Source of the DNA: Paludibacteraceae bacterium
GTDB lineage: Bacteria > Bacteroidota > Bacteroidia > Bacteroidales > Paludibacteraceae
DNA length: 49,940 nt
Direction: 5' to 3'
NCBI GenBank assembly: GCA_017450605.1
Contig: JAFSTG010000028.1
Location: 1-49,940, forward strand
Of the stretch, positions 1 to 49,940 are shown in pieces. Positions within the stretch are counted from its first letter, which is position 1; every line of letters starts with the position of its first letter. The position numbers and the translations under genes were made by a program. Under the pieces are notes generated by a model that worked only from the letters and a program-made list of their open reading frames with translations, searched no databases and was not told the origin of the DNA.

Positions 1-1
1 A

Positions 2-112
2 TCGCTAACAGGCAAAATGCACCTTACAGATTTACTCAACAAAACTAATTTTCAAAATGACAAAGAACACCTTGATTCAAGTGAACCGTTATTGTTTGAC
101 TTTAATTTTTAA
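2..112 (+). CDS. 3' end of an unrecognised gene (partial)
   Basis: A reading frame enters the window at its left edge and stays open for 36 codons to a TAA at 110-112. The visible tail is polar and ends in the residues EPLLFDFNF. It contains no motif that I can assign to a family. It ends 63 bp before the preferred lysA start, so it could be the last exposed part of a real upstream gene on the same strand. Such a short open frame in AT-rich DNA can also arise by chance, so confidence is limited. Confidence 0.4.
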   Translation, partial: SLTGKMHLTDLLNKTNFQNDKEHLDSSEPLLFDFNF

Positions 113-175
113 TCGTCCATTTTTTAGTGGACAGTAGTGATGATTTCTAATTTCTTATTTCTTATTTCTGATATT

Positions 176-1327
176 ATGCAGTTTCCGATTGAGAATTTCA
201 GGGAGTTGACGACTCCGTTTTATTATTATGATATGGCATTGTTTGAGCGTACGGTAAAGGCAATGCTTGAAAGTGCATCGAACGTTGATTATAGTGTTCA
301 TTATGCAATAAAAGCATGTTCTGCTTCTGAAATTTTGGAAGTGATTAGAAGGTACGGTTTAGGTGTGGATTGTGTATCTGGTTGGGAGGTTAAGGCAGCC
401 TTGAATGCGGGAATAATGCCTCAGAAGATAGTGTTTGCGGGTGTTGGGAAGCAGGATGCAGAGATAGAGTCGGCAATAGATGCCGATATATTCTGCTTCA
501 ATGTGGAATCGGTTGAAGAGTTGGAGATAATAAATCTTATAGCCGGCAAGAAATGTAAGAAAGCACGAGTATGCTTGCGTATTAATCCTGATATTGACGC
601 ACATACTCATCATCATATAACGACCGGTCTGAAAGAAGATAAGTTCGGTATTCAGATGGAAGATATGGAAAAGGCAGTAGCTTTGTGCCAACAGTTGCAT
701 AATATTGAGTTTATTGGTTTGCATTTCCATATAGGTTCCCAGATAACCGAAATGCAACCGTATATAGACTTATGCAGTCGTGTAAACGACCTTGTTGGTA
801 GTCTTGAGAGCAAGGGCTTTGAAGTGAAGAATATAAATGTAGGCGGTGGCTTGGGAATTGATTACAAAGAGCCAGACGAACACAGTATTCCTGATTTTGC
901 GAGTTTCTTCGGTGTGTTTAAGAAACATTTGAGGCTTCGCAGTGGTCAGACACTACATTTCGAATTAGGTCGTTCGTTGGTTGGTCAGTGTGGTTCGCTT
1001 ATTACGCGCGTTATATACGTTAAACACGGTAAGGAGAAAAACTTTGTGATAGCAGATGCAGGCATGACAGATTTGATCCGTCCTGCTTTATATGGTGCTT
1101 ATCATCGTATAGATAACCTGACAAGCAGTTCGTCGGAGTACGGTGTTTATGATGTTGTAGGACCGATATGTGAATCGTCGGATGTGTTTGTTCGTGATTA
1201 TAAAATGCCTTTGACTCAGCGTGGAGACCTCTTGGCGATACGTTCTGCGGGGGCATACGGTGAAGTGATGGCATCGCAATACAACATGCGTCCATTGCCA
1301 AAGCATATAATAAGTGCGGTAGATTAG
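176..1327 (+). CDS. lysA: Diaminopimelate decarboxylase
   Basis: This cytoplasmic PLP enzyme removes CO2 from meso-diaminopimelate to make lysine, the last step of the pathway. It is a fold-type III (alanine racemase-like) barrel followed by a beta domain. Visible motifs are YAIKAC near residue 45 (the lysine that binds PLP), GLHFHIGSQ, the phosphate-binding GGGLGI, ELGRSLVG, CESSDVF (active-site cysteine) and AGAYGEVMASQYNMRP near the C-terminus. Length (383 residues) is normal for the family. I chose the ATG at 176 because the protein then starts MQFPIENFRELTTPFYYYD, like other Bacteroidales LysA. The extra residues from the ATG at 137 are encoded by AT-rich intergenic-type DNA. The stop codon overlaps that of the convergent TIR gene by 3 bases. 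Confidence 0.95.
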   Translation: MQFPIENFRELTTPFYYYDMALFERTVKAMLESASNVDYSVHYAIKACSASEILEVIRRYGLGVDCVSGWEVKAALNAGIMPQKIVFAGVGKQDAEIESAIDADIFCFNVESVEELEIINLIAGKKCKKARVCLRINPDIDAHTHHHITTGLKEDKFGIQMEDMEKAVALCQQLHNIEFIGLHFHIGSQITEMQPYIDLCSRVNDLVGSLESKGFEVKNINVGGGLGIDYKEPDEHSIPDFASFFGVFKKHLRLRSGQTLHFELGRSLVGQCGSLITRVIYVKHGKEKNFVIADAGMTDLIRPALYGAYHRIDNLTSSSSEYGVYDVVGPICESSDVFVRDYKMPLTQRGDLLAIRSAGAYGEVMASQYNMRPLPKHIISAVD

Positions 1328-2460
1328 TTGGCCAGCATTACATCGTCGGTGCCGCAGGGCATGAAGAGTGTATCGGCAAGTGCTTTGCCATCGAGCCATA
1401 CAATGTAGAATTGCGCTTGTTGCTCGATAGGAAGCGAGAGGCTGACGGCACCATCGGCATCGGGTCTGATTGTGTGTTCGGAAATGACGAGTTGGTGGTT
1501 TTCAGGATGTGGTATTCCGCGTAGTCGGAAACTGATATTACCATATAGTGCTTCATCGCGGCTTATAGGTAAGGTTTGAGCGGTGGCAAGCGTGATAGTG
1601 GTATCAACGGGTAAGTACCCTGAGGCTGTTAGGGTGCATCTTACTTGTTTACCGATAAAACGGCGAGGAATATTAGAGAATGTAACCTGTTGTGTTATAG
1701 TGAGGCTATCGAGAGTCTTCGTTTCGTTTTCCAGAAATAGAGTGAGTGAAGCATCTTCAGCAGCGGGCAGATTGGCGTTAGCAAAAGTCTGTTCGCTGAG
1801 GTTTATATTGACATCAACACTTCTGCTAAAATGCCATGTCAGTGCTATCATACACAAGACTGCGATGATGAGTGTTGCTATAGTTATTCGCTGTCTGCGA
1901 CGACGGCGCACCTCCCTGTTCCATAGGTTATCGAACTCGAGGTTGAGCATTCGTGCTATTACCATGAGTACAGCACGGCGTCGTTTCCAATTTTTGCTTC
2001 CTGCTCCTTCCTCGTTGATGTTCACGCCGAGAATCTGGTGATCGAGCATAGGGTCGGCATTCTTAGGAAAATGCCGGCGCAGTGCTTCTGGGAAGCACTC
2101 AGTCTCGGGGTCGCCGGAGTAGGGGATGCCTTCAACGATGAGCGGCACTATATGGTCGCGTCTGCCCAGATTGACGAAGTAGTCGATACCACCATTTACA
2201 AATGTTGATTTTGCCGAACGTGGTGAGCATACAACAATCAGATATTCGGACTGCTCCATGCGGAGTTTTAGTTCGTCCATCAGTTCTTCCGACAGGTTGA
2301 TATCGTTAAGATAGCAGAAGCATGGTCGCATGCGGCGAGGCAGGTCTTTCGAACGGCTGATAGCAGTAGGCAGGCGATAACTCTCTATCGCCTTTTGGAC
2401 CCAAAGTGCTTCTTTGGCATCGCTACTTTGGAAACTGATAAAAGCAAAATACTTGTACAT
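1324..2460 (-). CDS. TIR-domain protein with one membrane helix and a periplasmic C-terminal region
   Basis: The N-terminal ~160 residues are a bacterial TIR domain (TIR_2 type). It starts KYFAFISF and includes ESYRLP, LSEELMDEL, YLIVVCSP, the segment around residues 83-95 and GRRDHIVPLIVEG. A basic stretch at 184-191 (EVRRRRRQR) precedes one membrane helix at about 192-211. By the positive-inside rule the TIR domain is cytoplasmic and the ~165-residue C-terminal part is periplasmic. That part looks all-beta and may be two modules; I do not recognise it. Bacterial TIR domains usually cleave NAD+ to make signals or deplete it. Where relatives (recalled, not aligned) have the catalytic Glu, in an S-x-W-x-x-x-E pattern, this protein has Gly91, so activity is uncertain. 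The gene follows the TM-macro gene by 58 bp on the same strand. The pairing suggests Thoeris-like immunity or stress signalling. Confidence 0.85.
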   Translation of the reverse strand: MYKYFAFISFQSSDAKEALWVQKAIESYRLPTAISRSKDLPRRMRPCFCYLNDINLSEELMDELKLRMEQSEYLIVVCSPRSAKSTFVNGGIDYFVNLGRRDHIVPLIVEGIPYSGDPETECFPEALRRHFPKNADPMLDHQILGVNINEEGAGSKNWKRRRAVLMVIARMLNLEFDNLWNREVRRRRRQRITIATLIIAVLCMIALTWHFSRSVDVNINLSEQTFANANLPAAEDASLTLFLENETKTLDSLTITQQVTFSNIPRRFIGKQVRCTLTASGYLPVDTTITLATAQTLPISRDEALYGNISFRLRGIPHPENHQLVISEHTIRPDADGAVSLSLPIEQQAQFYIVWLDGKALADTLFMPCGTDDVMLAN

Positions 2461-2518
2461 GGAGAGTGAACAGATTTCTTATTTTTAATTTCTTATTTCT
2501 AAATTTATTTCCGGCTAT

Positions 2519-3442
2519 TTACATCATAGGTCGTTTGGCAAGGTGGTCGATGATAGTGGCATAGTGTGGGAAATCGACTTCCGACATGTTACTTTCGTGA
2601 ACGCAGATACGCAGTGTGCGGCAACAAGCTTTCTCGCGTGCTGCCATGAAGAAAGTCTGTATCATGAGGTCGATTTTCTGTTCGGTAGAGAACTCGGCAG
2701 GCAGGTCAACAAATCTGTTGCCCATAACAGCCACATTCACTTCGTCTTGTCGTAATGTCGGAGTGGATAGATTATGCCACATGGCGAGCAGAAACTCGGT
2801 ATATTCCTTGCGGGTGATGGCGATACTGCCGTTTGCCTGCAGGTGGGTGAAACTGACCATACAATAAGTATCGGAGCCAAGAGTAATGGGGCAAACAGTG
2901 CCGAGTTGGTAGCGTTGTCGGTTGGCAGGCAATGTATCGTCGGTTGCTATAGGTTCCTGAAAACGCAAACCTTCGGTTATTGCCTTGTCGATGTCGAAAT
3001 TATTCTCTTTGCATTTCTGTAAGAAAGCACCATGTACCGAACGTGGTGAAATGACAGTTCCGAGTGCGGTATCGAATGTGTCAACGCAATGTATCACTCG
3101 CATACCTTGTTGGCTGAACAAATCGCAACATTCGACAATTACTCGCAGGTCGCTGCTCGCATCTTTATATACCGCTTTTGTTTTCGGCCAGTTGATAATA
3201 AGCCCTATGAGCATAAGAATAAGTACGGCAACGATAAGAGTTGACGGATGTTCGAAAGGAAGGTGCACAAGATGATAGAGCAACATATACGGCCTTGAAT
3301 ATTCGGTTTCTTTAGGCAGTACGTTGAGAAGAGCATCGGAAAAAGTAATAACCATTCCGAAACCGACAATAGTAGTTTTAAGAGCCGATAAAATCAGTTC
3401 TTTCCAGTGGCGTCCTAAAAATTTGATTTTAGCGTTGAACAT
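2519..3442 (-). CDS. Two-helix membrane protein with ThsA-type macro domain (DUF6430-like)
   Basis: The 307-residue protein has two predicted membrane helices, at about 17-40 and 66-85. A cytoplasmic domain follows, beginning LRVIVECCDLF at ~99. The segment RVIHCVDTFDT (115-125) followed by ISPRSVHG (131-138) matches the pattern I recall for the macro domain of type II Thoeris ThsA effectors (formerly DUF6430). In that system the domain binds a TIR-made His-ADP-ribose and the membrane part kills or arrests the cell. The later stretch VNVAVMGNRF takes the place of the usual glycine-rich loop. I use the ATG at 3442. A TTG at 3457 would extend the protein by five residues but abuts the previous stop codon. 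The gene lies 15 bp after the lipoprotein gene and 58 bp before the TIR gene, so co-transcription is likely. The family call rests on recalled motifs. Confidence 0.75.
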   Translation of the reverse strand: MFNAKIKFLGRHWKELILSALKTTIVGFGMVITFSDALLNVLPKETEYSRPYMLLYHLVHLPFEHPSTLIVAVLILMLIGLIINWPKTKAVYKDASSDLRVIVECCDLFSQQGMRVIHCVDTFDTALGTVISPRSVHGAFLQKCKENNFDIDKAITEGLRFQEPIATDDTLPANRQRYQLGTVCPITLGSDTYCMVSFTHLQANGSIAITRKEYTEFLLAMWHNLSTPTLRQDEVNVAVMGNRFVDLPAEFSTEQKIDLMIQTFFMAAREKACCRTLRICVHESNMSEVDFPHYATIIDHLAKRPMM

Positions 3443-3457
3443 ACTGTTTGTTTGCAA

Positions 3458-5056
3458 CTATTTGCGTCGAGTGGTAGAAGTAGAAGAGCCTCTGCCGGTA
3501 TTATTGTCGGTTGCTTTGCGTGTTGTAGAACTGCTTGATGCCGAGCGGGTAGCAGAGCCTGATGCGGAGCGGTTGGTGTCGGTTGAGGCAGCAGAGCGTG
3601 AAGTAGAGTTGCTTGTTGCGCTTCGGGTTGTAGATGTGGTGCTACTCTTGGTGCTGCGTACTGTACCACTGGTGCTTACGCGTGTTGTAGTGCTGGTGGT
3701 GCGAGTTGCAGAGGCATTAGTAGAAGTTCGAGTTGTGGCGGGAGTTGTGGTCGGGGTTGAAGAAGTTGTGGTTGACGACTTCTGAGTGGGCTGTGAAGTA
3801 GTACGAGTAGTACTTGAGCCTGAGTTTGTATTGTCAGTTCTTGTTGTAGTTCCCGACGAAGTGCGAGTGGTGCTCGTACCACTTGTAGTTCCCGACGAAG
3901 TGCGAGTGGTGCTCGTACCGCTTGTAGTGCCCGACGAAGTGCGTGTGGTACTTGAAGAACTTGTAGTGCCCGACGATGTTCGTGTGGTACTCGAAGTGGT
4001 ACCTTTATTACCGGTTGTTGTGTTTGCGGCAGTGCGGGTGGTAGAAGTAGAGGTTTTGCTGTTAGAAGTGGTAGAAGTAGCTCCTCTGCCGGTATTACTT
4101 GTGGTGGTAGTGGTAGAGTTGTTGGCTACGCGGCGTACGTCAGAAGCATTATTAACACGCTGACTTGTGTTACTGCCTGACGGAGTATAGCGGATATCGG
4201 CGGTACGTGTAGCAAAACTCTTTTCAGGATGCTGACGTTGGTAGTCGTTGCGGGCAACCGAGTTGCTGAGTGCGGCGTAGTTGGTGTAATGCGGCTTAGC
4301 AGGATATTGAACTTCGTGGCAATAGTGATGCCCATGCATGTATGTTGTTACATAAGCCTGATAGTGACTCAGATATTGCGGAGCGGGTTTGCCATAATGT
4401 GATGGGAAGTGGTCCCAATAATATGGCGAATGCCATGGAGTGTATCCGTGTCGTCCTAAAGGTGCGAAGATAGGCGGTGTTTTAACAAATACGGGTTGGA
4501 TTATGTAGTTGGTACCATAGATGTATGGTGCTCCTATTATTTGACAATAAGGAGTGCTAAAACCGAGTTCAACTACGAGAGTCGCCACGTCCTGATATAT
4601 ATTAGGAGCGAGTACCGACTGAATAACAAACACGTGGTTATATCCGTTCACCACTTCCATAACTCGAAGGTAGTCAACCCAACCATCGCCATTAAGGTCG
4701 AGGTTCGAAATCATGTAGCGTGAAGAGTTGAGTATCATTTCGAACTCCTGAACGGAAGATGCCTGTGCAAATGCAGCTGCTACGGCTTGTAGGTCGAGGT
4801 GCAGACAAATGTCGCGTGTGGCTGCATTCACCTCGATCACTGTAGTGGTAGATTTGCCAGTTGCCGGTTTGATGGTGGTGGTTGTTGAAACAGGTGTGTT
4901 GTAGATGACAGTGGTTGCCGGTTGGGTAGTTACCACGGTGGTAGTAGCAGGGGGAGGGGGAGTTGGGGTAGAAGTTGCTACGGTAAGTAGTGTGGTAAGA
5001 CAACTTGTGCAGCACAATGCCACGAGAAGTGTTGAAAGAAAGCGAACGGATTTCAT
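3458..5056 (-). CDS. Ser/Thr-rich lipoprotein with EF-hand-like segment and repetitive tail
   Basis: A lipoprotein signal peptide ends in the lipobox-like CTSC (Cys19), so the protein is probably lipid-anchored in the envelope. A Thr/Pro-rich linker follows. A compact domain of roughly residues 75-210 carries NLDLNGDGWVDYLRVME, an EF-hand or dockerin-like calcium loop common in a family of uncharacterised Bacteroidota proteins. A His/Tyr/Pro-rich region (about 210-290) comes next. The last ~220 residues are almost entirely Ser, Thr, Arg and Asn, including a 13-residue tandem repeat, TSSGTTSGTSTTR. The tail may be glycosylated or extended. The gene lies 20 bp after the NrnA-like gene and 15 bp before the TM-macro start, so it sits inside the same likely operon. 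I do not know its function. Confidence 0.8.
   Translation of the reverse strand: MKSVRFLSTLLVALCCTSCLTTLLTVATSTPTPPPPATTTVVTTQPATTVIYNTPVSTTTTIKPATGKSTTTVIEVNAATRDICLHLDLQAVAAAFAQASSVQEFEMILNSSRYMISNLDLNGDGWVDYLRVMEVVNGYNHVFVIQSVLAPNIYQDVATLVVELGFSTPYCQIIGAPYIYGTNYIIQPVFVKTPPIFAPLGRHGYTPWHSPYYWDHFPSHYGKPAPQYLSHYQAYVTTYMHGHHYCHEVQYPAKPHYTNYAALSNSVARNDYQRQHPEKSFATRTADIRYTPSGSNTSQRVNNASDVRRVANNSTTTTTSNTGRGATSTTSNSKTSTSTTRTAANTTTGNKGTTSSTTRTSSGTTSSSSTTRTSSGTTSGTSTTRTSSGTTSGTSTTRTSSGTTTRTDNTNSGSSTTRTTSQPTQKSSTTTSSTPTTTPATTRTSTNASATRTTSTTTRVSTSGTVRSTKSSTTSTTRSATSNSTSRSAASTDTNRSASGSATRSASSSSTTRKATDNNTGRGSSTSTTRRK
3852..4007 (-). repeat. Four tandem 39-bp repeats inside the lipoprotein gene
   Basis: Four copies of a 39-bp unit start at 3852, 3891, 3930 and 3969. 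Copies 1 and 2 are nearly identical and copies 3 and 4 more diverged. Each encodes the 13-residue unit TSSGTTSGTSTTR or a variant on the minus strand. The unit is a multiple of three, so copy-number change would alter tail length without breaking the frame. Confidence 0.9.
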
Positions 5057-5076
5057 ATATTTAATGATTTAATGTT

Positions 5077-6123
5077 TTATTGCTTTAATGATTCGGGATT
5101 GATGAGGCGGTTGAGATTTTTCTCAAAAAGTTGTACGGCGTCTTCGAGTTTTCCGTAGAACTCGCCTCCTGCCGCGTTTTTATGTCCACCGCCAGCAAAG
5201 AACTGGGCAGCAAACTCGTTGACGGGTCGGTCGCCTTGCGAGCGGAACGACACTTTTATCTTATCGACATCTTCACGCATGAAGCAAGAGTAGTGAACGG
5301 TATCGATTTGCATAGGCATATTTACTATTCCTTCGGAGTCGCCCGATTGGAAATTGAACCGCATCAGTTCGGGTCGGGATAGTGTGATAAGAGCTACGGT
5401 ATAGACCTTGTTGAATCGGTAAAGTTTCATCTTATGATAGAGACAATATCCGACGAGTCTGAGTCTTTCGGCGCTGTAGGTGTTGAACACTCGGTTGTAG
5501 ATATCGTCTTTGTTAACACCTGCCTCCGCAAGTAGGGCAACAATGTTGTAGAGTTCGGGATTCTGCGAGTTGTAAGAGAAGTTACCTGTGTCGGTCATCA
5601 TGCCTGTGTAGAGACACTGGGCAATCGGTTGGGATATAGTTTGGAAGTTCCCTGACTGACAAATAAAACGGAAGATGAGTTCGCAAGTGGATGATGACAG
5701 CGGGTAAGATATGTTTACATCGGCAAATCCGGCAGGGTCGATATGGTGGTCGATCATTAGTTTTGCAGCCTGAGAATTGAGGAGAACATCGCCCATTTTC
5801 CCGATACGTTTAGCATCGTTGAAATCGAGACTTACGATGAGGTCAGCCTCGTTGAGAATAACAGTAGCTTCAGCTTCTGAGTTTTCGAACGTTATGATTT
5901 TGTCGGCGTCGGGCAACCACGCGAGGAACTGCGGGAACTTGTTAGGTACAACCACAGCTACCGGATCTTTGCCAAGCGAGGTAAGATAGTGCTTCATGGC
6001 AAGGCTACTTCCAAGCGCATCGCCATCGGGAGAGATGTGTGTAATGATGGCTACCGATGAGGCTTTATCTATCAGACGGTTGGCAGCGCTAACCTCGTGT
6101 TTGTTGATTAGTTCAGACAACAT
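5077..6123 (-). CDS. nrnA: DHH-family phosphoesterase, NrnA-like (nanoRNase / pAp phosphatase type)
   Basis: The 348-residue cytoplasmic enzyme has the DHH domain motifs THISPDGDALGSSLA (near residues 30-44), SLDFND and DHHID, which bind two metal ions. The C-terminal DHHA1 domain has GGGHKNAAGG. Family members degrade short oligoribonucleotides or cyclic dinucleotide products and dephosphorylate pAp. Which substrate applies cannot be read from the sequence. I chose the ATG at 6123. An upstream TTG at 6195 would keep the frame open, but it lies inside the promoter that I identify at 6166-6196. The gene is the first of a likely minus-strand operon with the lipoprotein, TM-macro and TIR genes. 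Loss of pAp or nanoRNA turnover need not be related to the TIR pair, and the linkage may be only positional. Confidence 0.9.
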   Translation of the reverse strand: MLSELINKHEVSAANRLIDKASSVAIITHISPDGDALGSSLAMKHYLTSLGKDPVAVVVPNKFPQFLAWLPDADKIITFENSEAEATVILNEADLIVSLDFNDAKRIGKMGDVLLNSQAAKLMIDHHIDPAGFADVNISYPLSSSTCELIFRFICQSGNFQTISQPIAQCLYTGMMTDTGNFSYNSQNPELYNIVALLAEAGVNKDDIYNRVFNTYSAERLRLVGYCLYHKMKLYRFNKVYTVALITLSRPELMRFNFQSGDSEGIVNMPMQIDTVHYSCFMREDVDKIKVSFRSQGDRPVNEFAAQFFAGGGHKNAAGGEFYGKLEDAVQLFEKNLNRLINPESLKQ

Positions 6124-6165
6124 AAAAAATGAACATTGATTTAAGATTTTAGCAAATTCTTTGTG

Positions 6166-6196
6166 CAAAGGTACAACTTTTTGCAGAAACTCCAAA
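6166..6196 (-). promoter_or_regulatory. Bacteroidota promoter for the nrnA-lipoprotein-macro-TIR cluster
   Basis: Read on the minus strand, TTTG (6196-6193) is followed after 19 nt by TACCTTTG (6173-6166), a very good match to the -33/-7 consensus. Transcription would start near 6160, about 35 nt before the ATG at 6123. This also argues against the TTG at 6195 as a start. Confidence 0.8.
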
Positions 6197-6213
6197 TATT
6201 ATTGCAATAAAGA

Positions 6214-6245
6214 TTTGCACAAGTAAAAAAAAAACTCTAATTTTG
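6214..6245 (+). promoter_or_regulatory. Bacteroidota promoter for the 6349 gene and polA, with overlapping dyad
   Basis: TTTG (6214-6217), a 20-nt spacer and TAATTTTG (6238-6245) match the Bacteroidota consensus. It is divergent from the nrnA promoter, with only 17 bp between the two -33 elements. A small dyad, TTTTGC-ATA-GCAAAA (6241-6255), overlaps the -7 element and the predicted start, and could be an operator. The predicted 5' untranslated region is about 95 nt and contains a second small hairpin built from two AGTACT copies. Confidence 0.75.
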
Positions 6246-6348
6246 CATAGCAAAACCGATAATAGTGAATAGTACTCGGAAGTACTTAGTCCGTCAGTCA
6301 GCGGATGAATAGTTGAAAAAAATCATTTTGAATTAAATTATTTACATT

Positions 6349-6789
6349 ATGAGTGAGAAAGTGTTTAACATTTATGGGGAGATGACGTATAACGAAATCT
6401 CCGGAAATCAAAGCAGTTTGATAATTGTTCCTTCGTCGAGTGCCGCCAAGCGCGAGTATGTTGCAGTGAAAGATGTAGAGGCTGAGGAGGTAAAATCGTC
6501 GTTCTTCCGTTACATCAATCCTACTGGTAAGACTCGTGAGCAGATGGAAGATATTGATAATGATATTCGCAATGTAGCTGCGTCGAACTCGAAGAAGATG
6601 GTGGATGTGCTTGCTTATCATCAAGCAATGAAAAACATCAATGTGTTGTATGTCAGCACGCGCGATTTGTACGACGAGTTGGTTAACCGGTATGGTATTA
6701 CGTTTTCGTACGAGAGTTTGCGGCGTTCTCGTTCTGAGAATCGGGTGATAACCGATTATCGCAACACCGGTTTGCCAAAGAACAGATAG
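6349..6789 (+). CDS. Small uncharacterised protein
   Basis: This 146-residue protein has no signal peptide and no membrane helix, and is probably cytoplasmic. It is rich in charged residues, with a largely helical-looking second half (about 55-125) ending in basic SLRRSRSENR. I do not recognise the family. A strong promoter lies 104 bp upstream of the ATG, and polA starts 26 bp after the stop, so the two are probably co-transcribed. Codon use resembles the neighbours and the frame is clean, so I take it as a real gene. The link to polA may mean a DNA-related role, but nothing in the protein itself shows this. Confidence 0.75.
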   Translation: MSEKVFNIYGEMTYNEISGNQSSLIIVPSSSAAKREYVAVKDVEAEEVKSSFFRYINPTGKTREQMEDIDNDIRNVAASNSKKMVDVLAYHQAMKNINVLYVSTRDLYDELVNRYGITFSYESLRRSRSENRVITDYRNTGLPKNR

Positions 6790-6815
6790 GCGACTGCGTT
6801 AAAAAAAGAGTAGAT

Positions 6816-9461
6816 ATGAATCGTCTGTTGCTAATAGATGCATACGCAATGATTTACCGCGCCTATTATGCTTTCATAAAGGTGCCGAGAATTACGTCGA
6901 GTGGTCAGAACACCTCTGCTATATTTGGTTTTGTAACTATGCTTGGCGAGTTGCTTGCGTCTGTTCGTCCGTCGCATATAGGTGTGGCATTCGACCCTAA
7001 GGGTAAGACCTTCCGTCATGAAGCATACGAGCAATATAAGGCTCAGCGTCCGGATACGCCGGAGGATATACATGCAGCGGTGCCGTATATCAAGGATATT
7101 CTTAGGGCCATGAATATCAGTGTGCTTGAGTGTGAGGGTTTCGAGGCAGATGATGTAATAGGCACCTTGGCCAAGAAGGCTGCGCAGCAGGGCTTTGAGG
7201 TGCTGATGGTTACACCCGATAAGGATTACGGTCAGTTGGTGAGCGAGCATGTGTTTATGTATCGTCCGCGTCATAGTGGCGGCTACGAGAAGATGGGGGT
7301 TGATGAGGTGTGTATGAAATATGGTTTGCAGTCAACAAGCCAAGTGATAGACCTGTTAGGGTTGATGGGCGATTCGTCGGATAATATACCCGGTTGTCCC
7401 GGTGTGGGTGAGAAGACGGCAGTGAGGTTACTTTCGGAGTATGGTAGTATCGACAATCTGTTGAAATCGACTGACAGCCTAAAGGGGGCATTGAAACAAA
7501 AGATAACCGACAACAAAGAGCAGATACTTTTTTCGCGTTTTCTTGCTACTATCCGCACTGATGTGCCAATAGAGTTTGATGCGGAGCAGTTGCAAACACG
7601 TGAGCCGAATAATCAGGCACTTGTGCCAATATATCAGAGTCTTGAGTTCCGCTCGTTATTAAGACGCCTGAATGTTGCTACCGAAGTGCCGCCCGAGCGA
7701 AAGGTGCACCCCGATTTATTCTCACAGCAAGAATTGTTTGCCACAGAGAACCAAACAGAATTGTCGGTTCAGCCTTTAGTGCCTTTGCAGGTGTCGGCGA
7801 CAGAGAAACTACCTGCAATAGGGAAGAGGGTGGCTATAGCCGTAGAGGCATCGAAGGCGGTGGTGCAGCGCGATTTGTTTTCGTCGGCAGAAGAGCCGGT
7901 GATGCGTGTATATCTTACAACCGACGGCAAATCGGTGTATGTGGCAGATATGACCGACGAGGTTAAGCGTATGCTTGCCAACAAGGAGATAGAAAAGATA
8001 GGTTTCGATTTGAAAAGCACCTATAAACAGTTGTGTGGGGCGGGTATAGTCATTGAGTCGCCTTTGCGTGATATAGGTGTTATGCATTATCTGCTACAGC
8101 CCGAGTTGCGCCATGACGCAGCTTACTTGAGTGATATTTATCTTCACTGCGAGTGTAAAGAAGATAAACTATCTGAGGTGACCGCCGCTTGGTTGCTATA
8201 CGATAAGTTGAATGCCGAGTTGGATGAGCGATTCTCTGAGCGATTGCTTATTGACACCGAGATGTCGCTGATAGAGGTGCTTGCTGAAATGGAAATGGCG
8301 GGTGTTCGTTTCGACACTTCTGCCCTGCGTGAGGCATCGCATAAATTTTCGGAGCAAGCGAGTGAATTAGAGGATGAGATAGTATCGCTTGCCGGCGGCG
8401 AGTTTAATGTCAACTCGCCTCGTCAGGTTGGTGAGGTGTTGTTTGAAAAACTGCATTTAGATGCTAATGCCAAAAAGACAAAAGGCGGGCAATATGTAAC
8501 GTCGGAAGAGGTGTTGTTGTCGTTGAGAGACAAGCATCCGATAATCGACAAGATATTGGAGTATCGCGAGTTGAAGAAACTTCTCACCACTTATATTGAC
8601 GCGTTGCCTTCGCTTATTGATTCTACTACGGGGAAGATACATACAACGTATAATCAGACTGTTACTGCTACGGGTAGGTTGTCGTCGAGCAATCCTAACT
8701 TGCAGAATCTGCCTATACGTTCGGCAAGAGGGAAGGATATACGCCGTGCGGTGGTGCCTGATAAGGACCATTTGTTTCTGAGTGCTGACTATTCTCAGAT
8801 AGAGCTGAGACTGATGGCACATTTTTCAGGAGACGAGCACATGGTTGCAGCATTCGAAAATAGCCAAGATATTCACCGCGCTATGGCAGCACGTATATTC
8901 GGGTGCCCGATAGAGGATGTAACCGACGATATGCGCCGTCGCGCCAAGACCGCCAACTTCGGAATAATATATGGTATTTCGGCTTTTGGGTTGGCACAGC
9001 AGTTAGGTTCTTCGCGCAGTGAGGCGAAGCAACTTATAGATGGTTATTTTGCTTCGTTCCCTAAGGTGGTGGATTTCATAGAGAGCGCTAAGCAGAAGGC
9101 TCGCAGTTTAGGATATGCCGAGACATTGTTTGGCAGGCGCAGGTATCTGCAAGATATAGGTTCTCGCAATCCGACGGTAAGGAATTTTGCCGAGCGTAAT
9201 GCCGTTAATGCTCCTATTCAGGGGACGGCTGCCGACATAATAAAAATGGCGATGGTGCGTATTCACCGGCGGTTGAAGGAAGAAGGTTTGCGTTCGAAGA
9301 TGATAATGCAGATACACGATGAGTTATGCTTCGATGTGTTGCCAGAGGAGGAGGCTAAAGTACACGAGATAGTAGTAGGTGAAATGCAGACTGTTGTTAG
9401 TCTGAAAGTGCCGCTTGTGGCTGAATGCGGAGTGGGGAAGAACTGGCTTGAAGCGCATTGA
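6816..9461 (+). CDS. polA: DNA polymerase I
   Basis: The enzyme fills gaps and removes RNA primers in replication and repair. The N-terminal ~290 residues are the 5' nuclease domain, with LLIDAYAMIYRAYYAF, GFEADDVIGTLA, TPDKDYGQLV and DSSDNIPGCPGVGEKTA. The polymerase domain has motif A DYSQIELRLMAHFSGDEHM near residue 656, motif B RRRAKTANFGIIYGIS near 706 and motif C MQIHDELCFDVL near 832. The middle proofreading-type region (about 335-475) is recognisable, but the acidic metal-binding residues look lost. FDLKSTYKQL stands where active enzymes have an NLKYDxKxL-type motif, and no FDTET-type motif is seen. Length (881) is normal to slightly short. The protein is therefore probably a polymerase and 5' nuclease without 3'-5' exonuclease. 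Confidence 0.97.
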   Translation: MNRLLLIDAYAMIYRAYYAFIKVPRITSSGQNTSAIFGFVTMLGELLASVRPSHIGVAFDPKGKTFRHEAYEQYKAQRPDTPEDIHAAVPYIKDILRAMNISVLECEGFEADDVIGTLAKKAAQQGFEVLMVTPDKDYGQLVSEHVFMYRPRHSGGYEKMGVDEVCMKYGLQSTSQVIDLLGLMGDSSDNIPGCPGVGEKTAVRLLSEYGSIDNLLKSTDSLKGALKQKITDNKEQILFSRFLATIRTDVPIEFDAEQLQTREPNNQALVPIYQSLEFRSLLRRLNVATEVPPERKVHPDLFSQQELFATENQTELSVQPLVPLQVSATEKLPAIGKRVAIAVEASKAVVQRDLFSSAEEPVMRVYLTTDGKSVYVADMTDEVKRMLANKEIEKIGFDLKSTYKQLCGAGIVIESPLRDIGVMHYLLQPELRHDAAYLSDIYLHCECKEDKLSEVTAAWLLYDKLNAELDERFSERLLIDTEMSLIEVLAEMEMAGVRFDTSALREASHKFSEQASELEDEIVSLAGGEFNVNSPRQVGEVLFEKLHLDANAKKTKGGQYVTSEEVLLSLRDKHPIIDKILEYRELKKLLTTYIDALPSLIDSTTGKIHTTYNQTVTATGRLSSSNPNLQNLPIRSARGKDIRRAVVPDKDHLFLSADYSQIELRLMAHFSGDEHMVAAFENSQDIHRAMAARIFGCPIEDVTDDMRRRAKTANFGIIYGISAFGLAQQLGSSRSEAKQLIDGYFASFPKVVDFIESAKQKARSLGYAETLFGRRRYLQDIGSRNPTVRNFAERNAVNAPIQGTAADIIKMAMVRIHRRLKEEGLRSKMIMQIHDELCFDVLPEEEAKVHEIVVGEMQTVVSLKVPLVAECGVGKNWLEAH

Positions 9462-9487
9462 AAGTTTCCGGTAATGAAATTTCACAT

Positions 9488-9519
9488 AGATTAAACAGAT
9501 TATTTAGATTACACAGATT
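9488..9519. repeat. Short direct repeat between polA and hflX
   Basis: Two near-identical 14-mers, AGATTAAACAGATT (9488-9501) and AGATTACACAGATT (9506-9519), are spaced 18 bp apart. They lie in the 130-bp gap between polA and hflX, where I see no convincing promoter or terminator. The function is unknown. Confidence 0.6.
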
Positions 9520-9591
9520 TTATCATAAGTTTATTTCATAGGGCCTTAACTTAATAGATTCGTTGAAATATAGAAAATAAGAAATATTAAG

Positions 9592-10899
9592 ATGGAGAAT
9601 GCAATATTGGTTGGTTTGATAACTTCAAGTCAGAGTGAAGAGCGTACCCGTGAATACTTAGACGAGTTGGCTTTTCTTGCTGATACTAACGATATTTGTT
9701 CTGTCAGACGCTTTGTTCAGCGTCTTGACCAACCAGACACTAACACATACGTGGGCAGTGGTAAACTGCGTGAGATATGCGAGTATTTAGCAAACGCTGA
9801 CGATGAGATAAGTCTCGTGATTTTCGATGATGAATTGTCGCCTCGCCAGTTGCGCAACATAGAGAAAGAGTTAAACAACAGAAAAGATGGTAAGAAGCAG
9901 CATAGTGACGTTCAGGTTATGGACCGCACGATACTGATACTGCAGATATTCCTTCGTCGTGCTCAGACGTCGTATGCAAAGACTCAGGTTGAGATGGCGC
10001 ATTTGCAGTATATGTTACCTCGTTTGACCCGTATGTGGACTCACCTCGACCGCCAGCGTGGTGGTGGCACAACATCGCGTGGTATGGGTGAGACGCAGAT
10101 GGAGGCAGACAAGCGAATAATTAGAAACCGTATAGCCTTGCTCAAGGAGGACTTGAAGAAAATCGACCGGCAGATGGCAACTCAGCGCCAGAGCAGAGGT
10201 AAGATGGTGAGGGTGGCATTGGTAGGTTATACAAATGTTGGCAAGTCAACGCTTATGAATCTGCTGTCGAAGTCGGATGTGTTTGCCGAGAATAAGTTGT
10301 TTGCTACGTTAGACACCACTGTTAGGAAAGTGACGATAGATAACTTGCCATTCCTTTTGAGCGACACAGTAGGTTTCATTCGCAAACTTCCACACGACCT
10401 TGTGGAGTCGTTTAAATCGACTCTCGACGAGGTGCGTGAGGCAGACCTGCTGGTGCATGTGGTTGATATCTCGCACCCAAACTTCGAGGAGCAATATGAG
10501 GTGGTAGAGCGAACGATAAGTGAACTGCTCAAGCCGGATGAGACAACATCCGAGCAGAGGGCACGCAATGACGTAGAACCTTGGCAAAAAACGGTTGATA
10601 AAAAGAACGATAAGCAGTCGGCTCACGTGATACCTGAGATAGTAGTGTTCAACAAGACCGATGCATTCACCTTCGTTCCAAAAGATGACGACGACCTGAC
10701 GCCTATGCTTCGCGAAAACATATCACTTGACGAGTTGAAACACACATGGATGGCACGATTATCGGATAACTGCATATTCATTTCTGCCAAGAAGAAAGAT
10801 AATATCGACGAACTAAAACGGATAATGTACAACAAGATAAAGGAGATACACATACAGCGTTACCCGTATAACGATTTCTTATTTCAGAACTACGAGTAG
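9592..10899 (+). CDS. hflX: Ribosome-associated GTPase HflX
   Basis: HflX is a GTPase that binds the 50S subunit and splits stalled or stressed ribosomes. The N-terminal HflX domain contains TYVGSGKLREICEYL and FDDELSPRQLRNIEKEL. A coiled-coil linker (residues ~120-200) includes the family signature RGGGTTSRGMGETQME. The G domain has G1 GYTNVGKST (~212), G3 DTVGFIRKLPHDLVESF (~257) and G4 NKTD (~353). The distance from G3 to G4 is longer than usual because of a charged insertion of about 30 residues around KPDETTSEQRARNDVEPW. Total length (435) is in the family range. The gene is in a plus-strand run with polA upstream and an OmpA-like porin downstream. Confidence 0.95.
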   Translation: MENAILVGLITSSQSEERTREYLDELAFLADTNDICSVRRFVQRLDQPDTNTYVGSGKLREICEYLANADDEISLVIFDDELSPRQLRNIEKELNNRKDGKKQHSDVQVMDRTILILQIFLRRAQTSYAKTQVEMAHLQYMLPRLTRMWTHLDRQRGGGTTSRGMGETQMEADKRIIRNRIALLKEDLKKIDRQMATQRQSRGKMVRVALVGYTNVGKSTLMNLLSKSDVFAENKLFATLDTTVRKVTIDNLPFLLSDTVGFIRKLPHDLVESFKSTLDEVREADLLVHVVDISHPNFEEQYEVVERTISELLKPDETTSEQRARNDVEPWQKTVDKKNDKQSAHVIPEIVVFNKTDAFTFVPKDDDDLTPMLRENISLDELKHTWMARLSDNCIFISAKKKDNIDELKRIMYNKIKEIHIQRYPYNDFLFQNYE

Positions 10900-10961
10900 A
10901 GTGTGGAGATAAAGATTTAATTTTTAGAAGCACCCTAAAAAAAATAACTACTAAGATACCT

Positions 10962-12647
10962 ATGAATAAACATTTACGTATTTTATTGATTAGTTTATGG
11001 CTGGCACCTGTAGGTTTGTTTGCGCAGTCGCGCGACACGTTGACTTACACGGTGAAAGCTGCCGGACCTGTTGAGTTCGAGGAGAGCAGTGAAGAGCGAC
11101 CAACCCAGCACTTGGACGATGAGGGTCGAGTGATAAACAAGAGTGTACATAAGACGTATGCTGTTTATCATGACACCCTTTATAGTATCATTACAGAGCA
11201 CGACACCTTGTATGTTCCCAATACCACTACTACCTCCGACACTACCTACAACCATAATGGCAGTCAGTTTCATTTCTATATAGGTGGCGGCTATGGTTCG
11301 CTTGGCTACAAGATCGGCAATAAGGGTACGGTGACGGGTGCTCCGGCGGCTATCGTTCAATTGCAGTATGCATATATCTTCGGCGAGCATTGGGGTATTG
11401 GATTAGGAGTAAGCTTTACTAATTCGACTTCAGTTGTGCGTCTGAAGGGTTCGTATCAGTGGAACGGCGTTACGGATTCCGACGGAGAGATTTATAATCA
11501 CACTACCGACGTATATGATTGGCGCGAGCGTGAGACGGTGCATACCTTAGGGGTGCCGTTGTCGTTGCAATATCAGACGTATTTCGGCGAGAAGAAGACG
11601 GGTCTGTATTGGGATTTAGGAGCGAGCGCAAACCTCAACTTATATAATCGTTATAACATAAAAAAAGGTGATATAGAAGATCGTGGCTATTACCCTGCCA
11701 CTCACCTTACTCTCGAACAATTGCATGAGTTTCAGCGTCGTGATATGGCAGGTAAGGGCAAGATGGATGTGTCGCTGATGAGTGTAGGGGTGTTTGCCGA
11801 TTTAGGTCTGCTATTCCGTGTTTCAGAAAAAACGGATATAGCCTTAGGTCTATACGGCATGTATTCGGCTCTTGATATCAATCGTACTGAACGCCATGCG
11901 CTTGGCTTTGCCAATGCGGATTTCCCGTTTATGGAGCCCTATCGTGGTGCTTTCAGTCTGAATGACGCCACTGCTGCTCGTCCGTGGGAGGCGGGTTTGA
12001 AATTCGGAGTGCGTGTACATGCACAGAAGATGAAGGTAGATGATTATGAGAATTTTGAGTTAAAAGAGCAGTATGTTGAGCACAAGGATACCGTTGTAAA
12101 CATTATTATCCGTCGTGAGACAATCGAGGCGTCCAAGCTTCCGAAGAAAGAAGAATCGTTGTTCCCAGCCGCAGTTCAGATGGCGGCAGCCGAGTTGGCG
12201 GCAGAGCGTGCTGCTGAGGAAGAGGCTCGTGCCGAGGCTCTGAGAAAACAGCAGGAGGTTGTGAAAGGGCAAAGAAACCGCTCGAGAGACGGATATGGAA
12301 CACAGACGGCAAAGAACTACGACTATCACATCATCTATTTCGAGTTCGATAAGTATTCGTTGTCGCCTGAAGCAAAAGACTATTTGGACGAGATAATCGC
12401 TTATATGAACGAACATCCCGAAAAACATGTGGCAGTAAGCGGTCATGCTTGCGAGATTGGTTCGGCTTCGTACAATATGCGTCTTTCTCGTGAGAGGGCC
12501 GTCAGTGTGGTTGATTATTTGGAAGACCATGGAATCGACCGCCGCCGTATAGTGTTTAAGTACTACGGCAAGAACGTGCCAAGCGAGAAAGGTGCACATA
12601 ACCTCTCGAAGGACCGACGCGTAATAGTGAAGGTAAGTAAAGATTAA
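10962..12647 (+). CDS. OmpA-family outer membrane protein
   Basis: A signal peptide ends near LFAQS (residue ~22). A region rich in alternating and aromatic residues (about 95-375) looks like an eight- or ten-strand outer-membrane barrel, with segments such as FHFYIGGGYGSLGYKIG. An Ala/Glu/Arg-rich helical linker (about 405-440) connects to a C-terminal OmpA domain (about 448-560) with IIYFEFDKYSLSPEAKDYL and YNMRLSRERAVSVVDYL. This domain normally clamps the outer membrane to peptidoglycan through a conserved Asp and Arg. The Asp of the GHTD motif is replaced here (GHACEIG), as in some other Bacteroidota proteins, while the LSRERA arginine is kept. The gap upstream (10900-10961) has no clear promoter. 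The following giant T9SS gene starts 44 bp downstream. Confidence 0.9.
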   Translation: MNKHLRILLISLWLAPVGLFAQSRDTLTYTVKAAGPVEFEESSEERPTQHLDDEGRVINKSVHKTYAVYHDTLYSIITEHDTLYVPNTTTTSDTTYNHNGSQFHFYIGGGYGSLGYKIGNKGTVTGAPAAIVQLQYAYIFGEHWGIGLGVSFTNSTSVVRLKGSYQWNGVTDSDGEIYNHTTDVYDWRERETVHTLGVPLSLQYQTYFGEKKTGLYWDLGASANLNLYNRYNIKKGDIEDRGYYPATHLTLEQLHEFQRRDMAGKGKMDVSLMSVGVFADLGLLFRVSEKTDIALGLYGMYSALDINRTERHALGFANADFPFMEPYRGAFSLNDATAARPWEAGLKFGVRVHAQKMKVDDYENFELKEQYVEHKDTVVNIIIRRETIEASKLPKKEESLFPAAVQMAAAELAAERAAEEEARAEALRKQQEVVKGQRNRSRDGYGTQTAKNYDYHIIYFEFDKYSLSPEAKDYLDEIIAYMNEHPEKHVAVSGHACEIGSASYNMRLSRERAVSVVDYLEDHGIDRRRIVFKYYGKNVPSEKGAHNLSKDRRVIVKVSKD

Positions 12648-12691
12648 GAGAAAGGTGAAAATTGAAAGTTGAATATAAAATACGAAAAGAC

Positions 12692-15600
12692 ATGAGAAAC
12701 AGGATATATATATTAGCAGCATTATTTGTAGTGTTTAGCACTCAGGTGTATAGTCGTGTGTTCGATGGTACGGAAGTAATATTCGTCAAAATAGCACCTG
12801 ATTATTGGGATTGGTACGGAAGCGACCCCTCGGCAGGGAAGTTTGCCTATTTTTATAAAGGAAGTACTAATGCATGGAGTGAGAAGGCCGTGGGGGTGGA
12901 TTATTGTTCGGACATATTGCAGATTACTGTGCCTGCCGGCGACTGGGATAAGGTTATTCTTACACGCAATTCGGTAGAAGTTTCGCCCGATTGGTCGAAT
13001 GTTTATGATTATTCAACTCCAAATGTTAATCAGTCGCATGATATAGATATTCATCCCACACAGAATTATCTGAAGAACTTCCGTCAGTTGAAAGACGGGG
13101 GAACTGATAAATGGTTATGGGATGACTATTTTGAGAAGCCGACCGACGACCCGACTACCAATAACACAATTCTGAATACAGATAAAACTGTAATTGAAGT
13201 ATGTAAGCAGTCGTCGGGCGACCCGTATTCTTTACAGCCGTTATTGAAATCGGACCTTTCGGGTTATGACTACGAAGAGGGCCACCAATGGTTTAAGTGG
13301 GACGGAACAAAATGGAAGGCAATGCAATATGGAACGACATGGGGCTATTATAGTAGTGATGGTTTGAGTGAGACAATAGATGTGGCAGATTCTCATACTT
13401 ACTATTTTCTTTCAACCAAAGATGCCGACAAGCGTCAATTTCTTGATATATACGTAACCAAAGAATGTCTGCCGACAAGCGAGATTACCGACTTTGGTGT
13501 AGTAACCTCGTCGGTCAATGCTCACGACAGCACCTACGTGCTTGACGGAATAGTGGCATTTGGTGATGCCAATGGAAATACCTTGCGCATATCCGTTACC
13601 GACGAAAAAGGCGAGCATTACGTGGATTATACTGATCCGGAGACACCTCTTATTTTCAGTTTGCCGGATTTGTATGCCGACGGAGCGCTCGGTGTAACAG
13701 CTACTGCATCGTTTCTCTCGACTCCCTATTCGGCTGTAGCAACTTTTGATGCTCCGAATGCTATAACAGGTATCAGCACCACTAATCTTGAAAACACGCC
13801 AGCCACGGCTCCTACAACGTTTGCACCGCCGGCATATATGGACGGGGCAGACGGATTTATTTGGCATGATGGCAATACTACTGACCATGAAAGGATTATT
13901 CCTGCGTATAATTATGATACGGTGATTGTTTATACATATTACGAATATGAAAAAGCCCCGGAAGTACCGGGCGATTTGATTGTGAATGGTAATTTCTCTT
14001 CTACGACATTTGATTATGGAACAGAGAATTTTGACTCTGATGTTACCTTGCCTCCATTCAGCACTATAAGTCAGTATCACTATTGGGGAAAAGATATCAC
14101 CTCGTCGAGCGACTTTTATACCTTGAAAGGAAGTATATCCGGAGGAATGTCGATAGTAACCGATGCTAATGCATTCTGGCAGCGTTTTACGAAAAAAATA
14201 GAAAAGAAGAAGGGTACTCATTTCGCGCTTTTTGATGCCGACAACAGTGGCTCTAAAAATGCTTGGGTGGTAGAAACCGGTAGTCAACAGCCTAACTTGA
14301 AACTTGCCAAAGGAACCAACTATATGTTCTCGTTCTGGGTGGCTAATATCAACAACTACGGCGAGATGAACAATGCTGCAAAGTTGCAGTTTGAGATAAG
14401 TTACTCGACCGATGGCGGTTCGACATGGAGCACGCCTGAGCAATTAGGTAAGCCTATCGACTTGAATGATTATCTCGACAACCTATGGCATCAGAACTCG
14501 TTTGTATATACTTCGGCTGAAGATGCCAATAACGTTAGGATATCTGTGCGCGACCTCAATACTAATGCCAATCCCGGTGGTAACGATTTTGCTCTTGATG
14601 ATATACGTTTTCAACCTATATCCGTTGTTACACAAGCCATTAAGCACTGTCAGCGATTCGTACTCACGCTTTTTGAGCCTGTCACAACGGTAGATGCTCC
14701 ACAAGTTACTATAAAACAAACGCCGTTATGCGGTGATGATAAATATGAGATTGATGTAAAGGTAAGTTATTCGACGCTACCGACCTATTATCCGGTAACA
14801 CTGACTCTTACCGATGATATTTACGGCACATTGGTGGCAAGTCAGACTATCGACCCTGCTGTCAATCCTAATGAAATAACCGTAAATCTCAGCACCGCAG
14901 CATATCCTGCAATGGTGGCAGACGGCAAGTTGCATACACTGACGGCAAAGATAACCCGCCTTGACGGAAAAGGTAAAGATAAGGGCGGAAGTAACAGTGC
15001 CCAATTTACAGCACCAGGTGTACCTGCTGTTCACACCCCTGTTTTGACAGAGAAAGATAAGGAATGCGACAAAACCACGTTTAACCTTGAGGTGTCAACC
15101 GAATATATAGCCTTCAAAGGTACAAAGTTGCATTATGACTGGGATGATGTGGAGTGGACAGATGTAGTTAACCCGACTTTGAGTTATAAAGAGACGACAC
15201 CACAAACCGCTACAGCCACGCTTAACGGCATACCTGCCGATGGCAAAAAGCATAAGTTGCGTGTATATTCTGATAGTCCGCTTGATTGTGAGTATCTGTT
15301 CGAAGGTGTTACAGCCGTAGAAGTGCCTCGTATCCCGAGAGTGGTAAGTGTAGGTAAGATGATTGGTGCACAAGTCTGCAACTCGAAGGCTTATACTGCT
15401 GAGATAACCGTTAATTATGAGAATGAAGATGGAGAGTTGACGGTAGTGGACACAGACGATGCAACTAATACTTACACCTTTAGTGAAGCAGAACTCGCAG
15501 CCGGTGCAGGTACGGTAAAGCATGTGTTCAATCTTAACTCAACTAATGTTCATAAGACATTCCGTGCGTATTTTACATCGTCGCCAACCTGTGACGGTAA

Positions 15601-18600
15601 GAACCACATAACAGAATATGATGAGCCTGTGCGTCCTATCTACGGCGAAATAACAGTGTCGCCGAGTACACCATCGTGCTTAGAGTCGTCGTATTCATGT
15701 ACCGGTACTTTTGCCTTCGAGTGGGGTGCCGGCGACCTTGTAATTACCGATGTTGAGAGTGGCAAGAGTCAGACCTTCGTAGCCGGCACCTACACTTCAC
15801 CGCAAGCATATACTCTTACAGGTATAACTGCTGACGGGTTGCCACATACTATTCGTGCACATTTCACAGCCGACGAGGCCTCGTGCTATGCCGATAAGCC
15901 ATATCCTGCACCATTGGCTCCTGCTATTACTGCCGTTGACATAACAGCAAGTGAGATGGCTTGCAACAGTAAACTATATGATGCAACGGTGAAGGTTGAT
16001 TACGAGAATCCGCAAGGCAACCTCATCATAACTGACAACGATGGTCATACAGTTACCGTACTACCGGCAGAGTTGTCGGGAAAGACAACAATCAGCAAGA
16101 CTATTACCAATATTGAGACCAAAGCCGGCACTCGTAATTTCGAAGTTTATTTCACTACGGCTACCGATTGCAAGTTCCCTAAACCATTTGCAGAGCCTTC
16201 GCATGCTATCTATACCAAGATAACCACTAATCCTCAGGTGCCCTCGTGCACTTCGTCGAAGTACGAATGCAAAGGTATGTTTACCTTCGAGATGGGGTCG
16301 GGCGACCTTGAGATAACCGATGTGGAGAGCGGACAGAGTGTTACACTGTCGGCATATACTTCGCCGCAACCATATGTAGTGTCGGGCATAACAGCCGATG
16401 GCAAACTGCATACCATCCGTGCGCATTTCTCGACCGACCCCCCGACATGTTATCTTGAACAGACCTACACCGCACCTCTTGCTTCGAAAATATCGGCGGT
16501 AACTGCCACTGCACTGACCGACCTCAGTTGTGGCGATACGAAATATAATGCTGAGGTGAAAGTGGATTATGAGAATCCGCACGGCAACCTTGTGATAACC
16601 GATGGCGATGGACATATAATGACCGTTTCAGAGTCTGAACTTGCAGGTAATACTACTGTTACCAAGACATTTAATGATATTGTTACAGCTAACGGTACAC
16701 GCACGTTCACTGCTTATTTCTCGACATCGACCGGTTGCACAAAGGACGATTCGTATGAAGAACCTGTTGAACCTCGCATAACGGGTGTTACTGTGGCTAC
16801 TATTGATGGTCCGTGCAATACCGGAACTTACGACTTGCAATTGACGGTTAGTTTTATCAATCAAGACGGAACGCTGCATGCTAATGTTGACGGAGCGGAT
16901 GAGGTTACAAAGGCAGAAAGCGAGTACGACAGCCGCAATCCGCTTGTAAAGAACACCACTCTGACAATAACCGGTCTGACGGCTGATGGCAACTCGCACG
17001 TATATAACCTGTGGTTTGATGGTCCTCATGGCTGCCAAAAGATGGCTCAGCCGTTCAAAGCATCGCATATCCCGGTTGTAAGCGGTACGACAGCTACAGT
17101 AGAGCCTTATGCGTGCAACGATGCAACGTACGGTGTTACGGTGGCTGTTGAATACAGCAATTCACAAGGTAGAAAACTTGTTATCAGTGATGGTTCGACC
17201 GCCAATACTCAGACCATAACTACCGATGCTTCGGCAGGTGTGCATACAGCAACTGCTACTTTCAATGCCATGCCAATGACGACGGTGAATATCAATCATA
17301 CCTTCCATGCCTATTTCATTGGTTCTGAGAGTTGCCAAGGTGAGACAGTTAACACTGCATCATACCCCGTTCCTGCCACTCCGAAACTTAGCGCTATGGC
17401 AACCCGTACGCCTGCTGTGGTAGATTGCTCAACCACAAGCCTAAGCTACGACATAACAGTGAACTATACTAATCAGAATGGTATGTTGCATGTGCGCTGG
17501 GATGGCGGAAGTAATATCGACCGCACCATTGATGTTGACGACAACACACCTCATACCGCTACCGTTACCCTGCCGGCTATTCAGCCCGATGGTGCTACTC
17601 ATACTTATATAGTGGAGACTGATGGTTCGCATGGTTGCTCTTACACCGGCAATGTTGTTGCTCCGCTTGTGTCGGGTATCAGTAATGTTCAGGTAACGAC
17701 TACAGAACCAGCTTTTGGTGATACGCGTTACGACATAACTGTAACTGCCAGTTATTCGAATGGTGCGGGTAAGTTAGTTACCATCGAGTGCACGGAGATA
17801 GGCAAGAGTCAGACTCTTGCGGCTCCTGCCGGCGGCACAGTAAGTTATACCTTTACAGATGTGCCTTCAGACGATGGTAAGGAGCACGAGTTCAGGGTTT
17901 ATTTCATTGAGATGCCTACTTGTGTTGCCACCAAGACGTTTACCTCGCCAAAGATTAAGTCGTTCACTGCGTTTGCAGGAACAACGGAACTGAGAAATTG
18001 TAATACCGAGTATGTAGTTAACTTTACTGTTAACTATGCGGGTGTGGGGGGCAACCTTGTTATTCGCGACCTTACCGACAATGTTGAGATATACAATGCC
18101 CCGGCTCCATCGGGCACGTTCTTTGCCGGAACGAGCAATGTCATCTCGGCAGGAACAGCAGGTACTCACACACTTGAGGCATGGTTTACGAGTGATCCTA
18201 CACATACTCAACAGACCGACATTACTGCTCCTGCAATAGCGTCGCTGGCACCGGTGCTGACCGAGGGTGCTGCTAACTGCAACGGAACGGTAACCGAGCA
18301 CGTGGAGGTTACGTTTGCTAATCAAGCGGGTAACTTAGTATTGGCTGACGAGTATAATAACATACTTAAGAGTTATGCTTCTCCTGATGAAACGGAGACT
18401 TACACCTACGATTGGGTATTACCTGCCGACGGAAGTAACCATACTCTGCGTGTATATTTCAGTGCATCTCCTTCGTGTGTTAAGTCGTTCGACTTCACCA
18501 CACCTCTTGCTCCTACTATTAACATAGTGAAGAACGAGGCGCTTAGTACGCTCAACTGCGACGGCACTTATTCCTACTACTACGATATAGACTTCAGTAA

Positions 18601-20251
18601 TCAGACGGGCGATTTGATGGCTCAGAAGACGGGCGAGTTAACGGCTCAGAATCTCGGCAGTACTGCTGTCCGTTGGCTTGTTGAGGGTCAGCAAACTACG
18701 GCAGGCACAGTAGATATAGCCAAGGTGTGGTTCAGCGGTTCGCCCGAGTGCCAATATAGCATAACAGAAACCTTCCCCGATGCTGTAAGTTTCAGCATCA
18801 CCTCGACGGTGAGCGAACTAAATTGCGACGGTACTTTCGACTTCAATGCTCAGGTTAGTTTCCGTGGAGCAAAAGGTAGTTTGGTAGTGCTCGACGAGTT
18901 CGGGGCAGAGATAGCGCGCGAAGATTCGCCTGTTTCGCCTTATCTATTCTCTTACAACCTGCCTGCCGACGGTTATGCGCATACTATTCAAACTTATTTC
19001 ACCGATGCTCCCGCATGCTATGGCGGTGGTGCAGTAACGGCACCATTGGCAATGACGGTTAACTCGCTGAGCGAGACACATTCGGTGGTATATTGCAAAG
19101 AGACGGCTTACGAACTCTATCTGACGGTAACGGCAACTAATCCGCAACATGATATTATAATAGCTGAAGGTACAACCGAATTAGGCAGAATTGCTGTTGT
19201 CCCGATGATGGGCGACGAGACTTATAACCTGACGCTCAAACTGCAAACAGATGAGGCAGAACATACTCTGCGAGCATATTTCGACGGTTGTCCGGCAGGT
19301 TCGGTTCAGACTCTGACCTACACTACACCCTCGCCTAATAAATGTATCGACTATTACGAAAGTGTATGCTTGGGGCAGTCGTTTAGCGGTCATGGTCTGA
19401 CACTTGGTCAGCAATGGGTAATAGGCGACTACGAATATCAAGTGAAGGACAGTACTATACATCTGCATGTGATGTCGGAGCCTGCATTCAACGTATTGCG
19501 TACTGAGCCGTCGTGCAACACATCGGCAGAAGTGCTTGTGCCTTTCTCAGTGGTTGACGGCGAGCCTGATCATTACGACATAGTATTCGATGATGCTCGT
19601 TTCAGCAACATCACGGCAAGCGAGATAACCGATGGCTATTTGCATATCCCGATGCCGGCTGTTGTACCTCCTGCAGGAGTTTACACGGCAACGGCAATAC
19701 TTTATGCTGCGGGTAGCGATTTTGCTATAGGTCCTCGTTGCGAAGTTGCCAAATTGTTCTATTTCGAGATTGCCGAAGATGGTTTGCTTTATTCGAAATG
19801 GACAGATGTGCTTCTCGTTAACAATGCCGAAGACCGGTTCGTGGCATATCAGTGGTATAACAATAATCAACTTATGGAAGGCGAGACACAGCAACGACTT
19901 TACAATCCTGATGGTTTAGATGGTCGCTACTACTGCTTGCTTACCACCGTTGACGGCAAGCAGATAAAAACATGTGCTGTTGAGTTTGCCGATGCTCCGC
20001 GCAGTGCCGAATTAGAGCAGCCGACCGAGATCTCTCCGCACTACCTGCATCAAGGCGAGCGTCTGCGCGTGGTGCGTGCTATGCAGGGTCAGGCAACGGT
20101 AACATTCTACTCGTCAACAGGTAAGTTGGTGATGCGTACTACAATAAATGAGGCAATAGAGACGATTGCAGTTCCTGAGGATACAGGACTGTTTATAGTA
20201 GTGATTGACGATACAAACAACCGCTTGACCGACAAAATAATAATTCAATAG
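12692..20251 (+). CDS. Giant T9SS-secreted protein with about 16 Ig-like repeats
   Basis: The protein is 2519 residues long from the ATG at 12692; an in-frame TTG at 12662 is less likely because the signal peptide MRNRIYILAALFVVFSTQVYS starts at the ATG. The first ~110 mature residues resemble a carbohydrate-binding module (aromatic-rich, APDYWDWYGSD). Another jelly-roll-like module lies at about 430-660 (LIVNGNFS ... FALDDIRF). From about residue 685 to 2210 I count some 16 repeats of ~90-110 residues. Each has a conserved Cys before a beta strand (as in CNSKLYDATVKVDYENPQGN) and a second Cys before a Pro-rich boundary. Repeat 11 has lost the first Cys. The last ~75 residues, with ATVTFYSSTGKLVMRT and a terminal KIIIQ, form a type A T9SS sorting domain. 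It is probably a cell-surface adhesin or glycan binder. psuK starts 2 bp after the stop. Confidence 0.88.
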   Translation: MRNRIYILAALFVVFSTQVYSRVFDGTEVIFVKIAPDYWDWYGSDPSAGKFAYFYKGSTNAWSEKAVGVDYCSDILQITVPAGDWDKVILTRNSVEVSPDWSNVYDYSTPNVNQSHDIDIHPTQNYLKNFRQLKDGGTDKWLWDDYFEKPTDDPTTNNTILNTDKTVIEVCKQSSGDPYSLQPLLKSDLSGYDYEEGHQWFKWDGTKWKAMQYGTTWGYYSSDGLSETIDVADSHTYYFLSTKDADKRQFLDIYVTKECLPTSEITDFGVVTSSVNAHDSTYVLDGIVAFGDANGNTLRISVTDEKGEHYVDYTDPETPLIFSLPDLYADGALGVTATASFLSTPYSAVATFDAPNAITGISTTNLENTPATAPTTFAPPAYMDGADGFIWHDGNTTDHERIIPAYNYDTVIVYTYYEYEKAPEVPGDLIVNGNFSSTTFDYGTENFDSDVTLPPFSTISQYHYWGKDITSSSDFYTLKGSISGGMSIVTDANAFWQRFTKKIEKKKGTHFALFDADNSGSKNAWVVETGSQQPNLKLAKGTNYMFSFWVANINNYGEMNNAAKLQFEISYSTDGGSTWSTPEQLGKPIDLNDYLDNLWHQNSFVYTSAEDANNVRISVRDLNTNANPGGNDFALDDIRFQPISVVTQAIKHCQRFVLTLFEPVTTVDAPQVTIKQTPLCGDDKYEIDVKVSYSTLPTYYPVTLTLTDDIYGTLVASQTIDPAVNPNEITVNLSTAAYPAMVADGKLHTLTAKITRLDGKGKDKGGSNSAQFTAPGVPAVHTPVLTEKDKECDKTTFNLEVSTEYIAFKGTKLHYDWDDVEWTDVVNPTLSYKETTPQTATATLNGIPADGKKHKLRVYSDSPLDCEYLFEGVTAVEVPRIPRVVSVGKMIGAQVCNSKAYTAEITVNYENEDGELTVVDTDDATNTYTFSEAELAAGAGTVKHVFNLNSTNVHKTFRAYFTSSPTCDGKNHITEYDEPVRPIYGEITVSPSTPSCLESSYSCTGTFAFEWGAGDLVITDVESGKSQTFVAGTYTSPQAYTLTGITADGLPHTIRAHFTADEASCYADKPYPAPLAPAITAVDITASEMACNSKLYDATVKVDYENPQGNLIITDNDGHTVTVLPAELSGKTTISKTITNIETKAGTRNFEVYFTTATDCKFPKPFAEPSHAIYTKITTNPQVPSCTSSKYECKGMFTFEMGSGDLEITDVESGQSVTLSAYTSPQPYVVSGITADGKLHTIRAHFSTDPPTCYLEQTYTAPLASKISAVTATALTDLSCGDTKYNAEVKVDYENPHGNLVITDGDGHIMTVSESELAGNTTVTKTFNDIVTANGTRTFTAYFSTSTGCTKDDSYEEPVEPRITGVTVATIDGPCNTGTYDLQLTVSFINQDGTLHANVDGADEVTKAESEYDSRNPLVKNTTLTITGLTADGNSHVYNLWFDGPHGCQKMAQPFKASHIPVVSGTTATVEPYACNDATYGVTVAVEYSNSQGRKLVISDGSTANTQTITTDASAGVHTATATFNAMPMTTVNINHTFHAYFIGSESCQGETVNTASYPVPATPKLSAMATRTPAVVDCSTTSLSYDITVNYTNQNGMLHVRWDGGSNIDRTIDVDDNTPHTATVTLPAIQPDGATHTYIVETDGSHGCSYTGNVVAPLVSGISNVQVTTTEPAFGDTRYDITVTASYSNGAGKLVTIECTEIGKSQTLAAPAGGTVSYTFTDVPSDDGKEHEFRVYFIEMPTCVATKTFTSPKIKSFTAFAGTTELRNCNTEYVVNFTVNYAGVGGNLVIRDLTDNVEIYNAPAPSGTFFAGTSNVISAGTAGTHTLEAWFTSDPTHTQQTDITAPAIASLAPVLTEGAANCNGTVTEHVEVTFANQAGNLVLADEYNNILKSYASPDETETYTYDWVLPADGSNHTLRVYFSASPSCVKSFDFTTPLAPTINIVKNEALSTLNCDGTYSYYYDIDFSNQTGDLMAQKTGELTAQNLGSTAVRWLVEGQQTTAGTVDIAKVWFSGSPECQYSITETFPDAVSFSITSTVSELNCDGTFDFNAQVSFRGAKGSLVVLDEFGAEIAREDSPVSPYLFSYNLPADGYAHTIQTYFTDAPACYGGGAVTAPLAMTVNSLSETHSVVYCKETAYELYLTVTATNPQHDIIIAEGTTELGRIAVVPMMGDETYNLTLKLQTDEAEHTLRAYFDGCPAGSVQTLTYTTPSPNKCIDYYESVCLGQSFSGHGLTLGQQWVIGDYEYQVKDSTIHLHVMSEPAFNVLRTEPSCNTSAEVLVPFSVVDGEPDHYDIVFDDARFSNITASEITDGYLHIPMPAVVPPAGVYTATAILYAAGSDFAIGPRCEVAKLFYFEIAEDGLLYSKWTDVLLVNNAEDRFVAYQWYNNNQLMEGETQQRLYNPDGLDGRYYCLLTTVDGKQIKTCAVEFADAPRSAELEQPTEISPHYLHQGERLRVVRAMQGQATVTFYSSTGKLVMRTTINEAIETIAVPEDTGLFIVVIDDTNNRLTDKIIIQ

Positions 20252-20253
20252 AT

Positions 20254-21183
20254 ATGAGTGTAATAACTGTAATAGGCGGGTCGAACTTCGACTTGTCGGC
20301 TACGTTGAGTCAGCCGTTTGTGGCTGCCGACTCTAACCCCGGACATGTGAGTTTGGGTTATGGCGGGGTGGCAAGAAATATAGCCCATAATCTGTGCTTG
20401 CTTGGGCATGAGGTAAAGTTTGTGAGTGTGTTCGGCAACGACATATTTGGTAATCTGATGCGCGACTACTGCAAGGGTATAGGTATTGACCTTGGCATGT
20501 CGGAAATGGTGAAAGACGAGCGTAGCGGCATGTATCTCTGTATAAATAACAATATGGGTGAAATGATAGCAGCCGTGGCAGATACGCATGTTATTGATAG
20601 GATAACGCCTGAATTTCTTGAGAAGCGCACGGGCGAACTTAATCGTGCAGATGCTATTGTGGCGGACACTAACCTGTCGGAGTCAACCCTGAGTTTTTTG
20701 CTTGACAATAGTATAGTGCCCCTGTATGTAGATACAGTCTCGTCAACCAAGGCATGGAGAATCATCAATGCGTTGCGTGATAACCATTTGTCGCGGTTGC
20801 ATGCATTGAAACTCAATCTGAAAGAGGCTCTTGTGGTAACCGGTTGTCAGACGGTGGAAGAGGCTGCTCGCAAACTGCTTGAACTTGGTATAGAGCATGT
20901 GTATATAACGATGAGTGGCGAGGGCGTATATTGTGCGCGAACCGTTGATACCGACGAGTTGCAAGAAGGTGAGCCTGACGTAGAAGAGACCGTCTTTCCC
21001 GCTTTGCCGGGTGAGGTGGTGAACACCACTGGTGCCGGCGATGCTTTCCTTGCCGGTGTGGTGCATGCCGAGATGCAGGGAATAAAGTTCCCTCAGACAG
21101 CACAATACGGACTGATGGCAGCACGAGCAACACTGATGAGCGAACAAGCGGTGAACCCCGAGATAAAGAACATATTGCTTTAG
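20254..21183 (+). CDS. psuK: Pseudouridine kinase (PfkB family)
   Basis: The enzyme phosphorylates pseudouridine to pseudouridine 5'-phosphate, which PsuG then splits. PfkB hallmarks are present: N-terminal VIGGSNFDLSA, the ADSNPGHVSLGYGGVARNIA segment typical of PsuK, and the C-terminal ATP/anion-hole motif NTTGAGDAFLAGVV. Length (309) fits. The specificity call is strengthened by psuG 70 bp downstream; without that context other PfkB substrates would be possible. The start is only 2 bp after the stop of the giant T9SS gene, with no space for a promoter. Transcription is therefore probably read-through from upstream, or from a promoter inside that gene. Confidence 0.92.
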   Translation: MSVITVIGGSNFDLSATLSQPFVAADSNPGHVSLGYGGVARNIAHNLCLLGHEVKFVSVFGNDIFGNLMRDYCKGIGIDLGMSEMVKDERSGMYLCINNNMGEMIAAVADTHVIDRITPEFLEKRTGELNRADAIVADTNLSESTLSFLLDNSIVPLYVDTVSSTKAWRIINALRDNHLSRLHALKLNLKEALVVTGCQTVEEAARKLLELGIEHVYITMSGEGVYCARTVDTDELQEGEPDVEETVFPALPGEVVNTTGAGDAFLAGVVHAEMQGIKFPQTAQYGLMAARATLMSEQAVNPEIKNILL

Positions 21184-21253
21184 AGGGGGAGATATAGAAC
21201 TTGGAAATTTTAGAAAACTTAGATATTATTGAAAATTAGAAAACAACACACAC

Positions 21254-22165
21254 ATGAACAGTTATTTATCGATTTCGAAAGAAGTGAAAGAAGCCCTTGA
21301 AAGGGGTAAGCCCGTAGTGGCGTTAGAGTCAACAATCATATCGCATGGAATGCCTTATCCTCAGAATGTTGAGACGGCATTGCGTGTAGAGCAGACAATA
21401 CGTGAAAATGGCGCTGTACCCGCCACAATAGCAATAATTGGCGGTAAACTGAAAGCCGGTTGTACGAAAGAAGAAATAGAATATCTTGGCAAGAAAGGGC
21501 AGGCTGTTACCAAGGCATCGCGTCGCGACTTGCCAGTACTGATATCACGGGGTGAGGATGGAGCCACCACTGTTACCACTACTATGATGATAGCAGCAAT
21601 GGCAGGCATACGAGTGTTTGCCACCGGCGGGATAGGCGGAGTACATCGCGGAGCCCAACAAACCTTTGATATTTCTGCCGACCTTGAGGAATTGGCGCAG
21701 ACACCTGTGATGGTGATATGTGCAGGAGCCAAGTCGATACTCGACTTAGGTCTCACTCTCGAATATCTTGAGACAAAAGGAGTAACAGTGATTGGTTATC
21801 AGACCGACGAACTGCCTGCTTTCTATACTCGTCATAGCGGTTTCGGTGTTGACTATCGTTTGGATACTCCCGAAGAGTTGGCAGCGGCTTTCCGTGCCAA
21901 ACTCGACCTCGGACTGAAAGGCGGAATGTTGGTAACTAATCCTATCCCTGAAGAGTATTCGATGCCCAAAGACGTAATCGACAAGGCTATCAACGAGGCT
22001 ATCAGACAGATGGATACTGCCGGTGTTCACGGAAAGCAATGCACTCCGTTCCTTTTGGCAAAGGTAAAGGAACTGACAGGAGGAGACAGCTTGGATGCGA
22101 ATATAGAGTTGGTACTTAATAATGCCCGTCTTGCAGCTAAAACAGCCGCAGCGCTGATGAAATGA
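21254..22165 (+). CDS. psuG: Pseudouridine-5'-phosphate glycosidase
   Basis: PsuG breaks the C-C glycosidic bond of pseudouridine 5'-phosphate to give uracil and ribose 5-phosphate, so that modified nucleosides from RNA turnover can be reused. Family motifs are very clear: ALESTIISHGMPYPQNVETA near the N-terminus, GGIGGVHRGA, VMVICAGAKSILDLGLTLEYLET, GYQTDELPAFYTRHSGF and KGGMLVTNPIPEEYSM. Length (303 residues) is standard. It follows psuK by 70 AT-rich bases with no clear promoter and precedes a phosphohexomutase-family gene by 30 bp, suggesting one transcription unit. Confidence 0.96.
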   Translation: MNSYLSISKEVKEALERGKPVVALESTIISHGMPYPQNVETALRVEQTIRENGAVPATIAIIGGKLKAGCTKEEIEYLGKKGQAVTKASRRDLPVLISRGEDGATTVTTTMMIAAMAGIRVFATGGIGGVHRGAQQTFDISADLEELAQTPVMVICAGAKSILDLGLTLEYLETKGVTVIGYQTDELPAFYTRHSGFGVDYRLDTPEELAAAFRAKLDLGLKGGMLVTNPIPEEYSMPKDVIDKAINEAIRQMDTAGVHGKQCTPFLLAKVKELTGGDSLDANIELVLNNARLAAKTAAALMK

Positions 22166-22195
22166 AAGAATAATAACCCCAAATATTTTAATACT

Positions 22196-23983
22196 ATGAA
22201 CGAAGAATTGAAAAAAGTAATGGCGGCAGCCGAGGTATGGACTCGCGAGCCGTACGACGCTGAAACACGCGAACAAGTAAAGAAAATGATGGAAGCCGAC
22301 GACAAGACCGAACTTGTTGATGCATTCTATCGTACTCTCGAATTTGGAACCGGCGGTCTGCGCGGTATAATGGGACCGGGTACCAACCGTATGAACAAGT
22401 ACATAGTGGCAATGGCAACCCAAGGTTATGCTAACTATATGCTTAAAGTTCAGAAGGAAGGCGGTTTTCAGAATGTTCAGAACGGTAGAGTGGCAGTAGT
22501 AGTAGGACACGACTGCCGTAACAACGGACGTCTGTTTGCTGAGACGGTAGCCAACATCTTCTCGGCTAATGGCATAAAGGTTTATCTGTTTGAGAGTCTG
22601 CGTCCGACTCCTGAGGTATCGTATGCTATCCGTCACCTTAAATGTCAGGGTGGCGTTAACGTAACAGCTTCGCACAACCCCAAAGAGTATAACGGATATA
22701 AGGCTTATTGGGAAGATGGCAGTCAGGTGCTCCAACCACACGACCAGGGTATAATCGACGAAGTGAACAAGGTTACCCTCTCAGACGTACGTTGGGAAGC
22801 AAACAAAGACCTCATCGAGATAATCGGTGGCGAGATGGACTACGACTACATGATGGCAGTTAAGTCGGTTATGATTGACCAAGAGACTATACTTCGTCAG
22901 AAAGACTTAAATATTGTATATACTCCGATGCATGGTGCCGGTCGTCAGATAGTGCCTATGTGCTTGCGTTCGTGGGGCTTCCAGAATATACATGTAGTTC
23001 CCGAACAGATGGTTATCGATGGTAACTTCCCCACTGTTGTTTCGCCTAATCCTGAGAATGCCGAGGCAATGACGATGGGTATGAATTTAGGAACAAAACT
23101 CGGTGCAGACCTTGTTATAGCGTCTGACCCCGATGCCGACCGTATCGCTATAGTTTGCCGCAATGACAAGGGAGAGTGGGTGATAATAAATGGTAACCAA
23201 ACCAATATCATGTACCACTACTATATTATCAACAACATGAAGCGTCTTGGCAAACTCACTCCAGATATGTATCTTGTTAAGACTATCGTTACCTCTGAGC
23301 TTATCCGTAAGATTGCTGATGCACAGGGTGTAACACTTACCGACGAATATACGGGCTTCAAGTGGATAGCCAACCGCATACGTATGTGGGAAGGCAAGCG
23401 CAAATATATAGGTGGTGGCGAGGAGTCGTTCGGTTTCCTGCCTTACGATGCAGTTCGCGATAAATGTTCACCGTCGTCGATTTGCCTTATCTGCGAGATT
23501 GCAGCCTACGCCAAGGATAACGGTATGACCCTATACGACTATCTGCTAAAGATTTATCAAGATTATGGTTTCCAGCGTGAAACAACAATCAATGTTGTAC
23601 GTCCGGGTAAGACCGGTGCCGAAGAGATACAGGCAATGATGAAGAACTTCCGCGAAAACCCGCCTCAAGAGATTGCGGGTGAGAAGGTGGTGAAGGTGAA
23701 AGACTTCAAGACTCTCGACCAGTGTACTTTAGTTGACGGCAAGTGGGAGAAAGAGAAGATAGAGATGGCGCTTAATGCTACAAGCAATGTACTGCAATAC
23801 TTCACCGAGGGCGGTCTGAAGGTGAGTGTTCGTCCGTCGGGTACCGAACCGAAGATAAAATTCTATTTCGAGATTCCTGTACAGACCGAGATAGGCAAGC
23901 CGTTTACCGGTAAGGATTACGAGCGTTGTACAGCCGAAGCCGAAGCACGCGTGCCGGCTATAAAGGCTTCGCTGAATATTTAA
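22196..23983 (+). CDS. Alpha-phosphohexomutase family enzyme (phosphoglucomutase / phosphopentomutase type)
   Basis: The 595-residue enzyme moves a phosphate between the C1 and C6 (or C5) positions of a sugar. All four family motifs are visible: the phosphoserine loop VTASHNPKEYNGYKAYW, the Mg-binding ASDPDADRIAI, the sugar-binding GGGEESFGFLPYD and the phosphate-binding RPSGTEPKIKFYF. The length and N-terminal TREQVKKMM/FGTGGLRGIMGPG segment place it in the long PGM2-like subfamily. That subfamily includes phosphoglucomutases and enzymes acting on ribose or deoxyribose phosphates. Being 30 bp after psuG makes a role with the ribose 5-phosphate released there plausible, but glucose phosphate use (glycogen, polysaccharide) is equally possible. 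Confidence 0.9.
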   Translation: MNEELKKVMAAAEVWTREPYDAETREQVKKMMEADDKTELVDAFYRTLEFGTGGLRGIMGPGTNRMNKYIVAMATQGYANYMLKVQKEGGFQNVQNGRVAVVVGHDCRNNGRLFAETVANIFSANGIKVYLFESLRPTPEVSYAIRHLKCQGGVNVTASHNPKEYNGYKAYWEDGSQVLQPHDQGIIDEVNKVTLSDVRWEANKDLIEIIGGEMDYDYMMAVKSVMIDQETILRQKDLNIVYTPMHGAGRQIVPMCLRSWGFQNIHVVPEQMVIDGNFPTVVSPNPENAEAMTMGMNLGTKLGADLVIASDPDADRIAIVCRNDKGEWVIINGNQTNIMYHYYIINNMKRLGKLTPDMYLVKTIVTSELIRKIADAQGVTLTDEYTGFKWIANRIRMWEGKRKYIGGGEESFGFLPYDAVRDKCSPSSICLICEIAAYAKDNGMTLYDYLLKIYQDYGFQRETTINVVRPGKTGAEEIQAMMKNFRENPPQEIAGEKVVKVKDFKTLDQCTLVDGKWEKEKIEMALNATSNVLQYFTEGGLKVSVRPSGTEPKIKFYFEIPVQTEIGKPFTGKDYERCTAEAEARVPAIKASLNI

Positions 23984-24072
23984 TAACAAGTAGTTAATTG
24001 CTTTTTACGAATGTGTGTGGAGATGCATTATGTGTGTCTCCATACGCATGGTGAATTTGCAGAAAGAATAAA

Positions 24073-25749
24073 ATGAGTAGAGGTTGGCGAATATGTGTGA
24101 TTGTACTGTCGGTTGTTGCGGTTTTGGCAGTTGCGGCAGTGCTTACTGCTGATGTTGTACTTACGAAGTTGGCAGACAAAGCACTGCGTGAACGCTTACG
24201 TGCTATCGACAACAATGTTGACTATGGCAGTGTACATGTTAGGGTAGGTAGCAGGTCGGTTGAGATGCGTGATATAGTGTTTTCAACCGATACTATCGAT
24301 TCGCTTACCTCGGCAGGTCTGCTTGTTAGAGTGGAGAAAGTGGCAGTTAAGCATATAAGTTTGCGAAGGTTGATAAGAGATAAGTGTCTGTCGATTGGCA
24401 AACTCTCAATAGATAATCCGCATGTTCAGTTCCTATCGGTAGCAGAAGAGAATAAGCCGCAGAGTGAGCCTCCCGTGGCTGACTCAACAAAGACTAACAG
24501 TTGGCTCGCAGAGGTGGAGATAAAACGCATAGATGTAAGCGGAGCCTCTTTTGCGCTACGCTATTTAGACAATCAATTGCAACTGAATATAGATAGCGCT
24601 GATGTCAAGATTGGCAGGGTAGGTTACAACTTGCACTCTGACTCGCTTTTCTACGATGATTCGGCATATTCTCTTTTGTTGCGCAGGCTGAGTTTTATGT
24701 CTTCCGACGGCTTGTTCTCAGCTCATATCCGAGAATTATCCACAGAGGATACAGGTGCGATAAACGTGCAAGGTATAAGTGCCGGAAATACCGTCGGAAA
24801 ATTCGATTTGGCCGACCGTATGGGCAAGGTGCCCGTTACATGGGCGCATGCCGAGATAAGCAGATTGACGACGTCGGCATGTAATCTGCCTCGGCTGATA
24901 GCTCAGAAACGTTTGCTGATAGATACCATAGTGGTGGAAGGTGAGCGTCTGCAAGTACTTCGTGATGTTCGTTATAAGCCTAAAGAGCAGTATCCGATGC
25001 CGCAGCAGGAAATAATGAGCATACCAGTGCCGCTTGAGATTAAGACGATAAAATCGGAAATAGCAAAGTTAGAAGTGGAGTTTGCAAATCAGATTGACCA
25101 TTGTGGAAAGATGGACCTCAGGAAAATGAATGTTACAATTAAGAACTTCACCAATTCCGAGAAAGCAACAACCCATATAACAACAAAGGGTCTGATGGGC
25201 GAAAATGCCAAACTTAATTTAGGCTTGAACCTGACTAACGACAAGAAATGTCATTTCAGTGCCGACATGCGGATACAGGAAGCTACCGGTGCTGCTCTTG
25301 ATGGGTTTTTGATACCATTAGCCGGTGTTAATCTGCGAACCAACCTCCACGATATGCATTGCACAATGGCAGGCGACGGCAAGTCGGCTATGGGCGATTT
25401 CTGCATGATTTACGACAGCCTGAAGATAAATATCGACAAGACAAAGATGCCGGTTGAGGTGGTTGCCAAACATGCAGGAATCATCAATTTCGTATTGTCG
25501 CTAATGGTGCCGGTATGCAATCCGCGTAATCCCGGGCACGAGCCGTTTACATGTAAAGTGTCGGCTGAACGCGACCCGATGGATAACTTTGCGATGTATA
25601 TGTTCGGTCCGGTGATTGATGGCTTGGAACAAACATTACTGCCAAAGTTTGTGCATAATACAATAAAAAACAAGCAGGCGAAGCAGACCGCTGCATCCGG
25701 CTCAACAGATGCTAAACCGGCTCCAACTAAGAAAGCGGCAAAGAAGTAG
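24073..25749 (+). CDS. AsmA-like membrane-anchored envelope protein
   Basis: One N-terminal membrane helix (residues ~5-28, ICVIVLSVVAVLAVAAVL) is followed by a long, mostly beta-strand periplasmic domain. It carries the pattern of AsmA/DUF748-type proteins, with repeated short segments such as VEKVAVKHISLRRLI, VEIKRIDVSG and LNIDSADVKIG. These proteins form elongated grooves between the inner and outer membranes and are thought to help lipid traffic or outer-membrane assembly. The C-terminal ~25 residues are Lys/Ala/Thr-rich. The family call rests on overall architecture, not on a catalytic motif. The 89-bp gap upstream contains a weak promoter-like TGAATTTG and a small GGAGA/TCTCC stem. The stop is 12 bp from the convergent invertase gene. 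Confidence 0.7.
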   Translation: MSRGWRICVIVLSVVAVLAVAAVLTADVVLTKLADKALRERLRAIDNNVDYGSVHVRVGSRSVEMRDIVFSTDTIDSLTSAGLLVRVEKVAVKHISLRRLIRDKCLSIGKLSIDNPHVQFLSVAEENKPQSEPPVADSTKTNSWLAEVEIKRIDVSGASFALRYLDNQLQLNIDSADVKIGRVGYNLHSDSLFYDDSAYSLLLRRLSFMSSDGLFSAHIRELSTEDTGAINVQGISAGNTVGKFDLADRMGKVPVTWAHAEISRLTTSACNLPRLIAQKRLLIDTIVVEGERLQVLRDVRYKPKEQYPMPQQEIMSIPVPLEIKTIKSEIAKLEVEFANQIDHCGKMDLRKMNVTIKNFTNSEKATTHITTKGLMGENAKLNLGLNLTNDKKCHFSADMRIQEATGAALDGFLIPLAGVNLRTNLHDMHCTMAGDGKSAMGDFCMIYDSLKINIDKTKMPVEVVAKHAGIINFVLSLMVPVCNPRNPGHEPFTCKVSAERDPMDNFAMYMFGPVIDGLEQTLLPKFVHNTIKNKQAKQTAASGSTDAKPAPTKKAAKK

Positions 25750-25761
25750 GCGTGCGAAGTA

Positions 25762-26382
25762 TTATGCTGAGTCGGTATTAGTCTCGTCGATAATTTTGCA
25801 ATAACGACGTACAGTAGCACGGCAGACATGTAACTTACGGCTTATATGGTTGATTGAGGCTCCTTTAGAACGCATGCGTATTATAGCTTTCTCGTGTTTA
25901 TAGAGTTTATATGCTTCGCGTGATGAGCGTTTGCCGTTAGGTCGTCCGATGCGGACTCCTTCTGAGCGTTTACGGGCAAGTGCCTCTTTGGTGCGCAAAC
26001 TGATAAGTTCGCGTTCTATTTCAGCCGACAGACCGAAGGCAAAGGCAAGCACTTTCGACTGTATGTCGTCGCCCAACCGGTAGCCGTCTTTGATAGTCCA
26101 TACACGACATTCCTTACTCATGCAGATATTGAGTATCTCCATTATCATGAAAAGGTTTCTGCCGAGGCGCGATAGTTCGGTGCAGATGATGATGTCGTCT
26201 TTGTGTACTCTGCGAAGCAGTTGACCTAATTGCCGCTTTTTGTAGGTTTTGATACCAGAGATTGTCTCTTCTATCCAACCGTCGATCGGCATCTGTTTGT
26301 GACTGCAAAATTGTGTTATTTCGAAACGTTGGTTTTCAACTGTTTGCCGGTCGGATGAGACACGAATATAGCCGTAAATCAT
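25762..26382 (-). CDS. Serine recombinase, Mpi-like DNA invertase
   Basis: The protein is a 206-residue small serine recombinase of the resolvase/invertase family. The catalytic motif is YGYIRVSSDRQT, with Ser9 as the predicted nucleophile. It is followed by ICTELSRLGRN (catalytic Arg residues), LAFAFGLSAEIERELI and the arm segment RTKEALARKRSEG. The C-terminal helix-turn-helix (about 165-200, ASINHISRKLHVCRATVRR) binds DNA. The sequence closely follows the pattern that I recall for Bacteroidota master invertases such as Mpi of Bacteroides fragilis, which flip many capsule promoters. I chose the ATG at 26382 because the conserved domain starts there; an in-frame start at 26430 adds an unrelated 16-residue extension. 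No invertible promoter was found beside it, fitting a regulator that acts at distant sites. Confidence 0.9.
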   Translation of the reverse strand: MIYGYIRVSSDRQTVENQRFEITQFCSHKQMPIDGWIEETISGIKTYKKRQLGQLLRRVHKDDIIICTELSRLGRNLFMIMEILNICMSKECRVWTIKDGYRLGDDIQSKVLAFAFGLSAEIERELISLRTKEALARKRSEGVRIGRPNGKRSSREAYKLYKHEKAIIRMRSKGASINHISRKLHVCRATVRRYCKIIDETNTDSA

Positions 26383-26471
26383 GGCAGTTGATGAGATTAA
26401 GTGTTGGTTTGTTGTAGAGCATGTAGGCAAAAGCTATGCCGAAGGGAAAGGTGAAAAATGAAAGGAGATAA

Positions 26472-26759
26472 ATGATGCGTTATATTATTTTTTATATTGC
26501 AGCTGTAAATGCTTTTAGTTTTGTTCTGTTTGGTATTGATAAGTATCTTGCTCGCAACGGTATGCGTCGTGTTAGTGAGCGTGCATTGTTTGTAAGTGCC
26601 CTGCTTGGCGGCAGTTTTGGTGCGTTGCTCGGAATGTGGACATTTCGTCATAAAACCCAGCATAAGAGTTTTAGGGTTTTTATTCCTCTGATTCTGCTGC
26701 TACAAATAGCAGCAGGCGGTGCGCTGTTCTGGTATTTCTTCGTGCTGCCTAAGGGATAG
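26472..26759 (+). CDS. DUF1294 small membrane protein
   Basis: The protein has 95 residues (94 if the second ATG is used). It has three hydrophobic segments and the DUF1294 signature: NAFSFVLFGIDKYLA, RRVSERALF, LLGGSFGALLGMWTFRHKT and QHKSFRV. The family is an inner-membrane protein of unknown function. A purine-rich AAAGGAGA lies about 6 nt before the ATG, an unusually good Shine-Dalgarno match for this genome. It is divergent from the invertase gene across an 89-bp gap, and prfC follows 82 bp downstream. Confidence 0.88.
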   Translation: MMRYIIFYIAAVNAFSFVLFGIDKYLARNGMRRVSERALFVSALLGGSFGALLGMWTFRHKTQHKSFRVFIPLILLLQIAAGGALFWYFFVLPKG

Positions 26760-26786
26760 CAGGTAGCAGGTAAAAATATAGTAAAT

Positions 26787-26817
26787 TTTCGCAGACCAAA
26801 AAAAAATATTAAATTTG
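26787..26817 (+). promoter_or_regulatory. Probable promoter for prfC
   Basis: TAAATTTG (26810-26817) matches the -7 consensus. A weaker -33 element, TTTC (26787-26790), lies 19 nt upstream. The predicted start falls about 20 nt before the prfC ATG at 26842. Confidence 0.55.
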
Positions 26818-26841
26818 CAGCCCATATATAAATTATCATAA

Positions 26842-28491
26842 ATGTCGTTATCGTTAGAAGAAGAAATAAGGCGTCGTCGCACGTTTGCTATCATCTCGCA
26901 TCCTGATGCCGGTAAGACCACTCTTACCGAGAAATTGTTGTTATACGGCGGTGCTATACACGTGGCAGGTGCAGTTAAATCGAATAAAATCCGTAAGACC
27001 GCCACATCCGACTGGATGGAAATAGAGAAACAACGCGGAATATCGGTGGCAACCTCGGTTATGGGGTTTGAATATACTCCTAATGGCAATCAGCAATTGG
27101 CTGTCGGTGGTCAGCCTATGGCATATAAAATTAACATACTTGATACTCCGGGTCACCAGGATTTTGCTGAGGACACGTTTCGTACGCTCACAGCAGTCGA
27201 TTCGGTAATAATCGTAATAGATGCCGCGAAGGGTGTAGAGACTCAGACCCGCCGTCTGATGCAGGTGTGCCGCATGCGAAAGACGCCGGTGATGGTGTTT
27301 ATCAATAAGATGGACCGCGAGGGTAAGGATCCGTTCGACTTGCTCGACGAGATAGAACAGGAGTTGGGTATAAGCGTAACACCGCTTTCGTGGCCTATCA
27401 ATTCGGGTCAGCGTTTCAAGGGCGTATATAATATTTTCCAACACACGCTCGACCTTTATACACCCGATAAGACTCATGTTACCGAGTCTATCCGTTACGA
27501 CGATGTCAACAACCCTGAGATAGACTCGCTTGTAGGCGAACAAGACGCTCAGAAACTGCGATCTGACCTTGAACTGATAACTGAGGTATATCCTGAGTTC
27601 AACAACAAGCAATCGACGGTAAGTAATCTTGATTCGTATCTTTCAGGCGACCTTGCTCCCGTGTTTTTCGGTTCGGCTCTTAACACGTTCGGTGTACGTG
27701 AGTTACTCGACTGCTTTGTGAAAATAGCGCCGTCGCCTCGACCGGTGCTGACCGACGAGAGAAAAGTGGTTCCTGAAGAACAACAGTTTACAGGTTTTGT
27801 TTTTAAGATACATGCTAACATGGACCCCAATCATCGTTCGTGTATAGCATTCGTTAAGATATGTTCGGGCAGGTTTGAGCGAAACACGTATTACCGCCAT
27901 ATCCGTCTCGACCAGAAGATGCGTTTTTCGGCTCCTACGGCTTTTATGGCTCAGAAGAAAGAGGTGGTTGATGAGGCATTTGCAGGCGATATAGTGGGTT
28001 TGCCCGACACCGGCAATTTCAAAATCGGTGATACGCTGACCGCAGGTGAAGTGTTGCATTTTAAGGGTCTGCCGTCGTTCTCGCCTGAGATGTTCAAGTA
28101 TATAGAGAATGCCGACCCAATGAAGCAGAAGCAACTCGAAAAAGGCATACACCAACTGATGGACGAGGGTGTGGCACAGTTGTTTGTCAATCAGGTGACA
28201 GGCAGAAAAATAGTTGGTACTGTAGGGCAACTGCAATTTGAGGTAATACAGTATCGTTTGGAGCACGAATATCAGGCAAAATGTAAGTGGGAGCCTTTGC
28301 AGATGTACAAGGCATGTTGGCTCGAAACGACAGATGAGCAGGAATTAGAATTGTTTAAGAAGCGCAAAGCGCAATACATGGCATACGACAAAGAGGGTAG
28401 GGATGTGTTTCTTGCCGACAGTGCCTATATGCTGCAGATGGCGCAAAACGACTATAAGAACATAACTTTCCACTTCACGTCGGAGTTTTGA
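26842..28491 (+). CDS. prfC: Peptide chain release factor 3
   Basis: RF3 is a translational GTPase that removes RF1 and RF2 from the ribosome after termination. The G domain has G1 [17 protein letters not shown]2 region [13 protein letters not shown]3 [12 protein letters not shown] and G4 [10 protein letters not shown]. The characteristic RF3 downstream segments [36 protein letters not shown] and [12 protein letters not shown] follow. Length is 549 residues, about 20 more than E. coli RF3. The start fits the RF3 N-terminus ([20 protein letters not shown]). The V-ATPase B gene follows 56 bp downstream on the same strand. Confidence 0.97.
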
Positions 28492-28547
28492 GAAAGTTGA
28501 AAGTTGGTGTTGAAAGGTGAAATAATTGAATAATTGATAAATATATT

Positions 28548-29861
28548 ATGGCAAAAGCATTTCAAAAGATTTACACAAAGATTACGTCTATCACAAAAGC
28601 CACTCTCAGTTTGCGTGCTGAGGGAGTAGGCAACGACGAACTTGCTACCGTTAACGGCAAGCTGGCACAAGTGGTAAAAATAATAGGCGATGAGGTTACT
28701 CTTCAGGTGTTTGAGGGTACAGAAGGTATCCCTACCAATGCAGAAGTGGTGTTCCTTGGCAAGTCGCCATCGCTTCGTGTGAGCGACCAATTGGCAGGCC
28801 GTTTCTTCAATGCCTATGGCGATCCTATCGATGGTGGTCCTGAGATAGAAGGCGAGGAAGTAGAGATTGGCGGTCCGTCGGTTAACCCCGTGCGCCGTAA
28901 GCAGCCTTCGGAGTTGATAGCCACCGGTATTGCAGGTATCGACCTGAACAATACCCTTGTGTCGGGTCAGAAAATACCTTTCTTCGCCGACCCCGACCAG
29001 CCCTATAACCAAGTGATGGCAAATGTGGCACTACGTGCCCAGACCGACAAGATAATACTTGGTGGTATGGGTATGACTAACGACGACTATCTGTATTTTA
29101 AGAACGTGTTCTCTAATGCCGGTGTGCTCGACCATATAGTATCGTTTGTCAACACTACCGAGAACCCGCCTGTAGAGCGTCTGCTTATCCCCGATATGGC
29201 ACTTACTGCTGCCGAGTATTTTGCTGTGCAGAAAAACGAGAAAGTGCTGGTGCTGCTAACCGATATGACGCTATATGCCGATGCCCTCGCCATTGTGTCG
29301 AACCGTATGGACCAGATACCTTCGAAAGACTCGATGCCGGGTTCGCTGTATTCCGACTTGGCAAAGATCTACGAGAAAGCGGTGCAGTTCCCCACAGGCG
29401 GCTCTATTACTATCATCGCCGTTACTACATTGTCGGGTGGCGATATCACTCACGCTATTCCTGATAACACCGGTTACATAACCGAAGGTCAGTTGTATTT
29501 GCGTCGTGATACTGACATAGGTAAGGTTATTGTTGACCCGTTCCGTTCGCTGTCGCGACTTAAGCAACTTGTGGCAGGTAAGAAGACCCGCGAAGACCAT
29601 CCGCAGGTGATGAATTCTGCAGTGCGTCTGTATGCCGATGCTGCTAATGCAAAGACTAAACTTGAGAATGGTTTCGACCTCACCGACTACGATAACCGTT
29701 GTCTTGCGTTTGCTAAAGACTATTCCGATAAGATTCTTGCTATCGATGTGAATATCAATACTACTGAAATGCTTGATATAGCATGGAAGTTGTTTGCAAA
29801 ACATTTCCGTCCGGAAGAAGTAAATATTAAACAAGCGTTGGTAGATAAGTATTGGAAGTAG
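28548..29861 (+). CDS. ntpB: V-type ATP synthase/ATPase subunit B
   Basis: Subunit B is the non-catalytic nucleotide-binding subunit that alternates with the catalytic subunit A in the V1/A1 head. The N-terminal beta barrel (about 1-75) includes LAQVVKIIGDEVTLQVFEG. The central RecA-like domain has GQKIPFF in the P-loop position, as expected for a non-catalytic subunit. It also has LVLLTDMTLYADAL, SNRMDQIPSKDSMPGSLYSDLAKIYE (split here only to name it) and TGYITEGQLYLRR. Length (437) is normal. The gene is complete and intact. Its neighbours are prfC and an unrelated surface protein gene; no A, D, E, I or K subunit gene is next to it. The downstream gap ends in a strong terminator. Confidence 0.95.
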   Translation: MAKAFQKIYTKITSITKATLSLRAEGVGNDELATVNGKLAQVVKIIGDEVTLQVFEGTEGIPTNAEVVFLGKSPSLRVSDQLAGRFFNAYGDPIDGGPEIEGEEVEIGGPSVNPVRRKQPSELIATGIAGIDLNNTLVSGQKIPFFADPDQPYNQVMANVALRAQTDKIILGGMGMTNDDYLYFKNVFSNAGVLDHIVSFVNTTENPPVERLLIPDMALTAAEYFAVQKNEKVLVLLTDMTLYADALAIVSNRMDQIPSKDSMPGSLYSDLAKIYEKAVQFPTGGSITIIAVTTLSGGDITHAIPDNTGYITEGQLYLRRDTDIGKVIVDPFRSLSRLKQLVAGKKTREDHPQVMNSAVRLYADAANAKTKLENGFDLTDYDNRCLAFAKDYSDKILAIDVNINTTEMLDIAWKLFAKHFRPEEVNIKQALVDKYWK

Positions 29862-29975
29862 GCTAAGGTTTACGATTTTTAAGATTTTTATTAAATTATT
29901 AGCATATCGGCATAGAAAAAACCTTACATTTTTTAATAATTGCCTATATAAGTTTATTAAAACGCTATTATAAGG

Positions 29976-30003
29976 AGCACTCGACTTTGTCGGGTGCTTT
30001 TTT
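29976..30003 (+). terminator. Rho-independent terminator after the V-ATPase B gene
   Basis: AGCACTCGAC (29976-29985) pairs with GTCGGGTGCT (29989-29998), giving a 10-bp stem with one G-U pair and a TTT loop. A run of T ends at 30003. It lies 115 bp after the stop at 29861. The AT-rich DNA between stop and terminator holds no gene that I can see. Confidence 0.9.
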
Positions 30004-30016
30004 ATGTGTACTTTTG
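29986..30016 (+). promoter_or_regulatory. Promoter for the 30152 gene, overlapping the terminator
   Basis: TTTG (29986-29989) and TACTTTTG (30009-30016), with a 19-nt spacer, match the Bacteroidota consensus. The -33 element lies in the loop and first stem base of the upstream terminator. The predicted leader to the ATG at 30152 is about 130 nt. Confidence 0.65.
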
Positions 30017-30151
30017 CATAGTTTTTTAAGGTGCAAAATATGCCGTTTATGGTATTTGAGAATAAAAACGTCGGTTTTCTTGCGAGAGTTATTAATTACA
30101 AAATCGAGGTAAACGAAATATGAATACCTATTGAGATTGCGGCATAAGGCA

Positions 30152-30997
30152 ATGATTATGTTAAGTTTGTTAAAGAGAAGTATATTGATTGTGTTTGCTA
30201 TGGTTTGTGTTCTGCCTGTATTTGCAGGTTGGGGAACACAATCGTTATCTTCTTACAGCGGTGGTTCGCACAAGGGCACGTCGGCAGGTATATGGTGCTC
30301 GACTCAGCAATTAGAGCGTTCTTATAGCGCCACCTCCGCTTCCTCGGTTAACTCATACGGTTCGTCATTAACGGCGGCTACATATAATGGTGAAACATCT
30401 TCGGCAGCAACGTTGGCATCTCCGATGCCGTCGGTGCGGTTTGGTGGTAGGCATGCCGGTGGTGTGTCGGCTTCGAGTTTGAGCAGCGGACGTTATGGCT
30501 CGCGAATGCCGAGACGTTCGTATCAGACGATGTCGGCAAAGGCTACGGCGGGTTACACTGAGGTGGCAAATATGTCGCTCAGCGTGCCGCTCACAACCGC
30601 GGGTGGTGTTACGTCGGGCAAACGTGTTATAGCTAACGGCTCTAACTATACTGGCGGCATGGTGGCTCGCGAGTTTTATAACTGGCTTTACGGCTTGGGA
30701 CGTGACGGTTCGGATGCCTTCCTTAGCGGATATGTGGGCGACGACTATTGGTATTTCGACGAGGGCAAGTTGCGTGAGTTATACGAGTTGTGGATAGCGC
30801 AGCACCCCGAGTTTGCCTCGCTCTCGTGGGAGGAGTTTCTTGAACAATGGTTCAACACCGAGCAGAATCAATGGTTCCGCATGCCGGTAGGCGACGGAGT
30901 ATGGGTGCTGCTACTTATGTCTGCCTTGTATGCGGTGGTGATGCGGAGGAAAACTTTAGTTAATTTAATTTCGAAAAAGAACATTTATAACCTATAA
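30152..30997 (+). CDS. Secreted protein with C-terminal PVGDG / membrane helix / basic tail
   Basis: The protein has 281 residues from the ATG at 30152; an ATG at 30158 is also possible. A signal peptide ends near VLPVFAG. The mature N-terminal part (about 35-155) is low-complexity, rich in Ser, Gly, Ala, Tyr and Thr. A denser acidic and aromatic region follows (about 180-255, with GYVGDDYWYFDEGKLRELYE and SLSWEEFLEQWF). The end is tripartite: RMPVGDGVWV, a membrane helix (LLLMSALYAVVM) and basic RRK. This resembles C-terminal sorting or anchoring tails in layout. I do not recognise the family as a whole. A large T9SS protein gene starts 12 bp downstream, so the two are probably expressed together. 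The TTG at 30131 is rejected as a start. Confidence 0.75.
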   Translation: MIMLSLLKRSILIVFAMVCVLPVFAGWGTQSLSSYSGGSHKGTSAGIWCSTQQLERSYSATSASSVNSYGSSLTAATYNGETSSAATLASPMPSVRFGGRHAGGVSASSLSSGRYGSRMPRRSYQTMSAKATAGYTEVANMSLSVPLTTAGGVTSGKRVIANGSNYTGGMVAREFYNWLYGLGRDGSDAFLSGYVGDDYWYFDEGKLRELYELWIAQHPEFASLSWEEFLEQWFNTEQNQWFRMPVGDGVWVLLLMSALYAVVMRRKTLVNLISKKNIYNL

Positions 30998-31009
30998 ACA
31001 TATTGCAGA

Positions 31010-34000
31010 ATGAAACAAATCTATATATATATATTAACTGCAGTGCTGGCTGTAAATACTATCAATCTGTGGTCGAGTGTGACTATAGAGGGTACTGCTT
31101 TGAATTTTTCTGATAATAACCCTAAGGTAAATTCTTATGGCTATGTTGTGATGCGCTCAACAACTGAAGAAACTGCTACTTATCGTGTTTTAGAAGTTCA
31201 AACACGAACAGATGCAGTCAGTAGAAGCAATACTATGCCCGCATATAGTATTTATATAGACTTGAAGAGAGGAAGTGGAATTGTTTGGGTTGATCAGAAA
31301 ATAACAATTCAAGCATCAGAAAATAATTCTACATGGAAAGATGTCGCTACTGTAAAAGTTAATGCTTCATATAGTTTTTATGGTCCATATACAAATAACA
31401 TTACAAGAAATACCAAATATATAAGGATAAAAGATGCCGGAGGAACTAAAACCAAATATCATAAAGAAGTATATTTGACTATGGCTTCATATTGTGAAGC
31501 ACCATCTACAACAAAAGATTATGGCTCAAATGGGTATGTGATTGAACAAACCGAGGATATTAGAATCAATTGGAGTAATATTGCAACTGCGGATGTTACT
31601 ATTTCAGGAACTAATGCAGATCAATTTGTTATCGTAGAACAAAGTAATCTGGGTAGTGTTAAGGGGAAATGCGGATACAGTATTATTAAGGTCAAATATC
31701 TTAGAACAGCAGTCGGCTCTCATACTGCAACGCTAAGCGTCAATGGCGCTTCTGTTACATTGAAAGGTAAAACCACTGCTGTTACTCCGAGTACCGCAAA
31801 AAATGGTTGTCCTACAGCCTCCACCATCGCCTCCCAGTCAAGAATAAGCAACTCAACTCTTACGCAACCAGTTCCTACTCATCCGTCTATGACATCCGTA
31901 AATGTTGATGGTACATGGTCTTGGAAGACGGGTTCTCAGAAGGCTAATTGTAATGATGAATACGTAGTTGTTTTCACCCCCGATGCTAAATATGGCGGGG
32001 GCTATACAACAGTAAACTGCACAATTCCCGTTCCGGTTACCCCCATTGCACAGACACTCACTTGGGTGCCGCTTGATGTAGAGACGGTGGATGCAGCAAA
32101 TAGGATATATCAGATAGACGGTGGGCGCAGGTTACATGCCGCCACTAATGGCGATGGTGAAATAAAATATAAGATAGTGTCGCAATACAATCTTAACGGC
32201 ACGGCTGACAACACTATAGCATCGCTATTGAAAGAAGACGGCGGTAGATATACCAACCTTATTATGAATAAGCCCGGTACGGTAGTGCTTGAAGCATGGG
32301 CTGAGAGCACTTGCAATTACAACGAGTCGAATCATATACAGACTACTTTCCGGATGCCGGAGCTTATTAACCTCCTCACTAACGGTCTTGTTTCTCCTGT
32401 CTGCGACCCTATCATCTGGGGACAAACTCTGCAGGACGCAAATGCTCGTGGTACAGCCACATATTACGAGACAGAGAGTCTGAGTGAGAACGTACCCGGC
32501 CATTTCGAGTGGCTCAGTCCGTACTACCAACCGGAGGTCAACGAGTCGCCCGGATGGGACAGAAAACTGCGTTTCATACCCGACGACCGCGAACGTTTCC
32601 GTATTGTTACGGTTGACATTAAAGTAATCGTGAAGAAGCGTGATACAGAGATAACCTATATCTCATGTCCGTTATGGCGTGGACAGAGCTCTTATACCCA
32701 TCCTTTCCGCTCGAATAACAACGAGTCGAAATATACAGTTACTGTCAGTCCTAACGACGGTGTGGTGAGTTGGAACGCTGCTACTCAGAGTATAGTAGTG
32801 GGCACCGTGCCAACCGAGCGGCAATATACTCTCACTGTTACGCAGGCAGCATCTGCACATTATAATGCAGGAACACTGACAGTTACTTGTTGGGTAAGAC
32901 GTCGTTCGGATGTGTGCCTACCTGTAGTGCAGTTTAAAAACGATTATGGAGAGGGGACTCTGAATCCTGAGATATACAATAAGATGCGCGTGAGTGGAGA
33001 GGGAACCTGGAGTTTCGAAGAGAAAGATGATAACAAAGAAGAATATTTTCTGTATGTTGCGAATGTTATGTACACCACTCATCGTGGAATGCAATTTGGT
33101 ACGTGGAAAGACGGTTTTGATCTGACATCAACACTTGTGTTGCATATAAATACGTCAACAGAGCCGGTTAAAACAAGATTGTATTTCACGGGGGTTCCGG
33201 ATAAGTTAGATATAAAATCGAAGAGTGAAAGTGCGACTACTTATACTCTTTTTTGGACATCTCCGATAACTTGGTCGATATCTAATCGTTCTTGGAAAGT
33301 TGCTGAAAGTACCAACGGCACCAACTTCACTTCTGAGATTATACCATGGACAAACGGTAGTGAACTTGATCATTCGAATGTAAGGCTTAACCCTGATTCT
33401 CGCTACATAGAAATCACCTACTATGGTAACTTTGCCGGTTACGTACCTGCTGAGGATTTCCATCTGACGCTTCGTCAGCAGTTTGAGCATGGTGCTGACC
33501 GCAACCAAGTAAAAAGTATCGATATCCCTCAGTTCGGCACAGAGGCTCATCCGTTGCAAGTGCCGCAACAGGTTACTTTCCGTTACTATGGTATGGGTGC
33601 CTGCGGCGGAGTAGATGAGCGACTGAAAATAGAGTCGGACAACGAGGCTTTCTATGCCGATATGGAATATATAACAGAGAATGTGGGATTTGATTCGTGG
33701 GGCGAATATACTCTTAACTTGCGCTGTACCGATGTGGGTAAGTCGGGACATATAACAATCACTCCTGTCGATGCTGAGGATAATCCTATACGCGACCCTC
33801 ATGGCAATCTTATTACTCCGCTTACTATAAATGTCAGTTCCGCTTCGCCTCAGATAACTAATGCTACTAAGACGACGCAGATATTCGATACCGGCACTGA
33901 GCAGTTCCCTAAGGGGGACGACCTTTATTATGGCTTGAGAAAGCACGATTTCTCCGACTGCTTCAACTCAGCCGGTCAGCCTGTGTTCGACTATCTATAT

Positions 34001-36295
34001 ATCTTCGGTGTTACAGGTAGTAGCGAGCAGAAGATAAGCAAGCGTTTTGGTGACTACGACTTCACCGACCCTACCGGCTATTTCGACCCGGTTAAAGAAT
34101 ATTGGTTGCCTCGTTTCGACGTGCCTGACGCTACGCATGGCTGCAATGCTCATACCCCATGTTTCGTATATCGCAAAAACGGCAATAAGTATGTGTATGA
34201 CCATACCACAAAAGTACATACCGACAACTTCGACAATATAGATATAACCGGAAAGAAGGTATATGTGAGCGGTTATTGTCCGTTTGCTTACACGGGCAAG
34301 GATATGACCGACGGTGGCTTTATGAACTTTACGGGCGACAACGGGCATGTGTATCTGCAAGATGCAATTATCTATGCCCGTCATCATAACACGTCGGGTA
34401 AGTCAACCTACGACGAGCCTCAGGAACTCACTTTGTATCTTGGCAATAACGTGTTCTCGGGTAATGGTGCGGTGATGAACTTCAGCAACGCCACGGCTAC
34501 TACCATTCACCTTGCCGGCAATAGTATCATTCAGGCTACCGGTGGTGCTAAAGTGGGCACTATAACAGGTCGGTCGAGAGGTATAGAGGTGCCGTTTGGC
34601 GTTAGCAACTTCAAAGTACCGGCGCCAGCTATAGCGTTCAAGCCCTCTTCGCCACACGATAGTTGGCAACTCACAGTGGATAACCAGTGGGCTGACGGTT
34701 CGGTAACCGATGGTACATTGATTCTTTCCGGTAGTAAGGGCGGTGGCTGTATCGACATAGGTACAGAACTTAGTCCGGAACCGGTAATAGCAAAGATAGA
34801 AGACGAGCCTATAGTATATCTCACGCCGATGGCTGACGAGTATGTGACGCTACTCACATCGCCTGATGCCGTATATGGCGGTTTTGAGAATACGAAGAAT
34901 GTGTATTGCCGTCTGCTTATGGATGAGAAAAATGGTCAGGGTTTCACGCTCTATGGCGTTGGCAACGACTACTCACCGTCTGCCGATGCATGGACGGCAG
35001 CGTTGCCTGACCGCAGTTTCACTGCCGAAAGCGGTCAGACGCGCATGGTATATTTCGACCTTGGCGGTGAGACACGCGGCGATTTGCAAAACACCACCTC
35101 GTTCATTGCCGGAAGGAATACTGCTGCCGACCGACAATATATGGTTCAGCGCGTAGATGCCGATTCGTGGCAGACCACAACTGCACCTTTCGATATACAC
35201 AGCGTATATCTGCTTGAGGCAATGCCCGAGTCGGTTTTGCAAGCCACAGGCAGTCGTACAACAGCTATCAATGAGCAGAATAAGGTGCTTGTCGAACTGC
35301 TCGAATACTTAGAGCATGACTTGCCAGATGGTGCCAAGGCGGTATCGGCTGACAAGTCGCTTGTGGTGCTTATCTCTAACTGGATAGGCGAGCGTCGCGA
35401 TGGTACTACCGCCTTCGACGACCATTATACCGGCGACAAGAAAGATTACATGCAGCGCGGATTGTTGCCGCTTACGCAGTACGACGGCACAAACCTATGG
35501 TCAGCCGACTGGTATCTGTATGAGATTGATGGTGAGCAGACCTGGGAGTTGCGAGCCGAGCAAGACGGACCGTCGCGTTTCAATGCCGAATGGAAACCCG
35601 TAAAACGTGGTGCGGGTGATGCATTGATGCAGAAGGGACGTGTCTATTCTTGGCGTCTGCCATATTGCTCGATGTGTGGCGTGAACGACGACTACGACTA
35701 CTGGTCGGGCAAGTGGCTGATATTCGAAGGCAGAACACAGCGTGCTGCTATCGATGGCACAACAGAGTCGGGTAACGGCATGAAAACGGCTTCTACATCT
35801 GCTAAGTCGGCAAGCGGGAAGGGTTATTTTGCAGGCAACACTTCGCTTAGCGGCGTACGTCCGCCTGTAGGAGCATTCATTCACGACCAGAATCCTACAA
35901 GCGAGACCTACGATTGCTTTGTACCATTCTCAGGCAGCGATATCACACCTACCACAGCTTGTATCTTCCTTGGTGTGTCGGCACCAGCCGGTATGCGAGT
36001 TAGCGCAATCAAACGCTCGGGCGAGATAGTATATGGTGAGGCAGGCTCGGATGTGGCAACGGCAGTAGCTAACCTATCGGGCGACGAAAGTAGCTTTGTG
36101 GCATATTCAGCGGCTGCAGGAAGTCTGATAATAGAGACAACCGTGGCAACCGATGTGCGCGTGTACGGTGTCGATGGCAGGCTTGTTGCTTCGGCAGTAT
36201 TAGGTGCAGGCGATACAACTCAGTTCAATGTGGCGAGTGGTATGTACGTAGTAGGCAACGCAAATGGCGAGACAAGAAAAGTGATTGTAAGATAA
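31010..36295 (+). CDS. Large T9SS-secreted multidomain surface protein
   Basis: The protein has 1761 residues with a signal peptide (MKQIYIYILTAVLAVNTINLW). The N-terminal ~150 mature residues look like a discoidin-type beta sandwich. A module with VTISGTNADQF and GSHTATLSVNGASVTLKGK (about 175-255) matches the choice-of-anchor D / ASH pattern. Several Ig-like modules follow to about residue 960. The region from about 1080 to 1300, with many short Gly/Asn turns and LYLGNNVFSGNGAVMNF, could be a beta helix. The C-terminal ~70 residues (TVATDVRVYGVDGRLVA ... RKVIVR) form a T9SS type A sorting domain, so the protein should be exported and surface-attached. Bases 31010-31800 are clearly more AT-rich than the rest of the gene. 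The substrate or ligand is unknown. Confidence 0.85.
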   Translation: MKQIYIYILTAVLAVNTINLWSSVTIEGTALNFSDNNPKVNSYGYVVMRSTTEETATYRVLEVQTRTDAVSRSNTMPAYSIYIDLKRGSGIVWVDQKITIQASENNSTWKDVATVKVNASYSFYGPYTNNITRNTKYIRIKDAGGTKTKYHKEVYLTMASYCEAPSTTKDYGSNGYVIEQTEDIRINWSNIATADVTISGTNADQFVIVEQSNLGSVKGKCGYSIIKVKYLRTAVGSHTATLSVNGASVTLKGKTTAVTPSTAKNGCPTASTIASQSRISNSTLTQPVPTHPSMTSVNVDGTWSWKTGSQKANCNDEYVVVFTPDAKYGGGYTTVNCTIPVPVTPIAQTLTWVPLDVETVDAANRIYQIDGGRRLHAATNGDGEIKYKIVSQYNLNGTADNTIASLLKEDGGRYTNLIMNKPGTVVLEAWAESTCNYNESNHIQTTFRMPELINLLTNGLVSPVCDPIIWGQTLQDANARGTATYYETESLSENVPGHFEWLSPYYQPEVNESPGWDRKLRFIPDDRERFRIVTVDIKVIVKKRDTEITYISCPLWRGQSSYTHPFRSNNNESKYTVTVSPNDGVVSWNAATQSIVVGTVPTERQYTLTVTQAASAHYNAGTLTVTCWVRRRSDVCLPVVQFKNDYGEGTLNPEIYNKMRVSGEGTWSFEEKDDNKEEYFLYVANVMYTTHRGMQFGTWKDGFDLTSTLVLHINTSTEPVKTRLYFTGVPDKLDIKSKSESATTYTLFWTSPITWSISNRSWKVAESTNGTNFTSEIIPWTNGSELDHSNVRLNPDSRYIEITYYGNFAGYVPAEDFHLTLRQQFEHGADRNQVKSIDIPQFGTEAHPLQVPQQVTFRYYGMGACGGVDERLKIESDNEAFYADMEYITENVGFDSWGEYTLNLRCTDVGKSGHITITPVDAEDNPIRDPHGNLITPLTINVSSASPQITNATKTTQIFDTGTEQFPKGDDLYYGLRKHDFSDCFNSAGQPVFDYLYIFGVTGSSEQKISKRFGDYDFTDPTGYFDPVKEYWLPRFDVPDATHGCNAHTPCFVYRKNGNKYVYDHTTKVHTDNFDNIDITGKKVYVSGYCPFAYTGKDMTDGGFMNFTGDNGHVYLQDAIIYARHHNTSGKSTYDEPQELTLYLGNNVFSGNGAVMNFSNATATTIHLAGNSIIQATGGAKVGTITGRSRGIEVPFGVSNFKVPAPAIAFKPSSPHDSWQLTVDNQWADGSVTDGTLILSGSKGGGCIDIGTELSPEPVIAKIEDEPIVYLTPMADEYVTLLTSPDAVYGGFENTKNVYCRLLMDEKNGQGFTLYGVGNDYSPSADAWTAALPDRSFTAESGQTRMVYFDLGGETRGDLQNTTSFIAGRNTAADRQYMVQRVDADSWQTTTAPFDIHSVYLLEAMPESVLQATGSRTTAINEQNKVLVELLEYLEHDLPDGAKAVSADKSLVVLISNWIGERRDGTTAFDDHYTGDKKDYMQRGLLPLTQYDGTNLWSADWYLYEIDGEQTWELRAEQDGPSRFNAEWKPVKRGAGDALMQKGRVYSWRLPYCSMCGVNDDYDYWSGKWLIFEGRTQRAAIDGTTESGNGMKTASTSAKSASGKGYFAGNTSLSGVRPPVGAFIHDQNPTSETYDCFVPFSGSDITPTTACIFLGVSAPAGMRVSAIKRSGEIVYGEAGSDVATAVANLSGDESSFVAYSAAAGSLIIETTVATDVRVYGVDGRLVASAVLGAGDTTQFNVASGMYVVGNANGETRKVIVR

Positions 36296-36362
36296 ATCGA
36301 AAGATATTTTTGCGCACTGTACCGTTTTTACATTTTTTTTTACATTTTTTCTTATAAATTGT

Positions 36363-36393
36363 ATTGTAGTTAAGAAAATTATTCGTAACTTTG
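36363..36393 (+). promoter_or_regulatory. Promoter for the 36578-46596 surface-protein operon
   Basis: ATTG (36363-36366), a 19-nt spacer and TAACTTTG (36386-36393) match the consensus. Transcription would start near 36400, giving a leader of about 180 nt. No clear terminator is seen between the stop at 36295 and this promoter, only T-rich DNA. Confidence 0.75.
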
Positions 36394-36577
36394 CAGCATA
36401 AATAGTGTGTCTAATTGTATGCGACACGTATTTATGCTGCATAACTTTTTGTGTGTCAACCCTTTCAGAAGGGGTATTGGCTGGGCAAAACACTCTTTAG
36501 GGTGTGGTGCGTTGGTATATATAAGCATGTGTGACGGTAATATCGGTGGTGAAAATAAGATGTTGAAATAAGATAAT
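36393..36577 (+). other. Structured 5' leader with three hairpins
   Basis: A 12-bp perfect inverted repeat, GCAGCATAAATA (36393-36404) and TATTTATGCTGC (36429-36440), has an inner GTGTC/GACAC stem. The left arm overlaps the promoter's last base and the predicted start site. Two more hairpins follow: ACCCTT-TCAG-AAGGGGT near 36460, and ACACTC-TTTA-GGGTGT near 36490-36506. An in-frame ATG at 36419 opens a 50-codon frame closing at 36571, six bases before the gene. It could be a regulatory leader or an inserted short dispersed repeat; I do not recognise a known riboswitch. Confidence 0.6.
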
Positions 36578-38938
36578 ATGTCAGAAAAAAGAAAAGATAT
36601 TACATTTTCGAGCATTCTCGTTGCTGCTGTTTTGCAGTTAATGGTTGTAGCGCCGGTAGCGGCGTCGTGCATATTGCCTAAGAGTTGTGAGGAGATACGC
36701 GACTGCATAGGAGCACCTGCATATTACTGCGATTGTCATGCCGGCAGGTCGGCAGGATACGGATTGGATACGATAATCAGCAGTCCGTTATGGTTGAAAG
36801 GTAAGTTCTCCACCTTCAACGAGGGTTTTTTGGCATATTGGTTTTCAGAAGATTCATTGCTCATTGATGCTTACGCTTTCTGTACGTCAGACACGTCGTC
36901 GCTCAGCCGTGTGATAGTACCCGATGGTTCGATGTTTTTGTCGGCTCGCGAGGTGGCTGAGAAGGTGGGAGGCAATCCGAACTCAAGCATATTGGATAAC
37001 TTGGATGTTCATTTGCATATTGTGCCGCTTGGCACTTCGGGAGGCAGAATAACATTCTTCTCGGGTGCAGTAGGAGCACATTCGTATTGCGAGAATCCGC
37101 TATTGCTTGTTCCGCGCGCGAACTATATATTTAAAGATGAGAAAACGGTGTATCGTCTGAATGTTAAGAAACGTCCTTCGCGCTCGACTGTGATGCGTTA
37201 TCGCAACGATTTCGACATGTCGGAGCGAGTGGAGATGACGATAAACTATGGCAGTTGCGACGGCGAAGTGGTAGCCCGGCATGTGTTTACCGACTCGATA
37301 AAGCCTTATTTCCTGCCACTTGATGTGCTGAAACGTGCGTACGAAGATAGTGTGCCGCTGTATGTTAATTTTACGAAACCTGCATCGAAATATGCTGCCA
37401 ATATTTACTATCGCGACTATTATAAGTTTGTTGAAAAAACGGTTGATACCACCTTGTGCATTGGTAAGGGGTTGCAACTTGCCGACACTTTACTGACACA
37501 AGCAACACAATATATTGATACAGCCTTTGCAACCAATAGGTTTACCACCGACACGATATTTGTTACGACTTATAACCTTACGATGACCGACGTTGAGGAG
37601 AAGCACACCACGGTAAAAATTAAAGGACGTCAGTTTCCGTATGTGTATAACCTAAAGATACTTAATAGTTACGGCAATTACCGTTTTGAAGTTCATCAGG
37701 ATGGCGAATGCGACTATGTAGAGATTCTGCATCTCGAGCCTGAATATACGGTAAGCCGTGCAACAAGAGATACGACCCTATGCGAGGGAATGATATTTGA
37801 GATGGGTGGCAAGCAACTGAGCCGGAATGGCAGTTTGCGCGATACCACATATAGCGGTAAGTACCTCGACGAACAGTTGATAACCACATATAATGTGCGG
37901 TTTACTGCTCCGGAGATGGAAAAAGACACTGTGTCGATACATGCCGACCTGATGCCCTACAACTACTTTGGTACTCACTTGACGAGTTATGGTACCACAA
38001 CGGTTACTATACGGCAAAAAGGTGAGTGTACGCGCCGCGTGATGCTTACGGTGCTTGAGAGCGATGGTAAGTTTACATTACTCAGAGCTGAGAAGGATAC
38101 TGCAGGCTGTGCGGTGGATGGTATTCAACTGAGCGATACACTGCTTTTTGCTTCGACGATATACATCGATACTATGTATGTTAACGATACTACGGTAAGG
38201 ATAACCACATGGAATGTGAGAATCGACGAGCCGGAACAATTGCTTAACGACACCATAGCGTTAGAGGACACTGATATACCTTATATATATAATGGCTTTA
38301 GAGTTACGTCGTATGGTGAATATACAATAGAGCAACAGACGGGCGAGTGTGTCAGCCAGACAAAACTTGCTGTACTGCCAAAGTACGTGTTCATAGATAT
38401 TGACACTACGATATGTCAGGGTCAGGTATTTGAACTTAATGGTAAAGAGTACAGGCAATCGGCAGTAGCAAGCGACACACTATCTGTTAACCGTTATACG
38501 AGTCAGATAACCCGCTGGCATCTGACGGTTGACGAGGCTCAGGTAGAAGAGCGGGATATTGTGTTGAGAGCCGACGAACTGCCTTACCGTTATGACGACG
38601 ATCATGAGTTTGGCGAGCAGGGTGTTTATGATATTGTTTGGGCAGATGAAGAAGGTTGCGAGCATATAGTAAGACTGAGTCTGCATGTGAGTGATGCAGT
38701 AAGTACTCTTACCGAGCAAACTAAGATAATGCCTTCGCTTCTTCAAGCAGGTGAAACGGTAACCTTTGTATGCGACGAACCCTCGGAGTTGACTCTGAGC
38801 GATGCCACGGGAAGAGTGGTGGGCAGATACACGCTTGAAAGCGGCAAGAACGAGTTGCTGATATCCGAGAGCGGAGTGCTGGTGGCAACAATCAAGGGCA
38901 AACAAACAACTACGACTCAGAAACTGATAGTAAGATAG
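36578..38938 (+). CDS. T9SS-secreted protein with four DTTxCxG repeats
   Basis: The protein has 786 residues. A hydrophobic N-terminal signal (SILVAAVLQLMVVAPVAAS) is followed by a Cys-rich start (CILPKSCEEIRDC). Residues ~60-285 form a beta-rich domain that I cannot name. Four modules of ~105 residues follow, starting at about 289 (DTTLCIGKG), 397 (DTTLCEGM), 507 (DTAGCAVDG) and 608 (DTTICQGQVFELNGKEY). Each has a central 'TxWNxxxD' strand and ends near a Cys-containing 'GECxxxxxL' strand. Such modules are common stalk repeats in Bacteroidota surface proteins. The C-terminal ~70 residues (ELTLSDATGRVVGRY ... QKLIVR) are a T9SS type A sorting domain. The 1969-residue protein gene follows after 77 bp with no good promoter. 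Confidence 0.85.
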   Translation: MSEKRKDITFSSILVAAVLQLMVVAPVAASCILPKSCEEIRDCIGAPAYYCDCHAGRSAGYGLDTIISSPLWLKGKFSTFNEGFLAYWFSEDSLLIDAYAFCTSDTSSLSRVIVPDGSMFLSAREVAEKVGGNPNSSILDNLDVHLHIVPLGTSGGRITFFSGAVGAHSYCENPLLLVPRANYIFKDEKTVYRLNVKKRPSRSTVMRYRNDFDMSERVEMTINYGSCDGEVVARHVFTDSIKPYFLPLDVLKRAYEDSVPLYVNFTKPASKYAANIYYRDYYKFVEKTVDTTLCIGKGLQLADTLLTQATQYIDTAFATNRFTTDTIFVTTYNLTMTDVEEKHTTVKIKGRQFPYVYNLKILNSYGNYRFEVHQDGECDYVEILHLEPEYTVSRATRDTTLCEGMIFEMGGKQLSRNGSLRDTTYSGKYLDEQLITTYNVRFTAPEMEKDTVSIHADLMPYNYFGTHLTSYGTTTVTIRQKGECTRRVMLTVLESDGKFTLLRAEKDTAGCAVDGIQLSDTLLFASTIYIDTMYVNDTTVRITTWNVRIDEPEQLLNDTIALEDTDIPYIYNGFRVTSYGEYTIEQQTGECVSQTKLAVLPKYVFIDIDTTICQGQVFELNGKEYRQSAVASDTLSVNRYTSQITRWHLTVDEAQVEERDIVLRADELPYRYDDDHEFGEQGVYDIVWADEEGCEHIVRLSLHVSDAVSTLTEQTKIMPSLLQAGETVTFVCDEPSELTLSDATGRVVGRYTLESGKNELLISESGVLVATIKGKQTTTTQKLIVR

Positions 38939-39015
38939 ATATTTAGCAATAAGCACTTATAAGATAGAAACAAATTATTAATTAACTTTATTATTCACTA
39001 ATTTTAAAAAAACAA

Positions 39016-42000
39016 ATGAAAAAGTTCTTACTTTTCTTTTCCATGTTGATTTTGTCGGTGGGCGTAGGTTTCGCTCAAGACGACAACGATGGTTGGAAGA
39101 CGGCGACACCGTTCACTTGGACACCCGAGGGAAGTACGCAGAATGGTGGTACTACCGTATGGTATGAAGTTCCGTTGAAGGGTAAAGTTGCTTCGGGCGA
39201 GAATGTGTTGCTCTACATGAACAATCTTGACGCTACGAATGCAGCACAGGTGGAAGTTTCGGCTTACACGGTTGTAGTAACAACTGTAGGAGGCAAAGAT
39301 TACACCTCTGTCAACAAACTTACAGGTCCGGAGTCGAAATCGATTTCGCCTAATCGTAATTATGCGATTGAGATAAGTGGTTCTATTATCAAGAATTTCA
39401 ATCTCGAGAAAGTTTACATCAAACTGACTACCAATCGCAAGATCAGTTTCTCGGCTGAGCCGGTAGAGCCGGGTGAGAAGGATACCGAGTGCTTGAACGC
39501 ACCTAAGTTGACGGTTTCTTCTACTCCTGTTGCTCTTAATTACACATCGCTTGGCAAGAATTCGTGGTACTACATCGACCTTAAGGCTGTTAAGGCTGAC
39601 AACACCAAGACCGTTGAGGTAACAATCACCAATACAGGTTCGGCTGTTGCTCATCTGACTGCAGGTGTCAGCTTCGACTGTCCTTCTACCGGTGTAACAG
39701 AAGAGTCAACAACTCTTGCAGTAAACGGCGTAAAGACCAAGAAACTCGACCGCAAGTATCTCGACATGCTTGCCGATGACTTCATCCTCGTACGCGTTAA
39801 TGCTGACCAGAAGTTGTCGATTCAGGCAAAAGAGGTGGCTAACACCGAGCCGGTTGTTTATACCGACGTAGTTAGTCCTATCGATTTGGACATGGAAGTT
39901 ACCTACACTCATGCTGCCGGTTTGACACAATGGTACTCGGTTGACCTTAAGAAGATGGGTGCTAAACTGCTTCCTGAAGTAGTGGTTGAGAACACCGAAG
40001 ATGCAAAGGCTTCGATCGACGCTATCGTTGTTTACGAAACTCACGCATCGGCTTATGCCGACCGCAGCTTCACCCTTGGTGCAAAGGCTGTTAAGGTTCA
40101 AGACGTAGAGCGTAACGTTGTTAACAACGCTATCAAGATGACCTCTGAGAAACAGGGTGTTGACACTGGTATTGTTTATGTTCGTATCACTTCCGACAAG
40201 AAGATCACCTTCTTGGCACGTGCTAAGAAACGTACCGAAGGTACTGCTTGCGCTCAAGCTAAGATTTTCGATTGGGTTAACGGCAATATGCAGGCTGCAG
40301 GTACTGTTTGGTATGCTATCGCCATTAAGGACGCAAAGGAAAAAGCCCAAAATCCTGCTACGGCTCAAGACATCAAGCTCACCATTACCAATAAATCGTC
40401 GAAGACTGCTCAGGTTGACGCAAAGGTTGCTTTCGATTGCCCGTACACGTCAACCACCGACGCTTCTCGCTCGATTCCTGCTAACCAGAAGAAGGATGGA
40501 ACCTTGAAAAACTCGCTCTACAAGCACTTGGCTACCGATACCATTTGGGTAGGTCTTACTACTACTCAGAATATCGAGTTCCGTGCTGACTTTGTACCTG
40601 CCGAGACCGGCGATTTGAACAACGACTGCAAGACTGCTGAAGAGTTCGACCCCGCAGGTGAGGGTAAGAATCTTGTTATCGACAACGGTTACGACAAGGA
40701 TACCGTATGGTTCAAAGTTGCTCTCGATAAGGTTATTAACGAGAAAGGACAACTCCCGAAGGTATATGTAGTAAACAAGGGCACCAAGAAGGCTAACGTT
40801 CGCGTTGACGGTTCGCTCGACTGCCCGTGTGCTCTCGAGACTATGCAGAAACGTACTTTCTCTGTTTCTACAACCTCTCCTTATGTACAGACTCCTACTT
40901 CGGACCTTCTCCAGTCGGTAACAGCTGATACTGCTTGGGTACGCGTTATCTTCGACCAGCCTATTCAGGTTTACACCGAGTGGGTATTTGAAGACGAAGG
41001 CTCGAGTTGCGCTACTGCTACCGTGTTCGACTGGACTATTGGCGAGACTTACACTCCGGATGCTCCTCACTGGTATGCTGTGAACATTGCTAAAGCTAAA
41101 GCAGATCCTGACGAGAAAGCTATCCGCATCAAAATCAAGAACCCGACATCGAAATCGGCTAAGGTAGATGCTGAGGTTTCGTTTGAGTGCCCCGTAACAA
41201 GCGCTACTGCTTATCATTATACTGCAGCTCCGGGCAGTGAGAAATATAAAGACATATCGTATTCTATGTATGGAACAGTGAAGGCCGACATTATCTTTGT
41301 TAAGATCGTTTCCGACCAGAAACTTGAGATTTCGGCAGAACTTGTTGATGACGATGCTCCGTCGATCGACATCTGCGATAAGGCTACCGCTTTCGACTGG
41401 GACAACGGTATCGACGTTATAGTTGACGACGTTAACTATGCAGCCGGCGACACTGCTTGGTTCTATCTGCCTCTCGACACATTCGAGAAAGACAATTACG
41501 CTCTTGTTCCGAAGGTTAACGTAGAGAACCTCAATCCTTCAGCAAAAGTTAACATCAAGGGTATCGTAGCATTCCGCTGCCATAATGTTAAGTCGCCTAT
41601 GTCGCGCGAACTATCAATAAATGCAGGTAAGACCTATTCGAAGACTGCTGAGCGTGATATGGTGAAGACTTACACCGATCCTGCGAAGAAAGATACCGTA
41701 TGGTTCGGCATAGTAACCGACCAAGATATCCATGTAGATATCGAGTTTGTTAACCCCGACCAAGGTCAAGACTGCTTGCACGCTGTTTCGTTCGATTGGG
41801 ATAACGGTAACGACCAGAAAGCAGGAACCGAAGTATGGTATGATATCGACCTTACTTATATTAAGAGCAAACCGGGTAAATCGGCTCGTATCGGTATTCA
41901 TAACTTAGACGGTTTCACCGGTCAGGTGATTGCCAACATGTACTTCACTTGCGACGATGCAAAAGAATTTGCTTCGTACTCGTATAACCTGAAGGCTAAC

Positions 42001-44925
42001 GACGACAAGCAGTATGAGATGGGTCGCGAACTGTTCACCAATATGGCAGTTGACCATATCAAACTTCATCTCTCAGCAGCTCAGGAAGTTCATGTATATG
42101 CCGAGCTCTACAATGTAGAGACTATCGCCCCAATCGATGCCTGCTTGGAGGCTACTCCTATTACCTACAACGTTGATATCACTCAAACAAAAGATTCGAT
42201 GTGGTATGTAGTTGACCTCAAGGACATCCGCGATTATACAACGGGTGATGCCGAGCTTAAGGTAACCAATATCGATGCTTCTGAGGCTAAGATAAAAGTT
42301 GAGTTGTCGTACGACTGCCCTGTAGTAGAGAAGATGCTTTCACGCTCGATTACTCTTGCTTCGGGTAATATCTACACTAAGACTGCTCCTCGCTCGGTAA
42401 TTAACAACACAGCTGCTAACAACGCATACCTGCTTGTTACTACCGACAAAGCTATCAAGTTCCGTCTCGACTTGCTCGACCCGCGTGGTTCAAGCTGCAC
42501 CAATCCTATCGAATTCGACTGGATTAACGGTAACTTGCATGCTAAAGATTCGACATTCTGGTATCATGTAAGCCTCGACACTATGAAGAACGATGTTGAC
42601 GAGCGTGATATGAACCTCATCATCGAGAACCTCTCTACTCCTTTGCAGGATGACGTAACAGCAGAACTTTACTTCGACTGCTCAGAAGAGGCTACTGTTT
42701 CGCAGTCGTATTCGTTCACAGAAGATAAGAAAGAGAAGTTGGTTGCTCGTACGTTCCTCGCTACCTCTGAGGCTTGGACAACAGGTCTTTGGATTAAGTT
42801 CACTGCCAACCAGAACACTCATCTGCGTGCTGAGTTGGTAGATAAAAAAGATCCTCATAAAGAGATTGTCAACTACTATGATACCATCTGCCCCGGTGAC
42901 GTTGCTTATAGCGATTCTCTGAAGGCTGAAGGTCATACCGCTCTTACTCCTATCTATGAGGATACAGTAATCCACGACCTCGTAGTTGACTCTGTTCGTT
43001 ACACCTACGACAAGACTCTGAGTGGCGACTCGCTCATCTACCACTATGTAACCATTCTGAAGAACCCTGTATTGCCGAAGATCGACGACCTGACAGCTCA
43101 GATCGACCTTACCGCCGGTACAGTATTCGACTTGTCGGCTCTCACAACAGAGATTCAAACTAAGATCGAAGGGGCTAAAAAGGCCGATACTCAGGATGTA
43201 GAAAAGATTGATTGGCAATATTACAGCGACGAAGCTGCTTCGTGGCTTGCATTGCCTACCACTCCTTACTCGGCTGATGCAACTCAAGTTCTGCTCCGCT
43301 ATGCTGTTACCACCTCTTGCGGAAGCCTTATCGAAGGCGACCAGAAGGCTGTTAACCTCAAAGAGTGCAGAATAGAAGTTATCGAGACTAAAGACACCGT
43401 TTGCTCGGGTACTACATTCACATCGTATAATGGAGTTGAATATACTGTTGACGAGAACTACACAATAGTAAACGAGACTATCGACTATGTATTCACTCCT
43501 GGTGTTGAAATAGGTAAGCGAGTTTACACTTACGACTATAAGATTAAGGTTGCTCCTGCAGCTATCGTTCCTACCGCTACTCCTACTGCTTCTTGCGGTG
43601 CCGGCGTTGACGTAGCAGCTGCTACAGCTGAACTTACCGCAGCATTCGTTCCTGCCGACAAGGCTACTCAGGCTGTTACTTCGATAGCATGGAAGTACAA
43701 AGACGAGAACGGCGACTATGTTGACCTGCTCCCGCTCTATCCTACTTCTGTTAAAACTATCGTTCTCCACTATGAGGCTACCACCGAGTGCGGCGACGTA
43801 GTAACAAGTGCCGACATCAATGTAACTGTTGCCGACGACTGCATCCACGAGACTTTGGTTATCAACGATACCGTTTGCTCGGGCACAGAGGTTGAACTCT
43901 ATGGCGGTGCTACCAAGACCGTTACTGCAAACGAAACAGTAAACTTCGACGTACCGTTTGTTAAGGATGGCAGAAATGCTGACTCGACATACACCTACAA
44001 CCTGTATGTATATAACGACCTCGTAGTTCCTGCAATTGCAACACTTACCGAGCCTGAGGCTATCTGCGGTGAGGAAGTAGATGCAACTGCTGCTATCAGC
44101 GAATTGCAATCGGCTCTTGCAGCTGCTCTTGCTGCCGACGAGTTGGCTTCGCCGCTGGTATCGGTTAAGTGGGAAGTAAAAGACGCTAATGGCAACTGGA
44201 ACGACGTTACAACATCTCCTGTTACTCTCACTCCTGAGATGACGACTGTTGACGTACGCTACACCGTTGACACCAAGTGCCAGTCGGGTATCCAGAACGT
44301 TGTTTCAATCGACGTTCAGAAACGTTCGTCAGAGAACCTTGGCAGCAAGTATGCTAAGTTCACCTTAGTATCACGCTATGGTGGCCGTCTGTTGATGGTT
44401 GACCAGAAGACTCTGCAAGCAACTTATCCTGAACTGACAGGCGATAAGGTAGAGTGGTACAAGGTTGTTAACCTCTACGACGTAGAGAATCCTGCCGACG
44501 AGGTTGCTAACCCCGATACCAAGCTTGGAACAGGTTGGTACTATGCTCCTGTTGATGCCGATGGTAAGTCAATCATTGCCGGAAGCGGACAATACTATGC
44601 TAAGGTTATCATCGACCAGAGCGCAACCGATCCTTGCGGTGCTACCGTTTCTTGCAACCAGATTATCACCATCACCACTGCAGGTGCTGCTCCTCAACTC
44701 ACTCCTAACATGGTAGTAGCAAACGAGCCTATCCTGCTCAGCGGCTTGAATGCAGAAGAGACCTACACTGTTTCGGTTTACGACCTGATGGGTGTTCTCG
44801 TTGAGCGCTTCACCGTTACAGGTACCGACTCTTACACATTCCGTGCTCAAGAGAACGCCGGCTACTATATGGTAGGTGTTCAGGCAGGTGATATGAAGCA
44901 TACTCTCAAATATATTGTTAAATAA
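39016..44925 (+). CDS. Giant T9SS-secreted protein with ten 'CxxAxxFDWxxG' repeats
   Basis: The protein has 1969 residues with a clear signal peptide ending VGVGFAQ. I count ten modules of ~120-125 residues, starting near residues 23, 158, 280, 412, 537, 664, 785, 919, 1041 and 1160. The typical start is SCATATVFDW or DCLHAVSFDWDNG. A VWYxVDL strand and a later 'DxVxVxxxxDQxIxxxA' strand follow; module 3 lacks the Cys. Three further modules follow, with DTICPGD, DTVCSGTTF and DTVCSGTEV, like those in the preceding gene. The C-terminal ~75 residues (ETYTVSVYDLMGVLVERF ... LKYIVK) are a T9SS sorting domain. Codon choice is strongly C-ending (gac, aac, atc, ctc), unlike most of the window, which suggests very high expression. 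A structural surface-layer or adhesive role is plausible. Confidence 0.87.
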   Translation: MKKFLLFFSMLILSVGVGFAQDDNDGWKTATPFTWTPEGSTQNGGTTVWYEVPLKGKVASGENVLLYMNNLDATNAAQVEVSAYTVVVTTVGGKDYTSVNKLTGPESKSISPNRNYAIEISGSIIKNFNLEKVYIKLTTNRKISFSAEPVEPGEKDTECLNAPKLTVSSTPVALNYTSLGKNSWYYIDLKAVKADNTKTVEVTITNTGSAVAHLTAGVSFDCPSTGVTEESTTLAVNGVKTKKLDRKYLDMLADDFILVRVNADQKLSIQAKEVANTEPVVYTDVVSPIDLDMEVTYTHAAGLTQWYSVDLKKMGAKLLPEVVVENTEDAKASIDAIVVYETHASAYADRSFTLGAKAVKVQDVERNVVNNAIKMTSEKQGVDTGIVYVRITSDKKITFLARAKKRTEGTACAQAKIFDWVNGNMQAAGTVWYAIAIKDAKEKAQNPATAQDIKLTITNKSSKTAQVDAKVAFDCPYTSTTDASRSIPANQKKDGTLKNSLYKHLATDTIWVGLTTTQNIEFRADFVPAETGDLNNDCKTAEEFDPAGEGKNLVIDNGYDKDTVWFKVALDKVINEKGQLPKVYVVNKGTKKANVRVDGSLDCPCALETMQKRTFSVSTTSPYVQTPTSDLLQSVTADTAWVRVIFDQPIQVYTEWVFEDEGSSCATATVFDWTIGETYTPDAPHWYAVNIAKAKADPDEKAIRIKIKNPTSKSAKVDAEVSFECPVTSATAYHYTAAPGSEKYKDISYSMYGTVKADIIFVKIVSDQKLEISAELVDDDAPSIDICDKATAFDWDNGIDVIVDDVNYAAGDTAWFYLPLDTFEKDNYALVPKVNVENLNPSAKVNIKGIVAFRCHNVKSPMSRELSINAGKTYSKTAERDMVKTYTDPAKKDTVWFGIVTDQDIHVDIEFVNPDQGQDCLHAVSFDWDNGNDQKAGTEVWYDIDLTYIKSKPGKSARIGIHNLDGFTGQVIANMYFTCDDAKEFASYSYNLKANDDKQYEMGRELFTNMAVDHIKLHLSAAQEVHVYAELYNVETIAPIDACLEATPITYNVDITQTKDSMWYVVDLKDIRDYTTGDAELKVTNIDASEAKIKVELSYDCPVVEKMLSRSITLASGNIYTKTAPRSVINNTAANNAYLLVTTDKAIKFRLDLLDPRGSSCTNPIEFDWINGNLHAKDSTFWYHVSLDTMKNDVDERDMNLIIENLSTPLQDDVTAELYFDCSEEATVSQSYSFTEDKKEKLVARTFLATSEAWTTGLWIKFTANQNTHLRAELVDKKDPHKEIVNYYDTICPGDVAYSDSLKAEGHTALTPIYEDTVIHDLVVDSVRYTYDKTLSGDSLIYHYVTILKNPVLPKIDDLTAQIDLTAGTVFDLSALTTEIQTKIEGAKKADTQDVEKIDWQYYSDEAASWLALPTTPYSADATQVLLRYAVTTSCGSLIEGDQKAVNLKECRIEVIETKDTVCSGTTFTSYNGVEYTVDENYTIVNETIDYVFTPGVEIGKRVYTYDYKIKVAPAAIVPTATPTASCGAGVDVAAATAELTAAFVPADKATQAVTSIAWKYKDENGDYVDLLPLYPTSVKTIVLHYEATTECGDVVTSADINVTVADDCIHETLVINDTVCSGTEVELYGGATKTVTANETVNFDVPFVKDGRNADSTYTYNLYVYNDLVVPAIATLTEPEAICGEEVDATAAISELQSALAAALAADELASPLVSVKWEVKDANGNWNDVTTSPVTLTPEMTTVDVRYTVDTKCQSGIQNVVSIDVQKRSSENLGSKYAKFTLVSRYGGRLLMVDQKTLQATYPELTGDKVEWYKVVNLYDVENPADEVANPDTKLGTGWYYAPVDADGKSIIAGSGQYYAKVIIDQSATDPCGATVSCNQIITITTAGAAPQLTPNMVVANEPILLSGLNAEETYTVSVYDLMGVLVERFTVTGTDSYTFRAQENAGYYMVGVQAGDMKHTLKYIVK

Positions 44926-44933
44926 ATACAGTA

Positions 44934-44940
44934 AAGGAGG
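44934..44940 (+). promoter_or_regulatory. Unusually strong Shine-Dalgarno sequence
   Basis: AAGGAGG lies 9 nt before the ATG at 44950, in a 24-bp gap after the giant T9SS gene. Such a full match is rare in Bacteroidota, where most genes in this window have none. It fits high-level translation from a shared transcript. Confidence 0.75.
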
Positions 44941-44949
44941 AAATAATTT

Positions 44950-46596
44950 ATGAAAACAAATCTTTTTAAGTCGTTAGCACTTGGTGCAGCACTCGTTGGT
45001 TCCTCTTTCGTATTTGCAGAGGTACCCGCCAATGATTGGAATGTAAACGACGAAGTCGTAGTTAAAGAATCGACTACTCACTATCTCACCGGCGAAGAGC
45101 CTTCAGCATGGGTGTACGACTCGATACATCATGTAATGCAGGTAGGCAGCAAGCGCTTCGAGAACGGAATACTTCTCAAGGAAGCATTCTCGTGGGTAGG
45201 TCCCGACGATATCACCACTCCCGATGGCAAAGCCCCCAAGGGGGCTGCCAAGGGCGGTGAGAAGAAAAGTAATGCCACCGACGGCACCGACAAGAATGCC
45301 GGCAAGCATTACTCGCTCTCTGACTGGCATGTTGGCGACACCATCATGATCAAACCTGAAACAAAACATTATCTTACCGGCGAAGAGCCTTCAACATGGG
45401 TTTACGACCGCGAGCATACTATTCAGGCAATAGGTTCGAAGCGTTTCCCCGAAGGCATCTTGGTTAAGGGTATCATCTCGTGGGTTGGTCCCGACGATAT
45501 CTACAGTCCGAGCCGTCAACCTCAAGAAGTTAAGCCTGCTGAGACTAAAGTCGAAGAGAATAAAGGTCAGGAAGGCACAACTACAACAGAGGAAGATACC
45601 AAACAGGGTGAGACCACTCCTGAGAAAGTTACTCCAGCCGATGGAGATAATGGTACAGTTGAAGTTAAGCCGGAAGATGGTGGTGATAAACCTGGAGAGG
45701 TAGAGGAAGAACCTAAAAAAGAAGAAGAGCCTCAGCCTGCTCAGGAAGCTCGCTCGAACCGTATGTCGAAGCATCACCGCTTCTCTATCGGATTGCGCGG
45801 CGGTGTGGCATCTCTGATGCAGCACGCTGTTCCGATGGACAATTGGAAACTTGGTTTCGATGGTATCCTCGACCTGCAATATGCTCACTACTTCGGTGCG
45901 AAGAAAAAAGTTAACCATGGTATTATTACCGGTGTTTCGGTAGGTTATGCTCAGTCGCCTCTGCGCAAGAACAACCTCAACGATACCTACACTGTAACAA
46001 CCGACTACGGCGACGGTACTTCAGGTAACGTAAATTACACTGTTAAGACCGACCAAATCAAGGAGAACGACCGTCAGATTCAGGTAGAGGTACCTCTTAT
46101 GTACTCGTTGCAGACTGAGAAAGGTTTCTTCTTCAATGTAGGTGCACGTTTCATGGTTCCTGCTTGGAAGCACTACAACCAGACCATTACCAACAATGAA
46201 AACACTGAGATTTCTGCTGAATTTACCGATATGGGTGTAACCGTTACCAACGAAGACGTAACAGGTCTGCTTGGCACCGAAGACTACAACAAGAAAGGTA
46301 ATTGGGCAAAGGGTCAGTTCGTATTCAATGTAATGGCAACAGCCGAACTCGGTTGGGAATGGGAACTTAAGAATGGTCATGCTCTTGGCCTTGGCTTGTA
46401 TGCAAACTATGCTCCATACAACTCGTTCAAGAACAATACCAGTGCTCAGTCGCTCATCAACGTTACTGCTCCTCAGGGAACAACACCTGCTACAGTTGAC
46501 GTTCTTTCGGCAACCGACACCTATGCTGATAAGATGAACTATTTCGATGGTGGCTTGAAGTTGGTTTACCACTTCCAGTTCCCTGTTAAGAAATAA
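44950..46596 (+). CDS. Outer-membrane barrel protein with two N-terminal SH3-like repeats
   Basis: A signal peptide ends near SFVFAEVP (~residue 24). Two homologous modules of ~65 residues follow at about 26-95 and 123-190. Each has the order W-x-V-x-D, HYLTGEEPSxWVYD, GSKRF, GILxKxxxSWVGPDDI. This resembles SH3-type cell-wall-binding domains of amidases in its 'TG..P.WV' and 'G...SWV' pattern. A Glu/Lys/Thr/Pro-rich linker (about 195-265) leads to a C-terminal region (about 275-548) of amphipathic strands such as FSIGLRGGVASLM and GLKLVYHFQFPVKK, ending in a Phe-containing strand typical of outer-membrane barrels. It probably ties the outer membrane to peptidoglycan, as OmpA does, but with the wall-binding part at the N-terminus. 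Codon use is highly biased, like the gene upstream. Confidence 0.8.
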   Translation: MKTNLFKSLALGAALVGSSFVFAEVPANDWNVNDEVVVKESTTHYLTGEEPSAWVYDSIHHVMQVGSKRFENGILLKEAFSWVGPDDITTPDGKAPKGAAKGGEKKSNATDGTDKNAGKHYSLSDWHVGDTIMIKPETKHYLTGEEPSTWVYDREHTIQAIGSKRFPEGILVKGIISWVGPDDIYSPSRQPQEVKPAETKVEENKGQEGTTTTEEDTKQGETTPEKVTPADGDNGTVEVKPEDGGDKPGEVEEEPKKEEEPQPAQEARSNRMSKHHRFSIGLRGGVASLMQHAVPMDNWKLGFDGILDLQYAHYFGAKKKVNHGIITGVSVGYAQSPLRKNNLNDTYTVTTDYGDGTSGNVNYTVKTDQIKENDRQIQVEVPLMYSLQTEKGFFFNVGARFMVPAWKHYNQTITNNENTEISAEFTDMGVTVTNEDVTGLLGTEDYNKKGNWAKGQFVFNVMATAELGWEWELKNGHALGLGLYANYAPYNSFKNNTSAQSLINVTAPQGTTPATVDVLSATDTYADKMNYFDGGLKLVYHFQFPVKK

Positions 46597-46614
46597 GCAA
46601 ATACTTGTCAAAAA

Positions 46615-46652
46615 CAATGAAAAAAGCGTCCTTCGGGGCGCTTTTTTCATTG
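46615..46652. terminator. Strong, possibly bidirectional terminator
   Basis: Two 17-nt arms (46615-46631 and 46636-46652) pair with one G-U around a TTCG tetraloop: GCGTCC-TTCG-GGGCGC flanked by A and T runs. A and T tracts on both sides could allow termination in either direction. It lies 19 bp after the barrel gene and closes that operon. Confidence 0.92.
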
Positions 46653-46656
46653 TTGC

Positions 46657-46687
46657 TTGTATGTTATAAAGAAAAATGTTAATTTTG
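46657..46687 (+). promoter_or_regulatory. Promoter for the leucine-rich-repeat protein gene
   Basis: TTG (46657-46659), a 20-nt spacer and TAATTTTG (46680-46687) match the Bacteroidota consensus. The predicted start is near 46694, about 23 nt before the ATG at 46717. Confidence 0.75.
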
Positions 46688-46716
46688 CAGCACTTACATC
46701 AATCATTTATTTCAAT

Positions 46717-49700
46717 ATGAAACGTTTTTATCTTTTCCTGCTTACTGTTTTCAGTGCAATTGTTTTGGTGGCATCACCTGCCGACCAAATGATAGGCGGT
46801 GTACGTTACACCTACGACCCTGCTGCCGAGACCTATGTTGTTGCCGGCTACGATGCCGGTAGTGGCTTGAGCGTACTTACCGTTGAGAGCAAACTGCGCG
46901 TTGAGGGTAACATTTATACAGTGTTTGCTATTGCCGATGGCGCTTTCAAAGACTGCACAGCGATAACCTCTCTGACTCTGCCTCTCACTCTGCGCACAAT
47001 AGGCAATAACGCTTTCGAGGGCTGTACGTCGCTTACGTCAATTCGTATTCCCGGCAATGTTACTCGGATAGGAGCCGCTGCTTTCAAGGGCTGCGCGGCT
47101 ATCACCACGGTAGTGTTCGACGGCCGTCCAACCGAGATATTAGGCACCGGCGATGATGCTGCATTTGCAGGCGTTGGAACGATGCTCAGTCCTGTTGTGC
47201 TGCAGGTCCCTGCTGCTATTTATGTGGCAAAGATTTACAAGAACGGGGCCAACTGGGGAGGTTACTTCGTTACAGCACCTATCATCCCTGTCGCAACGCA
47301 GACTATTCAGGGCGTTGTATATAAGTACAAAGAGAACATACGCAACGATGCTTTCGGTGTTGACCTCGAGCAGCCATGCTATGTGGTTGACGGCTACGAT
47401 GCCTCTGTAGCCGATGCAAGGGCTGATGTGTTCATTCCTAAGATTGTGTCGGGTCTGCCGGTGTTGGCAATCTATAGCCTTAGCAATGCTGCCATCCGTT
47501 CTATCGAGGTAGATACCCTGTATTCATATACTGTGAAGGGACAGGATTACCCGTTGATAATGAATATCGAAAATATAAAAGAGATAGCCGAGTTGCCGGA
47601 GAATCTTGCTTTCAAAGGTCTTGGTTCGAAAGCTGAACCGGTTGACTTCTTCGTGCCCACTCTCGACGATGCCATGAATATCATCTTCAATTTTGCCTTT
47701 CAGGTAGGTACCGACAATGGCGGTTATCTGAACGTATGGGGACGACAGCATAAAGAGAAAGGGGTAGTGTATAACTACAACCGCAATGCCGGCTATTACA
47801 CCGCCGATGCCTTCGATGTAGAGTCGGCTGTTGCGAGCGGCGACGGCTCCTATAAACTCGAGATAATAGGCGAATTGAAAGATATCTTCGAGGTAAAGAA
47901 AGTGTCGGAGAATGCTTTTAATGCCGTATTTGGAACAGAAAACTACAATCCCGAAATTGCTAAGATTAATAAACTCGTTATTCCCGATATGGTGGAGACA
48001 ATTAGCAACTATGCATTCCGAGGTTTGGCTAATGTCGATTCTGTTGTCATACCGGCTTCGGTAAAGACAATAGGCAGCGGAGCATTTCTTTCGCTTGGTT
48101 CAAATAACCAAGGCTCGCAGGTGGTAACGCTGGTGGGCAGTCCTACTTTTGAAGGTGCCAACATTTTCCTCGGTGTAGGTCGTGCCGACAAGAAAGCAAC
48201 GATTCTGTGCAAGAAAGAGGATGTAGAGAAGTATAAAAAACTGATGGAGGGTGAAACGTTCTTCAATGGTTATTTCAATATCGAGGGTAATACCCGTCGT
48301 CTGACACTTACCTCGCCCGACGAGTCGATACTCGAACTGACAGGTTCGGGCGACTATAACTATATGGAGCCGACCGAGATTAAAGCCACTATAAAGAACG
48401 AAGGATATGAGTTCGCCGGTTGGTCTGACGGGGTCAAGTCTGCCACTCGTACTATCAGTCTCGATCGTGATAGTACTCTCACAGCATCGTTCACCGTTCG
48501 TCAGTTCGAGATAACCACGTCGGTCAACAACCCCGCAATGGGTACAGCCGAAGGCGATGGTACCTATGACTTTGGCGAGGCGGTAACACTTACAGCCTCA
48601 CCTGCCGACGGCTACCATTTCGTTAATTGGAATGCCGACGACAAACTTACCGACGCTTCGTTAGATATCGTCGTACCGCTTGGAGGCGGAAACTACGAGG
48701 CTGTATTCGCTCCAAATAAATACACTATAACCCTTGCAACCAACTACCCTGAAAAATGTACGGTAAGTGGTGGCGGAACATACGATTATTTGTCGAAAGT
48801 AACGATTAACACCACAGGCTCTGATGGCTACGAGTTCGTCGAGTGGTCGGATGGCGTTACCGCTCAGCAGCGCGAGATAGAGGTGCCGAAAGGCGGTCTG
48901 ACGCTCACTGCTTCGTATCGTCTGCTCGGTCAATATACGGTAAGTGCACTATGCGATGCTACAATGGGTAGCACTACCGGTTCGCAGTCGGGCTTCGAGC
49001 ATACCGTTGTTCACCTTACTGCTACGCCTAACACAGGGTATAAGTTTATCCGTTGGTCTGACGATGTAGCCGAAGCTGAGCGTGATGTTACAATAAACAA
49101 AGAAAATATCACCCTCACAGCAATTTTCGAGCCTATAGATTATGTGATAGCCGGTGCGGTGAACGATGCGGAGATGGGTTCGGTGGTAGGTAGCGGATTG
49201 GGTTATCAGGCATATAACTCTTCGGTTACTATCGAGGCAAAAGCCAACTATGGTTACCGTTTCGTAGAATGGGAAGATGGTTCTACCGATGCCGTGCGCA
49301 CTATTGTTGTTCCGCTTAACGGAGGTACCTTCACCGCCACTTTCGCCATCGATATGTTCACTCTTGTGGCTGAGGCTGAAGACTCGGAGATGGGAAGGGT
49401 TACCGGCGCTGGCGAATATCCCTATGGCTCGGTGGTAGAGATAGAGGCTGTTGCCAACGAAGGTTATACCTTTATCGGTTGGACAGACGGCAAAAAAACA
49501 GCAAAACGTACTATCACTCTCGAAATCAACGGCGATAGTTATACAGCGCAATTCGAACCGTTAGACTACGAGGTGAAGACTGCGGTTAACAATAAAGCCA
49601 TGGGTCAGGTGGAAGGTGCAAGCGTTTATCCTTATAACAAAGAGATAACTCTTACTGCCACTCCTTCCGAAGGTTACCATTTTGCTTATTGGGAGGATGG

Positions 49701-49940
49701 TTCAACCGATGCAGTACGTACACTTCGTGTACCCGTAGGCGGTGGTATTTTCACTGCCACATTCGAGGCTAACGAGTATGAGATAACAGCCGACGTAGAG
49801 CCTGCGAAGAGTGGCGTCGTAGTGGGTGCAGGCACTTATCCGTATCGAACGCGTGTTACTCTGACGGCAGTGGCCAACGAAGGTTTCACCTTCAAACATT
49901 GGAAAGACAACGAATCAACAAAAACCTCTCGTACTATAAC
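46717..49940 (+). CDS. BspA-like leucine-rich-repeat protein with InlB B-type repeats (3' end outside window)
   Basis: The frame is open for 1074 codons from the ATG and runs off the right edge. A signal peptide (RFYLFLLTVFSAIVLVAS) is followed by BspA-type leucine-rich repeats (LRR_5). The first group is at about residues 65-145, with GAFKDCTAITSLTLP, NNAFEGCTSLTSIRIP and AAFKGCAAITTVVF. A second group is at about 405-460 (LVIPDMVETISNYAFRGL). From ~residue 527 there are eight modules of ~70 residues with the InlB B / divergent Flg_new_2 pattern, for example YEFAGWSDG, YHFVNWN, YEFVEWSDG, YKFIRWSDD and YRFVEWEDG. More may lie beyond the window. This architecture is typical of Bacteroidales surface proteins that bind host or bacterial partners. 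A T9SS sorting domain is expected at the missing C-terminus but cannot be seen. Confidence 0.9.
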   Translation, partial: MKRFYLFLLTVFSAIVLVASPADQMIGGVRYTYDPAAETYVVAGYDAGSGLSVLTVESKLRVEGNIYTVFAIADGAFKDCTAITSLTLPLTLRTIGNNAFEGCTSLTSIRIPGNVTRIGAAAFKGCAAITTVVFDGRPTEILGTGDDAAFAGVGTMLSPVVLQVPAAIYVAKIYKNGANWGGYFVTAPIIPVATQTIQGVVYKYKENIRNDAFGVDLEQPCYVVDGYDASVADARADVFIPKIVSGLPVLAIYSLSNAAIRSIEVDTLYSYTVKGQDYPLIMNIENIKEIAELPENLAFKGLGSKAEPVDFFVPTLDDAMNIIFNFAFQVGTDNGGYLNVWGRQHKEKGVVYNYNRNAGYYTADAFDVESAVASGDGSYKLEIIGELKDIFEVKKVSENAFNAVFGTENYNPEIAKINKLVIPDMVETISNYAFRGLANVDSVVIPASVKTIGSGAFLSLGSNNQGSQVVTLVGSPTFEGANIFLGVGRADKKATILCKKEDVEKYKKLMEGETFFNGYFNIEGNTRRLTLTSPDESILELTGSGDYNYMEPTEIKATIKNEGYEFAGWSDGVKSATRTISLDRDSTLTASFTVRQFEITTSVNNPAMGTAEGDGTYDFGEAVTLTASPADGYHFVNWNADDKLTDASLDIVVPLGGGNYEAVFAPNKYTITLATNYPEKCTVSGGGTYDYLSKVTINTTGSDGYEFVEWSDGVTAQQREIEVPKGGLTLTASYRLLGQYTVSALCDATMGSTTGSQSGFEHTVVHLTATPNTGYKFIRWSDDVAEAERDVTINKENITLTAIFEPIDYVIAGAVNDAEMGSVVGSGLGYQAYNSSVTIEAKANYGYRFVEWEDGSTDAVRTIVVPLNGGTFTATFAIDMFTLVAEAEDSEMGRVTGAGEYPYGSVVEIEAVANEGYTFIGWTDGKKTAKRTITLEINGDSYTAQFEPLDYEVKTAVNNKAMGQVEGASVYPYNKEITLTATPSEGYHFAYWEDGSTDAVRTLRVPVGGGIFTATFEANEYEITADVEPAKSGVVVGAGTYPYRTRVTLTAVANEGFTFKHWKDNESTKTSRTI

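Follow-up and report, generated by a model that had tools for sequence, protein, structure and literature searches.

Does a TIR gene beside a ThsA-type effector gene signal in the manner of Thoeris when the TIR protein is itself anchored in the membrane? The question is raised by a gene pair in the window, as we call the whole 49,940-nucleotide stretch of a Paludibacteraceae contig analysed here. In type II Thoeris the TIR protein ThsB makes His-ADPR, which is the signal (PMC11204291). The first-pass annotation, made from the letters alone, had read the window's pair as a possible membrane-anchored variant of type II Thoeris, responding to an event at the envelope.

Architecture and distribution of the gene pair

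The basic arrangement was confirmed, namely a two-helix macro protein with a TIR gene directly downstream on the same strand (Table 1). The annotation had named the fold of the C-terminal domain as one of two points on which its reading hung, and the window protein does carry a ThsA macro domain (PF20016) with a clear macro fold. The TIR protein has the fold of NAD-cleaving TIR enzymes, while a PDB sequence search with it returned no match; its own membrane helix and an exported part of about 165 residues, both as first described, are predicted by hydropathy and by the structural model. At least two hydropathy windows make up the N-terminal helices in 21 of the 22 paired ThsA proteins, L028 having one long window.

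Table 1. Features of the gene pair and of the partner genes in the same genome
Feature	Position	Strand	Basis or comment
ThsA-type TM-macro gene	2519..3457	-	PF20016 match 2.1e-33; TIR gene adjoining, 22/22 loci
ThsA start codons	ATG 3442, TTG 3457	-	
ThsA hydrophobic segment 1, residues 21-39	3341..3397	-	hydropathy; predicted helix 18-46 in model
ThsA hydrophobic segment 2, residues 63-88	3194..3271	-	hydropathy window 63-81; predicted helix 71-88 in model
Macro domain of ThsA, residues 92-310	2528..3184	-	
Altered ligand loop N247-R248-F249-V250 (EcThsA S217-G218-I219-T220)	2708..2719	-	Asn first: 22/22 paired, 0/15 control ThsA
TIR-TM gene	1324..2460	-	same strand, downstream of ThsA
TIR domain, residues 1-175	1936..2460	-	residue match to solved TIR domains
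TM helix of TIR protein, residues 189-213	1822..1896	-	hydropathy; predicted helix 176-212 in model
Exported part of TIR protein, residues 214-378 (~165), mostly beta strands	1327..1821	-	model
G91 codon GGT, catalytic glutamate column	2188..2190	-	Gly 22/22 paired, Glu 20/20 unpaired sisters
TPR protein (509 aa), then LRR_5 protein (938 aa, InlB-type repeats)	L103:7671-12125		contig C103, not the contig of the pair

ThsA_Macro was found in 3 of 393 genomes of the order and 4 of 395 of the phylum (the window's own genome counted in both), and in 22 of 178 genomes of the genus, 21 with a strong match and one, G795, with a weak one (E 8.7e-14); strong matches in the genome search were confined to this one genus. 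A scan of named genomes produced 134 candidate stretches and from these 20 loci, each in a record labelled Paludibacteraceae or Bacteroidales bacterium; from the overlap that we infer between the two sets, the strong loci number 22 once duplicates are merged (L028-L031, L053, L082-L097 and the window). The two genes keep together in these related genomes, which was the annotation's second point: at all 22 loci the TIR gene lies downstream of ThsA in the same orientation, with at most 62 bases between them or an overlap in 21, and 2,034 bases in L089. Plasmid searches gave 75 records with ThsA matches, all below 60% identity, and six with TIR matches at 26-30%; two scans of viral contigs confirmed no relative of the pair.

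Other features of these genomes are recorded here in their own right. At L098:6237-8411, G795 encodes a TM-macro protein and two TIR proteins, one of them ThsB-like and of soluble size, and both TIRs retain the glutamate; this is a separate system, with the look of a canonical type II Thoeris, in the genus to which the pair belongs. Directly upstream of ThsA in the window lies a gene (3458-5056, minus strand) whose 532-aa product has a very long tail rich in Ser and Thr and gave no match in a Pfam search, and at 25762-26430 (minus strand) there is a serine recombinase of the DNA-invertase type, named by eye from its translation. Promoter and terminator scans gave nothing above chance.

The catalytic glutamate is replaced in paired TIR proteins

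Aligned with their relatives, the paired TIR proteins carry glycine in the column of the NAD-cleaving glutamate (helix C) in 22 of 22 cases, whereas 20 of 20 unpaired sisters carry glutamate. By eye, the glutamate is also present in seven more distant TIR relatives (L021-L027) and in all 12 ThsB/TIR proteins inspected at other TM-macro loci; these twelve are nine canonical proteins from seven loci and three, read over their first 110 residues, from L005-L007, and represent 10 of the 15 control ThsA loci. The 20 sisters are 19 full-length unpaired loci, all that the genus list holds except G950:C22, together with G003 from the order; 13 further TIR matches, mostly of other architectures, were left out, among them G950:C22 (a 399-aa frame, nearly full length). 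No ThsA match was found in the fetched stretches of the 20 unpaired loci, and the TIR-TM profile matched 44 of the 178 genus genomes at 1e-10, paired ones included. We assign the paired TIR to a TIR-TM family whose fetched members outside the paired group lack a neighbouring ThsA; it does not look like a soluble ThsB with an added anchor, and the earlier expectation that it makes His-ADPR as ThsB does is not supported, given the glycine. What survives of the Thoeris reading is the ThsA-type effector arm with its adjacent TIR; the active-site glutamate of ThsB does not.

The substitution does not stand by itself. Several TIR positions, including F10, Q11, N52, N89 and G91, have changed together in the paired proteins; the position of E125 is acidic in 21 of 21 paired proteins counted and in 0 of 20 sisters, and E58, a candidate catalytic residue, is kept in 20 of 21. 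In the tree a branch with support 100/99 sets the paired proteins apart from the rest, with a single label change, although the tool warned of long branches meeting between the paired group and six unpaired rows. Between the window and L096, L089 and L028 the TIR part is 84-88% identical and the exported part 42-44%; dN is 0.016 against a dS of 0.565 for L029/L083, and well below dS in the pairs close enough to measure. This is not what a decaying gene would look like, and we take the Glu-less TIR domain to be under strong constraint. A search of the window's own genome for a second TIR that might supply the signal gave none over the Pfam cut-off and one place at E 0.24; as that genome is 84% complete, such a gene could be missing from it.

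Glutamate-bearing sister operons carry other putative effectors

Glutamate and effector type change together, since a match to an RCK channel or a RyR domain occurs at 17 of the 20 Glu-bearing loci and the glycine goes with TM-macro, RCK or RyR matches being found at 0 of 22 paired loci (some of these stretches are short: L053 3.2 kb, L085 4.7 kb). Ten Glu-bearing loci have an RCK-type channel at least 60% identical to that of L036 (the query itself counted; the L032 channel is cut by its contig and that of L144 is in two pieces), and two have a distant relative at 26-27% identity. Five have an RyR match, in whole proteins adjoining the TIR gene in L039 and L147, and over about 100 residues, kilobases from the TIR gene, in L038, L146 and L148; neither kind was found in L034, L037 and L140. 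Seven channel proteins were scanned with Pfam RCK: four scored over the cut-off, one below it, and two gave nothing. The Glu-bearing operons (L033, L035, L036, L139 and others) share the TIR-TM architecture of the pair, and 17 of 20 have a TPR relative in the fetched stretch, but they keep the glutamate, and the TM-macro protein is replaced in them by an RCK channel or RyR match.

Several of these arrangements merit description for themselves. At L036:7186-14184, and likewise in L033, L035, L139 and L141-L145, the Glu-bearing TIR-TM gene directly adjoins one that encodes a channel of RCK type, about 615 aa long, in most cases together with a TPR gene, and from this layout a TIR-gated channel system is possible. 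In L039:7032-10719 and L147:6666-10353 the TIR-TM gene lies between those for an RyR-domain protein and the TPR protein. A PrsW-family intramembrane protease gene adjoins the TIR-TM gene at L148:9118-9819; the Pfam match is in L148 alone, with similar ORFs in L038 and L146. RyR-domain proteins of phages cleave or sequester cADPR signals (PMC13232231), which fits the nucleotide link that we infer for the Glu-bearing group; a literature search on RyR, TIR and CASTOR gave unrelated work only, among the matches listed.

The ligand pocket of the macro domain is remodelled

Pocket residues were numbered after EcThsA (PMC11204291). All 22 paired proteins retain D112 and H287 (the EcThsA D83 and H259 equivalents), while the EcThsA loop S217-G-I-T220 has become N-[RKS]-[FL]-[VT], nearly invariant across the 22, and the K262 position is Asn in all of them. 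The 15 control ThsA proteins comprise 10 picked from the 75 plasmid records, four that other searches of Bacteroidota supplied, and that of L098; at S217, 12 of them have Ser and none has Asn. Plain loss of the ADPR site was dropped as an explanation: because G218, T220 and K262 vary among ordinary ThsA too, the loop change is no proof of lost binding. On these comparisons the pocket is altered and tightly held, and not clearly dead or empty. In published ThsA structures this loop contributes to both ligand binding and dimer stacking; in other ThsA proteins ligand binding leads to stacking of the macro domains, with the beta8-alpha6 loop in the stacking interface (PMC11204291).

TPR and LRR_5 proteins, predicted to be secreted, accompany the pair

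A TPR gene whose product is predicted by eye, from the N-terminus, to be secreted follows the pair and is linked to it in 18 of 22 loci, an LRR gene intervening in L095; the LRR_5 products were judged in the same way. Two of the four exceptions run into a contig end (L085 and L087), and of their genomes G938 has a TPR match within its Glu-bearing locus, while no TPR match was found in G867. The other two, the window's genome and G944, have a TPR relative on another contig, whose nearest counterpart, at 55-56% identity, is the TPR protein encoded at the L097 ThsA locus, and in G944 this gene is followed by a 1,030-aa ORF.

Where a further gene stands after the TPR gene (16 loci), it encodes an LRR_5 protein on the same strand in 14, the exceptions, L029 and L083, having an unrelated gene there and no LRR gene. 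All 15 proteins scanned (from the 14 loci, with a second from L095) match LRR_5 at E 0.001 or better; the one score given is 26.4 bits, below the curated cut-off of 27.7. Chance adjacency was ruled out: the window's genome has 42 LRR_5 matches in only about 16 frames, so the association is far above background. The operon is larger than first described and often, though not always, has four genes, for the TM-macro, TIR-TM, secreted TPR and secreted LRR_5 proteins. The idea of an envelope-side trigger gains weight because these secreted proteins are linked to the pair.

How might the system work?

Gene order, predicted helices and folds, the change from Glu to Gly, conservation and partner genes are most readily brought together, in a tentative explanation that we favour at somewhat under an even chance, if the pair makes up the inner-membrane half of a system that faces the envelope, in which a Glu-less TIR acts as adaptor on the macro effector with no nucleotide between them. 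An event at the cell surface, perhaps attack by phage or on the envelope, would be registered by the LRR and TPR proteins together with the TIR protein's exported part, which changes fast, whereupon the TIR domains would cluster; lacking the glutamate, these would make no nucleotide and would instead serve as a protein adaptor which, by direct contact, drives macro domain stacking or ceases to restrain it. Stacked macro domains would gather the two-helix segments of ThsA, and damage to the inner membrane would follow. In evolutionary terms, our best reading is of an envelope-facing TIR chassis with exchangeable effectors, which acquired an effector of the ThsA type while its own enzyme was lost or altered; the TIR of the ThsA branch is most likely a non-enzymatic transducer.

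The main rival, which we think unlikely, keeps the TIR as an enzyme whose catalytic residue has moved, making a different NAD-derived ligand that the remodelled macro pocket reads. The concerted change of TIR positions and the acidic residue at E125 in the paired group alone speak for it, as does a macro loop altered in the same loci yet nearly invariant, as a ligand site would be, and retention of D112 and H287 counts against the adaptor reading; against the rival, the candidate E58 is not invariant, and the standard position carries Gly without exception, and in no case Asp or Gln. Somewhat less probable is a TIR that acts as a brake, antitoxin-like, with ThsA fired by ADPR, NAD+ or another enzyme's ligand once the brake is lifted: the close, fixed pairing and the adenine contact kept in ThsA would suit this, but the own genome offers no other TIR gene over the cut-off. 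An envelope-homeostasis or development switch built from the same parts, with no role in defence, ranks just below; it would account for the secreted TPR and LRR_5 partners, for the lack of relatives found in viral contigs and for strong matches in a single genus, but not for the patchy occurrence within that genus (21 of 178 strong) and the flanks that differ at most loci, which resemble defence cassettes. Ordinary type II Thoeris with an anchored ThsB making His-ADPR has the gene pair and the Pfam and PADLOC names on its side, and is nonetheless very improbable given a glutamate absent in 22 of 22, a TIR of a different family and an altered macro loop.

Relation to known systems and implications

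Type II TM-macro Thoeris of E. coli CFT073 and B. amyloliquefaciens Y2 shares with the pair the effector's Pfam family and fold and an adjacent TIR gene; the pair differs in that its TIR is without the catalytic glutamate and bears a TM helix and an exported part, in its altered macro loop, and in the linked TPR and LRR_5 genes. The TM-macro loci L005-L007 instead pair the effector with a glutamate-bearing ThsB of soluble size (174-191 aa). We do not file the pair as type II Thoeris because its TIR does not pass as a ThsB, though the effector arm is Thoeris-like. Among the titles and abstract openings searched, we recognised neither a Glu-less ThsB nor an operon of TM-macro, TIR-TM, TPR and LRR_5 genes.

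Animal Toll-type receptors pair a TIR domain with extracytoplasmic LRRs, and MyD88 is a non-catalytic TIR adaptor. The pair and its partners resemble them in the layout of TIR and extracytoplasmic LRR and in the TIR as adaptor, but the LRR is of BspA type and on a separate protein, so that the likeness is one of layout and does not imply descent. That the operon is a bacterial counterpart of a Toll-type pathway, with secreted LRR/TPR sensing, a non-enzymatic anchored TIR and direct contact to a membrane-damaging macro effector, is possible but doubtful; if true, it would be a Thoeris-like system with no nucleotide messenger, while the Glu-keeping sister operons would drive channels or RyR proteins with the same chassis.

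The Pfam and PADLOC names indicate Thoeris for loci that may signal otherwise. A ThsA-type effector keeps its partner TIR across 22 loci though the signal-making residue is gone and the domain is strongly constrained, and as the genus also has Glu-bearing sisters with different effectors, in some cases within a single genome (G938, G856), the question is directly testable. Either bacterial TIR domains can act as pure adaptors in such operons, as certain animal TIR domains do, or they carry out a TIR chemistry so far undescribed.
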